A DNA stretch of 54,610 nt, taken from contig JADLDB010000083.1 of NCBI GenBank assembly GCA_020846875.1, positions 1-54,610 of the forward strand. The letters are read 5' to 3'. Below, piece by piece: positions 1 through 54,610 of this stretch. Each line of letters begins with the position of its first letter. Positions within the stretch are counted from its first letter, which is position 1. The DNA comes from Myxococcales bacterium. Lineage in GTDB: Bacteria; Myxococcota; Myxococcia; Myxococcales; Myxococcaceae. The position numbers were made by a program, and so were the translations under genes. The notes below the pieces were generated by a model, which did not search any database, was not told where the DNA came from, and saw only the letters and a list, made by a program, of their open reading frames with translations.

Positions 1-204
1 CCTGGAACCTCACCCCCTCGCGGAGGTCGCCGCCTTCACCACCACCTTCCCGAGGCCGCTGGGCGAGCTGGGCTCCTCCGAGGCGCTGGTGGCACGGCTC
101 AAGTCGTCTGGGGAACGAAGGCCCTGCCCGGCCGCGCCGACGCCACCGCGAGGTGGTACCGCGAGCTGCTCCACGCCGCGGGCGCCACCACCGGGGAAGC
201 GTAG
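1..204 (+). CDS. 3' end of an unidentified gene, possibly frameshifted
   Basis: The window opens inside a gene. Up to about position 105 the best coding signal is in frame 2 (start LEPHPLAEVAAFTTTF), but that frame then turns into Arg/Pro-rich shadow sequence. From about 115 the plausible frame is frame 1, which ends with ADATARWYRELLHAAG and a TAG at 202-204. Either the gene carries a one- or two-base indel near 105-120, or only the frame-1 tail is real. I do not recognise the family. It converges on the DedA gene, 2 bp away. Confidence 0.35.
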   Translation, partial: PGTSPPRGGRRLHHHLPEAAGRAGLLRGAGGTAQVVWGTKALPGRADATARWYRELLHAAGATTGEA

Positions 205-206
205 CC

Positions 207-773
207 TCAGGGGGCGGGCGGCCCCGCCTTCCTTCGGTGGGCGAGCCACCAGACGAGCGCGCCGGCCAGCACGAGCAGCGCCAGGCCCCAGGCCTCGTCG
301 GCGGCGTGCGCGCCCAGCAGGTGCGTCAGGGCGCGCCCCGCCCCGTAGCCCAGGGCCGCGACGGCGCAGGCCCACACCAGCGCGGCCGCCAGGTTGAGCG
401 CGAGGAAGCGCCGCCAGCCCAGGCCGCTCATCCCCATCGCGATGGGCCCGGCGACCCGCAGCCCGTAGAGAAACCGGACGGAGAGGGTGGCCAGCACCCG
501 GTGGCGCTGGAGCAGGCGGCGGACACGCGCGGTGCGGGCCTCGAGCGAGGGGAACCGCGCCAGCAGCCGGCCGCCGTACCGCCGCCCCAGGGCGAAGCCG
601 AGCTGGTCTCCGGCGCAGCTGGCCGCCGTGGCGACGGCGATGACCACCGGCAGCGACAGGTGCCCGCGGCTCGCGGCCGCGCCCGCGAGGAACAGCACCG
701 TCTCACCTTCGAGGAACGTGCCCACCGCCACCGCGACGTACCCGTGGGACTGAAGCAGCTCGGCGATGGACAT
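207..773 (-). CDS. DedA-family membrane protein
   Basis: This is a 188-aa integral membrane protein of the DedA/SNARE-associated family, whose members act in envelope homeostasis and, in several bacteria, lipid-carrier recycling. Visible hallmarks are the N-terminal FLEGETVLFLAG segment and the downstream RFLYGLRVAGPIAMG segment, which matches the DedA R-x-x-x-G-x-R...P...G motif. About four to five hydrophobic segments are present and the C-terminus is basic. The start is the ATG giving MSIAELLQSHG; longer readings only add out-of-frame sequence of the upstream gene. It lies 38 bp downstream of the aldehyde dehydrogenase on the same strand and is probably co-transcribed with it. The exact substrate cannot be inferred. 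Confidence 0.88.
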   Translation of the reverse strand: MSIAELLQSHGYVAVAVGTFLEGETVLFLAGAAASRGHLSLPVVIAVATAASCAGDQLGFALGRRYGGRLLARFPSLEARTARVRRLLQRHRVLATLSVRFLYGLRVAGPIAMGMSGLGWRRFLALNLAAALVWACAVAALGYGAGRALTHLLGAHAADEAWGLALLVLAGALVWWLAHRRKAGPPAP

Positions 774-811
774 GGCGCCCCAGGCTCGGGCTGGCCGTGA
801 TGGCCCCTGAG

Positions 812-2203
812 TCAGAGCATCTTCCGGAACAGGCTCACCTTGCCTGGGGTGTACGGCGGGTAGCGCACCTTGAGGTCCAGCCCGTGCGGCCGCTTCACCA
901 CCGTCTTGAGGTGGCTGAAGGCGTCGAAGCTGAAGCGCCCGTGGTAGTTGCCCACGCCGCTGTCGCCCACCCCGCCGAAGGGCAGGTCCGGCGAGGTGAT
1001 GTGGATGAGGCAGTCGTTGACGACGGCCCCGCCCGAGGACGTCTTCTTGAGCACCGCCTCGGCGCGCGCGCCGTCCCTGGTGAAGACGTACAGCGCCAGG
1101 GGCTTGGGCCGCTCGTTGATGAAGCGGATCGCCTCGTCCAGGTCCTTCACCTCGAGGACGGGCAGCAGCGGGCCGAAGATCTCCTCCTGCATCAGAGGAT
1201 GCTCGAGGCCGACGCCGGTCAGCACCGTGGGCTCGATGTACTTCGAGGCCGCGTCCGTCTTCCCGCCCACCGCCACCTTCCCGCCGGCCATCAGCGTGGT
1301 GAGGCGCTTGAAGTGCCGCTCGCTGATGATTCTTCCGTAGTCGGGGCTCTTCTCCACGTCGGCGCCGAGCAGCTCCTGGAAGGCCACGCCGAGCTGCTTG
1401 ACGAAGGCGTCCTTCACGCCCTGGTGGACCAGCACGTAGTCGGGCGCGATGCACGTCTGTCCGGCGTTGTACGCCTTGCCCCAGGCGATGCGGCGCGCGG
1501 TGACCGCCAGGTCCACGTCCTCGTCGACGAGGGCGGGTGACTTGCCGCCCAGCTCCAGCACCACCGGCGTCAGGTGCTTGGCCGCCGCGGCCGCGACGAT
1601 TCTCCCCACGCCGGTAGAGCCGGTGAAGAAGATGAAGTCCCACTTCTCCGCCAGCAGCGCGGTGGACTCCTCCACGGCGCCCTGCACCACCGTCACGTAG
1701 CCGTCGTCGCCGAAGGCCTGCCGCACCACCTGCTCCACCACCTTCGCGGTGGCAGGCGCGAGCTCGCTGGGCTTGATGACCGCGGTGCAGCCCGCGGCGA
1801 TGGCGCCCACCAGCGGAGAAAGCGCCAACATGAAGGGGTAGTTCCACGGCGCGATGATGAGCGAGGTGCCCCGCGGCTCCGGGTACTGCCAGCCGCGCGC
1901 CGGCCACACGCCCAACGGGAGGCTGCCGCTCCTCGGCTTCATCCAGCGCCTCAAGTGCTTCCGCGCGTCCTTGAGCTCCGCGTACACGAGGGCGATTTCG
2001 GCCACGTACGCCTCACCCTCGCACTTGCGCAGGTCCGTCATCAGCGCGGCGAGCACCGCCTTCTCGTTCTGGCGAATGGCGTCTTCCAGCGCCTTGAGCT
2101 TCTGCAGGCGGAACTCGTAGGGCAGCGGGGCGCCGCTGCGGAAGAAGGCGCGGGACCGGTCGACGATGGCCGGAATGGGATTCAGCCTGATGGGCTCTCT
2201 CAT
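812..2203 (-). CDS. Aldehyde dehydrogenase (class 3 / coniferyl aldehyde dehydrogenase-like)
   Basis: A 463-aa NAD(P)-dependent aldehyde dehydrogenase that oxidises aldehydes to acids. The signatures are SLIIAPWNYPFMLALSPLVG, the cofactor-binding FFTGSTGVGR, the general base in LELGGKSP (E217) and the nucleophile in NAGQTCIAPDY (C251). The 34-residue spacing and the short length, without the N-terminal extension of class 1/2 enzymes, point to the fatty-aldehyde/class 3 group. The chosen start is the ATG giving MREPIRLNPIP; 13 more residues are possible upstream but look non-coding. It is followed by a DedA gene. The true substrate (long-chain or aromatic aldehyde) is unknown. Confidence 0.95.
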   Translation of the reverse strand: MREPIRLNPIPAIVDRSRAFFRSGAPLPYEFRLQKLKALEDAIRQNEKAVLAALMTDLRKCEGEAYVAEIALVYAELKDARKHLRRWMKPRSGSLPLGVWPARGWQYPEPRGTSLIIAPWNYPFMLALSPLVGAIAAGCTAVIKPSELAPATAKVVEQVVRQAFGDDGYVTVVQGAVEESTALLAEKWDFIFFTGSTGVGRIVAAAAAKHLTPVVLELGGKSPALVDEDVDLAVTARRIAWGKAYNAGQTCIAPDYVLVHQGVKDAFVKQLGVAFQELLGADVEKSPDYGRIISERHFKRLTTLMAGGKVAVGGKTDAASKYIEPTVLTGVGLEHPLMQEEIFGPLLPVLEVKDLDEAIRFINERPKPLALYVFTRDGARAEAVLKKTSSGGAVVNDCLIHITSPDLPFGGVGDSGVGNYHGRFSFDAFSHLKTVVKRPHGLDLKVRYPPYTPGKVSLFRKML

Positions 2204-2260
2204 GGCGCGCGTCTTGTAACGCGGCGCGGCGGAGAATCCCACCCCCGGTGGTTTCCGGGA

Positions 2261-2989
2261 CTACTCCCGCGTGTCGTCGACGTGGTTCATCGGCGCGCCG
2301 GCGGGCACCTTCATCCCGTCGGGGGCCACGCGGTCCTCGGTGCTGACGCTCCACACGTCGAGGGTGGCGTCGTTGTCCACGTTCCCCACGCAGGCGACGG
2401 TGATGCTGCAGTCGGGGCACTGGCCCTTGAGGCCCACCTCCACGCCCAGCGGCAGCGCGGCCCGGTACTGTTCGGCGTCGGCGTTGGCGTAGCGCTGCGT
2501 GTCCGGGCCCACGCCGACGAATTCGCCCTTCTTCGGGTGCGCGGGGTCCAGCACGTCGCCCTCGAGGTCGAAGAGGTAGAGGTAGCGGTTGCCGCGCTCG
2601 GGCACGAAGCCCACGTTGCCGATGACGGGCGAGTAGGTGTCGTGCTCGGCGTACCAGGACTTCTCGCCGGTGAAGGCCGCCTTCAGGTACGTCTTGCACT
2701 CCGCCTGCTTGGAGCGCGCCTGGAACCTGATGAAGCTGGGGATGGCGATGGCCGCGAGAATGCCCACCACCGGCAGCAGCGCGAGGGGGATGACCAGCGC
2801 GGCGATCGCCAGGCCCTTGCGCGCCGAGTACGCCGGCTCGCCCAACTTCACCAGGCTGATGACGGCCAGCACGATGGCCACCAGCAGCAGCGGAGGAAGG
2901 CAGAGGCCGAGGACGGCCAGCACCAGCGCCACCACGGGGAGGGCGGCGGGCTTGATGGGCGGACCGGGGCGGAAGGAGTCGGGCGTCAT
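2261..2989 (-). CDS. Pilin-like membrane protein with DUF4190-like N-terminus
   Basis: A 242-aa protein with two or three N-terminal hydrophobic segments and a SARKGLAIAAL loop typical of DUF4190 membrane proteins. A type IV pilin-like helix follows (VGILAAIAIPSFIRFQARSK, continuing QAECKTYLK). The rest resembles a major-pilin globular domain (EKSWYAEHDTYSP; CPDCSITVACVGN). The canonical prepilin peptidase site (G/FTLIE) is missing, so export through the type IV pilus machinery is doubtful. The chosen start is the ATG giving MTPDSFRPG; a GTG three codons upstream is possible. It is divergent from the large TPR lipoprotein gene. The function is unknown; it may be a membrane-anchored pseudopilin. 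Confidence 0.8.
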   Translation of the reverse strand: MTPDSFRPGPPIKPAALPVVALVLAVLGLCLPPLLLVAIVLAVISLVKLGEPAYSARKGLAIAALVIPLALLPVVGILAAIAIPSFIRFQARSKQAECKTYLKAAFTGEKSWYAEHDTYSPVIGNVGFVPERGNRYLYLFDLEGDVLDPAHPKKGEFVGVGPDTQRYANADAEQYRAALPLGVEVGLKGQCPDCSITVACVGNVDNDATLDVWSVSTEDRVAPDGMKVPAGAPMNHVDDTRE

Positions 2990-3061
2990 GGGCGCCACCG
3001 TAGCCCGAAGCCACCGGCGCCTTCAGCACAATGCGCGCGCCTTGGTGCCGCAACCCGGGCT

Positions 3062-6000
3062 ATGTCCACGAGGCCCATGTGCCTCCTCCGGGTCATCGTC
3101 GTCCCCGTCCTCGCGCTGTGCGCCCTCACCGCGTGCCCCCGCCGCCTCAGCCCCCCCACCGAGGTGCTGGAGGAGGCCGCCCGAAAGGCCGAGGGCGGCG
3201 CCACCTCCGCCGACACCCTGGCCTTCGCCGGCTTCCACGCGCTGTTGCTGGAAGGCGACCTCGACAAGGCCCGCGCCCGCTTCGACGCCGCGGTGGCCGC
3301 CGACGCGGCCGAGCCCTGGGCCCTGTACGGGCAGCTCCACCTCGCCCTGCGCGCCGAGAAGTGGGACCGCGTCACCGCCATCGCCCTGGACCTCATCGAG
3401 CGCGCCCCGAAGCACCCCCTGGCCTCCGTCGCGGCGCGGCTGCTCCTCGACACCGCCGGCGACGCCAACGCCACCGACGACGAATTGGCGCGCCGCGTGC
3501 CGGGCCTGCTGGCCGCGGGGACTGCCGGAGACACCGCGCACCTGCTGCGCAGCGTCCTCGTCACCCTCGGGCTCGCCCGCGGGGACATGGGCGCCATGCA
3601 GCAGGCCACCTCCGACGTGGGCGCCCCCACCGTCGCCACCGTGGTGGGCCCCCTCTCAGCGTGGCACCGGCTGTCCATGGCGGAGGCCACCGCCCCGGAG
3701 AAGACGGGCAGCCTCGACGGCCTGGGCAGCGGCCCCTTCGGTCCCCTCTCCCCGCGCACCTTCACCTTCCCCGACGGCCGCTTCTCCCTGGTGGGCGAGC
3801 CAGGGGCCGGCGACGTGTACCTCTTCGCCGTCGACCTCCAGGTGCCCACCGCGGGCGTCTACGTGCTGCGCACCGTCACCGCGCTGGACCACGTGGCGGT
3901 GCTGGACGGAACGGCCCTCCTCTCCCGCTTCACCCACGCTGCGCCTGCGCCCACCCTCTCCACCCGCGCCGTCCGCCTCGCCGCCGGCAGCCATCGCCTG
4001 CTGGTTCGCCTCGCCAAGGAGTCCCAGGCCGGCCACTTCCAGGTGGTGCTGCACCGGCTGGACGGACAGCCCTCGGGCATCACCTTCACGCCTGCCCGTG
4101 GGCCGGCGCCCGGGGGCTGGAGCGGCGTGGAGGCGGTGGACGACTCCGGCTTCCTCTTCTCCTCCGCCGCAGCCCTGCAGGCAGCCCTCGCCGAGGACGC
4201 GGGGGACGCGCTGGCCCGCGTGGTGGCGGCGCGCGACGGAATGGGCCGCGACCGGGACGGGGCGTGGGCGCTGGTGGCGGGGCTGCCGAAGGAAGTCGAC
4301 GGGCCCGCGCTGGCCGTGCTGCGCGCCGACCTGGCCTTCGACGACCGCAGCATCCCCTCGCGGGTGGCGCGCGGCCGGGCGGCCAGGGACCTCGAGGCGG
4401 CGCTGGCGAAGGACTCCGGCCACGTCCACGCGCTGTTGATGAGCGCCCAGCTGGCGTTGGACGACGGGCGGCAGCTTGACGCGCTGACGCAGCTCAAGCG
4501 CGCCCGCGCCGCCTCGAAGACGCCGGTGGCCGCGGTGCTGGCCCTGCAGGCGCGGGTGGAGTTGGCCCTGGGCCTCGACGCCCAGGCCGCCGCCACCGCC
4601 CGCGAGGCGGCGAAGGCCCTGCCCGGCCACTGTGGGGCCCTCACCCTCGCCTACGACGTGGCGCGCCGCCGGGACGCGGTGGCCGAAGCCGACGCGCTGC
4701 TGGCCGAGGCCGCCCGCTGCCCCGGTGCGCCCTACCGCGCCGCCGAGCACTTCCGCGCCCGCGGCGACGTGGCGAAGGCCCGCGCCGCCTTCGAGGCGCA
4801 GCTCGAGCTGGACGGGTCCCAGGTGTCCTCCGCGCTGGCGCTTGCCGCCCTCTTCCGCAGCCAGCAGCAGTACGACGACGCCCGCAAGGTGCTGGACGGC
4901 CAGCGCGCCCTGTGGCCGCGAAACACCATCGTCTTGAAGGCGCTGGCGGACACCTTCGACGAGGCGGGCAGCGCGGCCGAGGCCTTGAAGTGGCGCGAGG
5001 CGGCGCTGCTGCTCGACGGCGCGGACCTCACCTTGCGCCGGCTGGTGGAGCGGGCGAAGACGGGCCGCGAGCTGCTGGACGAGTACGCCATCAGCACCGC
5101 GGAGGCGCTCAAGTCCTACGAGGCGGCCCCGGGTGCGGAGGACGCCACCAGCACCTTCGTCCTCGACGCCGCCGCCATCCGCGTCTACCCCGACGGCTCG
5201 ATGGTGGACCGCATCCACATCATCCAGAAGGCGCTCGACCAGCAGGGCGTGCAGGAGGTGGCCGAGGTGCAGCTGCCGGCCGGCGCGGAGGTCCTCACCC
5301 TGCGCACGCTCAAGCCCGACGGCCGCACCCTGGAGCCGGAAGGCATCGAAGGGAAGGACACGGTGTCGCTGCCCGGCGTCCAGGTGGGCGACATGGTGGA
5401 GTACGAGTACCTGCTGGCCCACCCCTCGCGCGGCCCGGGCCAGCCCGGCTTCACCGCCGGCGCCTTCTATTTCCAAATCGCCCGGCAGCCCAACTCGCGC
5501 AGCACCTACGTGGTGGTGGCGCCGAAGGGCACGGGGATGAAGGTGGACGCGCACAACGTGGAGGCGCCGCAGCCCGTCGTGGAGGGCGAGCTGGAGGTGT
5601 TCCGCCACGAGGAGCGCCGGGTGCCGCCCTACATCCCCGAGCCCTTGGGGCCGCCGTCGGGCAACGAGTGGCTGCCCTTCGTCTCGGTGGGCGCGGGGCA
5701 GACGGGCAACGAGGGGGTGGTGACGGCCTACGCCGACGCCTTCCTCGATCGCGGCCAGGCCACCTACGAGGTGCGGGCCTTCGCGAAGGCGGCCGCGGGC
5801 GAGGCCACCGGGGCGGACGCGGTGCAGAAGGTGTACGTGGCGGTGATGGACAAGCTGTCCGGCCGCGACTCCGGCCTGACCTTCTCCGCCTCGGCGTCGG
5901 TGGCGCAGGACAGAGGCAGCAGAAGCTGGCTGCTCGTCTCGGCGCTGCGGGCCCTGGGCTTCGACGCGCGGCTGGTGGCGGTGCGCGCCTTCACCGCGGA

Positions 6001-6856
6001 CCCGGCGCCCTACCTGTTTCCCCAGGAGTCGCTGCTCCCCTACGTGTGCGTGCGGGTGCTGCTGCCGGACGGCGCCGCGGTGTGGCTCGACCCGCTGGTC
6101 CGCTACGCGCCCTTCGGGGAGCTGCCGGAGTTCGCCCTGGGCGGCCGCGAGGCGTACGTCTTCCCCGAGCCCGGCCGGCCGCTGGAGAAGCTGTCCACGC
6201 CGCCGCCGCCGGCGCGCGCCCAGAAGGAGGTGCGCCTCACCCTCACGCTGGCGGAGGACGGGGTGCTGTCCGGCGACGGCGAAGAGACGTACGCCGGGTA
6301 CGACGCCGCGCAGCTGGCGGAGGCGCTGGAGTCCATCTCTGTCGACCAGCGGGACCAGGCGCTGCAGTCGGCCCTGTCGCGCTACTTCGGCGGGGCGGAC
6401 CTCTCGAAGCTGGAGGTGGACGCGAAGCGGCAGGTGGGCGGCACGGTGACGGTGAAGTACCACTTCGTCGCGCGCCGCTTCGGCCGCCCCGAGGGCGACG
6501 GCCGCCTGGTGGTGGGCTCGCTGACGTACCCGCACATGCTGGGCCGGCGCTTCCTCAACACCTCCAGCCGGGTGACGCCCCTCTTCATCGAGGGCAGCGA
6601 GTCCACCCACACCGTGGCCACCGTGAAGCTGCCGAAGGGCTGGGCGCTGTCCAGCCCGCTGGGCGAGGTGAAGCTGGCAGGGCCGGCGGGGCGCTTCCTG
6701 CGGCGCGAGAAGCAGACGGGCGAGGTGCTGTCCATTGAAGAGGACTATCGCCTCGAGCAGGCGCGGGTTCCCCCGAAGGAGTACGACGACTTCGCCCGCT
6801 TCGCCGGGGAACTGGACCTGGTGCAGCAGCGCGACCTGTTGATTGAAAAGCGCTGA
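3062..6856 (+). CDS. Giant TPR / DUF3857 / transglutaminase-like lipoprotein
   Basis: A 1264-aa predicted lipoprotein. It has a short basic N-terminus, a hydrophobic stretch and the lipobox LTAC. Residues about 30-650 are Ala/Leu-rich helical repeats of TPR type interrupted by a beta-rich segment near 240-350. A DUF3857 domain lies at about 693-860 and a transglutaminase-like core at about 930-1030, followed by a C-terminal beta domain. The usual catalytic Cys position (G-D-C-K-D context) reads G-S-R-S-W here, and the His position reads LLPYVCVRV, so the transglutaminase core looks inactive. It is a single gene between divergent and co-directional neighbours. DUF3857-transglutaminase proteins are common in Bacteroidetes and myxobacteria; their role is unknown. 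Confidence 0.9.
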   Translation: MSTRPMCLLRVIVVPVLALCALTACPRRLSPPTEVLEEAARKAEGGATSADTLAFAGFHALLLEGDLDKARARFDAAVAADAAEPWALYGQLHLALRAEKWDRVTAIALDLIERAPKHPLASVAARLLLDTAGDANATDDELARRVPGLLAAGTAGDTAHLLRSVLVTLGLARGDMGAMQQATSDVGAPTVATVVGPLSAWHRLSMAEATAPEKTGSLDGLGSGPFGPLSPRTFTFPDGRFSLVGEPGAGDVYLFAVDLQVPTAGVYVLRTVTALDHVAVLDGTALLSRFTHAAPAPTLSTRAVRLAAGSHRLLVRLAKESQAGHFQVVLHRLDGQPSGITFTPARGPAPGGWSGVEAVDDSGFLFSSAAALQAALAEDAGDALARVVAARDGMGRDRDGAWALVAGLPKEVDGPALAVLRADLAFDDRSIPSRVARGRAARDLEAALAKDSGHVHALLMSAQLALDDGRQLDALTQLKRARAASKTPVAAVLALQARVELALGLDAQAAATAREAAKALPGHCGALTLAYDVARRRDAVAEADALLAEAARCPGAPYRAAEHFRARGDVAKARAAFEAQLELDGSQVSSALALAALFRSQQQYDDARKVLDGQRALWPRNTIVLKALADTFDEAGSAAEALKWREAALLLDGADLTLRRLVERAKTGRELLDEYAISTAEALKSYEAAPGAEDATSTFVLDAAAIRVYPDGSMVDRIHIIQKALDQQGVQEVAEVQLPAGAEVLTLRTLKPDGRTLEPEGIEGKDTVSLPGVQVGDMVEYEYLLAHPSRGPGQPGFTAGAFYFQIARQPNSRSTYVVVAPKGTGMKVDAHNVEAPQPVVEGELEVFRHEERRVPPYIPEPLGPPSGNEWLPFVSVGAGQTGNEGVVTAYADAFLDRGQATYEVRAFAKAAAGEATGADAVQKVYVAVMDKLSGRDSGLTFSASASVAQDRGSRSWLLVSALRALGFDARLVAVRAFTADPAPYLFPQESLLPYVCVRVLLPDGAAVWLDPLVRYAPFGELPEFALGGREAYVFPEPGRPLEKLSTPPPPARAQKEVRLTLTLAEDGVLSGDGEETYAGYDAAQLAEALESISVDQRDQALQSALSRYFGGADLSKLEVDAKRQVGGTVTVKYHFVARRFGRPEGDGRLVVGSLTYPHMLGRRFLNTSSRVTPLFIEGSESTHTVATVKLPKGWALSSPLGEVKLAGPAGRFLRREKQTGEVLSIEEDYRLEQARVPPKEYDDFARFAGELDLVQQRDLLIEKR

Positions 6857-6938
6857 CGGCGCTTCTTTCAACTCGGTTGTACCTTCGGCCGGCTTGCGAA
6901 ATCGCCGGGTGCGGACTATCGCTTCCCGCGAAGCGCCG

Positions 6939-7343
6939 ATGTCCCACGTCCACGCCTCCAGCGAAGAGCCGCACCACCACCACGCGTCGGATCCACCCGA
7001 CACGCTGGGCCAGGTGCTGTCGGCGGTGTGCGCGGTGCACTGCGTGGCCACGCCGTTTCTGTTGGGGCTGCTCCCCGCCGCGGCGTCGGTGCTGGGCGGC
7101 GCCCACCCGGTGCTGCTCGTGGTCGTCACCGGGGTGGCGCTGTGGGCCTTCATCCCCGGCTACCGCTGCCACCGCGCGAAGCACGTCCTCGGCCTGGCGT
7201 TGGGCGGAATCGCCTTCCTCGCCCTGGGCGCCCTGGTGTTCCACGACGACCTCGCGGTGGACACGGGCCTGAGCCTGGTGGGCGCCACGCTGATGATGAC
7301 GGCCCACTGGCGCAACCGCGTCCTGCTGCGCCGCGCGCACTGA
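6939..7343 (+). CDS. MerC-domain membrane protein
   Basis: A 134-aa protein with a His-rich N-terminus (EEPHHHHASD) and four hydrophobic segments. The first carries the MerC-type CAVHC motif (SAVCAVHCVATPFLLG), which in MerC proteins binds metal for uptake. No other mer gene (merR, merT, merP, merA) is nearby, so mercury transport is not demonstrated and a general metal-related role is likelier. The start is the ATG giving MSHVHASSEE; the longer frame overlaps the upstream gene and is non-coding in style. It lies 82 bp downstream of the TPR lipoprotein. Confidence 0.85.
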   Translation: MSHVHASSEEPHHHHASDPPDTLGQVLSAVCAVHCVATPFLLGLLPAAASVLGGAHPVLLVVVTGVALWAFIPGYRCHRAKHVLGLALGGIAFLALGALVFHDDLAVDTGLSLVGATLMMTAHWRNRVLLRRAH

Positions 7344-7413
7344 CGGTAAGAGGTGGCTTCCCGACGGTATTGTCGGTGGTGGCGGTGCTGAAGAAGCTGA
7401 ACGGCCGCTGAGG

Positions 7414-7719
7414 TCAGCCCTTCTGCTTGAGAGAGAGGAGCGCGCGCAGCCCCGGCGAGACGAAGGTGAAGCGCACGCCCACCTCGTGCCAGGTGCTGGC
7501 CATGGGGTTGCCCGGCTTCGCCCAGGCCACCTCGCCCTTCCAGGTGAGCTCCTTGTCCCCGTGCAGCACGTAGCCGTCCACGCGGCTGCCGGGAGAGAGC
7601 AGCACCGGCGTCTCCAGCTTGAAGCCCCCGTCGGACACGTCGGCGGACAGCGCGGCCTGGCGGCGGCCGATGGAGATGGGGAGGCGAACGGGGACGCGGG
7701 GGGCTTTGCGAATCGTCAT
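7414..7719 (-). CDS. PilZ-domain protein
   Basis: A 101-aa single-domain protein. The N-terminal RKAPRVPVRLPISI followed by ADVSDGGFKL fits the PilZ RxxxR...(D/N)xSxxG layout for cyclic di-GMP binding, although the second Arg of the first motif is displaced. The C-terminal half (WKGEVAWAKPG...HEVGVRF) is the usual PilZ beta barrel. It probably acts as a c-di-GMP-responsive adaptor. It is convergent with the MerC-like gene, and the gene behind it on the same strand is a 45-aa membrane peptide. Confidence 0.85.
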   Translation of the reverse strand: MTIRKAPRVPVRLPISIGRRQAALSADVSDGGFKLETPVLLSPGSRVDGYVLHGDKELTWKGEVAWAKPGNPMASTWHEVGVRFTFVSPGLRALLSLKQKG

Positions 7720-7773
7720 GGCTTGAGGACGCTGGCACGACAGGGTGCGACCGCAAGTTTCAGGCCTGTGGCG

Positions 7774-7911
7774 TCACCAGCCGCTGCCGGCGTCGGGCGT
7801 CACGTCTTCCCACGCCGCGGGCGGCGGCTCCTTCCGGGTGACGTGGCGCGTCTGGTACAGCGCGCAGCCCAGGCCGGTGGCGAGCGCGAGGAGGACGAGG
7901 AGGCGCTTCAC
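7774..7911 (-). CDS. Tiny membrane or exported peptide (45 aa)
   Basis: A GTG-started 45-codon frame: MKRLLVLLALATGLGCALYQ, then a short hydrophilic tail (TRHVTRKEPPPAAWEDVTPD) ending in AGSGW. The basic N-terminus plus hydrophobic stretch with LGLGCAL could be a lipoprotein signal or a single membrane anchor. The start is one base downstream of the stop of the lipoprotein gene at 7913, which strongly suggests translational coupling and makes the frame believable despite its size. No family is recognised. Confidence 0.62.
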   Translation of the reverse strand: MKRLLVLLALATGLGCALYQTRHVTRKEPPPAAWEDVTPDAGSGW

Positions 7912-7912
7912 G

Positions 7913-8587
7913 TCAGTCGAGCTCCAGCTCGAGCCACAGCAGCGTGGGCGCCGGCTCCAGCACCACCGGCGGGACCCGGACGCTCAGCTCGAGCAGCCCC
8001 TGCACCGCCTCCTGCACCACCTGCGTCATCGCGGCCTTGAGGGCTGCTTGCGCGCAGTCGCTGAAGCAGGCCAGGTTGTTCTCGAGCAATTCGAAGCCCC
8101 GGAAGCTGCGGCGGAGGAGGCGGTGGGCGGTGCGGACCTCGAGGGTGACTTCGGCCTCCGCCAGCTCGTCGACGGCCCAGGTGCCGATGGACGGCTCGCT
8201 CATCAGCGAGCGCAGCCACCCGGACACCACCCAGTCTTCTGCGCGCGGCACCTCCACCGCGGCGGAGGCCTGCGCGCGCACCACCGTCCAGCCGGCGCGC
8301 TCCAGCGAGGCGCAGAGGGCCTCGGACAGGGCCTTCGACACGTCCGTCTCGGTGAGGACCAGGGCCGTCTCGTTGCCCCAGCCGTTCTTCACCACGCCCA
8401 CGCGCGAGGGGTCGACGCGGGCGTCCACCAGTTCCCGCACCACCACCTTGCGCGGCGCCGATGAGCGCAGCGTCACCGGCTCGAGGCCGTCCAACTGGAC
8501 GTGCTGGTTCATGAAGGCGCAGCCGCTGCTGAAGAAGGCCAGCGCGAGCGTGAAGGCGGAGCGGAGCACGGCGGCGCAGTCTGGCAT
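7913..8587 (-). CDS. Lipoprotein, YajG-like
   Basis: A 224-aa predicted lipoprotein with a hydrophobic signal and lipobox FSSGC. The body begins by listing a target value and ARVDPSRVGVVKNGWG, then LVLTETDVSKALSEALCASLERAGWTV, a pattern of the YajG/LPS-assembly-like lipoprotein family (beta-alpha fold, residues about 40-150). The C-terminal half has no specific match that I recognise. It lies 17 bp downstream of an outer-membrane barrel gene and is followed by a coupled 45-aa peptide, so all three probably form an envelope operon. Family assignment is tentative. Confidence 0.8.
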   Translation of the reverse strand: MPDCAAVLRSAFTLALAFFSSGCAFMNQHVQLDGLEPVTLRSSAPRKVVVRELVDARVDPSRVGVVKNGWGNETALVLTETDVSKALSEALCASLERAGWTVVRAQASAAVEVPRAEDWVVSGWLRSLMSEPSIGTWAVDELAEAEVTLEVRTAHRLLRRSFRGFELLENNLACFSDCAQAALKAAMTQVVQEAVQGLLELSVRVPPVVLEPAPTLLWLELELD

Positions 8588-8604
8588 CGGCGGGGCCGGG
8601 GGTG

Positions 8605-9534
8605 TCAGGGCGCGGGCGGCTCGGGGGGCTTCGTCTCGGAGAAGGACGGCGCCCAGGAGAAGCCCAGCAGCGCGCGGAAGGCGGGCGTCCCGGGGGAGCG
8701 CCCGAAGCCGGGCCCGGCGATGGCCGACACCTCGAAGGCGCCCAGGAAGGTGTAGCGGACCGCGAAGAGCAGCTCCGCGGACGCCGACGAGGAGGCGAAG
8801 GGCACCTGGCCGCGGAAGGACACCTCGCCCCTCAGGGCGTGGCCGGCGCTGGAGACGGCGAGGCCACCGAGGAAGCCGCTGCCCACCTCGTCGCCCAGCG
8901 CCGCGCTCTGGGGGGTGAGGTCCTGGAGCCCGCGCAACAGGACGCCCGCCTCCACGCCCACCCGCACCACGCCGGCGAAGCTGCGCCCCGCGCCGAGGAG
9001 GACGCGGCCGGCCAGCCCTGGCCCCGGGTCCTTGGTCAGGCCGTCCGAGGAGCCGAGGGGAAGGCCCAGCGCCGCCAGCACGGCGAGGTCGAGGGGCCTG
9101 TCTTCGTCCTCCCGCAGGAAGGTGAAGCGCCCGGACAGCCAGGGCGCGCCCATCGCCGCCGCCGGCACTGCGCTGTAGCCCCAGGCCGAGAGGTCATCGC
9201 CGCCCTGGGCCAGCACCACGGGCAGCGACAGGCCGACCTCCGCCCACGAGGTGAAGGCGTAGGCCGCGAGGAGGTGCGCCGTCACCCGGTAGCCGACGGC
9301 CGCGCCCACGGCCTGAGCGTCGACGGTGTAGCGCAGCGGCGAGGCCTCGTAGTGGCCCAGCAGGGAGACGCGCAGGGTGCGGGCCGGCAGCGCGTCGCCG
9401 GTGGACAGGGTGAGCGTCTCGCGGGCGCCGGGGTTGGGGGTGAAGCGCTCGAGCTCGAAGCCGGGGATGGGCTGCGGCTGCGCCAGCGCGGAGGTGGAGA
9501 GGAGGAGCGCTGCGGTGAGGAGGCGGCTCGGCAT
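8605..9534 (-). CDS. Outer-membrane beta-barrel protein (OmpA N-terminal-like)
   Basis: A 309-aa protein with a cleavable signal (MPSRLLTAALLLSTSALAQ) and an all-beta body of alternating hydrophobic strands (LRVSLLGHYEASPLRYT; GRVLLGAGRSFAGVVRVGVE). The opening PGFELERFTPNPG is typical of myxobacterial OmpA-like precursors, but there is no C-terminal peptidoglycan-binding OmpA domain; the protein ends with a Pro-rich tail (TKPPEPPAP). The start was chosen at MPSRLL because the upstream 26 residues lack signal character. It is the first gene of a three-gene operon with a lipoprotein and a small peptide. Confidence 0.85.
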   Translation of the reverse strand: MPSRLLTAALLLSTSALAQPQPIPGFELERFTPNPGARETLTLSTGDALPARTLRVSLLGHYEASPLRYTVDAQAVGAAVGYRVTAHLLAAYAFTSWAEVGLSLPVVLAQGGDDLSAWGYSAVPAAAMGAPWLSGRFTFLREDEDRPLDLAVLAALGLPLGSSDGLTKDPGPGLAGRVLLGAGRSFAGVVRVGVEAGVLLRGLQDLTPQSAALGDEVGSGFLGGLAVSSAGHALRGEVSFRGQVPFASSSASAELLFAVRYTFLGAFEVSAIAGPGFGRSPGTPAFRALLGFSWAPSFSETKPPEPPAP

Positions 9535-9625
9535 CGGCGCGGCACCGTAGTGCTTCGGCCGGCGGGCGTCTCGGGGCAAGGCAGGCAGGGGGACCGGGGT
9601 TCTCCAGTGCACGTCCTCAACGAAG

Positions 9626-9652
9626 AAGCCCCGGGCACCAGGCCCGGGGCTT
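9626..9652 (-). terminator. Rho-independent-type terminator
   Basis: A perfect 11-bp GC-rich stem (AAGCCCCGGGC / GCCCGGGGCTT) with a 5-nt loop lies 24 bp past the stop of the first TSP3 gene. On the minus strand it is followed by CTTCTTCGTT, a weak T tract. It separates the TSP3 gene from the barrel operon downstream on the same strand. Confidence 0.75.
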
Positions 9653-9676
9653 CCCTTCAGCTGCGCCGTCTGTCCG

Positions 9677-10996
9677 TCACTTCCCGCCGCGGCGGCGGAG
9701 CAGCGCCAGCAGGGCGAGCGAGAGGACCGAGAAGGTGGCGTTGAGCGGCACCGCGCTGCAGCTCATGCCGCCCTTCGTGTCCGGGGTGGCGGTCATCTTG
9801 AGCTCCGACACCGAGTCGCGCTGCTCCGGGTACTGGCGGTCTTCGAAGACGAGGTGCGCCTGCAGTTGGATGGAGTACTCCCCGTCGACGTCGGCGGTGA
9901 AGGTGGGCACGTTGCCGTCCTGGTACGCGTAGGACCAGCGGCGGGACTGGGTCACCACGCCCTTCGGGTCCTTCACCGCGGCGGTGCTGCCGGCCGGGCG
10001 CTGCGTCACCGTCCACACGTACTCCATGGCGGCGCCGTTCCGGTTGGCGAACAGCGGGAGGCGGAACTTCTCACCCGCCGCCAGCACCACGCTGCCGCCG
10101 CCGTGCACGCGGAAGGGGCCGTGCGGGTCCAGGCAGTCCTCCTTGTGCGAGGGGTCGATGACCACGCAGTAGCGCGCGTCGCACCCGTCGCCCAGGCCGT
10201 CGGCGTCCTCGTCCCACTGGCCGCGGTTGCGCGCGCCGGGGCAGTTGTCCGCGTCGTTCAGAATGCCGTCGTCGTCCAGGTCGAGGTCGCACGCGTCGCC
10301 GCGGCCGTCGAGGTCCGTGTCCAGTTGGCTGGAGTTCAAGCTGGTGAGGCAGTTGTCGCGCGCGTCGTTGATGCCGTCGCCGTCCGCGTCGGCGTTGCAG
10401 CGTGGATCGGTGAGGAGGTTCTGCGACGGGTTGGCGATGGCCGGGCAGTTGTCGGAGACGTCCAGCACGCCGTCGCCGTCGTCGTCGTCGTCGCACAGGT
10501 CGCCCACGCCGTCGGCGTTGACGTCACCCTGGTCGACGTTGGGGATGAACTGGCAGTTGTCCAGCGCGTTGGCCAGGCTGTCGCCGTCGATGTCCGCGTC
10601 GCAGGAGTCGCCTTCGCCGTCGCCGTTGACGTCAAGCTGGGAGAAGTTCGAGGTGCTGGCGCAGTTGTCACAGGTGTTGCCCACGCCGTCGCCGTCCGAG
10701 TCCAGTTGATCGCGGTTCGACGAGAAGGGGCAGTTGTCATAGCCGTCGGCCTTGCCGTCGCCGTCGGCGTCGTCGGTGTACGCCAGCGTCTTGCCGTCGT
10801 CGGTGTACGCCACCCAGACGCTGCACCCGCCGCCCACGCACACGCCGGCCACACACGCGCCGCCGCCGCCGCCGCCCTCCTCCCTGGGCTTGCCGCACTG
10901 GCTGCCCAGGCACTCCGGGTTGTCCTGCGCCAGCGCAGGGAAGGCCGACAGCGTCACCAACAGACTGACCAGGGACCAGAGCGTGCGTGCGTGCAT
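9677..10996 (-). CDS. Thrombospondin type 3 repeat surface protein, copy 1
   Basis: A 439-aa exported protein. The signal peptide ends at LSAFPALAQ, followed by a Cys/Gly-rich segment (CLGSQCGKPREEGGGGGGAC) and about eight calcium-binding TSP3 repeats (DxDGDGxxDxxDNC) over residues about 75-285. A beta-sandwich PKD/Ig-like domain covers about 300-410. The tail is a Cys-Ser, a hydrophobic helix and RRRGGK, resembling the MYXO-CTERM anchor. An excellent ribosome site (GGAGGA, 5 nt spacing) selects the ATG giving MHARTLW. A second copy lies at 12413-13702. It is probably a calcium-stabilised, surface-anchored protein; the ligand is unknown. Confidence 0.88.
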   Translation of the reverse strand: MHARTLWSLVSLLVTLSAFPALAQDNPECLGSQCGKPREEGGGGGGACVAGVCVGGGCSVWVAYTDDGKTLAYTDDADGDGKADGYDNCPFSSNRDQLDSDGDGVGNTCDNCASTSNFSQLDVNGDGEGDSCDADIDGDSLANALDNCQFIPNVDQGDVNADGVGDLCDDDDDGDGVLDVSDNCPAIANPSQNLLTDPRCNADADGDGINDARDNCLTSLNSSQLDTDLDGRGDACDLDLDDDGILNDADNCPGARNRGQWDEDADGLGDGCDARYCVVIDPSHKEDCLDPHGPFRVHGGGSVVLAAGEKFRLPLFANRNGAAMEYVWTVTQRPAGSTAAVKDPKGVVTQSRRWSYAYQDGNVPTFTADVDGEYSIQLQAHLVFEDRQYPEQRDSVSELKMTATPDTKGGMSCSAVPLNATFSVLSLALLALLRRRGGK

Positions 10997-11030
10997 GACT
11001 TCCTCCGTGATGTGCGCCATGTGTCGGCAG

Positions 11031-11048
11031 GCGCCCGTCACGGTTCAC
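11031..11048 (-). promoter_or_regulatory. Shared upstream motif of the TSP3 paralogues (copy 1)
   Basis: On the minus strand this reads GTGAACCGTGACGGGCGC, 34 nt upstream of the first TSP3 start codon. The second TSP3 gene has TTGAACCGTGAAGGGAGC at an equivalent place, and both are preceded by TCGCTnAA 10-15 nt earlier. The intergenic sequences are otherwise diverged, so the block may be a promoter or operator kept by selection. The GAACC core resembles an ECF-type -35, but no convincing -10 was seen. Confidence 0.45.
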
Positions 11049-11074
11049 GCCTTGGAATTCAGCGACTTTTTGCG

Positions 11075-12307
11075 TCAGGCGAGGCGGGGAAACACCTCGG
11101 GGCGCACCATGAAGACGGAGTCGGCGAGGCGGCGGCCGCCCTTCTTCAAGGTGCGCTTCAGCGCGAAGTCGAACAGCAGCGGGTCGTGCCGGTCGATTTC
11201 ATTCAAGGCCGCGCGCTCGTCCTCGGTGAGGTAGCCCGCCTCCACCACCGCCCGCGTCTGCATCAGTGCGTTGATGGCGGGCAGCGGGTAGTCGCTGCCG
11301 TTGACGCAGCGGGCCTGCAGCTTCTCGTCGGCCAGCACGGTGTCCAGGGGCGTGCCCAGGCGGTTGACCTGCGGCAGCGCGGACACCTCGCCGAACAGCT
11401 TCCCGTCCCACTGCGGCTCCTCCATCAGCCGGCGGAAGAGCTGGAAGTTGTCCACCCAGGGCCGGGGCTCCTTCGCGTCCAGGTCGGGGTTCGACCCCAG
11501 CGAGGCGCAGTGGGCCACCACCACCGTGACGCCTCTGCCCAGCGGGCGGCGCAGGTGCAGCGGGTTGCCCAGGCGCTGCGCCTCCTCCGCGTGCACGGCC
11601 TTCTCTTCGCCGGCGTGGGTGATGAGCGGCACCTGGAGGCGCACCAGCGCGTCGTAGAAGGCGTCGCAGCGGGGGCTGGACGGGTCGATGTTCATCGCGT
11701 TGGGCAGCCACTTCACCGCCACCGCGCCGGCCTCCACCGCCTTCTCCAGGGCCTCCACCGCGTCGGCCCGGTACGGGTGCACCGAGGCGCAGGCCACGAA
11801 GCAGTCCGGGGCCTTCTTCGCCAGCGCGGCGACGTAGTCGTTGGGGGTGAAGAACTCGGTGGCCTCGTCCAGCGGCCGGCCGGCTTCGTCGTAGGGCCTG
11901 TCGAAGGGGAAGAGGAGGAGCCGCCCGTGCGGCGTCTGGGCGCGCACCAGCGCCTCCAGCCGCTCCACGTACTGCGCGTCGGCGCGGGAGGTGTCGGTGA
12001 TGCCGGCGGCCTCCAGGTAGATGGTGAACTTGAAGTAGTCCGACGGGCTGAGCGGGGACTGCATGCGCTCGCCCACCGTGCAGCCGGTGCCGCCCGCCCC
12101 CAGCCCCACCACGTGCACGTGGGTGTCCAGCACGCGCGAGGCGTCGAGCCCCTGCCAGGCCTTCCGGAGGAGCTCCTTCGCCGCGGCGGACAGGGGCCCG
12201 TCGGGCTTCGGGGGGCGGGCCAGGCGCGCGTGGCCGTAGCGCAAGCCTGAGAAGAGGGCCGCGCCACCAGCGAGGAGGATGAGGTGCCGTCGAGTGACGA
12301 GCGCCAT
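11075..12307 (-). CDS. Exported amidohydrolase-family protein
   Basis: A 410-aa metal-dependent hydrolase-like protein of the amidohydrolase 2 family (TIM barrel). The N-terminus ALVTRRHLILLAGGAALFSG has the twin-Arg plus hydrophobic look of a Tat or membrane-anchor signal. The metal-site motif DTHVHV is at about residue 60; later candidate ligands are ITHAGEE, VVVAHCAS and NGSDYPLP, the last being the usual C-terminal Asp region. The start is the ATG giving MALVTRRH. It lies between two TSP3-repeat paralogues on the same strand, 78 and 105 bp away. The substrate is unknown; related enzymes decarboxylate or hydrolyse small carboxylates. Confidence 0.85.
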   Translation of the reverse strand: MALVTRRHLILLAGGAALFSGLRYGHARLARPPKPDGPLSAAAKELLRKAWQGLDASRVLDTHVHVVGLGAGGTGCTVGERMQSPLSPSDYFKFTIYLEAAGITDTSRADAQYVERLEALVRAQTPHGRLLLFPFDRPYDEAGRPLDEATEFFTPNDYVAALAKKAPDCFVACASVHPYRADAVEALEKAVEAGAVAVKWLPNAMNIDPSSPRCDAFYDALVRLQVPLITHAGEEKAVHAEEAQRLGNPLHLRRPLGRGVTVVVAHCASLGSNPDLDAKEPRPWVDNFQLFRRLMEEPQWDGKLFGEVSALPQVNRLGTPLDTVLADEKLQARCVNGSDYPLPAINALMQTRAVVEAGYLTEDERAALNEIDRHDPLLFDFALKRTLKKGGRRLADSVFMVRPEVFPRLA

Positions 12308-12412
12308 GGAGCTGGAAGCCACTCTACACGGCGGTGGAGCGCAGCCAACGCCCTTGGCGGCCAGGGAAGCAGCGAAGGGCCCGCGCCAGCGGCGCGACGG
12401 GGGCAGGCTTCT

Positions 12413-13702
12413 TCAGCGCCGGCGGCGCAGGAGCGCCAAGAGGGCCAGGCCGGCCACCGAGGTGTCCAGCGGCGCCGCGCTGCAGCTCTGAGCGCCGCCC
12501 GCGTCGGGGGTGGCGGTCATCTTCAGGTCGGACACCGAGTCGCGCTGCTCCGGGTAGGCGCGGTCGGCGAAGGCCAGGTGCCCCTGGAGCTGGACGGTGT
12601 ACTCGCCGTCGACGTCCGCGGTGAAGGTGGGCACGCTGCCGTCCTGGTACGCGTACTGCCAGTGGCGGGACATGGTGACGACGCCCTGCGGGTTCTCCAC
12701 CGACGCCTTCGAGCCCGCGGGCCGCTTCGAGACGGTCCACGCGTACTCGATGGCCGCGCCGTTGCGGTTGGCGAACAGGGGCAGGCGGAACTTCTCACCG
12801 GCCTCGAGCATGACGCTGCCGCCGCCGTGCACGCGGAAGGGGCTGTTGGGGTCCAGGCAGTCGGCCGGGTTGGAGCGGTCGATGACGACGCAGTAGCGCG
12901 CGTCGCACAGGTCGCCCAGCCCGTCGCCGTCGTCGTCCCACTGGGTGCGGTTGCCCACGGCGGCGCAGTTGTCGGCGGTGTTGAGAATGCCGTCGGCGTC
13001 GAGGTCCAGGTCGCAGACGTCGCCCAGCCCGTCGAGGTCCGTGTCGAGCTGGCCGGAGTTGATGGCCGACAGGCAGTTGTCCCGCGCGTCGTTGATGCCG
13101 TCGCCGTCCGCGTCCGCGTTGCACAGCGGATCGGTGAGCGGCTCTTGCGCCGGGTTGGCGATGGCCGGGCAGTTGTCGGCCACGTCCAGCACGCCGTCGC
13201 CGTCGTCGTCGTCGTCGCACAGGTTGCCCACGCCGTCGGTGTTGACGTCGCCCTGGTCGACGTTGGGAATCGTCTGGCAGTTGTCCTGGGCGTTGAGCAG
13301 CCCGTCGCCGTCGATGTCGCCGTCGCAGGCGTCGCCTTCGCCGTCGCCGTTGACGTCGAGCTGCGAGAAGTTGGAGGTGGCCGCGCAGTTGTCGCAGAGG
13401 TTGCCCACGCCGTCGCCGTCCGAGTCCAGTTGGTCGCGGTTGGAGACGAAGGCGCAGTTGTCGGAACCGTCGGCCTTGCCGTCGCCGTCCGCGTCGTCGG
13501 TGTACGCCAGCGTCTTGCCGTCGTCGGTGTACGCCACCCACACGCTGCACCCGCAGCCGCACCCGCACCCGCACCCGCCGCCCTCCTCCTTGGGCTTGCC
13601 GCACTGGCTGCCGAGGCACTCGGGGTTGTCTTGGCTCTGGGCCAGCGCCGGCACACTGGCCAGACAGCCGAGGGCAAGACACAGCGCGGTGGTTGCTTTC
13701 AT
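12413..13702 (-). CDS. Thrombospondin type 3 repeat surface protein, copy 2
   Basis: A 429-aa paralogue of the protein at 9677-10996 with the same order of parts: signal peptide (cleavage near VPALAQ), Cys/Gly segment (here CGCGCGCGC), eight TSP3 repeats, beta-sandwich domain, then a Cys-Ser, hydrophobic helix and RRRR. The two are highly similar throughout, differing mainly in the Cys/Gly segment and the start of the tail. The start is the ATG giving MKATTALC, preceded by GCAGGAGG. It is divergent from amtB. It is probably exported, calcium-binding and surface-anchored. Confidence 0.88.
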   Translation of the reverse strand: MKATTALCLALGCLASVPALAQSQDNPECLGSQCGKPKEEGGGCGCGCGCGCSVWVAYTDDGKTLAYTDDADGDGKADGSDNCAFVSNRDQLDSDGDGVGNLCDNCAATSNFSQLDVNGDGEGDACDGDIDGDGLLNAQDNCQTIPNVDQGDVNTDGVGNLCDDDDDGDGVLDVADNCPAIANPAQEPLTDPLCNADADGDGINDARDNCLSAINSGQLDTDLDGLGDVCDLDLDADGILNTADNCAAVGNRTQWDDDGDGLGDLCDARYCVVIDRSNPADCLDPNSPFRVHGGGSVMLEAGEKFRLPLFANRNGAAIEYAWTVSKRPAGSKASVENPQGVVTMSRHWQYAYQDGSVPTFTADVDGEYTVQLQGHLAFADRAYPEQRDSVSDLKMTATPDAGGAQSCSAAPLDTSVAGLALLALLRRRR

Positions 13703-13745
13703 GTTCGAGGCCTCCTGCGGGTTCGAGGTGCCAGAGTCGCCGCAC

Positions 13746-13763
13746 GCTCCCTTCACGGTTCAA
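13746..13763 (-). promoter_or_regulatory. Shared upstream motif of the TSP3 paralogues (copy 2)
   Basis: The minus strand reads TTGAACCGTGAAGGGAGC, 43 nt upstream of the second TSP3 start and matching 15 of 18 bases of the block at 11031-11048. Beside it, towards amtB, is a cluster of short inverted elements (GTGCG at 13777-13781, CGCAC at 13790-13794, GTGCG at 13797-13801) that could be an operator in this divergent region. Confidence 0.45.
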
Positions 13764-13911
13764 CTTGAGCGATTTCGTGCGGTTGAAAACGCACACGTGC
13801 GGACGCGGCCTGACATGTCGGCTCTCTGTGCAAGACTAGAGCTCAAGTTCTTTGAATTATGCTTCTTCTCGTTGACGCAAGCCTTCGCCGTCTGACAAGA
13901 AGGATTGTTGC

Positions 13912-15159
13912 ATGGAAAATAGTGCAATCGACTCGGGCTCGACGGCCTGGATGCTGGCGAGCTCGGCGCTGGTGCTGTTGATGGTGCCGGGGCTGGCGCT
14001 CTTCTACGGCGGGATGGTGCGCCGGAAGAACGTGCTCACCACGATGATGATGAGCTTCGTGGCGATGGCGATCATCGGGGTGCAGTGGGTGGTGTGGGGC
14101 TACGCTCTGGCGTTCGGCACCTCGCGCGGCGGCGTCATCGGGTGGGACTGGGCGCTCTTCGGCCTGTCGGGGGTGGAGCCGACGAAGCTCTACGCGGACA
14201 AGCACATCCCCGAGCTGGTCTTCGTGATGTTCCAGGGGAAGTTCGCGATCATCACCCCGGCGCTCATCTCCGGCGCGGTGGCGGAGCGGATGAGCTTCCG
14301 CGCGTACCTGGCCTTCTGCGTGTTGTGGAGCACCTTCATCTACGCGCCGCTGGCCCACTGGGTGTGGGCGGCCGATGGGTGGCTCTTCAAGCTGGGGGTG
14401 CTGGACTTCGCCGGGGGGACGGTGGTGCACATCTCCGCCGGCGTGTCGGCCCTGGTCCTGGCGTTGATGATGGGCCCCCGGCGCGAGGTGGCGCGCGGCC
14501 AGCCGGTGCTGCCCAACAACCTGGTGCTGACGCTCACCGGGGCGGGGCTGCTGTGGTTCGGCTGGTTCGGCTTCAACGCGGGCAGCGCGGTGGCGGTGGA
14601 ATTCCCCGTGGCGGGCGCGACGGCGGGCCTGGCCTTCACCACCACCCAGGCGGCGGCGGCGGCGGCGGGCCTCACCTGGATGCTGGTGGAGCGCTGGCAC
14701 CACGGGAAGGTGACGTCGCTGGGCCTCGCCTCGGGCATCGTGGCCGGGCTGGTGGCGGTGACGCCGGCGGCGGGGCACGTCCGCCCGTGGGCGGCGCTGG
14801 TGTTGGGCGCGCTGTCGTCGGTGGTCTGCTACTGGGCGGTGCAGCAGAAGACGAAGCTGAAGTACGACGACAGCCTCGACGCCTTCGGGGTGCACGGCGT
14901 GGGCGGCATTCTCGGCGCGCTCCTCACCGGCGTGTTCTGCTTCACCCCCGCGAAGGGCGTCATCTACGGGGAGTTTTCCCAGCTGGGCAAGCAGCTCCTC
15001 GGCGTGGGCGTGGCCATCGTCTTCGCCGGAGGCGGCACCTGGCTCATCGCGCGGGCGCTGAAGGCCGTCGTGGGGCTGCGCACCAGCGAGCAGGAAGAGC
15101 GCGACGGGCTGGACCTGCACGTGCACGGCGAGCGCGGGTACCACTTCGACCAGGCGTGA
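13912..15159 (+). CDS. amtB: Ammonium transporter (Amt family)
   Basis: A 415-aa polytopic protein with about 11 membrane segments. Family hallmarks are the N-terminal ALVLLMVPGLALFYGGMVRRKNV... stretch, FAGGTVVHISAG, GFNAGSA and DAFGVHGVGGILGALLTG; the two pore histidines sit in the VVHISAG and VHGVGG segments. It conducts ammonium/ammonia inward. Many Amt proteins have a signal peptide and a linked glnK; neither is evident here. Upstream sequence AAGAAGGA gives a reasonable ribosome site for the ATG. It is divergent from TSP3 copy 2 across about 210 bp. Confidence 0.95.
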   Translation: MENSAIDSGSTAWMLASSALVLLMVPGLALFYGGMVRRKNVLTTMMMSFVAMAIIGVQWVVWGYALAFGTSRGGVIGWDWALFGLSGVEPTKLYADKHIPELVFVMFQGKFAIITPALISGAVAERMSFRAYLAFCVLWSTFIYAPLAHWVWAADGWLFKLGVLDFAGGTVVHISAGVSALVLALMMGPRREVARGQPVLPNNLVLTLTGAGLLWFGWFGFNAGSAVAVEFPVAGATAGLAFTTTQAAAAAAGLTWMLVERWHHGKVTSLGLASGIVAGLVAVTPAAGHVRPWAALVLGALSSVVCYWAVQQKTKLKYDDSLDAFGVHGVGGILGALLTGVFCFTPAKGVIYGEFSQLGKQLLGVGVAIVFAGGGTWLIARALKAVVGLRTSEQEERDGLDLHVHGERGYHFDQA

Positions 15160-15171
15160 AGCGCGTCCACG

Positions 15172-15399
15172 TCAGAGCGAGTCGCGGCCGCGGCGCAGGC
15201 GCTCCGCCAGCACGAAGCGGCCGTGTTCCTCGTGGAAGTCGGCGAGGACGTCCAGCCAGTCCTCGGGCTCGCGGGCCTGCCGCACCTCGGACCCGAGGCC
15301 CATATGCGCCGCGCGGCGCGCCGCCTTCGACTCGAAGTCGAGGTACTCGCGGGCGCGGTCGAGAAGGCCAAAGCGGTGGCGGCGGAAGGAGCGGGACAT
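15172..15399 (-). CDS. Small hypothetical protein (75 aa)
   Basis: A short, charged, helical protein with no signal or membrane segment: basic N-terminus (SRSFRRHRFGLLDRAREY) then DWLDVLADFHEEHGRFVLAE. Codon use agrees with its neighbours. It lies 65 bp downstream of the DUF695/RraB gene on the same strand and may be co-transcribed. It converges on amtB. No family is recognised. Confidence 0.65.
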   Translation of the reverse strand: MSRSFRRHRFGLLDRAREYLDFESKAARRAAHMGLGSEVRQAREPEDWLDVLADFHEEHGRFVLAERLRRGRDSL

Positions 15400-15463
15400 G
15401 GTGGCCTGCGGCTTGAAGAGGCGAAGCCGGGGACGCGTCCCACGCCGGTGTCTGACCGGGCCT

Positions 15464-16234
15464 TCAGGCCTGGGCGCGCTGCAGCATCGAGCCCCACCCG
15501 TCGTAGTCGCCGTCCAGCGGGGTGATGAGGTCCAGCACCTCGAAGACGAAGCGGTCGGGGTGCCCTTCGTCGCAGCGCTCCACCTTGTGGAACTCGAGGA
15601 ACCAACCGGCGCCGTCCTTCGAGGGAGCGCTGGGCTCGCCCACCCGGAAGCCGGCGGCGCCGAGCTTCTGGGCGGCCTCCAGCGCGCGCTCCTTCGTGGG
15701 GAAGACGGCCCCGTGATCGACGTCGCGCGGGACGTGGAGGAGATCGCCGTTCTCCTCCAGCTGCTGCTGCAGCCGCCGGTTGGCGATGGTCTGCACGGCG
15801 TAGCGGTTGGGGTAGAGCGCGGCGTACTCCGTCCAGTCGGGGTCGTCTTCGTCGAACCACTGCAGGTGGTACGGCGCCGCGCCGCCCATCAGCCGCTCGG
15901 CCTGGGCGCCACAGTCGCGCTGGGCCAGCGGCACGTAGAAGAAGAACTCGGAGTAGCCGTACGCCACCACGCGCGCGGCGAAGAGGGCGTCGCAGGAGTT
16001 GGTCAGCGCGCCGACCAGCTTGTCCTCGAAGGCGAACAGCGCCGGGGCCTCCTCGGGGCTGCGCAGGCCGTCGGCGCGGGGCTGCTGCATCTTCACCCGC
16101 AGCTGCACCCGCACCGGGTGGCTCTTCAAGGGGACGTGGCCCTTGAGGCCGAGGTTCAAGGTGACGAAGGCCCGGCCAGACTCGGCGGCTCCTTCGTAGA
16201 AGTCCCAGTCCTGGGGGAAGTCGGGCACCGGCAT
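15464..16234 (-). CDS. DUF695 / RNase E inhibitor (RraB-like) protein
   Basis: A 256-aa cytoplasmic protein in two parts. Residues about 1-145 resemble DUF695 (ESGRAFVTLNLGLKG; FFFYVPLAQRD; MGGAAPYHLQWFDEDDPDWTEY). Residues about 150-250 match the RraB ribonuclease E inhibitor fold: ENGDLLHVPRDVDHGAVFPT, then AGWFLEFHKVERCDEG. The fusion is known in other bacteria. Inhibition of RNase E is inferred from family only. The start is the ATG giving MPVPDFPQ; a longer MCVGCAT start is possible. Confidence 0.85.
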   Translation of the reverse strand: MPVPDFPQDWDFYEGAAESGRAFVTLNLGLKGHVPLKSHPVRVQLRVKMQQPRADGLRSPEEAPALFAFEDKLVGALTNSCDALFAARVVAYGYSEFFFYVPLAQRDCGAQAERLMGGAAPYHLQWFDEDDPDWTEYAALYPNRYAVQTIANRRLQQQLEENGDLLHVPRDVDHGAVFPTKERALEAAQKLGAAGFRVGEPSAPSKDGAGWFLEFHKVERCDEGHPDRFVFEVLDLITPLDGDYDGWGSMLQRAQA

Positions 16235-16339
16235 GGTGGCGCACCCTACACACAACCCGCTGCCAGGAAGCGGTGGTGCGGTGAGTCGCGCGGCGCCGGA
16301 GCACCAAAGATGACAACTGCCAGGGGGCTGCCCTGGAAC

Positions 16340-16447
16340 GCGTGAGACTGAGATGAGACAGTCGTCTCAGAATCACCCAAAACGCACGCCTGGTTCCGCG
16401 GGGTTGCGCCGCTGAAATGAGACGACAATCTCATCTCAGTCTCACGC
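16340..16447. repeat. 30-bp near-perfect inverted repeat with 48-bp spacer
   Basis: Left arm 16340-16369 begins GCGTGAGACTGAGATGAGAC; right arm 16418-16447 is its reverse complement with two mismatches near the inner end. Each arm contains several TGAGA/TCTCA boxes and can form a smaller hairpin by itself (GAGAC-AGTC-GTCTC in the left arm). The element sits in the roughly 380-bp region between the divergent DUF695/RraB and M23 peptidase genes. Candidates are a mobile MITE or REP-like element, a large operator array or a cruciform. No direct repeat was evident at its ends. Confidence 0.8.
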
Positions 16448-16472
16448 CTTCTGCCCGGCCCCCAGGCCCCTC

Positions 16473-16553
16473 ACCCGCCACCCGCCGGAGCTTCGTCCAT
16501 CGAGCGACGTGACGTGGGGGGTCGAGGAGCTCATCGCGCTCGCCTCGGCCTGA
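16473..16553 (+). pseudogene. Possible gene remnant (C-terminal fragment)
   Basis: A 26-codon stretch reading RHPPELRPSSDVTWGVEELI and ending ALASA-stop has the composition and codon use of a protein C-terminus but no start or upstream coding signal. It begins 26 bp after the large inverted repeat and ends 61 bp before the M23 gene. It may be a decayed remnant of a gene disrupted at this site, or chance. Confidence 0.25.
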
Positions 16554-16614
16554 GCCGACTTCACCCACGCCGTCCTCGAGGCCGCGGAACACCGCGTGCA
16601 CTCACCTCACTCCC

Positions 16615-17142
16615 ATGCGCAGATCGCGGCTCTTCGCCCTCGGCGTGGTGGTGTGCCTCCTCGTCCTCGCGGTCCTCGGCCCGCGCGTGTCGCTCCTCCT
16701 CGCCGCGCGCCACTACCTCCGCCCCCAGCGGCTCACCATGCCCGTCCACGGCCTGCGTCCCTCCGACGTCCGCAGCACCTGGCACGCCCGGCGCTCCGGC
16801 GGCCGGCGGTACGAAGGCGTCGACCTCTTCGCCGCCAGAGGGACGCCGGTCGTCTCCGCCAGCCGCGGCGTCGTGTGGCGGGTCGGCGACGACTCGCTGG
16901 GCGGGCGCGTGGTGACTGTCCTCGGCGACGGCCCCGCCCTCTACTACTACGCGCACCTCGACAGCTGGGCACCTGGCCTCCGCCCGGGCCTGGAGGTTTC
17001 TCGCGGCACCCCCCTCGGCTCCGTGGGCAACACCGGCAACGCCCGCACCACTCCGCCCCACCTCCACTTCGGCGTGTACCGCGTCGGAATGTGGCGCTCG
17101 AAGGCGGTGGACCCGGCGCCGCTCCTCCGCCGTTCGCGGTAG
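16615..17142 (+). CDS. M23-family peptidase, membrane-anchored
   Basis: A 175-aa protein with an N-terminal hydrophobic anchor (residues about 8-28) and an M23/LytM domain (about 50-170). Visible catalytic elements are D70 in the YEGVD motif, H114 in YYYAHLD and H149/H151 in PPHLHFGVYR. The first zinc ligand, normally His in HxGxD, is Tyr66 here (TAC rather than CAC), so endopeptidase activity is questionable. Family role: cleavage of peptidoglycan cross-links, or as an inactive LytM protein, regulation of amidases. It is followed 36 bp later by the double ArsA-like gene. Confidence 0.88.
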   Translation: MRRSRLFALGVVVCLLVLAVLGPRVSLLLAARHYLRPQRLTMPVHGLRPSDVRSTWHARRSGGRRYEGVDLFAARGTPVVSASRGVVWRVGDDSLGGRVVTVLGDGPALYYYAHLDSWAPGLRPGLEVSRGTPLGSVGNTGNARTTPPHLHFGVYRVGMWRSKAVDPAPLLRRSR

Positions 17143-17178
17143 CCCAGTCTCTCCTCGACGCCTCGCGCGCGCTGAGCG

Positions 17179-19287
17179 ATGACGCCCCCCATGACGTCCG
17201 AGGGCGGCGCGCGGGACCTGCCCAGAGTCCTCTTCGTCCTGGGCAAGGGCGGCGTGGGCCGCAGCACCGTCGCCACTTCCCTGGGGCTGCACTTCGCCTC
17301 GAAGGGCGAGCGCGTGCTCCTCGTGGAGTGGACCGTCACCGAGACCATCGCCCCCTGGTTCGGCCAGCCCGCGGTGGCGCCCGGCTTCACCCCCGTGGAG
17401 GTTGCGCCCCGCCTGTGCGTGCTGAACTACGAGCTCCACGCGGTGCTGCGCTCGTACTTCGTCGAGCACCTCGGCCTCGACCTCTTCTACCGGCGCGTCA
17501 TCGAGGGCGCCGCCGTCCAGCGCCTCATCGAGGCGGCCCCCGGCCTCGCCGAGCTGCTCTTCATCGGCCAGCTCTGGTGGCTCACCACCCTGGCGGAGAA
17601 CGAGGCCGGCCTGCGCTTCGACCGCCTCATCGTCGACGCGCCCGCCACCGGCCACGCCGTGTCGTTGCTCGACCTGCCCGCGGCCATGCAGACCTTCGGC
17701 GCCTCCGGCCTCCTCGCGCTCGAGGTCGGCCGCATCGCCCAGATGATGAAGGACCCGAAGTGGACCGGCGCGGTGGCGGTGGCGCTGCCCGAGGCCCTCG
17801 TCGCGGAGGAGACCGGCGAGCTCGTCCCGCGCGTCACCAAGGACCTCGGCCGGCCGCCGCTCGCAGTCTTCGTCAACCGCAGCGTGCGCGGTCTGGTGGC
17901 GCCGGACTCCCGTCCCCCGTGGCTGGACGCGCTGCCGCTCACGCCAGAGTCCCGCGACAGCCTCTCGGTGCTGCAGGGCGAGCTCGCCGGCCGGGTGCGC
18001 AACGAAGACGAGCTGCGCCGGACCCTCTCACCCGCCACGCGCGACGGGGTGGTGTCGCTCCCGGAGCAACTGGCCGCCCTGGGCGCCGCGGCGCCGCTGG
18101 AAGTCGTGCGCGCGCTGGTGCCCGTCGTCGGCGCGTACGTCGAAGGCCGCCCCCTCCCCGCGCCCGCTGGCCGGGAGGTGGCCCCGGAGAGGGCCGTCAC
18201 CGAAACCCAGAGACTCCCCCTCGCCTCGCGCCCACCCACGCCCGAGCGGCGTGACGGAGTCCGCCTGCACGTGATGCTGGGCGCGGGGGGCGTGGGGAAG
18301 ACCACGCTGGCCGCCGGCTACGCCCTCGCGCTCGCCCGCGCTGGCCGCCGCGTGGGGCTGTTGGGCATCGACCCGGCGCGTCGCCTCCAGGGCGCGTTGG
18401 GCCTCACCCTGCCGGACCTCGAGGTGCCGGTGCCGGGCGTGGAGGGCCTGTCCGCCGCCCTCCTGCGCGCCGAGGACTGCCTGCGCCGCTGGGCCGCCGA
18501 GGCCTGCCCTGACGACGCCACCCGCGAGCGCCTCCTCGACAACAGCTTCTTCCGCGCCCTGGCCGACCGCTTCGCCGGCGCCACCGACTTCCTCGCCGCG
18601 GTGCGCGTCGCCGAGTGGCTGGAGCGCGACCCGTCCCTCACCGACCTCGTCGTGGACACCGCGCCGGGCTTCAACGCCATCGAGTTCCTCCGCCGGCCCG
18701 AGCACGTGTCCGCCTTCCTCGAGGGCAACCTCGTCACCTGGCTGCGGTGGACGACGAAGGAAGGCGGCGCCTTCGGGGGCCTTTTGCGCGCGGGCGCCCG
18801 GCGGGTGCTGGGCGCCATCTCCCGCATCGGCGGCACCCGGCTGCTCCTCGACATGGCCGAGTTCGTCACCCTGGTGGAGGGCGTCTTCACCCGCATGTCC
18901 CAGCGCCTCGCCGCGGCCCAGAAGCTGCTGGGGAGCCCCGACACCTCGCTGCTGGTGGTGACGGCGGTTCGCCACGACGCGGCGCTGACGGTGCAGCAGT
19001 TGGTGGACGCGCTCGCCGGGCTGCGCCTCTCACCTTCGGGCGTCATCATCAACCGCGCCGTCGCGCCTGCGCTGGCCGGTGAGCTGTCCCGCCTGCCCCG
19101 CGCGCAGTGGCCGGCCGCCGCCGTCCCCACGCTCACCTACGCGCGGGCCTTCGCCGAGCTGCAGTCGCGCCTGGCCCGCGACGTGTCCGCGCCCGGGCGA
19201 AACGTGCTGGTGGTGCCGGCGGCCTCCGGGCTGGACGAGACGGCGCGGCTCTCCTCCCTGGAGGCGCTGGGCCGCTACCTCCTCTGA
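17179..19287 (+). CDS. Fused double ArsA-like ATPase
   Basis: A 702-aa cytoplasmic protein made of two ArsA/GET3-like P-loop domains. The N-half (about 15-340) has GKGGVGRST at 22-30, with the catalytic P-loop Lys replaced by R28, no DP-A motif, but an intact DAPATGH switch. The C-half (about 360-700) has GAGGVGKTT at 368-376, with the ArsA-type signature Lys absent (A369), but keeps the P-loop Lys (K374), IDPARRLQGAL and DTAPGFNA. ArsA-like pairs as two adjacent genes are known in actinobacteria and myxobacteria; here they are one chain. No ars genes adjoin it. The start is the ATG giving MTPPMTSEGG. The family energises transport or membrane targeting; this member's partner is unknown. Confidence 0.9.
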   Translation: MTPPMTSEGGARDLPRVLFVLGKGGVGRSTVATSLGLHFASKGERVLLVEWTVTETIAPWFGQPAVAPGFTPVEVAPRLCVLNYELHAVLRSYFVEHLGLDLFYRRVIEGAAVQRLIEAAPGLAELLFIGQLWWLTTLAENEAGLRFDRLIVDAPATGHAVSLLDLPAAMQTFGASGLLALEVGRIAQMMKDPKWTGAVAVALPEALVAEETGELVPRVTKDLGRPPLAVFVNRSVRGLVAPDSRPPWLDALPLTPESRDSLSVLQGELAGRVRNEDELRRTLSPATRDGVVSLPEQLAALGAAAPLEVVRALVPVVGAYVEGRPLPAPAGREVAPERAVTETQRLPLASRPPTPERRDGVRLHVMLGAGGVGKTTLAAGYALALARAGRRVGLLGIDPARRLQGALGLTLPDLEVPVPGVEGLSAALLRAEDCLRRWAAEACPDDATRERLLDNSFFRALADRFAGATDFLAAVRVAEWLERDPSLTDLVVDTAPGFNAIEFLRRPEHVSAFLEGNLVTWLRWTTKEGGAFGGLLRAGARRVLGAISRIGGTRLLLDMAEFVTLVEGVFTRMSQRLAAAQKLLGSPDTSLLVVTAVRHDAALTVQQLVDALAGLRLSPSGVIINRAVAPALAGELSRLPRAQWPAAAVPTLTYARAFAELQSRLARDVSAPGRNVLVVPAASGLDETARLSSLEALGRYLL

Positions 19288-19419
19288 AGGCGCGTCCCTT
19301 CGGAGCGCTCGCCGTCAGCAGCCGGTGCCGCTGGTCCGCCGGGGCGTGGTGGAGCCGCCGCTGCCCGGGGGTGCGGCCGGCTGTCTCGTGGGGCGGAGGC
19401 GAGCTAGCGTCGCGGCGCC

Positions 19420-20433
19420 GTGTGGACGTTGCTCAAGCTTCTCTTCGCCCTTCCGCTGCTGACCGGCCGGGTGCTGTGGCGAAGGCTTCGCGGCGCGGTG
19501 CCCGCGCGGTGGACCTTCCTCTTCGCGCTGGCCAACGAGGCGCTGCGGTGGACCATCACCGGCCTCCTGGCGCGCCTCATCGCCGGCCACTTCAAGCAAC
19601 CGCCCATGCCGCGGCTGCGCGGCTGGCTGGCGAAGGAGACGCAGCAGCGCCCGGCGACCCTGGCCGGCTGCGCGGCGGAGTGGCACCTCCCCCGCGCGGC
19701 CCCCGACGGCCCGTGCATCCTCTACCTGCACGGGGGCGGCTTCGTGACGGGCAGCCTGGGCACGCACCGGCGGTTGATGGCGCGGCTGGCGGTGGCGGCG
19801 AAGGCGCGGGTGGTGGGCATCGACTACCGGCTGGCCCCGGCCCACCCCTTCCCCGCGGGCCTCGACGACTGCGTGGCGGCCTACCGCGCGCTGCTGGAGG
19901 CGGGCGAGGAACCCGGGCGGCTCTTCATCGGCGGGGACTCGGCGGGCGGAGGCCTGACCGTGTCCACGCTGCTGCGCCTCAAAGCGGAAGGGCTGCCCAT
20001 GCCGGCCGGGGCGCTGGGGTTGTCGCCGGCGGTGGACCTGGCGGACCTGCGCAGCTCGTGGGAGGAGAACGCGCCCTTCGACTTCCTCGCGCCGCTTCGC
20101 GACCACGCGCTGGCGCTGCTCCCCGCGTACCTGGGCCCGGAGGGTGACCCCACCCTGCCGCTCGTCTCGCCCATCAACGCAGACCTGTCCGGGCTGCCCC
20201 CGCTGCTCCTCCACGTCGGCTCGCGCGAAGTGCTGCGCGACCAGGTGGTGGCCTTCGCCGAGCGCGCGAAGAAGGCCGGCGTGCCCGTGGTGCTGGAGGT
20301 GGCCGACGACATGGTGCACGTGTTCCACGCCTTCTTCGACGTGCAGCCGGACGCGGAGGCGGCCATCGAGCGGCTGGGGGCCTTCGTCCAGGCGACGGCG
20401 GCCGAGCCGGTGGCTCAGCAGAGCGTGGCCTGA
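19420..20433 (+). CDS. Alpha/beta-hydrolase esterase (HSL family)
   Basis: A 337-aa esterase/lipase of the hormone-sensitive lipase group. Motifs are the oxyanion-hole HGGGF (about residue 104), nucleophile GDSAGG (about 170), an acidic segment GSREVLRDQ (about 270) and catalytic His in VHVFHAF (about 295). A hydrophobic N-terminus (WTLLKLLFALPLLTG) suggests a membrane anchor. The start is GTG. It hydrolyses short-chain carboxylic esters by family. It follows the ArsA-like gene after 132 bp and precedes the FHA gene. Confidence 0.92.
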   Translation: MWTLLKLLFALPLLTGRVLWRRLRGAVPARWTFLFALANEALRWTITGLLARLIAGHFKQPPMPRLRGWLAKETQQRPATLAGCAAEWHLPRAAPDGPCILYLHGGGFVTGSLGTHRRLMARLAVAAKARVVGIDYRLAPAHPFPAGLDDCVAAYRALLEAGEEPGRLFIGGDSAGGGLTVSTLLRLKAEGLPMPAGALGLSPAVDLADLRSSWEENAPFDFLAPLRDHALALLPAYLGPEGDPTLPLVSPINADLSGLPPLLLHVGSREVLRDQVVAFAERAKKAGVPVVLEVADDMVHVFHAFFDVQPDAEAAIERLGAFVQATAAEPVAQQSVA

Positions 20434-20496
20434 ACGGGCCTGAGGCCCCCCGCAAACGCGTGGCCTCGGCGCTGCGGCCGTGTAGCATTCGCGCCC

Positions 20497-20883
20497 ATGC
20501 CCCGACGGTCCCCCGGCTCGACGCAGGACTTCGAGGACGTCCACACGCGCGTCGCCACGCGTGTCCGCGGCCTGAGGCCCCGGCCGGAGCGCCCGCACCT
20601 GCTGGAGGTCGTGGACGGTCCCGGCAAGGGCACGCGGTTTCGCCTCGAGGCCGCGCTGTACGAGATGGGCCGCGGCGCCAACGTGTCCCTGCAACTGGAC
20701 AGCGACGAGGTGAGCCGCCTCCACGCCCGCCTCACCCGCGCCGACGGCGAGTACACCGTGGAGGACGCGCACAGCCGCAACGGGGTACTGCTGAACGGCC
20801 TTCGCGTGCACGCCGCCGTGCTGCGGGACGGCGATGAGCTGCAGCTGGGCGACGTGGTGCTCAAGTACCTGGAGGGCACCTGA
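20497..20883 (+). CDS. FHA-domain protein
   Basis: A 128-aa protein consisting of a basic N-terminal tail (about 40 aa) and one forkhead-associated domain. The phosphothreonine-binding signature is present: MGRGANVSLQLDSDEVSRLH, then HSRNGVLLNG. It is expected to bind phosphorylated partners of Ser/Thr kinases, which are abundant in myxobacteria. Its stop overlaps the next start by one base (TGATG), so it is translationally coupled with the metallo-hydrolase gene. Confidence 0.92.
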   Translation: MPRRSPGSTQDFEDVHTRVATRVRGLRPRPERPHLLEVVDGPGKGTRFRLEAALYEMGRGANVSLQLDSDEVSRLHARLTRADGEYTVEDAHSRNGVLLNGLRVHAAVLRDGDELQLGDVVLKYLEGT

Positions 20884-21773
20884 TGTCCTCAGAGGACCTC
20901 TTCGTCCGCTTCTGGGGCGTGCGCGGCAGCATTCCCACCCCCGGCCCCCGCACCCGCCGCTACGGCGGCAACACCTCCTGCGTGGAGGTGCGCGCCGGCA
21001 AGACGCTGCTGGTGTTCGACGCCGGCACCGGCCTGCGCGAGCTGGGCGTGCACCTCGGGCGCAGCACCGACTCGCCCGTCACCGTCCACCTCTTCCTCTC
21101 CCACCCGCACTGGGACCACATTCAGGGCTTCCCCTTCTTCGGCCCTGCCTACGAGTCGTCCACCACCATCTACGTGTACGGCCCCAGGGGCGACGACAAG
21201 CACTACCAGCTCTTGTCCGGGCAGATGAGCAACGCCTACTTCCCGGTGCGCTTCTCGGAGCTCGGCGCCCGCATCCTCGCCAGGTCCTTCAAGGGCACCT
21301 CGGTGGACGCCGGCGACGCCACCGTGCACCTCTTCGAGCAGAAGCACCCCGGCGGCAGCCTCGGCTTCCGCGTGGAGTACGCCGGAAAGAGCGTCGTCTT
21401 CTCCACCGACAACGAGCTCGATCAACTGCTGCTCGACAAGCAGGCCGCCTTCGAGTCGCCCGACGAGCTGCGCAAGCTGCCCAAGGAGCTGCTCAAGCCG
21501 GTGCAGGACGCGGACCTGTTGATCGCCGACGCGCAGTACGCCGACGACGAGTACGCGCAGCGGGTGGGCTGGGGACACCCGCGCGCCAACACCGTGGTGG
21601 ACCTCGCCGCGCAGGCCGGGGTGAGGCGCCTGGCCCTCACCCACCACGACCCGATGCACTCGGATCGGGAAATCGACGTGGTGGTGAGCGAGGCCGAGCT
21701 GCGCGCCCGGCGCCTGGGCTTCGAGGACCTGGAGATCTTCGGCGCCCGCGAAGGCGTCACGCTCAAGATTTGA
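20883..21773 (+). CDS. Metallo-beta-lactamase-fold hydrolase
   Basis: A 296-aa hydrolase opening with FWGVRGSIPTPGPRTRRYGG, which marks the PhnP/cAMP-phosphodiesterase-like MBL group. The metal motif HPHWDH is at about residues 76-81, with further ligands probably in the EQKHPGG, FSTDNE and ALTHHDP regions. Substrate is unknown; relatives cleave cyclic phosphodiesters or RNA ends. It is coupled to the FHA gene by a one-base overlap, suggesting a phospho-regulated pair. Confidence 0.92.
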   Translation: MSSEDLFVRFWGVRGSIPTPGPRTRRYGGNTSCVEVRAGKTLLVFDAGTGLRELGVHLGRSTDSPVTVHLFLSHPHWDHIQGFPFFGPAYESSTTIYVYGPRGDDKHYQLLSGQMSNAYFPVRFSELGARILARSFKGTSVDAGDATVHLFEQKHPGGSLGFRVEYAGKSVVFSTDNELDQLLLDKQAAFESPDELRKLPKELLKPVQDADLLIADAQYADDEYAQRVGWGHPRANTVVDLAAQAGVRRLALTHHDPMHSDREIDVVVSEAELRARRLGFEDLEIFGAREGVTLKI

Positions 21774-21874
21774 GCCTCACGCCCGCCAAACGCGTCTCAG
21801 CGGCCCCTCGCTGCCCGGCTGACCGTGGCCTCACCCCGACCCACTCCCCCGATGAGTCAGTGGGAGGCGCTCCG

Positions 21875-22519
21875 TCACGGCGTCTGCGCGCGCAACGGGC
21901 CGACCAGGTCCGTCGAGGTCACCTCGGTGTCCGCCGCGTCGAAGCGCAGCTCGCGAATGAAGACCGCGCCGGGGCCGTGCAGCATCACCCCGAAGGAGAT
22001 GCGCTCGGCGTCGGCGGGGACGTCCAGCACCACCGAGTACCACTGGAAGCTGCTGGTGCCCCGCAGCGGCCGGTTCTGCATGTTGTCGAAGGCCAGCACC
22101 TTCCCGTCCGGCCCGTCGATGCGCATCCACAGCCCGGCCCACCCGTCCACCCGGCCGGTCCGCAATTCGGCCTTGAGCTCCACCCGCGCGCCCCGCCACG
22201 GCTGCGCCCCCTCGGAGTGCGTCAGGCTGCCCATGCCGTAGGGCTCCGACGACAGGGCCCTGGTCCGCAGGATGGGGATGGCGCAGTCGGTGAAGACGTC
22301 GTCGCAGCGGATTTCGTACGCGTCGGGCTTCGAGCCGGTGAGCGCCCAGCCCAGCACCCAGCTGCGCAGCCTGGGCGTCTTGCCGAAGAAGCTGCCCCCC
22401 GCGGCGAGGGGCATGGGCTGGGCCCGGGCCGCCGCGGCGGCCTTCATGGACTTGCGGTCGTCCTGCGCGAAGGCCGCCACGGCGCAGAGGAAGACAGCCG
22501 AGACGATGAGTCGCTTCAT
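21875..22519 (-). CDS. Exported conserved protein, jelly-roll-like (third gene of sigma operon)
   Basis: A 214-aa protein with a signal peptide (MKRLIVSAVFLCAVAAFAQ) and an all-beta domain: SWVLGWALTGSKPDAYEI..., then WRGARVELKAELRTGRVDGW and AGLWMRIDG, ending with FDAADTEVTSTDLVG. This domain recurs as a C-terminal carbohydrate-binding-like module in many bacterial regulators and secreted proteins; its ligand is unknown. Its ATG overlaps the anti-sigma stop by four bases (ATGA), so the two are translationally coupled. It may be the signal sensor or a target of the sigma system. Confidence 0.88.
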   Translation of the reverse strand: MKRLIVSAVFLCAVAAFAQDDRKSMKAAAAARAQPMPLAAGGSFFGKTPRLRSWVLGWALTGSKPDAYEIRCDDVFTDCAIPILRTRALSSEPYGMGSLTHSEGAQPWRGARVELKAELRTGRVDGWAGLWMRIDGPDGKVLAFDNMQNRPLRGTSSFQWYSVVLDVPADAERISFGVMLHGPGAVFIRELRFDAADTEVTSTDLVGPLRAQTP

Positions 22520-22971
22520 GGGGTACCTCGCTGCGCTTCGGGTTCCGGGAGTTGGTCGTAGCGCGGCACCAGCAACTGGTTGCCGGGGCCGATGGTGATG
22601 ACGCCGTCGAACTGCCCCCGCGCCACGCACGCGCCGGGGTCCTTCTCTGCCGTGCACTCCAGGACGCGGGGGCGCTTCTCGGGGGGAGGCGGGCGCTCGG
22701 ACAGCCCCACCACCAGCAGCAGGCCGGCCGCCACCGCCACCACCGCCGCGGCCACCGAGAGGCGGCGACGCCGGCGCTGCGCCGCCAGCGGCACCACGTT
22801 GGCCAGCTCGCCCACCTCGTACAGCGCGGCCTCCAGCCGGGCTTCCTTCGCCAGCAGGGCGGCGCAGTCGGCGCAGCCCTCCACGTGCGCCTCCACGAAG
22901 CGCGCCGAGTCTCCTTCCAGCGCCCCGATGACGTACTGCTCGACGAGGTCCGGGGTGAGGTGCGAGGCCAT
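22516..22971 (-). CDS. Anti-sigma factor with zinc-finger (zf-HC2) domain
   Basis: A 151-aa protein with the HxxxCxxC motif of membrane anti-sigma factors (AHVEGCADCA, about residues 28-37), a basic stretch RRRRRL, one membrane segment (about 70-90) and a C-terminal extracytoplasmic part containing two Cys residues. It is expected to sequester the ECF sigma factor encoded immediately upstream. The start is the ATG that overlaps the sigma stop by one base (TGATG); a GTG one codon earlier is possible. Both overlaps show a coupled three-gene operon. Confidence 0.9.
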   Translation of the reverse strand: MASHLTPDLVEQYVIGALEGDSARFVEAHVEGCADCAALLAKEARLEAALYEVGELANVVPLAAQRRRRRLSVAAAVVAVAAGLLLVVGLSERPPPPEKRPRVLECTAEKDPGACVARGQFDGVITIGPGNQLLVPRYDQLPEPEAQRGTP

Positions 22972-23543
22972 CACGTCTCTCCTTCGAGGCCCGCGCGCAG
23001 CTCCTTGCGGACCTCACAGATGATCTGCCGCACGCGCTGCACCGACAGCCCGATGCGGGCGGCGATCTCAGCGTGGGACAGGTGGGGCTCTGCGTAGAGC
23101 AGCCCGAAGACGCGCTGGGCGCTGGGGGACAGCTCGGCCAGGTGCTCGCGTGCGCGGGCCAGAGCCTCCAGCGCCAGGTACCGCGCCTCCGGCGACTCCA
23201 CCGCGAGGCTCGGCCCGTCCGGCTCCGTCAGCGCCCCCGGGGCCTTGCGCGCCTCGCTGCGGGCGAGGAAGAGCGCCTGCCGCACCGCCAGCCCAGGGAG
23301 CTGCAGCCGCGAGAGCTTCCCCGCGTCGGCCTGGCGGATGAGGCGCAGCCAGGCTTCCTGCGCCACGTCGCGGGCCTGCTGCGGCTTGAGGCCCGTCCCC
23401 AGCAGCACCAGCACGACGCGGCGGTCGTACCGGGCGATGAGCTGGTTCCACGCCGCGCGATCGCCTGCGCGGGCGGAGGCCTCGGTCGGGCTCTCCGTTG
23501 CGTCCGCGCCGGTCAACGGCATGTCGAGCATCGCCACGCGCAT
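22971..23543 (-). CDS. ECF RNA polymerase sigma factor
   Basis: A 190-aa sigma-70 family protein. Region 2 lies near 20-85 (ARAGDRAAWNQLIARYDRRV...QQARDVAQEAWLRLIRQ), region 4 near 130-185 (LSPSAQRVFGLLY...HAEIAARIGLSVQRVRQIIC). The start is the ATG giving MRVAMLDMP, with GGAGGCGAGG upstream; a shorter start is possible. It is divergent from the 23628 membrane-protein gene across 84 bp, where the operon promoter must lie. It is co-encoded with its likely anti-sigma factor. Confidence 0.9.
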   Translation of the reverse strand: MRVAMLDMPLTGADATESPTEASARAGDRAAWNQLIARYDRRVVLVLLGTGLKPQQARDVAQEAWLRLIRQADAGKLSRLQLPGLAVRQALFLARSEARKAPGALTEPDGPSLAVESPEARYLALEALARAREHLAELSPSAQRVFGLLYAEPHLSHAEIAARIGLSVQRVRQIICEVRKELRAGLEGET

Positions 23544-23627
23544 GAAACGCCTCGCCTCCCTCAAACGTATCGACTGGCCGGCCTGCCCGCGCGCCCGGGG
23601 AGCCAACCGTGGCAACATGGCCTCCTG

Positions 23628-24230
23628 ATGCGCAGGCTGTTGATCTTCGGGGCAGTCTGCGGCGCGGTGACGACCGCGGCCGACCTCACCTTCGTCTTCG
23701 CCCACCAGTGGGGGCCGGCGGCCGTCATCGCCGGAGCCCATGTGGGCATGCTGGGGCTGGCGCTGTACGCGGTGGGCTACCGGGCGGTGGAGCTGCTGCT
23801 ACCGGGCTGGCCAGGGAAGGTGGTGTGGGTGGCGGGCGCGCTGGGCGGAGGCGTCGGCGCGGCGGTGCACGGCACCACGGCCATGGCCATCCTCGCGGCG
23901 AAGCCCGGTGAGACGGGCACCTTCCTCGCCCCGTCGCAGACCTTCGGCGCGGCGCCCGCCATCATCCCGGTGCTGTGGGGCTTCTTGGCGGTGCTGGGGG
24001 TGGTGGCCAGCGGCTTCTTCGCGGTGGTGGTGGCGCGGGGGCGCTCGAAGCTGCCGCGCTGGGCGGCGCTGGTGAACCCGGCCCTGCTCTCGGTGATGGT
24101 GTCGGTGGTGGGCGCCTTCACCCCCAGCCCCGAGGCCTTCCTGGCCCTGTCGGCCAACGTCGCGCACGTCCTCTTCTTCGGGGGCCTGCTGCTGGTCGTG
24201 CGCCGCGCGCCGGCGGAGGCGCCCCCGTGA
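23628..24230 (+). CDS. Polytopic membrane protein, partner of the Ser/Thr kinase
   Basis: A 200-aa protein with about six hydrophobic segments and a short charged C-terminus. No catalytic motif is visible. The interior has GGGVGAAVHGTTAMAILAAK and a PxIIPVLWG segment. The final codons overlap the kinase start (GTGA), showing translational coupling, so it probably functions with that kinase, possibly as a sensor or membrane anchor. The family is not recognised. Confidence 0.82.
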   Translation: MRRLLIFGAVCGAVTTAADLTFVFAHQWGPAAVIAGAHVGMLGLALYAVGYRAVELLLPGWPGKVVWVAGALGGGVGAAVHGTTAMAILAAKPGETGTFLAPSQTFGAAPAIIPVLWGFLAVLGVVASGFFAVVVARGRSKLPRWAALVNPALLSVMVSVVGAFTPSPEAFLALSANVAHVLFFGGLLLVVRRAPAEAPP

Positions 24231-25813
24231 GCACCGTCAACGCCGCGGTGAAGGCCAACCTGGAGAAGGTGCTGGCCCGAGAGCAGCACACGGCGGCGCT
24301 GCGCATGGCGTGGGTGCGCTTCGTCCTCGCGTCCCTGATGGGCCTGGCCATCTGGCTGTTGCCCCTGCCGGCCGAGGCGGAAGAGAAGGTTGGGCCGACG
24401 CGCTGGGGGGTGGTGGCCTTCGTGGTGATGAGCGGCCTCATCCTGGTGGGGACGAAGAAGGTCCTCAAGCTGGGCAAGTGGGCGGCGCTGAGCGTGCCGC
24501 TGCTGGACGTGCCGCTGCTGGCGGCCATCCAGCACCTGCAGCAGGGCAGCCTGCCCGCGCCGTGGATGGGCATCCCCACCAACGCGACGATGATGGTGGG
24601 GCTCATCGTGCTGTCCTCTCTGTCCCTGTCGCGCGGCATCATCTGGGTGACGGCGGTGGTGGCGGACGCGAGCATCATCGCCACGCTGGTGCGGTCCGAC
24701 GTCCCCGGGGTGCCGCTGGTGCTGTCGGCGCTGGTGCCGCTGGGGGCCGGCGCGATTCTGGCCACCGTGGTGGGGCGGATTCGCGGCCTCTTGCACGAGG
24801 CGCGCGCGAAGGACCTGGTGGGGAAGTACGTGCTGGGCGATCGCCTGGGCGTGGGCGGCATGGCGGAGGTCTTCCTGGCCACCTACAGCCCGGAAGGCGG
24901 CTTCGAGCGCAAGGTGGCGGTGAAGCGGATCCTGCCGTCGTACTCGGAGAACTCGGAGTCGGTGGCGCTGTTCCGCCGCGAAGCCGAATTGGGCGCGATG
25001 CTGGCGCACCCCAACATCGTGCAGGTGTTGGACTTCGGCACCGACGGCAGCACCTACTTCCTCGCGATGGAGTACGTGGAAGGCCTGTCGCTGTCGCGCC
25101 TGCTGTCCTTCTGCCGCCAGACGGACACCCGCTTGCCCCTGCCGGCCGCCGTCACCATCGCGTGGATGGTGAGCGAGGCCACCGACTACATCCACAGCCG
25201 CACCTCGCCCACCGGCACCATGCTGAGGCTGGTGCACCGCGACTTGAATCCACCCAACATCCTCGTCAGCCGCATCGGCGAGGTGAAGCTGGGGGACTTC
25301 GGCATCGCGCGCGCCTCCACCAGCGAGCAGTTGACGGCCGCGGGCATCCTGCGCGGGAAGGTGGGCTACAGCGCGCCGGAGCAGCTGCTCGACCAGCCGT
25401 ACGACTCGCGGGCCGACCTCTTCTCCCTCGGGGTGACGCTGCACGAGACGCTGACCGCCCGGCGCCTCTTCACCGGCGAGACGGACGTGGCGGTGTACCG
25501 CGCCTGCCTGGAGGCCCCCCTTCCCCGGCCTTCGGAGTCGAGGCCCGACGTGCCGCCGGCGCTGGACGCCGTGGTGATGGGCCTCTTGGAGCGCGCGCTG
25601 GACCGGCGCACCCAGTCCGCCCAGGAGGTGGTGACGAAGCTGGCCGCGCTGCCGCCGGAGGTGGCCGACCTGAAGCTGGGGCAGCAGCAGCTCGCCGAAG
25701 CGGTGGCGAAGGCGCGGGAGTTCCTCGCTGAGCCGCTGCGGGCCACGCCGGTGCGCCCGCCCGCAGAGCAGCAGGCCACGGTGACGGTGAACGTGGCGCC
25801 CCCGCGCCCGTGA
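24227..25813 (+). CDS. Membrane Ser/Thr protein kinase
   Basis: A 528-aa kinase. The first ~190 residues contain about six hydrophobic segments, and the kinase domain follows (about 200-470). Most bacterial Ser/Thr kinases have the reverse order. Seen motifs are the Gly loop LGDRLGVGGMAEVFLA, VAVKRIL (ATP Lys), HRDLNPPN (catalytic loop; the usual second Lys of HRDLKPEN is Asn) and GDFGIAR, followed by GYSAPEQL. The C-terminus is Pro/Ala-rich. The GTG start overlaps the previous stop. It phosphorylates protein Ser/Thr by family; the substrate is unknown. Confidence 0.92.
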   Translation: MSTVNAAVKANLEKVLAREQHTAALRMAWVRFVLASLMGLAIWLLPLPAEAEEKVGPTRWGVVAFVVMSGLILVGTKKVLKLGKWAALSVPLLDVPLLAAIQHLQQGSLPAPWMGIPTNATMMVGLIVLSSLSLSRGIIWVTAVVADASIIATLVRSDVPGVPLVLSALVPLGAGAILATVVGRIRGLLHEARAKDLVGKYVLGDRLGVGGMAEVFLATYSPEGGFERKVAVKRILPSYSENSESVALFRREAELGAMLAHPNIVQVLDFGTDGSTYFLAMEYVEGLSLSRLLSFCRQTDTRLPLPAAVTIAWMVSEATDYIHSRTSPTGTMLRLVHRDLNPPNILVSRIGEVKLGDFGIARASTSEQLTAAGILRGKVGYSAPEQLLDQPYDSRADLFSLGVTLHETLTARRLFTGETDVAVYRACLEAPLPRPSESRPDVPPALDAVVMGLLERALDRRTQSAQEVVTKLAALPPEVADLKLGQQQLAEAVAKAREFLAEPLRATPVRPPAEQQATVTVNVAPPRP

Positions 25814-26244
25814 GCGGGCTGACAGGCAGCACTCGGCCACCCCCTCGCGACGCCCGCCCCCGCACTCCCCTCCCCGCCACGCGTCCGCGCCCTCCCGGCT
25901 GGACCTTTCAGGGCGCTGGGCTTCTCTCCCAACCAGCCCCTCCGCCGATGGCACCGTGACTCAGGGCCTCATGGGCCCGCGCCGAGAGGACCACCGCTCC
26001 ACCGAGAGGCCTCCCGCCCCTCCTCCGTGCGTGCCAGCCCTCTTGCCCACCCTCAGTCCCCTCGTCCGCACCGCCGCCCGCCGGTGAGCCTCCTGCCAGC
26101 TTCCTTCGACCTGAACCGGCTCGAGAGCTCCAACGCCGTCAGCCCTTCGACGCCTCCCGCGGCGCCACGTCCCCTCCGGCTCCCGACTGGCTCGAGACCA
26201 CCTACCCCTTGGTTTGGGCGCGACGAGAGGCTCCTGCCTCAACG
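25814..26244. other. Intergenic region without recognisable gene
   Basis: These 431 bp lie between the convergent kinase and PilZ-response regulator genes. The plus strand is markedly pyrimidine-rich (long runs of C with little G), unlike the coding DNA around it. Short frames exist on both strands, but none has a start, ribosome site and codon pattern that I would defend. No clear terminator hairpin or repeat was seen. Confidence 0.5.
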
Positions 26245-27258
26245 TCAACGGAGGAAGGCGCTGTGGTGCCCGAGGTAGGCGTCGATGAGCGCCCGCACCG
26301 CGTCGATGCGCATCGGCTTGGTGAGCCAGGCGGTGGCGCTGACCTCGTGGGCGGCCTCGGCCAGGCGCGCCTCGCCCATCGCGGACAAGAGCACCACCGG
26401 AAGGTCCCGGAAGGCCGCGTCGTCGCGCAGCGCGCGGCACACCTCCAGCCCGTCGAGGCCGGGCATCAGCACGTCGAGGAAGACGAGCCCGGGCTTCTCC
26501 TTCCGGATCAGCTCCAGCGCCACGTCGCCGCGCTCGGCGCGCAGCACCCGGTGGCCGGCTTTGGTCACCACCCGGGCGGTGAAGTCGAGGATGGAAGGAT
26601 CATCGTCAGCCACCACCACCGTGTCGCCCGGCGACGTGGCACCGCGCGTCAGGCGGCGCGCGCGCAGAGTCTCCACCGCCTCCCGCACGCGGCGCTCCGT
26701 CTCCGGGTCCAGCAGGGTGAGGTGGAGGCCGGAGAGGGTGAGATCTTCCCGCGTCCACACCACCTGGGCGGTGAGCAGCGCCTCGGCGCCGTCGGGCAGC
26801 CCCACCACCAGGGACACCTGCGCGCCCCGAGCGAGAGGCAGCGCGGTGCGCAGCGTGAGGCCGTGCACCGACAGGCTCTTCACCACAGCGTCGGACTTCG
26901 CCTCGCCGGACACCACCCGGGCGGACAGCTCGCAGTCCACCCGCTGCTCGCTGCGGCCGGTGGTGCGCGCCGACTCCTCGCGGGTGGCGCCCACCAGCCC
27001 GCGGCACTTCTCCACCGAGGCCGGGGCGACGCGCACCAGCACTCCCGCCGGGGAGTGGCCGTCGAAGGGCCGCAGCTCCTGCACCGTGGCCGACAACACC
27101 AGCGGCTCCGCCAGCTCCGGCGCCTCCACCGACACCGACACCAGCGCGCCCGGGGCCAGCGCCTCCGTGGTGGGCACGAAGACGCGGTCACCCTTCGGCA
27201 GGATGATGTCGGCCCACAGGCGGGAGCGGGCCACGTACTGGAGCCTCAAGGAAGTCAT
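26245..27258 (-). CDS. PilZ-PilZ-response regulator fusion
   Basis: A 337-aa protein with an N-terminal PilZ-like beta domain (about 1-85), a second PilZ-like domain (about 98-200, containing RSEQRVDCELSA and a SVHGLTL turn) and a C-terminal receiver domain (about 213-330). The receiver has the acidic pair ADDDPS, phosphoacceptor in FLDVLMPG, LLSAM and LTKPMR. The second PilZ region has only a partial Arg motif, so c-di-GMP binding is uncertain. It is likely a two-component output protein acting at the cell surface or motility machinery. Confidence 0.85.
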   Translation of the reverse strand: MTSLRLQYVARSRLWADIILPKGDRVFVPTTEALAPGALVSVSVEAPELAEPLVLSATVQELRPFDGHSPAGVLVRVAPASVEKCRGLVGATREESARTTGRSEQRVDCELSARVVSGEAKSDAVVKSLSVHGLTLRTALPLARGAQVSLVVGLPDGAEALLTAQVVWTREDLTLSGLHLTLLDPETERRVREAVETLRARRLTRGATSPGDTVVVADDDPSILDFTARVVTKAGHRVLRAERGDVALELIRKEKPGLVFLDVLMPGLDGLEVCRALRDDAAFRDLPVVLLSAMGEARLAEAAHEVSATAWLTKPMRIDAVRALIDAYLGHHSAFLR

Positions 27259-27349
27259 GCGCCCACGTCTCCTGCCACCCGCGTCCCCGACAGCCTAAAC
27301 CGGGGCGCGTGCTCGCGCAGAGCTCCGGGGCGCCGAGGAGCAGTTTGCG

Positions 27350-28465
27350 TCAGGTGGTGACATTGAAACGAAAGTGCATGCAGTCGCCGTCCTGCACCAC
27401 GTACTCCTTGCCTTCCATGCGCAACAGGCCCTTGTCGCGCACCGCCGCCTCGCTGCCGTACTGGAGCAGCTCCTTCCACGTCATCACCTCGGCCTTGATG
27501 AAGCCCTTCTCGAAGTCGGTGTGGATGACGCCCGCGCACTGGGGGGCCTTCCAGCCGTCGTGGAAGGTCCAGGCCCGGCACTCCTTGGGGCCGATGGTGA
27601 AGTACGTCTTGAGGCCGAGCAGCTTGTAGCCGGCCCGCACCACCTTGTTGAGGCCGGGCTCGTCGAGGCCCGCGGACTTGAGGAACTCGGGGCGCTCCTC
27701 GGCGGGGAGCTGCTGAATCTCTGCCTCCAGCGCGGCGGCCAGCACCACCACCTCGGCCCCCTCCTTCGCGGCGATGGCCTTCACCACCGTCACGTGCTTG
27801 TCGGTGTCCTGGCTGGCCAGTTGGCCCTCCATCACGTTGGCGATGTAGAGAACCGGCTTGTCGGTGAGGAGGAAGAGCTCCTTCACCAGCGCGCGCTCCT
27901 GCTCCGTCAGGCCCTGCGCACGCACCGGCACCGCGTCGTCCAGCTTGCCTTTGAGCTTGTCCAGCACCGCCAGCTCGGCCTTGGCCACCTCCCCTTCCTT
28001 CCCCGGGGCCTTGGCGCTGCGCTGCGTCTTCTCGCGGCGCTTCTCCACCGTCTCCAGGTCCTTGAGGCACAGCTCCGTGTCGACGGTGTCCTTGTCGCGC
28101 TGCGGGCTGATGCTGCCCTCGACGTGGGTGATGTTGTCGTCCTCGAAGCAGCGCAGCACGTACAGCACCGCGTCCACCTGGCGAATGTTGGCGAGGAACT
28201 GGTTGCCCAGGCCTTCGCCCTTCGACGCGCCCCGCACCAGCCCGGCGATGTCGACGAACTCCAGCGTGGTGTACAGCGTCTTCTCGGGCTTCACGAGGGC
28301 GGACAGCTTGTCCAGCCGCTCGTCCGGCACCGGCACCACGCCCACGTTGGGCTCGATGGTGGCGAAGGGGTAGTTGGCCGCCAGCGCGCCGGCGTTGGAC
28401 AGCGCGTTGAAGAGGGTGGACTTGCCGACGTTGGGCAGCCCGACGATTCCAATGGAGAGACCCAT
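27350..28465 (-). CDS. ychF: Redox-regulated ATPase/GTPase YchF
   Basis: A 371-aa conserved P-loop NTPase of the OBG family. G1 GLPNVGKST, G3 DIAGLVRGA and the YchF-specific G4 variant NVMEG (NxxE rather than NKxD) are present, followed by a C-terminal TGS-like region (YFTIGPKECRAW). Length and order match ychF. It associates with ribosomes and acts in translation or stress response. It lies after the PilZ-response regulator on the same strand, 91 bp apart. Confidence 0.97.
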   Translation of the reverse strand: MGLSIGIVGLPNVGKSTLFNALSNAGALAANYPFATIEPNVGVVPVPDERLDKLSALVKPEKTLYTTLEFVDIAGLVRGASKGEGLGNQFLANIRQVDAVLYVLRCFEDDNITHVEGSISPQRDKDTVDTELCLKDLETVEKRREKTQRSAKAPGKEGEVAKAELAVLDKLKGKLDDAVPVRAQGLTEQERALVKELFLLTDKPVLYIANVMEGQLASQDTDKHVTVVKAIAAKEGAEVVVLAAALEAEIQQLPAEERPEFLKSAGLDEPGLNKVVRAGYKLLGLKTYFTIGPKECRAWTFHDGWKAPQCAGVIHTDFEKGFIKAEVMTWKELLQYGSEAAVRDKGLLRMEGKEYVVQDGDCMHFRFNVTT

Positions 28466-28555
28466 GACGGCCGGGCGTGTACCTCAAAACCGGGCGTCTC
28501 CGCCAAGGTGCTTGCGCCCCATTGGCCGAAGCTTCGTCAGCTCCTGCTGCGGCGA

Positions 28556-30286
28556 CTACTTGACGCAGCCCGGGTGCCGCGCGCGCACGCCCGCCACCTC
28601 GTCCGGCGCGAGGGCGGAGAGCCGGCGCAGCGTGTCGTCAAACAGCGCGCAGTCGCCGTGACGCTCGGCGAAGCCGGCGCCCAGCTCCAGCACCCGCACC
28701 AGGCCGTTTGCGAAGGCCGGCCGCTTGCCGCACATCTTCTCCACCTCGTCGACGAGCGGCGTCACCCCCCACAGGCCGGCGTCCGCGAAGCGCACGTCCA
28801 GCACGGGGGCCAGCGCGGCGGGCACCTTCTCCACGTCGCAGGAGGACACCGCCTTCGCCAGCGCGCGCTCGGCCTGGGCACGCTCCACCGCGGCGGGCGA
28901 GACGTCCAGCGCGTCCTTCAAGTGGCTCTCTACCGCGGCGTACTGCTTCGACTGCGGGTAGCGCTCCAACACCTTCTGCCAGGTCTGCGCCGCCGCCTCC
29001 CGCCGGCCAGCCAGCAACAGCCCCCGCGCCTTCGCGTCCAGGGTGGCCACGACCTCCTCCTGGGACTGCGCCTTCGCGGGCGCGCTGGCCAGCAGCGCCA
29101 CCGCCTCGTCGGCCGCCTTCACCGCAACCTCGAGGCGCCGCCCGTCCCACTCGCACGGCGTCGGCCGCACCGAGAAGTCACCCGCCAGCGTGAAGGTGCC
29201 CGTCAGTTGAGACAGCGCCACTTCCCGCCGCGCCACGCCCGGCACGTTGGACAGCCACAGCCCCGACGGCGCGCCCAGGCCCAGCGCGTCCACGAGCGGC
29301 TTGTCCTGGGGATCCGGCAGCCACTTGAAGGGCCCCCGCCAGGCGGCCAGCTCCGCCTCCAGCGCCAGCACGTCCTTCACGTACGCGTCGACGAAAGCCA
29401 ACGCGCGCTCGGCGCCGCCCAGCGGCACGTTGTGCACCGGCCGCGGCGTCAGCGCCCCCTTCAGCGCCAGGGCCACGCACTGCGCGTGGATGACGCGGTA
29501 GGTGAGGTGCCGGGCAGCCTGCAGGTCCTGCATGCTGACGATGGGCGCGGCGGCGGCGCTCAACACCTGCGCGGCGCGGGCCTCCAGCGCGCGGCGCTGC
29601 GCTTCCAGCCCCTGCGCCCGCGCTCCCCCAGCCGCGGCCATGCGCCGCTGCAGCGCCAGCTTGAAGTCCTGCCCCAGCTCGAAGGTGGGCGCCCGCTGCA
29701 GCACCTCGGAGATGCGGGCGCTGGCGGCCAGGAAGTCGCCCTGGTCCGCGGCGTCGACGGCGCGGGAGTAGGACAGCAGCGTCACCACGTCGCGCGCCGA
29801 CTTCACCGTGGGCGCCGCGCCCAGCTTCACGCTCATCGCCTGGAGCAGCAGCGTCACCAGCTGCTCCTGCAGCACGAAGAGGTCGTCCTTCGGGCCCACC
29901 ACGTCCCGGGTGACCAACACCTTGTTGCTCGACAGCTCGATGACGCGCACCGAGAGGCGCAGGGTGTCCTTCACCTCCTGGAAGGCGCCGGCCACCGCGT
30001 GCGAGGCGCCCACCAGCTTCCCCAGCTTCTGCACCGTCGAGGCGTCAAAGGCCTTCGAGCGCTGCAGCTTGAGCTCCCCCAGCACCGCCTCCAGCTTCTC
30101 GCGCTCCACCACGTCCACCGCGTCCGAGGCGACCAGGTCGGTGACCATCATGTCCGCCAGACCCTTCTGGAGGACGTCGTAGTCGCGCTGGTTGGTCTGG
30201 TTCTCGAAGTACAGGACCGTCACCACCGGGCGGGCGGCGGCGATGGCCGGGACGAGGACGGCGAAGAGAAGGGCCAGGTGTCGCAT
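28556..30286 (-). CDS. CsgG/FlgO-like exported protein with long C-terminal extension
   Basis: A 576-aa exported protein. After a signal (cleavage near AIAAA) residues about 20-165 match the CsgG/FlgO fold: VVTVLYFENQTN, then ADMMVTDLVASDAVDVVERE and ASHAVAGAFQEVKDTLRLSV. The rest, about 165-576, is Ala-rich helix with TPR-like character and several Cys near the end. CsgG-like domains bind outer-membrane targets and often precede secretion modules. The partner is not adjacent (YchF and F0 ATP synthase genes flank it). Confidence 0.82.
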   Translation of the reverse strand: MRHLALLFAVLVPAIAAARPVVTVLYFENQTNQRDYDVLQKGLADMMVTDLVASDAVDVVEREKLEAVLGELKLQRSKAFDASTVQKLGKLVGASHAVAGAFQEVKDTLRLSVRVIELSSNKVLVTRDVVGPKDDLFVLQEQLVTLLLQAMSVKLGAAPTVKSARDVVTLLSYSRAVDAADQGDFLAASARISEVLQRAPTFELGQDFKLALQRRMAAAGGARAQGLEAQRRALEARAAQVLSAAAAPIVSMQDLQAARHLTYRVIHAQCVALALKGALTPRPVHNVPLGGAERALAFVDAYVKDVLALEAELAAWRGPFKWLPDPQDKPLVDALGLGAPSGLWLSNVPGVARREVALSQLTGTFTLAGDFSVRPTPCEWDGRRLEVAVKAADEAVALLASAPAKAQSQEEVVATLDAKARGLLLAGRREAAAQTWQKVLERYPQSKQYAAVESHLKDALDVSPAAVERAQAERALAKAVSSCDVEKVPAALAPVLDVRFADAGLWGVTPLVDEVEKMCGKRPAFANGLVRVLELGAGFAERHGDCALFDDTLRRLSALAPDEVAGVRARHPGCVK

Positions 30287-30296
30287 GGGAACCCCG

Positions 30297-30328
30297 CTGC
30301 CTGACCCTCTTCCCAGGGAGGAGAGGGA
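30297..30328. repeat. GGGAGAGGG-type imperfect palindrome
   Basis: This contains CCCTCTTCCCAGGGAGGAGAGGG, an imperfect palindrome between atpF and the CsgG-like gene. A related element (CCCCTCC...GGGAGAGGGG) lies at 30934-30962 on the other side of atpF. Both could form GC-rich hairpins in the polycistronic mRNA, as 3'-end or processing signals, or belong to a dispersed intergenic repeat family. Confidence 0.4.
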
Positions 30329-30335
30329 AAACTCG

Positions 30336-30863
30336 TTACGCCTGCGGCCGCTCCTGCTTGCCCAGGTCGGTGACGAACTGCTGCGCGAGCTGTTGGTGCC
30401 GCGCGTCGTCGAGGCGCTCGTTGAGCAGCTTCTCCGCCACCTGCAGGGACAGCTTCACCGCCTCGTTCTTGATCTCGTTGAGGGCCTTGATCCGCTCCTC
30501 TTCAATCATCCGCCGCGCGTCGGCCTTGAGCTCCTCGACCTCCTGGCGCGCCTTGCCCATGAGCTCCTCGCGGAACTTCTGCATGTCCGACTGCGTCTTC
30601 CGCACCGCCTCCGCCCCCTCCTGCCGGGCCTGGGCGATCGCCGTCTTCTGCTCGCCGAGCAGCTTCTCGGCCTCGGCGCGCTCCCGCTTGGCCGACTCGA
30701 TCGCGTTGGCGATGTTCTTGTCGCGGTGCTCCACCGCCTTGAACAGCTCCTGCCAGACGAACTTCCGCAGGATGAACGCCACCACCGCGAAGGTGATCCA
30801 CGTCCAGATGATGAGCCCCGGCTTCACGTCGGTGAAGGAGGAGGCGAGCACGAGCGCGTTCAT
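30336..30863 (-). CDS. atpF: ATP synthase F0 subunit b
   Basis: A 175-aa subunit with one N-terminal membrane segment (GLIIWTWITFAVVAFILRKFV) and a long charged coiled-coil stalk of Ala/Glu/Lys/Arg heptads. It forms the peripheral stalk that links the F0 ring to F1. It is the last gene of the F0 operon, 119 bp from atpE and flanked by two palindromic elements. F1 genes are not in the window. Confidence 0.95.
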   Translation of the reverse strand: MNALVLASSFTDVKPGLIIWTWITFAVVAFILRKFVWQELFKAVEHRDKNIANAIESAKRERAEAEKLLGEQKTAIAQARQEGAEAVRKTQSDMQKFREELMGKARQEVEELKADARRMIEEERIKALNEIKNEAVKLSLQVAEKLLNERLDDARHQQLAQQFVTDLGKQERPQA

Positions 30864-30933
30864 TTGGTGGTTCCTCTACCTCAAGTTCTCACTGCACTGC
30901 GGTTCTTCCACAATTGCTTCCCCTTCGGGCGCG

Positions 30934-30962
30934 CTCCCCTCCCCCCAGGCAGCGGGAGAGGG
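30934..30962. repeat. GGGAGAGGG-type imperfect palindrome
   Basis: This contains CCCCTCC(8 nt)GGGAGAGGGG between atpE and atpF. It is related to the palindrome at 30297-30328 and may form a hairpin in the atp transcript, which could modulate the ratio of the c and b subunits. No poly-T follows on either strand. Confidence 0.4.
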
Positions 30963-30982
30963 GCTCGCGTCCCCACGCGCCC

Positions 30983-31213
30983 TTACGTCTTGAGCGCGAG
31001 GAGGATGCAGATCACCAGCGCGAAGAAGGTCGCGCCTTCGATGAGGCCGGCGGCGACGATCATCGCCCCGCGAATGTCACCACCCGCGGACGGCTGGCGG
31101 GCAATGCCCTCCATCGCCGAGGCGGCCAGCCGGCCGATGCCCACACCCGCGCCGATGATCGCCAGGCCGGCGCCGAGACCGGCGCCCAGGTACGCCAACA
31201 TTGCAGACGTCAT
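30983..31213 (-). CDS. atpE: ATP synthase F0 subunit c
   Basis: A 76-aa two-helix proteolipid with the Gly-rich first helix (GAGLGAGLAIIGAGVGIGRL), the polar loop ARQPS and the essential Glu in GLIEGATFFALV. The residue after that Glu is Gly, not Ser/Thr, which fits proton rather than sodium coupling. The start is the ATG giving MTSAML, preceded by AAGGAAG. It is in the F0 operon between atpB and atpF. Confidence 0.95.
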   Translation of the reverse strand: MTSAMLAYLGAGLGAGLAIIGAGVGIGRLAASAMEGIARQPSAGGDIRGAMIVAAGLIEGATFFALVICILLALKT

Positions 31214-31326
31214 TGTCTTTGCTTCCTTGTCGTTCTGACCCGCTTCACGGGGGGGTCGTTGGTGCTGCCCGTTGGGACTACCTCCATCGCGGCCACAGCG
31301 GCCGGCTGGGTTCCTTGTCGAAAGCG

Positions 31327-32394
31327 TCAGTGCGCGTGCTCCTCGTCGTGCCCGTGGTGGCCCATCGCCACCCCCTGCCCGATGTAGAGCGAGGACAGCA
31401 AGACGAACAGGTACGCCTGCAGGATGCCGACGAAGATCTCCAGGCAGAAGATGGCCACCGTGAGCGGCACCGACACCGCCGCGGCGGCCACGTGCCACAC
31501 GAAGATGAGCGAGAGCAGGAAGAACACCACCATGTGCCCGCCCAGCATGTTGGCGAAGAGACGAATCAGCAGCGCGAAGGGCTTGGTGAACAGGCCGATG
31601 ACCTCCACCGGGATCATGATCGGCCACAGCCCGAGGGGCACGCCGCCGGTCAGGTGCGCGAGGTAGCCGCCCAGGCCCGCGCTGCGAATGCCCGCCGCCT
31701 GCGTCAAGAGGAACGTCAGCACCGCCAGCGCGGCGGTGACGGTGACGACGCCGGAGCCGGTGAAGAACCCGGGGATGAGGCCCAGCCAGTTGACGGCGAG
31801 GATGAAGAAGAAGAGCGACGTGAGGTAGATGGTGTACCGCGGCGCCTCTTGCTTCCCGATGTTGGGGACGACGATCTCATCGCGGACGAAGAGGGCCAGC
31901 GACTCCACCACGTGCGCGAGGACGCCTCTGGGCACGCCGTTCTGGTCGCGCTTCTTGCTGGCCAGCGCGAGAAGAATGAGCAGCGCCGAGGCGATCCACA
32001 TCATCAGCACCGCCTTGGTCGGCCGCAGGTCGTAGCAGCCGTCGAGGAACTTCCCCAGGCTGGGGAAGCTGGCCATCGCCGGGCTCGTCGGCTTCTGGCA
32101 CGCCCCCGGCTCGCTCTCCCAGACCAGGCCCGCGAAGGCGTCGGAGATGTGCACCGTGAAGAGGTGGTACGGCGGGAAGGGGACCTCCAGCTCGAACTCG
32201 GTGTCATCGGCCACGTGGTGGAGGATGAACTCGGCCGTCTCGGTGTTCCTGTCCACCGGCCCGCCGTGACTCCCGTGACTCCCGTGACTCCCGGCGCCCT
32301 CGCTGCCCTCGGCGTGGCCGCCTTCCTCGGACGCGAAGGCGAAGCCCGCCGCCAGACTTCCGGACAGGATGATGATGCCCAACCACCGCTTCAT
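31327..32394 (-). CDS. atpB: ATP synthase F0 subunit a, with extended periplasmic N-terminus
   Basis: A 355-aa subunit, roughly 85 residues longer than the E. coli protein. It has a signal-like N-terminus, a His/Gly/Ser-rich stretch (GSH repeated three times, coded by three copies of a 9-bp repeat at 32266-32292) and a large extracytoplasmic segment with two Cys. The core membrane helices and the essential Arg in LLIRLFANMLGGH follow, and the C-terminus is HGHDEEHAH. It forms the proton half-channels. The stop of the preceding gene overlaps its ATG by four bases. Confidence 0.95.
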   Translation of the reverse strand: MKRWLGIIILSGSLAAGFAFASEEGGHAEGSEGAGSHGSHGSHGGPVDRNTETAEFILHHVADDTEFELEVPFPPYHLFTVHISDAFAGLVWESEPGACQKPTSPAMASFPSLGKFLDGCYDLRPTKAVLMMWIASALLILLALASKKRDQNGVPRGVLAHVVESLALFVRDEIVVPNIGKQEAPRYTIYLTSLFFFILAVNWLGLIPGFFTGSGVVTVTAALAVLTFLLTQAAGIRSAGLGGYLAHLTGGVPLGLWPIMIPVEVIGLFTKPFALLIRLFANMLGGHMVVFFLLSLIFVWHVAAAAVSVPLTVAIFCLEIFVGILQAYLFVLLSSLYIGQGVAMGHHGHDEEHAH

Positions 32395-32801
32395 GGAGTC
32401 ACCTCGGGCTTCGCCGCGCTCTGACGCACGGCGAGCAGGCTGCGCACTTCGACCACCTGCTGGCCGAGGTACGCGATGAAGAACGTGACGACGAAGGCCA
32501 GCGCCGCGGAGCTGCCCGCGCCGTTCAACTGCAGCGCCGCCGCCCCCAGGCCCACCGTGCCCAGCCGCAGGAAGAGCGACACCACCTGCCGCGAGAGGAG
32601 CGCCTGGAGCCCCTTCGTCCCACCGGAGACGGGCGAGGCCGTCTTGATGACCAACGCCAGCGCGCCCACCGCGGTGGACACGCCCACCCCCACCAGCGCA
32701 GCGACGCGCACGCCGGCCTCGAGGCCCAGCGCCAGCGCCCCCGCCGCCACGGCCAGGCCGAGCGCGAAGGTGAGCAGCAGGCTGGTTCCAAGCGTCTTCA
32801 C
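32391..32801 (-). CDS. atpI: ATP synthase-associated membrane protein (AtpI-like)
   Basis: A 136-aa protein with four predicted membrane segments (TSLLLTFALGLAVAAGAL..., STAVGALALVIKTA, RLGTVGLGAAALQL, AFVVTFFIAYLGQQV) and a short charged C-terminus. Position ahead of atpB and overlap by four bases support an AtpI-like accessory role in assembly of the c-ring. The GTG start itself overlaps the end of the AtpZ-like gene. The sequence is diverged, so the assignment rests partly on context. Confidence 0.82.
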   Translation of the reverse strand: MKTLGTSLLLTFALGLAVAAGALALGLEAGVRVAALVGVGVSTAVGALALVIKTASPVSGGTKGLQALLSRQVVSLFLRLGTVGLGAAALQLNGAGSSAALAFVVTFFIAYLGQQVVEVRSLLAVRQSAAKPEVTP

Positions 32802-33073
32802 TTCTGGCCGTCTCCGTTCGACTTCGACTTCTTCGACTGCTCGTCCAACAGCCGCGTGGCGCTGCGGATGAAGGCGTAGAAGCCCACCCCGCTGCCCACC
32901 AGCCCGCCGATGATCAAGGCCCACGGCTGCGTGCCCCACCACCGGTCCAACCCGTACCCGACCGCCACCCCAAAGAGGGCCGACCCGGTGAACTGCCACA
33001 CCGCGCTCAGCCACGGCGCCGCTGCGCGGTACGACTTCGCCAGCGGAGACAGCCCATCGTCCGGCCCACTCAA
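32798..33073 (-). CDS. AtpZ/AtpI-family protein
   Basis: A 91-aa protein with two hydrophobic segments separated by a short loop (WQFTGSALFGVAVGYGLDRW...WALIIGGLVGSGVGFY) and a basic, Lys-rich C-terminus, matching the small AtpZ/AtpI family. It is thought to help F0 assembly or bind magnesium. It is the first gene of the F0 operon; its stop overlaps the next GTG start (GTGA). Confidence 0.88.
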   Translation of the reverse strand: MSGPDDGLSPLAKSYRAAAPWLSAVWQFTGSALFGVAVGYGLDRWWGTQPWALIIGGLVGSGVGFYAFIRSATRLLDEQSKKSKSNGDGQK

Positions 33074-33244
33074 AACGGGCGCCGCGTACCAGAGGGCCTC
33101 TGGGGCGGCAACGAGAAAACCGCCCGCGCATCAGCGGTGCTTCTGAAGAGAATCCGAAGGGAATTCCGGGGCCTTCACCCTCACCGCGGCGCGTGCAGCG
33201 CGTGCTGCGCGGCGACCTGTTGGCCGACGCGCTCTCGCGGCGAG

Positions 33245-34429
33245 CTACTTCGCAGGGCCCACCTTGAGCTGGCCCTTCTCGACGACCGGCTTGCCGTCCA
33301 CGGTGAGGCTGGCGTCGCCCAGGAAGAGGGCCGCCCCGTAGGCGATGGTGTTGTCGCCGCCGGCCCACTCGTCGCCCCCGAAGAGCAGCGTCACGGAGCC
33401 CGCCGGGACGTAGCTGCGCAGGGACTTGCCTTTGGGCTTCATGTCTTCGTTGAGCCCCACGTCGATGATCGACAGCACGTCCTTCCCGGCGGGCGCGGTG
33501 TCGTAGAGCTCCTTGAAGCGCTCCCACGCCTTCGACGGCGCGGCCTTCAGGTCCACCACCTTGCCGGCCTTCACGGTGACGACCAGGTCGGTGAGCACCT
33601 GGCCCTGCACCACGTGCCTGGGCACGACGATCTTCCCTTCCGCGCTGCCGGGAGAGATGAGGCCATACACCTCGCCCGCGGGCAGCCAGGTCATCAGCGC
33701 AGGGCCGCCGGCCTTCACTTCTTCCTCCGAGATGACGCCGTCGCTGACGGTCATCGACTTCGGCACCAGGGAGAAGACCAGGTCCGTCCCGGCGGGGGTG
33801 GTGACCTTCATCGTCTTGCCCGCGGGCAGCGCCGCCTTCACCGCCTCGCCCAGCGAGTGCAGCCGCTGGTAGTCGGTGCCCACGCCGGCCCAGAAGAGCG
33901 CGGAGAGCTCGGGCTCCGAGAAGCCGTTCAGCTTCGCCATGCCCTTGGTGGGGAAGACGCCGTTGCCCAGGTTGATGATCCGCTGCTTGCGCTTGATCCG
34001 CTTCTCGTCGAGGCCGTCGAAGTGCCGGTTCCACGCGGCCATGCGCGCGGCAGGCACGTCCTTGAAGAAGGCGGGGTCTTCCGTGCGGGCGATCTGCACC
34101 ACCACGTCGGCGAAGGGGATCAGCTTGTCTTCGATGGCGCCCCACGCCGCGTCGTTCGCCTCCGGCACCGACTGCAGCCAGCGCTTCTGCAGGTTGGGCC
34201 AGGACAGGCGCACGAAGGGGCTGGCCCCCCTCTTGCCGGCGGCGATGAACAGCTCCTCCACCATCAGCTGGTCGAGCGGGTCGGCCTCGATGAGGACGAT
34301 TTCCTTCGGCTTGACCTGCGCGACGTCGTTGATGATCCGCTCGGCGATGACGGCCGGCTCGAACTTCTTCGGGGGCGCGGCGAAGGTGAGCGCGGGGACG
34401 ACGGCGGCGAAGAGCGCGAAGCGGATCAT
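33245..34429 (-). CDS. Exported M29-like aminopeptidase
   Basis: A 394-aa protein with a signal peptide (MIRFALFAAVVPALTFA) and a body resembling thermophilic M29 aminopeptidases: LPAGEVYGLISPGSAEGKIV near the middle, and a C-terminal RHVVQGQV... then GGDEWAGGDNTIAYGAAL. The latter resembles the M29 metal site region, though not all ligands can be confirmed by eye. The ATG giving MIRFAL is preceded by AGGAGT. It is separated from the atp operon by 171 bp. The assignment to M29 is moderate. Confidence 0.78.
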   Translation of the reverse strand: MIRFALFAAVVPALTFAAPPKKFEPAVIAERIINDVAQVKPKEIVLIEADPLDQLMVEELFIAAGKRGASPFVRLSWPNLQKRWLQSVPEANDAAWGAIEDKLIPFADVVVQIARTEDPAFFKDVPAARMAAWNRHFDGLDEKRIKRKQRIINLGNGVFPTKGMAKLNGFSEPELSALFWAGVGTDYQRLHSLGEAVKAALPAGKTMKVTTPAGTDLVFSLVPKSMTVSDGVISEEEVKAGGPALMTWLPAGEVYGLISPGSAEGKIVVPRHVVQGQVLTDLVVTVKAGKVVDLKAAPSKAWERFKELYDTAPAGKDVLSIIDVGLNEDMKPKGKSLRSYVPAGSVTLLFGGDEWAGGDNTIAYGAALFLGDASLTVDGKPVVEKGQLKVGPAK

Positions 34430-34517
34430 GGGTACTCCTGAAGAGAGATGAGCTGCGCCGATGGTTCTCCTCGTGCGCGGACGGGTCAAGGAAGATCGGC
34501 CCGCAGCGCCCAGCTCC

Positions 34518-36089
34518 TCAGCGGCGGCCGGGCGCGCCTTCAGACACCGGCAGGCTGCCCACCTCGGGCACGTGCGGCCAGTCTGCCAGCGCGCCCCTCC
34601 CCGAGGCCCGGGAGAGGTAGTCCGCGGCGATGTTGGCGCTCTCGATGATGGTGAGCAGCCCCGAGCCGGGGTGCGTGCCGCCGCCCACCCAGTACAGGCC
34701 TTCCACGTGCGGCGACTTCACCCGCGGCCGCAGCGGCCCCAGCTGCGTCCAGGCGTGCGAGAGGCTGAAGACGGCCCCGCGGTGCACGTTGAACTCGTCG
34801 CGCCACGTCGGGGCGGTGAAGGCCACCTGCGCGCGGACGTGCCTGGCCACGTCCTTCATCCCCACCTTCGCCAGCCAGCCGGGCACCTTCCTCGTCAGCT
34901 CCGCCTCGAGGTGCTTCCAGTCGTGCTGGCCCGAGGTGTTGGGCGTGGGCACCAGCACGTAGAGGGCGGAGTGTCCTGGCGGCGCGCCTGCGCGGTCCGT
35001 CACCTGCGGGTTCACCACGTAGAAGGGAGGGTCCTCCAGGTCGGCCCGCCGGTCCTCGAGCGCGTCGCGGTCCGTCCGGCGCACGGCGTCGGACAGGTAG
35101 ACGAGGTGGTGCGGCGCGTCCTGGTACACCGTGTCCAGCCCCAGGTAGAGCATGAAGGCGCTGCAGCTGTACTTCGCGCGCCCCAGCGCCGCGTCGGACA
35201 GCCGGGTGCCCGCGCGCCACCGCGCCTCGAGCAGCGTCGTCGCCGCGTACGGCAGGTCCGCGTTCACCACCACCACGTCGGCCAAGAGCTTCTCGCCCGA
35301 CGACAACTCGACGCCCCTCGCGCGCCGGCCCTCCACCAGGACGCGCGCCACGGGCGACGACAGGCGAAACGTCGCGCCCTTGTCCTGCGCCGCCTTCATC
35401 ATCCCCCGCGCCAGCGCGCGGAAGCCGCCCCGCACGTGCCACACGCCAAACTCCAGCTCGAGGTACGGGATGACGGAGAAGACGCTCGAGCAGGTCGTCG
35501 GGTGCAGCCCGAGGTACTTCGCCGGGTAGCTGAAGGCGTAGCTCAACCGGTCGTCGTGGAACGCCTCGTCGAGGTGCGCGTACAGCGTCTGCCACGGCTT
35601 GTACTTCACCGCGGGCAGCAGCCGGAGCGGGCCGTAGTAGCCCAGCGAGTCCGCCGGGTGCGCCATGAAGGTGCCGTAGGCGACGCGGTACTTCTCTCGC
35701 GTCGCTTCGAACCAGCGCCGGTACGCCGGACCCTTCCCCGGCGCCAGGCGCTCCACCTCCGCCTCCATCCGCGCCTGGTCCCAGGTGGTGTCGAGGTGGC
35801 TGCCGTCCCAGAAGCACACCCGGGGGCTGGTGGGCAGCCGCTCGAGGGTGACGTAGTCCTCGATGGCCAGGCCGCTGCGGCGGAAGACGCGCTCCAGCAC
35901 CTGCGGCAACTGCAGGATGGAGGGCCCGGTGTCCACCTGGTACTCACCGGCTTCCCCGAAGGTGAGGCCGCGCATCCGCCCGCCGGGGACGGCCTCCTTC
36001 TCCACCACGGTGACGTCCAGCCCCAGCCCCGCCAGGTTGAGGGCGGCGGTCAAGCCTCCTGGTCCCGCGCCGACGATGAGTGCCTTCAC
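34518..36089 (-). CDS. Phytoene desaturase (CrtI family)
   Basis: A 523-aa FAD-dependent desaturase. The dinucleotide-binding GAGPGGLTAALNLAGLGLDV starts at about residue 7, followed by EKEAVPGGRMRGL. The C-terminal GGGTHPGSGLLTIIESANI matches the FAD-binding end of carotenoid desaturases, and the length is typical. The start is GTG. No other carotenoid gene is in the window, so it stands alone and the exact substrate (phytoene or a related polyene) is unknown. It is divergent from the pectinacetylesterase-like gene. Confidence 0.93.
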   Translation of the reverse strand: MKALIVGAGPGGLTAALNLAGLGLDVTVVEKEAVPGGRMRGLTFGEAGEYQVDTGPSILQLPQVLERVFRRSGLAIEDYVTLERLPTSPRVCFWDGSHLDTTWDQARMEAEVERLAPGKGPAYRRWFEATREKYRVAYGTFMAHPADSLGYYGPLRLLPAVKYKPWQTLYAHLDEAFHDDRLSYAFSYPAKYLGLHPTTCSSVFSVIPYLELEFGVWHVRGGFRALARGMMKAAQDKGATFRLSSPVARVLVEGRRARGVELSSGEKLLADVVVVNADLPYAATTLLEARWRAGTRLSDAALGRAKYSCSAFMLYLGLDTVYQDAPHHLVYLSDAVRRTDRDALEDRRADLEDPPFYVVNPQVTDRAGAPPGHSALYVLVPTPNTSGQHDWKHLEAELTRKVPGWLAKVGMKDVARHVRAQVAFTAPTWRDEFNVHRGAVFSLSHAWTQLGPLRPRVKSPHVEGLYWVGGGTHPGSGLLTIIESANIAADYLSRASGRGALADWPHVPEVGSLPVSEGAPGRR

Positions 36090-36172
36090 GTCCGTGCCCT
36101 CCGGGTTTGCCCAACCCCACCCCGAGGCGCTATGGCACCACACCCTCCGGCCGACTTCGAAAGGATGTTTCC

Positions 36173-37477
36173 GTGACGCTCCGACGCCTCGCGCTGCCCT
36201 TCCTCGCCGCGGGCGCCCTCGCCTTGAGCGCGTGCGGCAGCTCCTCGTCCACCGACTGTGGCCCCACCACCTGCAACGGCTGCTGCACGGCGGCGGGCCA
36301 GTGCGTGGGCGGCGCCGCCAACGACGCCTGCGGCAGCGGCGGCAACACCTGCAACGTGTGCAGCGGCGGTCAGACGTGCGCGGGCAGCGTGTGCCTGGCA
36401 CCCACCGGCGGCGGCGGCGGCTCGGACGCGGGCATGGGTGGCGGCGCGGGCGGCGGAATGGGCGGCGGCCTGGGTGGCGGCACCGGCGGCGGCACGGCCT
36501 CGGGCGACGCGGGCACACCCATCAGCGCGCCCAGCGAGACATGGACGTGGGTGGACTTCCCCGACTCCGCCTGCGGCAACGGGGTGCCGACGGGCATCGG
36601 CGTCAACCTCACCAGCCGCAGCCGGGACGTCTTCATCTACCTCGAGGGCGGCGGCGCCTGCTGGGACGGCATCACCTGCTTCGTGCTGCGGAGCGCGGTG
36701 CGGATTGAGACGGGCTACACCAGCGCCACCTTCGCCAGCGAGGCGGTGAGGAACGCGCCCTTCTTCAACCGGTCCAACGCGAACAACCCGGTGAAGGACA
36801 TGAGCTACGTGTACGTGCCGTACTGCACCGGCGACGTGCACGCCGGCGACGCGGTGCGCGCCCACGACGCGCAGAACCCCAACCGCCTGGTGCACCACAA
36901 GGGCGGGAAGAACATGGAGGCGTTCCTGTACCGCCTCAAGGCCACCTTCCCCGACGCGCAGCGCGTCTTCCTGTCCGGCTCCTCGGCGGGCGCCTACGGC
37001 GCGCAGCTCAACTTCCCCCGGGTGAAGGACGCCTGGCCCCAGGCCGAGGTGCACGCCCTGGCCGACTGCGGGCAGATGGTGAACCCCACCGGCACGCGCC
37101 TCACCGACTGGCTGTCGGCGTGGAACGTCACGGTGCCGGCCGACTGCACCGACTGCACCACCGACTTCCCGAAGTACCCGGCGTACCTGGCAACGAGGTA
37201 CCCGCAGAGCCGCTTCGCGCTCCTGGCCTACGAAGAGGACAACGTGCTGCGCCAGTTCTTCGGCTACGACGCCGCCACCTTCCGCACGCAGACGCTGGAC
37301 CTGCTGACGACGAAGTACGACGGGCGGACCAACGCGAAGTACTTCCTGGTGCCGGGGAGCAACCACGTGATGCTGGACGACCTCTTCACCCTGCTGGGGC
37401 CGGGGGGCGTGCCGTTGCTCACCTTCACCTCCGACTTCCTGTCCGGTGACGCCGCCTGGGCGAACGTGAAGCAGTAG
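36173..37477 (+). CDS. Pectinacetylesterase-like lipoprotein
   Basis: A 434-aa lipoprotein: lipobox LSAC, a Cys-rich segment with pattern CGPTTCNGCCTAAGQC, a Gly-rich linker with Met/Asp, then a pectinacetylesterase/Notum-like hydrolase (about 125-434). Features of that domain are YLEGGGACWDGITC, the nucleophile GSSAGAYG, and the later SNHVMLDD with the likely catalytic His. By family it de-acetylates polysaccharides or cleaves acyl esters at the surface. The GTG start has AAGGA 8 nt upstream. The N-terminal cassette matches that of the lipoprotein at 52848-53870. Confidence 0.88.
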   Translation: MTLRRLALPFLAAGALALSACGSSSSTDCGPTTCNGCCTAAGQCVGGAANDACGSGGNTCNVCSGGQTCAGSVCLAPTGGGGGSDAGMGGGAGGGMGGGLGGGTGGGTASGDAGTPISAPSETWTWVDFPDSACGNGVPTGIGVNLTSRSRDVFIYLEGGGACWDGITCFVLRSAVRIETGYTSATFASEAVRNAPFFNRSNANNPVKDMSYVYVPYCTGDVHAGDAVRAHDAQNPNRLVHHKGGKNMEAFLYRLKATFPDAQRVFLSGSSAGAYGAQLNFPRVKDAWPQAEVHALADCGQMVNPTGTRLTDWLSAWNVTVPADCTDCTTDFPKYPAYLATRYPQSRFALLAYEEDNVLRQFFGYDAATFRTQTLDLLTTKYDGRTNAKYFLVPGSNHVMLDDLFTLLGPGGVPLLTFTSDFLSGDAAWANVKQ

Positions 37478-37493
37478 CGGTAGACTTCCGGCC

Positions 37494-37697
37494 ATGTCCG
37501 GCTACCGCGAAGACCGCCGCGTCGACCGCGTGCCCCGCCTGGGGGCCATCACCAAGAATGAGGCCGCCGAGGCCACCGACCTCAAGCGCGAGCGCACCTA
37601 TGAGACGTTCCGCGAGGCCATCGCCGACGAGCGCCGCAAGGCCCAGGGCGGCGGCCCGAAGCGCAGCTTCGCGGACCTGGTGAAGAAGAAGCCCTGA
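37494..37697 (+). CDS. Small basic hypothetical protein (67 aa)
   Basis: A charged, soluble 67-aa protein (Arg/Lys/Glu-rich; end KRSFADLVKKKP). It lies 16 bp downstream of the pectinacetylesterase-like gene and could be co-transcribed. The codon pattern fits coding DNA. No family is recognised. Confidence 0.68.
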   Translation: MSGYREDRRVDRVPRLGAITKNEAAEATDLKRERTYETFREAIADERRKAQGGGPKRSFADLVKKKP

Positions 37698-37702
37698 AGG
37701 CC

Positions 37703-37864
37703 TCACCGCGCGCGCCAGAAGCGCCACAGCCACACCACGACGAAGAGAGGCAGGCCCGCAATCAGGCTGTAGTACGACTGCACCCAGTCGGGCCGCGCCA
37801 CCGCCACGCCTGCGCTGGCCGCCAACATCACCGCGCCCACCGCGAAGCTCCAGTGCAGGGCCAC
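37703..37864 (-). CDS. Small membrane protein (53 aa)
   Basis: A GTG-started frame with two hydrophobic segments: VALHWSFAVGAVMLAASAGV, then a polar hairpin (RPDWVQSYYSL) and IAGLPLFVVVWLWRFWRAR. The composition, the high G/C third positions and a cluster of aromatic residues at the end make it look real despite its length. It is 75 bp downstream of the GH-A-like lipoprotein gene, and its stop lies 5 bp past the end of the convergent 37494 gene. An upstream start is not possible without a non-standard codon. No family is known. Confidence 0.62.
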   Translation of the reverse strand: MALHWSFAVGAVMLAASAGVAVARPDWVQSYYSLIAGLPLFVVVWLWRFWRAR

Positions 37865-37939
37865 CGCGGCGGCGCCCAGGCCCGGGGGCGTACGTCTCGG
37901 CGAAGCCGTTTTCCGTCAGCGTGGTGCGCGCTGACCCCG

Positions 37940-39229
37940 TCACGGGCAGCCCTGGCCCATCAGCGTCAGCGACTGCAGCATGTCGGCCTCGGACTGCCCG
38001 TGGCGCCAGTAGAAGAAGGCGGTGCCCTCGTCGCGCGCCGCGCAGAAGCGCTGGTGGAACTGCGCGGGGGACAGCGGGGGGTTGGGGTTGTACTCGTTGA
38101 CGAAGCAGGGCTTGCCGAAGCACTGCGAGGCGGCCAGCGGCTGATTCTGGTGCTCCTCGAGGTAGTCCACGTCCGCCAGTTGCATGGCGGTGGCGTCGCC
38201 GGAGTTGGTGCCGAAGAGGTGGCGCGGGTAGCCGCGCCGCGCCTCCTCGTCGCGGATGAGGACCGCCATGGTGCGCGTCCACTCGGAGTCATAGCCCTGC
38301 ACCAGGCCCACCTCGTTGCCGTCCTCGTACAGCACGTTGTCAAAGGCGCCCGTCTCGGCCACCACCTTGCGAATCCACGCCTCGTGCACGCCGCCGGGTG
38401 CGACGGGCCCGCTGGCGGCGGTGGCGCACCCGTCCAGGCCCTGCGCGTTGAAGGCCGCCTCCCACGCGCTGTACCCGGGGAGGTCGCCCCACCGGCAGTG
38501 CTTCACGCCCCAGCCGTCCACCACGTCCACCTCCACGTAGAGGCCCCGCGCCCGCGCCTTGCCGAGCAGCTCCCGCACGCGGCTCCAGAAGCGCTCGTTG
38601 AAGCGCGTCAGGTCGGCCTGGCCGTTCGCCTCCACGTACCCGCCGCCCACCGCAGCCCAGTCCGTCTCTCCGTTGCCTTCGGTGCGGAAGGGGCCGAGGC
38701 GCATGTGGAGGAAAGTGGCCCCGCGCGGCGCCACCGTGTCCAGCCACGCCTCGTCGAAGAGGGGCCAGCCGAACGCGCCGCCACAGCAACTGATGGCGCC
38801 CCGCACGTCCACCGCGCGGCCGTCCTGGTGCTCGAGGCGGCCGTTGCGCACGGTGAGGGCCATGGAGGGCCCGGCGTCGGGGACTCCCGCGGCTGGTCCG
38901 CCCGCGTCCATTGCGCCTGCGTCGGGGGAGGTGCCCGCGTCACCCGGCCCTGCGTCGCCTCCGCCTCCGCCGCCTCCACCACTTCCGCCGCCGGTGGGCA
39001 CCACGCAGCCGCGGGTGTCGAAGTCGCGGCAGGTGTCCGCGCAGGCCAGCGTGCCGGTGCCCCAACCTCGGGACAGACAGGTCTCTTCGCGCAACAGCGG
39101 ACCGTCACACACTTCGCCGGGGTCGAGCCGCCCGTTGCCGCAGGTGGAGGGCGTGGAGGTGGCGCTGCACGCGCAGAGCGCGAGGCACACGAGGAGTGCA
39201 AGGACAGGTGACAAAGGGAGGCGTCGCAC
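37940..39229 (-). CDS. Clan GH-A-like glycoside hydrolase lipoprotein
   Basis: A 429-aa lipoprotein. The signal ends in a CACS lipobox, followed by a Cys-rich DUF4215-like repeat (CGNGRLDPGEVCDG) and a Gly/Ala/Asp linker (about 65-115). A TIM-barrel-like domain follows (about 120-429). Two Glu candidates fit the clan GH-A layout: the acid/base in YEDGNEVG (after strand 4) and the nucleophile in FVNEYNPNP (after strand 7). It probably hydrolyses a polysaccharide; the exact family cannot be fixed. The start is a GTG giving MRRLPLSPV; the upstream residues in frame lack signal character. Confidence 0.8.
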   Translation of the reverse strand: MRRLPLSPVLALLVCLALCACSATSTPSTCGNGRLDPGEVCDGPLLREETCLSRGWGTGTLACADTCRDFDTRGCVVPTGGGSGGGGGGGGDAGPGDAGTSPDAGAMDAGGPAAGVPDAGPSMALTVRNGRLEHQDGRAVDVRGAISCCGGAFGWPLFDEAWLDTVAPRGATFLHMRLGPFRTEGNGETDWAAVGGGYVEANGQADLTRFNERFWSRVRELLGKARARGLYVEVDVVDGWGVKHCRWGDLPGYSAWEAAFNAQGLDGCATAASGPVAPGGVHEAWIRKVVAETGAFDNVLYEDGNEVGLVQGYDSEWTRTMAVLIRDEEARRGYPRHLFGTNSGDATAMQLADVDYLEEHQNQPLAASQCFGKPCFVNEYNPNPPLSPAQFHQRFCAARDEGTAFFYWRHGQSEADMLQSLTLMGQGCP

Positions 39230-39411
39230 GGGGGGTGACAGTCCACGCCCCGTGCCAGCGGGGCTGCGCCCACGTTTCGCGGCGGTGCACCGGCCGGCCC
39301 GAGGCGGTTGTAGCCGCTGAGGCGACACCCTGGGGCGGCGAGGCGCTCTGACGCGACGTCGCGGGACGGGCCGGGTGGTGGAAGCCCCAAGTCAGCGCCG
39401 GGCTGGGGCCC

Positions 39412-40476
39412 TCACGCCGGCTGCGGGGGGTCGGACGGGAAGAAGCGGCGCTGCGCCCACAGGGCGACGTTGACCAGGCCAATCAGCACCGGCACCTCCA
39501 CCAGAGGGCCGACGACGGCGGCGAAGGCCGCGCCGCTGTGAATGCCGAAGCTGGCCACGGCGACGGCGATGGCGAGTTCGAAGTTGTTGGACGCCGCGGT
39601 GAAGGACAGCGTGGCGGACTGCCGGTAGTTGGCGCCCACCTTCTTCGACATGAAGAAGGACACCGCGAACATCACCAGGAAGTAGACGAGCAGCGGCGCG
39701 GCGATGCGCAGCACGTCGAGTGGCAACTGCACGATGGCCTCGCCCTTGAGCGAAAACATCACCACGATGGTGAAGAGCAGCGACACCAGCGTCACCGGGC
39801 CGAGGCGCGGCACGAAGCGCGCCTGGTACCACTCGACGCCCCTGGCCTTCACCAACACGCGCCGGGTGAGGAAGCCCGCCACGAAGGGAATGCCCAGGTA
39901 GATGGCGACCGACTTCGCGATCTCCCCGATGGTGATGTCCACCACCGCCCCGGTGAGGCCCAGCCAGCGCGGCAGCACCGTCGCGAAGACGTACGCGTAG
40001 ACGGAGAAGAAGAGCACCTGGAAGATGCTGTTGAAGGCCACCAGGCCCGCGCAGTACTCGGTGTCGCCCTTCGCCAGGTCATTCCACACGATGACCATCG
40101 CGATGCAGCGGGCCAGCCCGATGATGATGAGGCCCAGCATGTACTCGGGCTTGTCGCGCAGGAAGACGAGCGCCAGCGCGAACATCAGCACCGGGCCCAC
40201 CACCCAGTTCTGCACCAGCGACAGGGCGAGCACCTTCTTGTTGCGGAAGACCTGTCCCAGCTCCTCGTAGCGGACCTTCGCCAGCGGCGGGTACATCATC
40301 AGGATGAGGCCGACGGCGATGGGGATGGACGTGGTGCCCACGCTCATCGCCTCCAGCGCCTTCGGGAAGCCAGGCGCGAAGAAGCCCAGCGCGATGCCCG
40401 CTCCCATGGCGAGGAAGATCCACAGCGTCAGGTAGCGATCGAGGAAGGGCAGCTTTCCGGCGACTCCACGCGACAT
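39412..40476 (-). CDS. ACR3-family arsenite efflux transporter
   Basis: A 354-aa transporter with ten hydrophobic segments. Features of the Acr3 family are the Cys in [17 protein letters not shown] (membrane segment 4) and the conserved Glu in [12 protein letters not shown] (segment 9). It exports arsenite (and possibly antimonite) using the proton gradient. No arsR, arsC or second ars gene is adjacent. It is divergent from a small gene at 40494 and the liv genes. Confidence 0.92.
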
Positions 40477-40493
40477 GCCCGCCTTTATCGTCC

Positions 40494-40733
40494 ATTCACG
40501 ACAAGAACGGGGAAGCCAACGCGTGCAGACCCGAGGAGCCCGCGTGCCAGCCGCTGCACGGCGCCATCGCCAACGCGGTGCGCGCCGGCCACGCGGAGGA
40601 GCTGCGCCAACTCAAGGCGAGGCTGAACGCCGAGCTGACCGAGGCCGTGCGCCGAGAGGCCGTCCGGACCGCCCCGCGCGCGCCGCCTCTCCCCGGCGAT
40701 GCGGTGCTGGTGCCCTTCACGGCGCCCTTGTGA
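40494..40733 (+). CDS. Small hypothetical protein, start uncertain
   Basis: This frame encodes a coherent C-terminal part ([20 protein letters not shown]...[14 protein letters not shown]) with normal codon use and a helical, charged middle. It lacks an ATG. In-frame possibilities are ATT at 40494, CTG at 40554 or GTG at 40578. A competing frame from an ATG at 40475 is Arg-rich and looks like a shadow. It may be a short gene with an unusual start or a 5'-truncated remnant. It is 44 bp upstream of livM. Confidence 0.4.
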
Positions 40734-40777
40734 GCTGCTGACGGTACGGCCTTGATGGTGTACGAGCGCACCTTCGC

Positions 40778-41776
40778 GTGAAGTCGTTCCTGCCCGTCGC
40801 GGTCGCCATCGTGGTGCTGGGGCTCCTCCAGGTGCTCAGCGGAGGCTCCGCGTACTTCGTGTACCTGGCCATGCTGGTGGGCGTGAACGTGGTGCTGGCG
40901 GTCAGCCTCAACATCATCAACGGCCTCACCGGGCAGTTCTCCATCGGCCACGCGGGCTTCATGGCGGTGGGGGCGTACCTGTCGGCCGTCACCTCCCTCG
41001 CGATGAAGGACTTCCAGTTGTCCTTCCTGCCGGAGGCCGTGAGCAACCAGGTCTTCTTCGTGGTGAGCCTGGCGGCAGGGGGCGTGGCGGCGGGGCTGTT
41101 CGGCTTCCTCGTCGGGCTGCCCAGCCTGCGGCTCAAGGGCGACTACCTGGCCATCGTCACCTTGGGCTTCGGGGAAATCATCCTGGTGGCGGTGCGCAAC
41201 ACGCCGTCCTTGGGGGGCGCGCTGGGGCTGCCGGGCATGCCGCAGTACACCACCGTCTTCTCGGTGTGGTTCGTCGTCTTCCTGGTGGTGTTGCTGGCGC
41301 GCCGGCTGCTCTTCTCGCCGCACGGCCGCAGCCTGGCCGCCATTCGGGAGGACGAGGTGGCCGCCGAGGCGATGGGCGTGGACACCACCTCCTACAAGGT
41401 GCGGGCCTTCGTGGTGTCCAGCTTCTTCGCCGGGGTGGCGGGCGGGCTCTTCGCCCACTTCCAGTCCATCATCACGCCGGGTGACAGCTTCAGCTTCGTC
41501 AAGTCGATGGAGGTGGTGGTGATGGTGGTGGCCGGCGGCCTGGGCAGCACCACGGGCGCGGTGGTGGCGGCGGTGGTGCTGACGCTGCTCCCCGAGGGGA
41601 TGCGCTCGCTCTTCAACCTCCTGGGTGGGGACAGCGACTCGCTGTCCATCGACCAACTGCGCAAGCCCATCTTCGGGCTGCTGTTGGTCATCATCATGCT
41701 CACCCGGCCCCAGGGCATCTTCGGCACGCACGAGGCGTGGGACTGGCTCAGGAAGAAGAAGGAGCCGGCGACGTGA
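40778..41776 (+). CDS. livM: Branched-chain amino acid ABC permease LivM
   Basis: A 332-aa polytopic permease of the LivM family: INGLTGQFSIGHAGFMAVGA near the N-terminus, LPSLRLKGDYLAIVTLGFGE and AGGLFAHFQSIITP in the core, and a C-terminal NLLGGDSDSLSIDQLRKPIF followed by RPQGIFGTHEAWDWLRKK. The GTG start lacks a signal. It forms the channel with LivH, encoded 7 kb away. The last bases overlap livG (GTGA). Confidence 0.93.
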   Translation: MKSFLPVAVAIVVLGLLQVLSGGSAYFVYLAMLVGVNVVLAVSLNIINGLTGQFSIGHAGFMAVGAYLSAVTSLAMKDFQLSFLPEAVSNQVFFVVSLAAGGVAAGLFGFLVGLPSLRLKGDYLAIVTLGFGEIILVAVRNTPSLGGALGLPGMPQYTTVFSVWFVVFLVVLLARRLLFSPHGRSLAAIREDEVAAEAMGVDTTSYKVRAFVVSSFFAGVAGGLFAHFQSIITPGDSFSFVKSMEVVVMVVAGGLGSTTGAVVAAVVLTLLPEGMRSLFNLLGGDSDSLSIDQLRKPIFGLLLVIIMLTRPQGIFGTHEAWDWLRKKKEPAT

Positions 41777-42645
41777 GCGAGGTGCTGCTCGAGGCGTCGA
41801 AGGTGTCCATCCGCTTCGGGGGGCTGCTGGCGCTCTCGGACTTCAGCCTCACCATCCAGCAAGGGGACTTGAAGGGCCTCATCGGCCCCAACGGCGCGGG
41901 GAAGACGACGGCCTTCAACGCCATCACCGGGGTGTACCTGCCCACCTCCGGCGAGGTGAAGGTGAAGGGCGAGGTGGTCAACGGGAAGCGCCCGTTCCAA
42001 ATCAACCGCCTCGGGGTGGCGCGCACCTTCCAGAACATCCGCCTCTTCAAGCAGCTCTCGGTGCTGGACAACGTGCGGGTGGCCATCCTCGCCGAGACGA
42101 AGCCGCTGTTCGCCGACGAGTCGGTGGAGCGCCTGCGCCGCGGGGGAAGGGCCTCGCGCGCGGTGGGCTCGATGCTGGACGCGGTGAACAACTACCGGGA
42201 CTGGTGGCGCGCCTTCCTGCGCACCGGCGGCTTCCTGGCGGAGGAGGAGGCCATCGAGGCGAAGGCGCGCGCGCTGCTGGACGTGATGGGCCTCTCGCAC
42301 CGGGTGGAGGAGTTCGCGAAGAACCTGCCGTACGGTGAGCAGCGCCGCCTGGAAATCGCCCGCGCCCTGGGCACCGAGCCGAAGGTGCTGCTGCTGGACG
42401 AGCCCGCCGCGGGGATGAACACCCGCGAGAAGGCGGACCTGATGGTGCTCATCCGCGAACTGCGCAGCCGCTTCGCGCTTGGCATCCTCGTCATCGAGCA
42501 CGACATGAAGCTGGTGATGGGCATCTGCGAGCACCTCACCGTGCTGGACCACGGCGAGACGATTTCGGTGGGCGACCCGGCGGCCGTGCGGGCGGACCCG
42601 AAGGTCATCGAGGCCTACCTGGGGGAGGCGCCCGTCCATGCCTGA
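41773..42645 (+). CDS. livG: Branched-chain amino acid ABC ATPase LivG
   Basis: A 290-aa ATPase with Walker A GPNGAGKTTAFN, Q-loop FQNIRLFKQL, signature LPYGEQRR, Walker B LLLDEPAAGMN and switch His in IEHDMKLV. It carries about 35 extra residues between the Q-loop and signature compared with typical LivG (an insertion near 105-155 containing NNYRDWWRAFLRTG). The GTG start overlaps livM by four bases, and the end overlaps livF by eight. Confidence 0.95.
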   Translation: MSEVLLEASKVSIRFGGLLALSDFSLTIQQGDLKGLIGPNGAGKTTAFNAITGVYLPTSGEVKVKGEVVNGKRPFQINRLGVARTFQNIRLFKQLSVLDNVRVAILAETKPLFADESVERLRRGGRASRAVGSMLDAVNNYRDWWRAFLRTGGFLAEEEAIEAKARALLDVMGLSHRVEEFAKNLPYGEQRRLEIARALGTEPKVLLLDEPAAGMNTREKADLMVLIRELRSRFALGILVIEHDMKLVMGICEHLTVLDHGETISVGDPAAVRADPKVIEAYLGEAPVHA

Positions 42646-43384
42646 GACGCGGCTGGGCGAGCGCGCGCCCCGCGAGGTGCTGCTGGACGTGAAGGACTTG
42701 AAGGTGTCCTACGGGGCCATCACCGCGCTCAAGGGCGTGACGCTGTCGGTGGGGAAGGGAGAAATCGTCGCCCTCATCGGCGCGAACGGCGCGGGGAAGA
42801 CCAGCACCCTGCGCGCGGTGTCCGGCATGCTGAAGCCGGCGGCGGGCGACATCACCCTGAAGGGCGAGCGCGTGGCGGGCCTCAAGGCGCACCAACTGGT
42901 GCCGCGCGGGCTGGCGCACGCGCCGGAAGGCCGCGGCATCTTCCCCAACCTCACCGTGCTGGAGAACCTGGAGCTGGGCGCGTACCTGCGGCGGGACAAG
43001 CCGGGCATCGCCGCGGACCTGAAGCGCTGCTTCGGGCTGTTCCCCATCCTCGAGCAGCGGCAGGCGCAGCCGGCGGGCACGCTGTCGGGCGGCGAGCAGC
43101 AGATGCTGGCCATCTCCCGGGCGCTGATGTCGAAGCCGAAGCTGCTGCTCCTCGACGAGCCGTCCCTGGGCCTCGCGCCCCAGGTGACGCAGACCATCTT
43201 CCGCATCCTGCGCGAGGTGAACGGGGAAGGCGTGTCCATTCTCCTCGTGGAGCAGAACGCGCACCTGGCCCTGGAGCTGGCCCACTGGGCCTACGTGCTG
43301 GAGACGGGCGAGCTGGGGATGGAGGGGACGGGGAAGGCGCTGCTGGCCAGCGAAGAAATCCGCAAGGCCTACCTGGGCGAGTGA
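42638..43384 (+). CDS. livF: Branched-chain amino acid ABC ATPase LivF
   Basis: A 248-aa ATPase: Walker A GANGAGKTSTL, signature TLSGGEQQ, Walker B LLLDEPSLGL, switch His region VEQNAHLAL. The YGAITALKGV and APEGRGIFPN segments are typical of LivF. An N-terminal extension of about 14 residues is present. It pairs with LivG on the LivHM permease to energise branched-chain amino acid uptake. Confidence 0.95.
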   Translation: MPETRLGERAPREVLLDVKDLKVSYGAITALKGVTLSVGKGEIVALIGANGAGKTSTLRAVSGMLKPAAGDITLKGERVAGLKAHQLVPRGLAHAPEGRGIFPNLTVLENLELGAYLRRDKPGIAADLKRCFGLFPILEQRQAQPAGTLSGGEQQMLAISRALMSKPKLLLLDEPSLGLAPQVTQTIFRILREVNGEGVSILLVEQNAHLALELAHWAYVLETGELGMEGTGKALLASEEIRKAYLGE

Positions 43385-43618
43385 CGCAGCCGGACAACAG
43401 GAGGAGCAAGAGCGCGAGCGACAGCAGACGCGTCGCGGCGGGACGCACCACAGCCCCCGGGGAAGCCAGGGGAGGCCCCTGCAGTGAAGGGCGTCGCGAG
43501 CGCAATCGCCCCGGGGAGGTTACGTACAGCCACGCGTCCACGGCCTTCGGCCTGGACCCGCACGGCCGGAGCGCCGGCCTTTCGTGCGGTTGCCCGGAGT
43601 CTTGAGTCGAGGTGGAAG

Positions 43619-44326
43619 ATGAAAAGCGTGCGTTCGCTCGCGGTGTCCTGGTGCGTCCTGGGGCTGGCGTCGGGCTGCGGGCCGGTGGTGGCGGGCTCGG
43701 GCGTCGTGGCGGAGGAGCAGCGGACGGTGGGGGCCTGGAGGACGCTCGTCGTCGCCTCCGGCATCCACACCGAGGTGGCGCGCGGCGCGCCCGGCGTCGT
43801 CCTCACTACCGACGACAACCTCCTCGAGCAGGTGGAGACGGTGCTGGAAGGGACGGTCCTCCACGTCCGCGTGAAGGCCTGGTACGTCTCCACGGAGCTC
43901 GGCATCTCCGCGCGGGTGTCCGGCGAGGTGCTGGAGGGCGTCGCGGCGTCGGGAGGCTCCACCGTCACCGGCGCGGCCACCCCGGCGGCCAACTTCCCCG
44001 TCGACGCGTCGGGACGCAGCCACGTCACCCTCACCGCCCTCGACACGCCCGCGCTGCACCTCGACCTCAGCGGCGCCAGCACGGCGACGCTGTCCGGCCA
44101 CACCGCCTCGCTGCGCGCCAACGCCTCGGGGGCCTCCCTCGTGCAGGGCCGGGAGCTGAGCGCCACCACCGCCGACGTGCACGGCAGCGGGGCGTCGTCG
44201 CTGGAGTTGAACGTGGCCTCGACGCTGACTGGCTCGCTCTCGGGCGCCAGCCACCTCACCTGGGTGGGCGGCGCGGCCAGCAACGTCAGCACCAGCGGCG
44301 GCTCCACCGCCACCCGCGGCGACTAG
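43619..44326 (+). CDS. Head GIN domain lipoprotein (DUF2807)
   Basis: A 235-aa lipoprotein: lipobox LASGC, then a beta-helix-like domain rich in Gly/Ser/Ala/Thr repeats (GASTATLSGHTASLRANASG; GSGASSLELNVAS) typical of the Head GIN (DUF2807) fold. The N-terminal part has RTLVVASGIHTEVARG and a KAWYVSTELGIS edge. Its role is unknown; the domain is usually periplasmic or secreted. The ATG giving MKSVRSLAV is preceded by GGTGGAAG. It is a single gene downstream of the liv block. Confidence 0.85.
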   Translation: MKSVRSLAVSWCVLGLASGCGPVVAGSGVVAEEQRTVGAWRTLVVASGIHTEVARGAPGVVLTTDDNLLEQVETVLEGTVLHVRVKAWYVSTELGISARVSGEVLEGVAASGGSTVTGAATPAANFPVDASGRSHVTLTALDTPALHLDLSGASTATLSGHTASLRANASGASLVQGRELSATTADVHGSGASSLELNVASTLTGSLSGASHLTWVGGAASNVSTSGGSTATRGD

Positions 44327-44333
44327 CGAGTCT

Positions 44334-45443
44334 TCACGGCGCGGCGAGGAAGTCGTGCATCCGCTGCCCCTCGTCGGACAGCGCCGCCGCCCTCCCCGCG
44401 TCGATGGAGGCCTGCATGCCGTCTCTGTCCCAGCGCAGCGTCTCCACCAGGGGCACGCCGCGAGCCGGCCGGTGCACGTACAGCCCGTGCAGCACGTCGG
44501 GGGCGAGGAAGCGGGCGCGCTCCTCGGGGCGCAGCGCCGACAGCAGGGCCGTCACCGCGGCGTCGTCGGCGCCGTGTGCCCGGGCGTGCCGCACCAACTG
44601 GCCGAGGCTGGCCAGCAGCCGCGCCTCCAGCACGTCGTCGTCCTGCACCTCGCCGTCCAGCAGGTCGAACACCACCCGCTGGGCGAGCTCCTTCAAGTGC
44701 TTGCGCCCCGAGAAGGGCCCGGGCTTCGGAAGCCCCTCGCCGTCCGGGAAGAGGGCCAGCGCCAGCACCCGGGTGGCGCCTCCGTAGAAGGTGGACTCCA
44801 CCGGCACCACGTCGCGGATTCCCCCGTCCATCAGCTCCTGCACCCCGGCGGGCGAGTCCATGGGCACCAGGGGCATCACCAGGGGCTGCATGCAGGAGGC
44901 GAAGATGGCGGTGCGGAAGCGCGCGGGCGTCATCGCCGGGTCCGCGCTGGAGAAGGCCACCAGCCCTCCCGTCTGCGCCGACACGCAGTTGACGTACACC
45001 TGCACGCGCTGGCGCGCGGCGAAGAGCTCGGCGAGGCGCGCGTCGGTGTACTCCGTGTCCACCGTGCGCTTGAGCGGCGAGGCGTCCACCACCGCGCCCG
45101 TCTCCGCCACCTTCGCCACCGCCCGCGCCGCGTCCTTCCCGAGGAAGGGCGTCAGCACCCACTTGAGCGCCCGGTAGAGCAGCTTGTCGGGCTCGTCCAG
45201 GAAGGCCTCGGTGGACGGCACCTGGTAGCGGGTGACGAGCTGGTCGAGCAGCGCGCGGTGCCGCGCCGGGTCGAGGCAGTACAGCGCCAGCGCCGGGGCG
45301 ATGAGCGAGCCGGTGCTGGTGCCGGAGAAGAGCTGCAGGTGCTGGTGCAGCGACGGGAAGCGGGTGAAGAGGCCGTGCACCAGGCCGGCGGCGTACGCCC
45401 CCCGCGCCGTCCCCCCCGAGATGACCAGCGCGTTATGCGTCAT
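44334..45443 (-). CDS. Patatin-like phospholipase
   Basis: A 369-aa hydrolase with the patatin fold: the glycine-rich SGGTARGAYAAG near the N-terminus (oxyanion hole), GTSTGSLIAP (nucleophile Ser in GxSxG), and DGGIRDVVPV with the dyad Asp. No signal peptide is seen. It deacylates phospholipids or glycolipids by family. It converges on the Head GIN gene and is divergent from the lipase-like gene at 45541. Confidence 0.92.
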   Translation of the reverse strand: MTHNALVISGGTARGAYAAGLVHGLFTRFPSLHQHLQLFSGTSTGSLIAPALALYCLDPARHRALLDQLVTRYQVPSTEAFLDEPDKLLYRALKWVLTPFLGKDAARAVAKVAETGAVVDASPLKRTVDTEYTDARLAELFAARQRVQVYVNCVSAQTGGLVAFSSADPAMTPARFRTAIFASCMQPLVMPLVPMDSPAGVQELMDGGIRDVVPVESTFYGGATRVLALALFPDGEGLPKPGPFSGRKHLKELAQRVVFDLLDGEVQDDDVLEARLLASLGQLVRHARAHGADDAAVTALLSALRPEERARFLAPDVLHGLYVHRPARGVPLVETLRWDRDGMQASIDAGRAAALSDEGQRMHDFLAAP

Positions 45444-45540
45444 GCGGCGCGGGAGTGTGCCAGCCAGGCCCGGGCGGTCAATTCGTCCACCCCTGCGTCA
45501 GAGAGACTGTGGGCGGCGGCTGGAGCAGACTGCCCGCCCG

Positions 45541-46401
45541 GTGAGCGACGACGAAGAGTCCGGCACGGGTGGCGCGCTGAAGGCGGCGGGGTTGGCTACC
45601 GCCCGCGCGCTGCTCAAGGCCGGCGCCTGGGTGGGCCGCGCCGCGAAGGCCGGCGTGGAGTCGGTGGACCCCGACGTGTGGAAGCACGCGTCCGACTTGC
45701 CGCTGGTGGCCCTCACCATGCTGGCCCCGCGGCCGCGCGCCGTGGATGAGCTGGTGGACGACGGGCGGGTGCCCGTCCTCTTCGTGCACGGGCTGGGCGG
45801 CCACCCGGGGAACTTCCTCCTCCTGCGCACGTACTTCCGCGCGCAGGGGCGCCCGCGCACCCACGCGGTGTCGCTGCCGGCGGACTGCAGCGTGCAGGTG
45901 CTGGGCGAGGTGCTGGCCGACACGCTGCTGGCGGCGGCCGCGCGCGCGCCGGCGCACGAGGTGGACGTGGTGGCCCACAGCCTGGGAGGCCTGGTGGCCC
46001 GCGCCGCGCTGCTGGAGCTTTCGCGCCGCGGGGCCAGGGACTGCCGCGTGCGGACGCTGGTGACGCTGGGCACGCCGCACTCCGGCAGCCACCTCGCGCG
46101 CTACGCCAACACGGTGACGACGCGGGACCTGCGGCCGGGCTCGGACATTCTTCGCCGCCTCGACGCCCAGTTGCCGTGGAAGGGGCCGCCGGCGCAGCCC
46201 CGCCTGGTCGCCTTCTGGAGCGGCGCCGACGTCATCATCCTGCCCGCGGAGAAGTCGACGGCCCCGGGCGCGGAGAACCACGAGCTGGCCGGGCTGTCGC
46301 ACAACGGGCTGCTCCTCTCTCCCCGCGCGTGGGACGCGGTGTTCCACGCGGTGGACGACGGGCAGGCGACGCGAGGCGAGCGGCTCCCGCGCCCCGGGTG
46401 A
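45541..46401 (+). CDS. Alpha/beta-hydrolase, lipase-like
   Basis: A 286-aa hydrolase. Oxyanion region FVHGLGGHPGNFLLL, nucleophile elbow VVAHSLGGLVARAA, LVTLGTPHSGSHLARY and a C-terminal LSHNGLLL with the likely catalytic His match the PGAP1/EstA-like triacylglycerol lipase group. No signal peptide is evident; the first 40 residues are Ala-rich and helical. The GTG start at 45541 gives MSDDEESG. It is probably a carboxylic ester hydrolase. It is 97 bp from the patatin start, divergent. Confidence 0.9.
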   Translation: MSDDEESGTGGALKAAGLATARALLKAGAWVGRAAKAGVESVDPDVWKHASDLPLVALTMLAPRPRAVDELVDDGRVPVLFVHGLGGHPGNFLLLRTYFRAQGRPRTHAVSLPADCSVQVLGEVLADTLLAAAARAPAHEVDVVAHSLGGLVARAALLELSRRGARDCRVRTLVTLGTPHSGSHLARYANTVTTRDLRPGSDILRRLDAQLPWKGPPAQPRLVAFWSGADVIILPAEKSTAPGAENHELAGLSHNGLLLSPRAWDAVFHAVDDGQATRGERLPRPG

Positions 46402-46438
46402 GGTAGCGCCCCCTGCGGGCTGTGCCAGTCTGCGGACC

Positions 46439-47161
46439 ATGGTCGATGACTCGGAGCAACTGGCGTACGAATTGACCTTCTCCCCACGGCGGACCTTGAC
46501 GCGCCGGGAGGTGCGCCCGCCCGGCGCGGTCGCCATCACCGCCTTCAGCCTCATCTACGTGGCCGTGCTGTGGGTGCCGACGCTGCTGCTCCTCGCCGGC
46601 GTCCTGGGCGGCCGCCCTGGCTCGGCCGTCATCGAGCCGGGCTCGTGCGTGGTGCTGGTGGTGCTGGGCGCAGAGGTCGTCCTCGCGGGGTGGCTCGCCA
46701 GCAGGACGTGGGTGGCCCTGGGTCCGTCTGCGCGGGCCGTGCTGCGGCCGATGATGATTCTGGGGCCCTGGCCGCTGGTGCTGGTGCTGGGCTTCGGGCT
46801 GCTGCTGGTGGCTTCCCTGGTGTCGGGCGCCTTGCGCGGCAAGCTGTTCCACCAGGCGCCCGTCGCGGGCACCAACTGGAAGCTCTTCCAGCTCTCCGGC
46901 GCCGAGCGCGCCGGCGTGTCGTACGACGCGGCGACGGTGCGGTGCCTCGAGCTGGGAGACGGCTGGAAGGTGCCGTCGGAAGCGGAGCTGGCCTACTTCC
47001 AGCCGGCCTTCGAGGGCTTCGGCCGGACGAACTTCTGGCTGGAGGCGCGGGGCGGCGAGCCGGTGCAGGCGTGGCAGGAGTGCAAGGGCTTCGACTGCAC
47101 CGTGCGGACCAGCCTCGCGCCGACGGGCGCCGCCAACCAGGTCGTCTGCTTCAAGCCCTGA
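46439..47161 (+). CDS. Membrane protein with DUF1566-like extracytoplasmic domain
   Basis: A 240-aa protein with about three hydrophobic segments in the first 140 residues, followed by a roughly 95-aa domain: GDGWKVPSEAELAYFQPAFE, FWLEARG and CFKP. This pattern of conserved Trp/Pro and paired Cys is like the Lcl C-terminal/DUF1566 group. The function is unknown. It is 37 bp downstream of the lipase-like gene. Confidence 0.78.
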   Translation: MVDDSEQLAYELTFSPRRTLTRREVRPPGAVAITAFSLIYVAVLWVPTLLLLAGVLGGRPGSAVIEPGSCVVLVVLGAEVVLAGWLASRTWVALGPSARAVLRPMMILGPWPLVLVLGFGLLLVASLVSGALRGKLFHQAPVAGTNWKLFQLSGAERAGVSYDAATVRCLELGDGWKVPSEAELAYFQPAFEGFGRTNFWLEARGGEPVQAWQECKGFDCTVRTSLAPTGAANQVVCFKP

Positions 47162-47166
47162 CGGAG

Positions 47167-47556
47167 TCACTCGCGGAAGGCGCGCGCCTCCTCGTCGAAG
47201 CGCCAGGCCCGCGGCTGCCCCGCGCCCACCTTCGTCACCGGGACGATGACGGTCCACCACTGCGGCCAGGCCGCCGACGCGTCGCGCGCGGAAGGCACGG
47301 CCGGCGCGTCGGGGTGCGAGTGGTAGAAGCCCAGCACGGTGAGGCCCTTGCGCTGCGCCTCGTCCTCCATCGCCAGGTAGTCCCGCGCCGACAGCGAGAA
47401 GCCCGTCCGCGGCTGGTCGGCGGCGTTGGAGAGCGGCCGGGGGAAGACGCGCCCTTCCCGCGTGGCCACCAGCGCCCCCACGCACTCCTCGGGGTAGCAG
47501 GCCACGGCGTGGCGCCGCAGCGCCGCTGACACCTCATCGGAGAGGAGGAGGGCCAC
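47167..47556 (-). CDS. JAMM/MPN-domain metalloprotease
   Basis: A 129-aa single-domain protein with the JAMM motif: a Glu in YPEECVGAL (about residue 23), then YHSHPDAPAVPSARD giving H-x-H-P...S-x-x-D for zinc binding. Relatives release cysteine from sulfur-carrier proteins (Mec+/CysO peptidase) or process ubiquitin-like proteins. No sulfur-carrier or CysM gene adjoins it; a barrel protein gene is 12 bp upstream on the same strand. Substrate is unknown. Confidence 0.88.
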   Translation of the reverse strand: MALLLSDEVSAALRRHAVACYPEECVGALVATREGRVFPRPLSNAADQPRTGFSLSARDYLAMEDEAQRKGLTVLGFYHSHPDAPAVPSARDASAAWPQWWTVIVPVTKVGAGQPRAWRFDEEARAFRE

Positions 47557-47568
47557 GGGCGTCCCTCC

Positions 47569-48270
47569 TTAGAAGCGGTACCCGAAGGAGAAGATGGGCA
47601 GCGCGATGCCGTTGAACATGTAGAAGAGCCCCACCGACTGCGCGGTGGTGAAGTTCGAGAAGCCGCTGAAGGACGCGCCGAAGACGGGCACCTTGAAGCC
47701 GGCGGTGAAGCCGCTGCGGTGGAGGTAGCGGAAGCCCAGGCCCGCCCCAACCCCCACCACCGGCTCCGTCACCCCCGAGGGCCGGAACCACCCCGGCAGC
47801 GCCTCGACGAAGAGGTCCATGTACCACATCGACTCGTCCGGCCGGGACAGCGGGGTGGTGAAGCCCAGCCCGATGGCGAAGGCGCCCACCTGGCCGTTGG
47901 TGACCAGCGGGATACCGGCGTTGCCCGAGGCGAAGCCATAGAAGCGCCCCACCTGCGCGTCGAAGGCGAACAGGCCCAGGTTGACGCCGATGTGAACGCC
48001 GACGGAGCGGTCGCTCACCACCTCGCGCGGCTCGACGGGCCCACGTCCGGTGGGAGGCGCGACGGCGGGCGCGGGGACGACCGCAGCGGCAGGTGGCGCC
48101 GCAGTGACGGGGGGCGGAGGCGGTGGGGCGCTCGTCGCAGGAGGCGGCAGGCTCACCGGGGGCGGCGCTTCCACGGGCACCGGCGCGCCGGGGGGCGGAG
48201 TCGCCTCCTGCGCCCACGCCGCGCCAGCCAGGAGCACCCCAAGATGGACCCAGGTCGACGTACGCACCAT
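47569..48270 (-). CDS. Proline-rich linker plus outer-membrane barrel protein
   Basis: A 233-aa protein with a signal (MVRTSTWVHLGVLLAGAAWA), a Pro/Ala/Val-rich linker (about 21-85) and an eight- to ten-strand beta region (VGVHIGVNLGLFAFDAQVGR..., LGFRYLHRSGFTAGFKVP, ending ALPIFSFGYRF). The final Phe fits an outer-membrane barrel signature. The linker may span the periplasm. It probably forms an operon with the JAMM gene. Confidence 0.82.
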   Translation of the reverse strand: MVRTSTWVHLGVLLAGAAWAQEATPPPGAPVPVEAPPPVSLPPPATSAPPPPPPVTAAPPAAAVVPAPAVAPPTGRGPVEPREVVSDRSVGVHIGVNLGLFAFDAQVGRFYGFASGNAGIPLVTNGQVGAFAIGLGFTTPLSRPDESMWYMDLFVEALPGWFRPSGVTEPVVGVGAGLGFRYLHRSGFTAGFKVPVFGASFSGFSNFTTAQSVGLFYMFNGIALPIFSFGYRF

Positions 48271-48312
48271 CCGCGCCTCCGGGCGCGGACAGTAGTCCAG
48301 TGCGTCGGCTCT

Positions 48313-48456
48313 TCAAGGAGGCGGTCGTGACGTTGCGTCGAGGACGAAGGCGTCGGAACTGGGCGAGCGGCACCAGCGCAGCGCCGGCTCTTTCCCGGCG
48401 GCGTGGTGGATGACGCCGAAGACGGCGCTCTGGCGGGCCAGCGCGCACCGCACCAC
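48313..48456 (-). CDS. Possible small gene (47 aa)
   Basis: A GTG-started frame reading MVRCALARQSAVFGVIHHAA, then GKEPALRWCRSPSSDAFVLD and ATSRPPP. Codon third positions are G/C-rich until the tail and the segment looks protein-like, but no ribosome site or homolog is evident. It falls in the 270-bp gap between the barrel gene and the nucleotidyltransferase gene. Alternatively it could be a decayed gene. Confidence 0.4.
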   Translation of the reverse strand: MVRCALARQSAVFGVIHHAAGKEPALRWCRSPSSDAFVLDATSRPPP

Positions 48457-48543
48457 AGCGCCCCGGCTTCGGTGCCGCGGCCCGCCAAGGCGATCAACCG
48501 CTCCGCCAGGCGCGGTGACAAACCGGCGTCCGTGGGGTGACGT

Positions 48544-49050
48544 TCACCCTCGGCGCTTGCGAAGCGCGAGAATACTGCCGAGGTCGACCAGGTCCTTCGG
48601 CCGCCCCGCCGCCTTCTTGGTGCGCTCGAGGCCTTCGAGGTTGAGCACCAGCACCTTGTGTCCGAAGAGCTCGAACTCGTCGGCCAGCGCGTCGGCCTCG
48701 GCGTAACCCCCGAGCCCCGTGACCTCACCCAGCAGGTCGATGGCGCCGGCGTCCGTCGTCAGCGTGAAGTTGAGCCCGCTGCGGATGGTGCGGGCGTCGA
48801 AGGTGAATGGGAGCTCCGGGGGCGCGCCCCGCAACCTCGGCTTCAACGGCGCCAGCGCACGCGCGAGCGCCTCGACGTTGTCGCGATCTCGCGCGTAGCA
48901 GACGTCGAAGTCCTCGGTCATCCGCGCGTGCCCCTGGAGGTTGAGGGCGACGCCACCGATGACGACGAAGCGGACGCGGCTATCGACCAGCGCGTCGACG
49001 AGCTTCTGCAGGAACGGCGGCTGCACGTGCTCTCCTTGCTTCTTCGCCAA
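48544..49050 (-). CDS. Nucleotidyltransferase-fold protein (possible toxin-like)
   Basis: A 168-aa protein with the Pol-beta superfamily pattern GGVALNLQGHARMTEDFDV (GG...DxD) and a later IDLLGEV for the third acidic residue. This group includes DUF6036/AbiEii-like enzymes, some of them type IV toxin components. The start is uncertain: ATG at 49050 or GTG at 49026. Either way the gene overlaps the preceding small gene by 47-71 bp. Confidence 0.75.
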   Translation of the reverse strand: MAKKQGEHVQPPFLQKLVDALVDSRVRFVVIGGVALNLQGHARMTEDFDVCYARDRDNVEALARALAPLKPRLRGAPPELPFTFDARTIRSGLNFTLTTDAGAIDLLGEVTGLGGYAEADALADEFELFGHKVLVLNLEGLERTKKAAGRPKDLVDLGSILALRKRRG

Positions 49051-49189
49051 AGCGCATCATCGCCTCGAGCTTGAGCAGCCGTTGCTCGGGCGTCAGCTTG
49101 AGGTTCTCTTCCAGCAAGGCGGTGTCGACGTCGCGCGCGAACAACTCCGCGAGGACGTCAAAGGAGTCACGTTCTGCCGCCACTTTCAT
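48980..49189 (-). CDS. Small partner protein upstream of the nucleotidyltransferase (possible antitoxin)
   Basis: A 69-aa helical protein: AERDSFDVLAELFARDVDTA, then LKLTPEQRLLKLEAMMRFGE and an Arg/Ala-rich end. The 5' position and long overlap with the nucleotidyltransferase suggest a two-gene unit like many antitoxin/nucleotidyltransferase pairs. A GTG start at 49195 is also possible. No DNA-binding motif is apparent. Confidence 0.6.
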   Translation of the reverse strand: MKVAAERDSFDVLAELFARDVDTALLEENLKLTPEQRLLKLEAMMRFGEEARRARAAAVPAEARRRAGR

Positions 49190-49238
49190 GGCCACATTGT
49201 GGCACCGAACGTCGGGCGACGTCGACCTCCGAGGCGCG

Positions 49239-50186
49239 TCACACCTTCTCGGCCTGCACCCGCCCGAACAGCCCTTCCGGCCGGAACAGCAGCACCACGA
49301 TGAGGAAGCCGAAGGCCACCGCGTCGCGCCAGGAAGACGCCGTGTACCCGACGATGAACTCCTCGCACAGGCCGAGCAAGAGCCCCCCCACCACGGCCCC
49401 CGGCAGGTTGCCGATGCCGCCGATGACGGCCGCCACGAAGGCTTTGAGGCCCACCATCACGCCCATCAGCGGCTGAATCGTCTTGTCCTTGATGGCGTAG
49501 AGGATGCCGGCGCCCGCCGCCAGCGCGCTGCCCAGCATGAAGGTGACGGCGATGACGGTGTCCACCGGAATGCCCAGCAGCGCCGCCACCTTGTGGTCGT
49601 GCGACACCGCCCGCATCGCCTTGCCGAAGCGCGTCCGGTACACCAGCACCTGCAGCCCCGCCAGGAGCGCCAGCGCGATGCCGAAGCTGATCACCTGCCA
49701 GTTCCAGATGATGACGTCGTTGTCGCCCAGCACCAGCCACTCCTGGGGGCGGATCAGCTCCGGGAAGCGGCGGGCGGCGGCGCCGGGCAGCACCGTCACC
49801 TCGGCGCCGCCCACCGTCACCTTGAAGTCCAGCTGGAAGCCGTAGGACAGCGCGAAGCTGATGCCGATGGCGGTGATGAGCGCGGTGAGGCGCGACTTGT
49901 CCCGCAGCGGCCGGTAGGCGAAGCGCTCGATGACGAAGCCCAGCAGCGCGCACGCCGCCATCGACACCGCGAACACCAGCAGCGCCGCCCCCAGCCCGCC
50001 CATCGCCTCGCGGCCCAGCAGGAAGGCCACCGCGTAGCCCACGTACACGCCCACCATCATCACGTCGCCGTGGGCGAAGTTGATCAGCTTCAGCACCCCG
50101 TAGACCATCGTGTAGCCCAGCGCGACCAGGGCGTAGATGGTGCCGACGGCCAGGCCGTTGATGAGGTGCTGGATGAACTCGTACAT
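49239..50186 (-). CDS. livH: Branched-chain amino acid ABC permease LivH
   Basis: A 315-aa permease: FIQHLINGLAVGTIYALVAL at the N-terminus, YTMVYGVLKLINFAHGDVMM as the family signature, KAMRAVSHDHKVAALLGIPV and KAFVAAVIGGIGNLPGAVVG in later loops. It pairs with LivM, encoded 7.5 kb away on the other strand. It is 18 bp downstream of livK. Confidence 0.93.
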   Translation of the reverse strand: MYEFIQHLINGLAVGTIYALVALGYTMVYGVLKLINFAHGDVMMVGVYVGYAVAFLLGREAMGGLGAALLVFAVSMAACALLGFVIERFAYRPLRDKSRLTALITAIGISFALSYGFQLDFKVTVGGAEVTVLPGAAARRFPELIRPQEWLVLGDNDVIIWNWQVISFGIALALLAGLQVLVYRTRFGKAMRAVSHDHKVAALLGIPVDTVIAVTFMLGSALAAGAGILYAIKDKTIQPLMGVMVGLKAFVAAVIGGIGNLPGAVVGGLLLGLCEEFIVGYTASSWRDAVAFGFLIVVLLFRPEGLFGRVQAEKV

Positions 50187-50204
50187 GCGCTGCCTTCGGC
50201 GGCC

Positions 50205-51410
50205 TCAAGGCGCGATGGTCGACTTGTACTTGAACTTGCCGCCCTCGATGGTCAGCACCACCGCCGGCTTCACCGGGTTGCGCTTCTCATCGAGGGTGAT
50301 GGTGCCGGCCACGCCCGGGAAGTCGCGGGTGGCGGCGATGGCCGCGCGCAGCGAGGGCCCGGAGAGGTCCGGCGCGCGCCTCATCGCCTCGATGGTGACG
50401 TTGGCCGCGTCGTAGCCCAGCGCCGCCAGCGAGTCGGGCACCGCGCCGAACTTCGCCTGGTACTTCTTGATGAAGTCCTGCACCCGGGGGCTCGGGTCGT
50501 CCGCCGAGTAGTGGTTGGACACGAAGCTGCCTTCCACCGCGCTGCCGCCCAGCTCGAACAGCTTCTCCGAGTCCCAGCCGTCGCCGCCCATCATCACCAC
50601 CTTGAGCCCCAGCTCCCGCGCCTGCTCGGCGATGATCGCCACGTCCTGGTAGTAGCCGGGCACGTACAGACCTTCGGGCTTGAGCTTCTTGATGTTGGTG
50701 AGCTGCGCGCGGAAGTCGGTGTCGCCCTTGGCGTACGCCTCCACCCCGACGATTTTTCCGCCCATCTCGGCGAACTTCCGCTGGAACACCTCGGTCAGCC
50801 CCTCCGAGTACGCGCTCTTCTTGTCGGTGAGGATGGCCACCTTCTTGAACTTGAGCTCCTCGTGCGCGTAGCGGGCCATGACGAAGCCCTGGAAGGGGTC
50901 GATGAAGCAGACGCGGAAGATGTAGTCGCCCACCTCGGTCACCTTGGGGTTGGTGGACGACGGCGACACCATGGGCACCTTCGCCTCCTGCGCGATGGGC
51001 GCCATGGCCAGGGAGTTGGACGACGCCACCTCGCCCAGAATGGCCACCACCTTGTCCTGGGTGATGAGGCGGGTGGTGGCGGCGGCGGCCTCTTCTGGCT
51101 TGGACTGGTCGTCGTACACGCGCACCGCCAGCTTCTTGCCCTTCACGCCCCCGGCGGCGTTGGCTTCTTCCAGCGCCAGCTCGATGCCGTTCTGCGTGGA
51201 CACGCCGAAGGCCGCCTCGCTGCCGGTGAGCGACCCCACCTCGCCCAGAAGGATGACCGCGGAGTCAGCGGGCTTGGCGTCCGCGGGCTTTGGCTTGTCC
51301 TTGCCGGCGGTCTCGGGCGGCTTCACCGGCTCGGCGGTGGTGGGCTTTCTCTCGCAGCCCAGGCCCAGCACCGAGAGGGCCGCGACGGCGGCGACGACGT
51401 GAACGCGCAT
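50205..51410 (-). CDS. Branched-chain amino acid-binding lipoprotein LivK-like
   Basis: A 401-aa lipoprotein: lipobox LGLGC, a Pro/Lys-rich linker (about 20-48) and a type I periplasmic-binding fold (ILLGEVGSLTGSEAAFG..., PMVSPSSTNPKVTEVGDYIFRV). It matches the leucine/isoleucine/valine-binding protein family, tethered to a membrane. It is encoded upstream of livH as a two-gene operon and presumably feeds the LivHMGF transporter. Confidence 0.92.
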   Translation of the reverse strand: MRVHVVAAVAALSVLGLGCERKPTTAEPVKPPETAGKDKPKPADAKPADSAVILLGEVGSLTGSEAAFGVSTQNGIELALEEANAAGGVKGKKLAVRVYDDQSKPEEAAAATTRLITQDKVVAILGEVASSNSLAMAPIAQEAKVPMVSPSSTNPKVTEVGDYIFRVCFIDPFQGFVMARYAHEELKFKKVAILTDKKSAYSEGLTEVFQRKFAEMGGKIVGVEAYAKGDTDFRAQLTNIKKLKPEGLYVPGYYQDVAIIAEQARELGLKVVMMGGDGWDSEKLFELGGSAVEGSFVSNHYSADDPSPRVQDFIKKYQAKFGAVPDSLAALGYDAANVTIEAMRRAPDLSGPSLRAAIAATRDFPGVAGTITLDEKRNPVKPAVVLTIEGGKFKYKSTIAP

Positions 51411-51472
51411 GGACAGTCCCTCCGTGAAAAGGGCTCGCTTGTAAGGGCTTGTGCCCGGGGGGTCAACGAGGG

Positions 51473-52036
51473 ATGACGCGGGCGATGGGTGGGCCTCCCG
51501 ACGCCGTGCAGACCGTTCCGCGACGGACGGTGGAGGCGCTGTTTCAGCCCGAGGGCCTGCGGGTCACCGAGGCGATGCGCGTCGAGCTGCTCGCGCTGGG
51601 CGTGGACGTGCAGGGCTTGAGCGCGTCGTACCCGCTGCCCGCCTTCCGCCAACTGTTGGAGGTCGCGCGCCGGCACGCGTTTGCCCAGCTTCCCGAGGCG
51701 GACGGCTTTCGCGCGGTGGGCCGCCGGTGGGTGGCGGGCTTCAAGCAGACGCCCATCGGCTGGGTGTTCCGCACCATGGCGCCCGTCTTCGGTACGGACC
51801 GCACCATCCAGACGCTGCCCCGCTACCTGTCGTCGGTGCGCGAGGACCTGCCGATGGTGGTGGTGGCCACGGGGGAGAACGCCTACCAACTGTCCTCCAC
51901 CGACGGCACCGCCAACCCGCACTTCATCGCCGGGTGCCTGGAGGCGGTGCTGGAGACGTGCGGCCAGCCGTGCTTCCGGGTCGCGGTGACGGCGGCGGGG
52001 CCCGACGGCTTCGTCATCGAGCTAGGCTGGACGTGA
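51473..52036 (+). CDS. DUF2378-family (TIGR02265) protein
   Basis: A 187-aa soluble protein of a family largely restricted to myxobacteria. Visible elements are TVEALFQPEGLRVTEAMRV near the N-terminus, a Trp/Gly region RWVAGFKQTPIGWVF, YLSSVREDLPMV and a Cys-containing end (GCLEAVLETCGQPCFRVAVT). The function is unknown. The start is the ATG giving MTRAMGG; a second ATG 12 bp on is possible. Its last 15 bp overlap the 3' end of the convergent sterol desaturase gene. Confidence 0.88.
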   Translation: MTRAMGGPPDAVQTVPRRTVEALFQPEGLRVTEAMRVELLALGVDVQGLSASYPLPAFRQLLEVARRHAFAQLPEADGFRAVGRRWVAGFKQTPIGWVFRTMAPVFGTDRTIQTLPRYLSSVREDLPMVVVATGENAYQLSSTDGTANPHFIAGCLEAVLETCGQPCFRVAVTAAGPDGFVIELGWT

Positions 52037-52831
52037 GGAGCAGCGCCAGGGCGAGCCCCAGCGCCAGGTGGGCGCGCGCGCGGCGAGGCGGAAGAGGTCG
52101 ACGTACGTCTCCACCTGGGCCCAGAGCGGGTTGAAGGAGTTGATGGGGCGGGTGGTGCCGTACACGCAGGGCTCGGTCTGCGGCAGGTACGTGCCGAAGA
52201 GCCGATCCAGCACCGAGAAGGTGCCGGCGTGGTTCTTGTCCAGGTACTGCGGGTTGATGGCGTGGTGGACGCGGTGCAGCGACGGCGTGTTGAGCCACTT
52301 CTCGAGGAAGCCCAGCCTGGGGATGAGCTCGGTGTGGATCCAGAACTGGTACAGCGTGGACAGCGAGAGGATGACGGCGAAGTGGAAGGTGGGCACGCCG
52401 AGCAGCGCCAGCGGCAGGTAGAAGGGCATGCTGGTCGCCCACGTCGTCACCGACTGCCGCAGGGCGACGGCCAGGTTGTAGTCCTCGGAGTGGTGGTGCA
52501 CCACGTGCGCCGCCCAGAGGAGGTTCACCTCGTGGGAGAGGCGGTGCCACCAGTAGTAGGCGAGCTCCACGCCGGTGACGGCGGCCACCCACGGCAGCCA
52601 GGAGGTGGGCAGCGTCCACCACCGGTGCTCGTACAGCCAGGCGTAGCTGGCGCCGATGACGGCGGTGGCGAAGACGAGGCTGGTCAACTGCTGGGCGATG
52701 CCGCAGCCCATGTCACCCATCGCGGCGCCGAGGCGGTACACCTTCCGGCCCTTCGCCTTCGCCACGCCGAGCTCGAGCAGCATGCCGGCGAAGAAGCCGG
52801 GGATGGCCAGCGCGATGAGGTTGGGGCCCAT
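52022..52831 (-). CDS. Sterol desaturase/fatty acid hydroxylase-family protein
   Basis: A 269-aa membrane di-iron oxygenase-like protein. Three His boxes are present: WWHRLSHE, HVVHHHSE and HRVHHAI, with four or more hydrophobic segments before and between them. It probably hydroxylates or desaturates a lipid. The final residues (PTWRWGSPWRCSSRPA) are unusual; the +1 frame gives a hydrophobic end (AHLALGLALALLLTSS) after a (GC)n tract at 52072-52082, so a frameshift or slippage is possible. The end overlaps the DUF2378 gene. Confidence 0.88.
   Translation of the reverse strand: MGPNLIALAIPGFFAGMLLELGVAKAKGRKVYRLGAAMGDMGCGIAQQLTSLVFATAVIGASYAWLYEHRWWTLPTSWLPWVAAVTGVELAYYWWHRLSHEVNLLWAAHVVHHHSEDYNLAVALRQSVTTWATSMPFYLPLALLGVPTFHFAVILSLSTLYQFWIHTELIPRLGFLEKWLNTPSLHRVHHAINPQYLDKNHAGTFSVLDRLFGTYLPQTEPCVYGTTRPINSFNPLWAQVETYVDLFRLAARAPTWRWGSPWRCSSRPA
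52072..52082. repeat. (GC)n dinucleotide tract in the sterol desaturase gene
   Basis: A run GCGCGCGCGCG near the 3' end of the sterol desaturase-like gene. A length change here would swap the polar tail for a hydrophobic one, so it is a candidate slippage or sequencing-error site. Confidence 0.6.
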
Positions 52832-52847
52832 GGAAGCAGCGCGAGGG

Positions 52848-53870
52848 CTACGGCACGCACACCAGGACGATGTAGACGGGCGGGCCCGCGGCGAGCTGCA
52901 CTCCGCCCTGGCAGTTGAGGCCCATCGGACAGTCGTTGGCCCCGAAGCACATCTTGTGGCACGTCCGCGTCCCGCTGCCCACGCAGAGGCTGCCCGCCAC
53001 GCAGTCCCCGGCCGCGGTGCAGGTGCCGCCGACGGGCACCGTCCCGGCGGGAACGCAGGCGGTGGTAATGCCGGTGCCGCCGGAGCCGAAGGTGCACGCG
53101 TTGCCCATGGGGCAGTTCTGCTGCTGCACGTTGCACGGGCCGGGCAGGCAGACCGTCGTCATGCCGCCGGTGTCGCCGAGGAGGCAGGTGCCGGACGCGC
53201 AGTCCTGGGCGGAGTAGTCGCACACCAGGCCGCCGCCACCGCCGGTACCTCCGCCGGTACCTCCGCCGACGCCGCCGCCCATGCCGCCTCCGACACCGCC
53301 ACCCATTCCGCCGCCCATTCCGCCGCCGACACCGCCGCCGCCGCCGCCCACGCCGCCACCGACGCCACCGCCCGTGCCTCCGCCGACGCCACCGCCCGTG
53401 CCTCCGCCGACGCCTCCGCCGACGCCTCCGCCCGAGCCTCCCCCGACGCCTCCGCCCGTGCCTCCGCCGACACCGCCGCCGACGCCACCACCCGTGCCTC
53501 CGCCGACGCCACCACCCGTGCCTCCGCCGACGCCACCACCCGTGCCTCCGCCCGTGCCTCCGCCGACGCCACCACCAGCGCCTCCGCCTCCACCACCGGA
53601 GCCGCCGCCCGACGCGCCGCCGCCGGCCCCCGAGACGGGCACGCAGACACCCAGCTGGCAGAGCTGCGCCCCCGGGCAGCTGTTGCACAGCGAGCCGAAG
53701 GTGCCGCAGGCGTTGGTGGTGAAGCCCGACTGGCACTCGCCGTTGGAGTCACAGCAGCCCTGGCAGGTGCTGGTCGAGCACGCCTTCTTCGGGCTGCCGC
53801 ACGACGAGGTGAAGAGGAGCGCGCCGCACGCGAGCGCGGCGCCGAGAGCGAAGACGGAGGGGCGGAACAT
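52848..53870 (-). CDS. GGGX-repeat Cys-rich lipoprotein
   Basis: A 340-aa lipoprotein: lipobox SSC, a Cys cassette (CSTSTCQGCCDSNGEC, then CGTFGSLCNSCPG), about 135 residues of Gly-rich GGGV/GGGT/GGGM repeats (about 85-220), and a C-terminal Cys-rich domain (CDYSAQDCASGTC; CNVQQQNCPMGNACTFGS; CTAAGDCVAGSLCVGS) with a hydrophobic end. The cassette resembles that of the pectinacetylesterase-like protein. It is probably a surface protein with an extended flexible linker; the ligand is unknown. The gene start is the ATG giving MFRPSVFAL. Confidence 0.85.
   Translation of the reverse strand: MFRPSVFALGAALACGALLFTSSCGSPKKACSTSTCQGCCDSNGECQSGFTTNACGTFGSLCNSCPGAQLCQLGVCVPVSGAGGGASGGGSGGGGGGAGGGVGGGTGGGTGGGVGGGTGGGVGGGTGGGVGGGVGGGTGGGVGGGSGGGVGGGVGGGTGGGVGGGTGGGVGGGVGGGGGGVGGGMGGGMGGGVGGGMGGGVGGGTGGGTGGGGGLVCDYSAQDCASGTCLLGDTGGMTTVCLPGPCNVQQQNCPMGNACTFGSGGTGITTACVPAGTVPVGGTCTAAGDCVAGSLCVGSGTRTCHKMCFGANDCPMGLNCQGGVQLAAGPPVYIVLVCVP
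53225..53620. repeat. Tandem repeat region coding the GGGX linker
   Basis: About 400 bp of short tandem repeats. The clearest unit, 24 bp (GTGCCTCCGCCGACGCCACC plus ACCC on the plus strand), codes GGGV-GGGT on the minus strand and recurs several times between 53390 and 53560 with variants elsewhere. Copy number is likely to vary between strains or to be misassembled. Confidence 0.85.
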
Positions 53871-53933
53871 TCGGCGGCTTAACGCACACCCTCCTGGCGG
53901 AAAGCAACCGCGCCAGTCGAAGGGCGCTGGTTC

Positions 53934-54610
53934 CTATTCGGGCGCCGAGGTGCGGTTCTGCGGCTCGCGCGCGGTGCGCACCACGAAGTCCGCCGCGTTG
54001 TTCTGCGAGTCCTGGTTGTTGCCGGCAGCGACGTCCGCGCCGCCGGCCGCCATCGACGCCGCGGTGGACGAGGCGTTGGCCTTGCGCTCGAGGGACGCCC
54101 CGCCGCTCGCCGCGGGCGCCGCCGTGCCTTCCGGCGTGTTGGCCGTGCCGTACCCGACGCGGTCCGCCTCCAGCGGGCTACCCACCGGGGTGGACGGCGC
54201 GCTGCCCGGCAGCATGAGCCGCACGTGGCCTCCCGCCGCGGCAAAGCCCAGCGAGCCTGAGTGGGCCGCGTCGCCCGCCACCGCGCCGGTGTACGTGCCG
54301 GCCGCCGAGGTGACCAGGTAGAAGCCGCGCGCCGGAATCACCGCGCCCGAGGGCAGCGTCAGCTTCGTCTGCCAGGTGTTGAGCGTCGCCGCGCCGTAGT
54401 GGAGGAACCAGCCACCCACGTTCACCGGCTGGTTGCTGCCGTTGAACAGCTCGACGAATTCGTCCGACGCGCCGCCCGTGCCTTCCGCGGCCAGCTCGCT
54501 GAGGACCACGTCGCACACGTCGCCCCGCCCGTCGGCGTCGAAGTCCGTCTGGTTGGCGTTGGAGATGGTGGCGCAGTTGTCGCAGAGGTCGCCCTTCCCG
54601 TCGTTGTCAC
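53934..54610 (-). CDS. TSP3-repeat / lamin-tail surface protein (5' end outside window)
   Basis: The gene runs off the window; its stop is at 53934. The part seen (about 225 aa) starts with the end of a TSP3 repeat array (DNDGKGDLCDNC, then QTDFDADGRGDVCD). A lamin-tail (LTD) domain follows: VVLSELAAEGTGGASDEFVE, NVGGWFLHYG, ARGFYLV. The end is Asn/Gln/Ser-rich (NNQDSQNNAADFVV) with no anchor visible. It is probably exported. It is unlike the two TSP3 paralogues at 9.7-13.7 kb because it lacks the Cys-Ser/Arg tail. Confidence 0.85.
   Translation of the reverse strand, partial: DNDGKGDLCDNCATISNANQTDFDADGRGDVCDVVLSELAAEGTGGASDEFVELFNGSNQPVNVGGWFLHYGAATLNTWQTKLTLPSGAVIPARGFYLVTSAAGTYTGAVAGDAAHSGSLGFAAAGGHVRLMLPGSAPSTPVGSPLEADRVGYGTANTPEGTAAPAASGGASLERKANASSTAASMAAGGADVAAGNNQDSQNNAADFVVRTAREPQNRTSAPE

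Follow-up and report, generated by a model that had tools for sequence, protein, structure and literature searches.

The open reading frame (ORF) at 17179-19287 on the plus strand of the window is, judged by its sequence, a fused and divergent BagA-BagB and not an arsenic pump. The window is the whole 54,610-nucleotide stretch that we analyzed, from contig JADLDB010000083.1 of a Myxococcales bacterium (assembly GCA_020846875.1). With a probability of about 0.72, we read the product as a single-chain BagA-BagB-type ATPase that has one full ATP site in its C half, completed by Lys23 of its N half. The observation of a preliminary description, that the two halves deviate at their P-loops in complementary ways, is real, and the new part of it is a lineage-specific, Arg-bearing branch of the known BagA-BagB-type ATPases, which has been fused once. 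Most work on Get3/ArsA-type ATPases has dealt with dimers whose two sites are alike, where it is hard to tell the role of each site. A heterodimer that naturally comes as one chain and pairs a complete site with a degenerate one would make each site separately mutable in one polypeptide, and its 14 relatives with split genes, like those of the Lys type, would serve as natural controls.

Motifs of the fused protein

The frame runs without internal stops, and each half gives a significant match to the ArsA/Get3 fold (Pfam ArsA_ATPase, 2.2e-27). On the motifs, the preliminary description is accurate for both halves (Table 1): the N half keeps the signature Lys, carries Arg for the P-loop Lys and lacks DPA, and the C half keeps the P-loop Lys and DPA and lacks the signature Lys. 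The Asn of the N-half NRS motif stands at what we take to be the adenine-recognition position.

Table 1 Coordinates of the fused ORF and its features in the window.
Feature	Position	Strand	Basis
Fused BagA-BagB-like ATPase ORF, 702 aa	17179..19287	+	Pfam/NCBIfam, PDB sequence matches, AlphaFold2 model
N half, BagA-like domain, residues 11-335	17209..18183	+	6bs3_A (Rv3679): sequence 5e-18; structure Z 26.7 over 296 residues
N-half P-loop GKGGVGRST, residues 22-30; signature Lys23 kept, Arg28 at the Walker-A Lys position	17242..17268	+	Arg invariant in 15 clade members
N-half switch-I position, EWTVTE (residues 50-55) in place of DPA	17326..17343	+	Trp51 invariant in five aligned clade members
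N-half switch II DAPATGHA, residues 153-160, kept	17635..17658	+	Motif/alignment
Asn233 of the N-half NRS motif	17875..17877	+	Invariant in aligned clade members (column N226)
Inter-half linker, residues 325-358, Pro/Ala/Arg rich	18151..18252	+	AlphaFold2 confidence low at 340-354
C half, BagB-like domain, residues 356-702	18244..19284	+	6bs3_B (Rv3680): 1.7e-28; NCBIfam BagB 154.7 bits
C-half P-loop GAGGVGKTT, residues 368-376; Walker-A Lys374 kept, Ala369 at the signature Lys position	18280..18306	+	Sequence motifs
C-half switch I IDPARRL, residues 397-403; Asp398 at the catalytic Asp position	18367..18387	+	Asp role from PMC10248533
C-half switch II DTAPGFNA, residues 493-500	18655..18678	+	Sequence motifs
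C-half amphipathic insert, residues 501-589, partly of lower confidence	18679..18945	+	AlphaFold2 model; Get3 client-binding insert position; putative role

Asymmetry of A and B subunits in two-gene pairs

ORFs from the fetched loci were sorted into A and B subunits by their similarity to the two halves outside the P-loop and switch I; the motifs were read only after this sorting, and the window's own copies were left out of the counts. These loci were found within one bacterial order and within Spirochaetota by their similarity to the window protein, so they do not form a bacterial census. Among them, 60 of the 62 distinct A cores had the signature Lys without Asp-Pro, and all B cores (57/57) lacked the signature Lys and kept both Asp-Pro and the Walker-A Lys. 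The two exceptions among the A cores are a true ArsA (L106) and the A subunit of locus L012 in genome G055, where Asp-Pro is apparently out of register. By these motif counts, the complementarity of signature Lys and DPA is the rule in two-gene BagA-BagB pairs and no peculiarity of the fused protein, so it would not depend on a single chain. The M. tuberculosis pair has the same distribution in the printed alignments, with the signature Lys in A only (GKGGTGKST) and DPA in B only (GAGGVGKTT, IDPAKRL), which suggests that its asymmetry is a rule of the family.

Ordinary myxobacterial BagA-BagB pairs likewise consist of adjacent A and B genes with this asymmetry, and they are about 27-34% identical to the window protein. 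They differ from it in having separate genes, the Walker-A Lys in A, and a switch I of the EVNA/EVVA type instead of EWT. Two such split pairs, both with the Walker-A Lys in A, occur in the same genome as the fused gene (C86:136885-138761 and C101:65461-67471).

The Walker-A Lys has been lost on the A side only, at least two times, and never on the B side. One loss defines the 15-member clade described below; the other is in G055 L012 (contig C63), whose A subunit lies outside the clade, carries GKGGVGRTA and stands beside a normal B subunit that groups with an ordinary B subunit. These two cases suggest that A subunits have exchanged the Walker-A Lys for Arg on more than one occasion.

A clade with Arg at the Walker-A position

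A profile built from the N halves of the window protein and of genome G052 was run on the A subunits of 145 genomes of the window's order. It gave 619 bits for G052, 616 for the window and 400 for G099, and every other A subunit in these genomes scored 154 or less. The separation was thus clean, also with 195 genomes of the phylum covered, and an alignment query of a named genome collection returned three loci. Together, 15 A subunits, all with GKGGVGR, form a clade in which Arg is fixed at the Walker-A Lys position; they come from 3 of the 145 genomes of the window's order and from 12 Spirochaetota genomes. The latter comprise two Leptospiraceae metagenome-assembled genomes (MAGs) of the named collection and ten genomes from a sample of 296; within the spirochaete order, 12 of 30 genomes have the Arg-type pair. 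We found no relatives in viral contigs, and the plasmid search returned only distant ArsA and ArsA-related matches.

The pairs of G052, G099 and the twelve Spirochaetota genomes share with the window protein the Arg, the switch-I Trp and a BagB-like partner, and in five aligned pairs the N-half identity to the window protein is 41-57%. They differ in being encoded by two genes, adjacent or overlapping, with fusion in 0/14. Columns invariant in the aligned clade members include the P-loop GKGGVGR, switch II and NRS; the spirochaete members have Gln at the acidic switch-I residue (QWS/QWA), and the B subunits of the clade have Ala or Gly at the signature Lys position. In the tree, the Arg-bearing A clade has support of 100/99 on a long stem, the clade of the partner B subunits has 100/100, and the deep grouping of the two matches; long branches were flagged by the program, and rooting and placement relative to the ordinary pairs are uncertain. 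The recurrence of the same Arg with the same asymmetry in 14 other genomes marks the observation as more than chance. What sets the lineage apart is Arg28, which all 15 clade members share; the fusion is special to this genome alone.

Predicted packing of the two halves

The preliminary description had proposed modelling the halves as an ArsA dimer. The AlphaFold2 input was a 53-row alignment in which some rows were A-stop-B read-throughs that held the register. The model has a pLDDT of 86.7 and a pTM of 0.88; its confidence is low at residues 1-8 and 340-354 only, and somewhat reduced around residues 510-560. VIA-align superimposed residues 11-700 on the closed MgATP-arsenite form of ArsA at Z 26.6 and rmsd 3.6, aligning 520 residues that span both halves, which makes closed MgATP ArsA the best whole-length structural match; the open ArsA forms gave Z ~21.5 and rmsd ~4.7. 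The whole-length Foldseek matches are ArsA proteins as well. The halves are thus predicted to pack as an ArsA-type pseudodimer like closed, ATP-bound ArsA, although the closed predicted form is no evidence of a conformational cycle.

Proposed mechanism and alternatives

In Get3, an intradimeric Lys crosses to the ATP of the partner and the switch-I Asp positions the water (PMC10248533). Read in the same way, the only fully equipped ATP site of the window protein would be that of the C half, with Lys374 and Asp398 in cis and Lys23 reaching across the interface from the N half. The N-half site would have no trans Lys (Ala369 stands there) and no catalytic Asp, and its Walker-A Lys is replaced by Arg28. 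The glycine-rich loop, switch II and the NRS Asn are all retained in it, and nucleotide binding at this site is plausible because the P-loop glycines, switch II and NRS are invariant; the site probably holds a nucleotide in a structural or regulatory role and would not turn it over. The pair would open and close as the C site binds and hydrolyzes ATP, loading and releasing a client on the C-half helical insert. A Get3-like client groove, if any, would be expected mostly on the C half, because the spacing from switch II to the next strand is ~90 residues there versus ~35 in the N half. The sequence, the family assignment, the asymmetry, its conservation and the predicted packing come directly from the analysis, and the hydrolyzing site, the N-site nucleotide, client binding and the cellular role are what we infer from these comparisons.

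The earlier idea that each half supplies what the other lacks is right for one competent C site that would use Lys23, and fails for a second composite site, since no signature Lys is available from the C half. The reading that fits best is an obligate heterodimer with a composite site, which the predicted packing favours. Of the obligate intramolecular heterodimer that had been proposed, the heterodimer agrees with the predicted packing and the complementarity, and the intramolecular state is not required, as split pairs share the asymmetry; the obligation would stem from the family and not from the fusion. A wider interpretation is possible but tentative: the Arg-bearing proteins may form an asymmetric, single-engine Get3-fold clade in two phyla, in which one subunit has become a nucleotide-sensing, non-hydrolyzing lid through the fixed Walker-A Lys-to-Arg change, donating only its trans-acting Lys, and in which one lineage was locked into a single chain.

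Arg for Lys alone does not prove a dead site, by analogy with NosGet3d, in which Arg takes the position of the Walker-A Lys and Glu that of the catalytic Asp, and which nevertheless hydrolyzes ATP (PMC10248533). The missing donor Lys is a stronger argument against N-site hydrolysis than Arg28. The same protein also speaks for an alternative that we regard as unlikely, in which both sites turn over ATP, Arg28 replaces the Lys in phosphate binding, and a slow N site uses Glu50 or another residue to place the water. NosGet3d (All4481; 3igf, 8egk) resembles the N half as a Get3-fold protein with Arg in this position and matches it in structure (Z ~21.6), and the invariant P-loop, switch II and NRS Asn of the aligned clade members also fit two-site turnover. 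However, NosGet3d is one Get3d protein that carries its own signature Lys, which the protomers of its homodimer can exchange, whereas the C half here has none for the N site, and the acidic residue that would place the water is Gln in the spirochaete members.

With three catalytic features missing from the N site, the N half could also be a decaying pseudo-domain that serves as a scaffold only and binds no nucleotide. We think this rather less likely still, because GKGGVGR, switch II and NRS are invariant among members that are only 41-57% identical, and decay would not preserve them. The single-site ATPase completed by Lys23 remains our preferred reading.

Origin and reality of the fusion

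Fused and split versions coexist, as the preliminary description had asked, with the split form as the rule and the fused one in the window only. Among the loci examined, a single uninterrupted A+B frame occurs only here, and the other 14 clade members have separate genes. In eight other loci (L098, L099, L100, L102, L010, L064, L011 and L051), A and B share a frame and one stop codon is all that separates them. On this evidence the step from split to fusion is a short one, as loss of the single stop codon would fuse A and B.

The gene comes from a draft genome of 200 contigs, the fused form is present in one genome only, and GC3 falls to 0.85 in the linker versus 0.96-0.97 in the flanking coding sequence, all of which would fit a sequencing or assembly error behind Arg28 or the fusion. 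We consider such an artefact improbable. Arg is carried by 14 other genomes, and all six Arg codons (CGC, CGG, CGT, CGA, AGG and AGA) are used across the 15 clade members. As to the fusion, the region between 18181 and 18267, where homologues start, has no in-frame ATG, GTG or TTG that could serve as a separate C-half start. The fusion is probably real, though resting on a single draft contig, because the other two frames near the join are closed by stops, a separate C-half start is absent and a low-confidence linker joins the halves.

Relation to BagA-BagB, ArsA and Get3

Among solved structures, the N half is closest by sequence to Rv3679 (BagA) and the C half to Rv3680 (BagB) of M. tuberculosis, with the values given in Table 1. 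These two proteins were crystallized together as a complex (PDB 6bs3-6bs5), a Get3-like heterodimer with the same fold; they differ from the window protein in being two chains with the Walker-A Lys present in A, and identity in the structural alignments is only 24-28%. The NCBIfam scores, 118.3 bits for BagA (cut-off 400) and 154.7 bits for BagB (cut-off 521), stay below the equivalog cut-offs, so we filed the 702-aa ORF as a BagA-BagB homologue and not as an equivalog of the M. tuberculosis proteins; the ordinary split pairs of the same genome also score below these cut-offs. The fused protein has the signature Lys in A only and Asp-Pro in B only, a mark of BagA-BagB pairs that we derived from the pairs found here and not from a published definition, and it is a single ORF where such pairs are two separate polypeptides. 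The NCBIfam variant AAA_KGGVGR (NF047398) gave 29.6 bits over the P-loop region only, against a curated cut-off of 90.

The label ArsA-like holds for the ArsA/Get3 fold and the predicted ArsA packing, and does not hold for the closest relatives, which by sequence are BagA and BagB. ArsA (1f48, 9nbo) is likewise a double-domain chain with pseudodimer packing, which the model predicts here; it differs in having GKGGVGK in both halves, metal-binding Cys and an ars operon. That the protein is a true arsenical pump ATPase driving arsenite efflux is very improbable despite its double-domain layout and whole-length structural match to ArsA, given an ArsA equivalog score of 92.7 against a cut-off of 650, BagA and BagB as the closest solved relatives by sequence, Cys at 80, 434 and 443 only with a non-Cys residue aligned to ArsA Cys113, and no arsB, arsD or acr3 recognized among the scanned neighbouring genes.

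Get3/TRC40 was rejected as an identity: the CXXC zinc motif is absent, and the protein has two different halves and is no homodimer of one gene product. The cluster 6 double-domain ArsA homologues (Myxococcus xanthus, 655 aa; PMC2963123) are likewise fused, double ArsA-like and myxobacterial, and are probably of another lineage than the window protein.

The genome also holds a second double ArsA-like ORF of 667 aa (C17:8992-10995, plus strand; L044). Its first half has GKGGAGKST without DPA and its second half GSGGVGKSS with TDPSHSL, which is the same split of signature Lys and Asp-Pro in another fused protein. This ORF possibly represents the lineage of the 655-aa Myxococcus xanthus protein.

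Genomic neighbourhood

As first described, an M23 peptidase (5.3e-20, upstream) and an alpha/beta-hydrolase esterase (1e-55, downstream) adjoin the gene, and no ars genes were seen among the neighbouring genes scanned. The search for conserved neighbours, also proposed there, came out negative: in the loci compared, we found no neighbour conserved between the two phyla, and the M23 peptidase and esterase were not found beside the pairs of G052, G099, L046 and L047. The bagAB genes of M. tuberculosis and M. smegmatis have been linked to tolerance of glycerol, nitric oxide and citrate and to survival of streptomycin (PMC10597346, PMC12216072).

In nine Spirochaetota loci (L107-L113, L115 and L116), a magnesium-chelatase-like (ChlI-like) AAA+ gene of ~490 aa, with GEKGQAKS and no Pfam match, lies directly upstream of the Arg-type pair. 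At the same threshold, 22 of 30 genomes of the spirochaete order had it, including ones that lack the pair, compared with 0 of 145 in the window's order. We rejected it as an explanation of the window's gene, as it is not tied to the pair and was not detected in those 145 genomes.

Seven Spirochaetota loci have a YqgE/AlgH gene no more than a few kb from the Arg-type pair. In G052 (L038, 119-6889), the Arg-type pair lies ~55 bp upstream of hypF, followed on the same strand by hypD and an AIR-synthase-like gene that by position would be hypE, and it is divergent from a glutamyl-tRNA reductase gene. Elsewhere in the window, 9680-11020 and 12416-13543 on the minus strand encode two paralogous, secreted-looking proteins with repeated DxDxDG repeats of calcium-binding type; the second, at least, also has a hydrophobic-Arg tail at its C terminus. 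The long plus-strand ORFs antisense to them, 9854-12250 and 12284-13768, look like spurious mirror frames.
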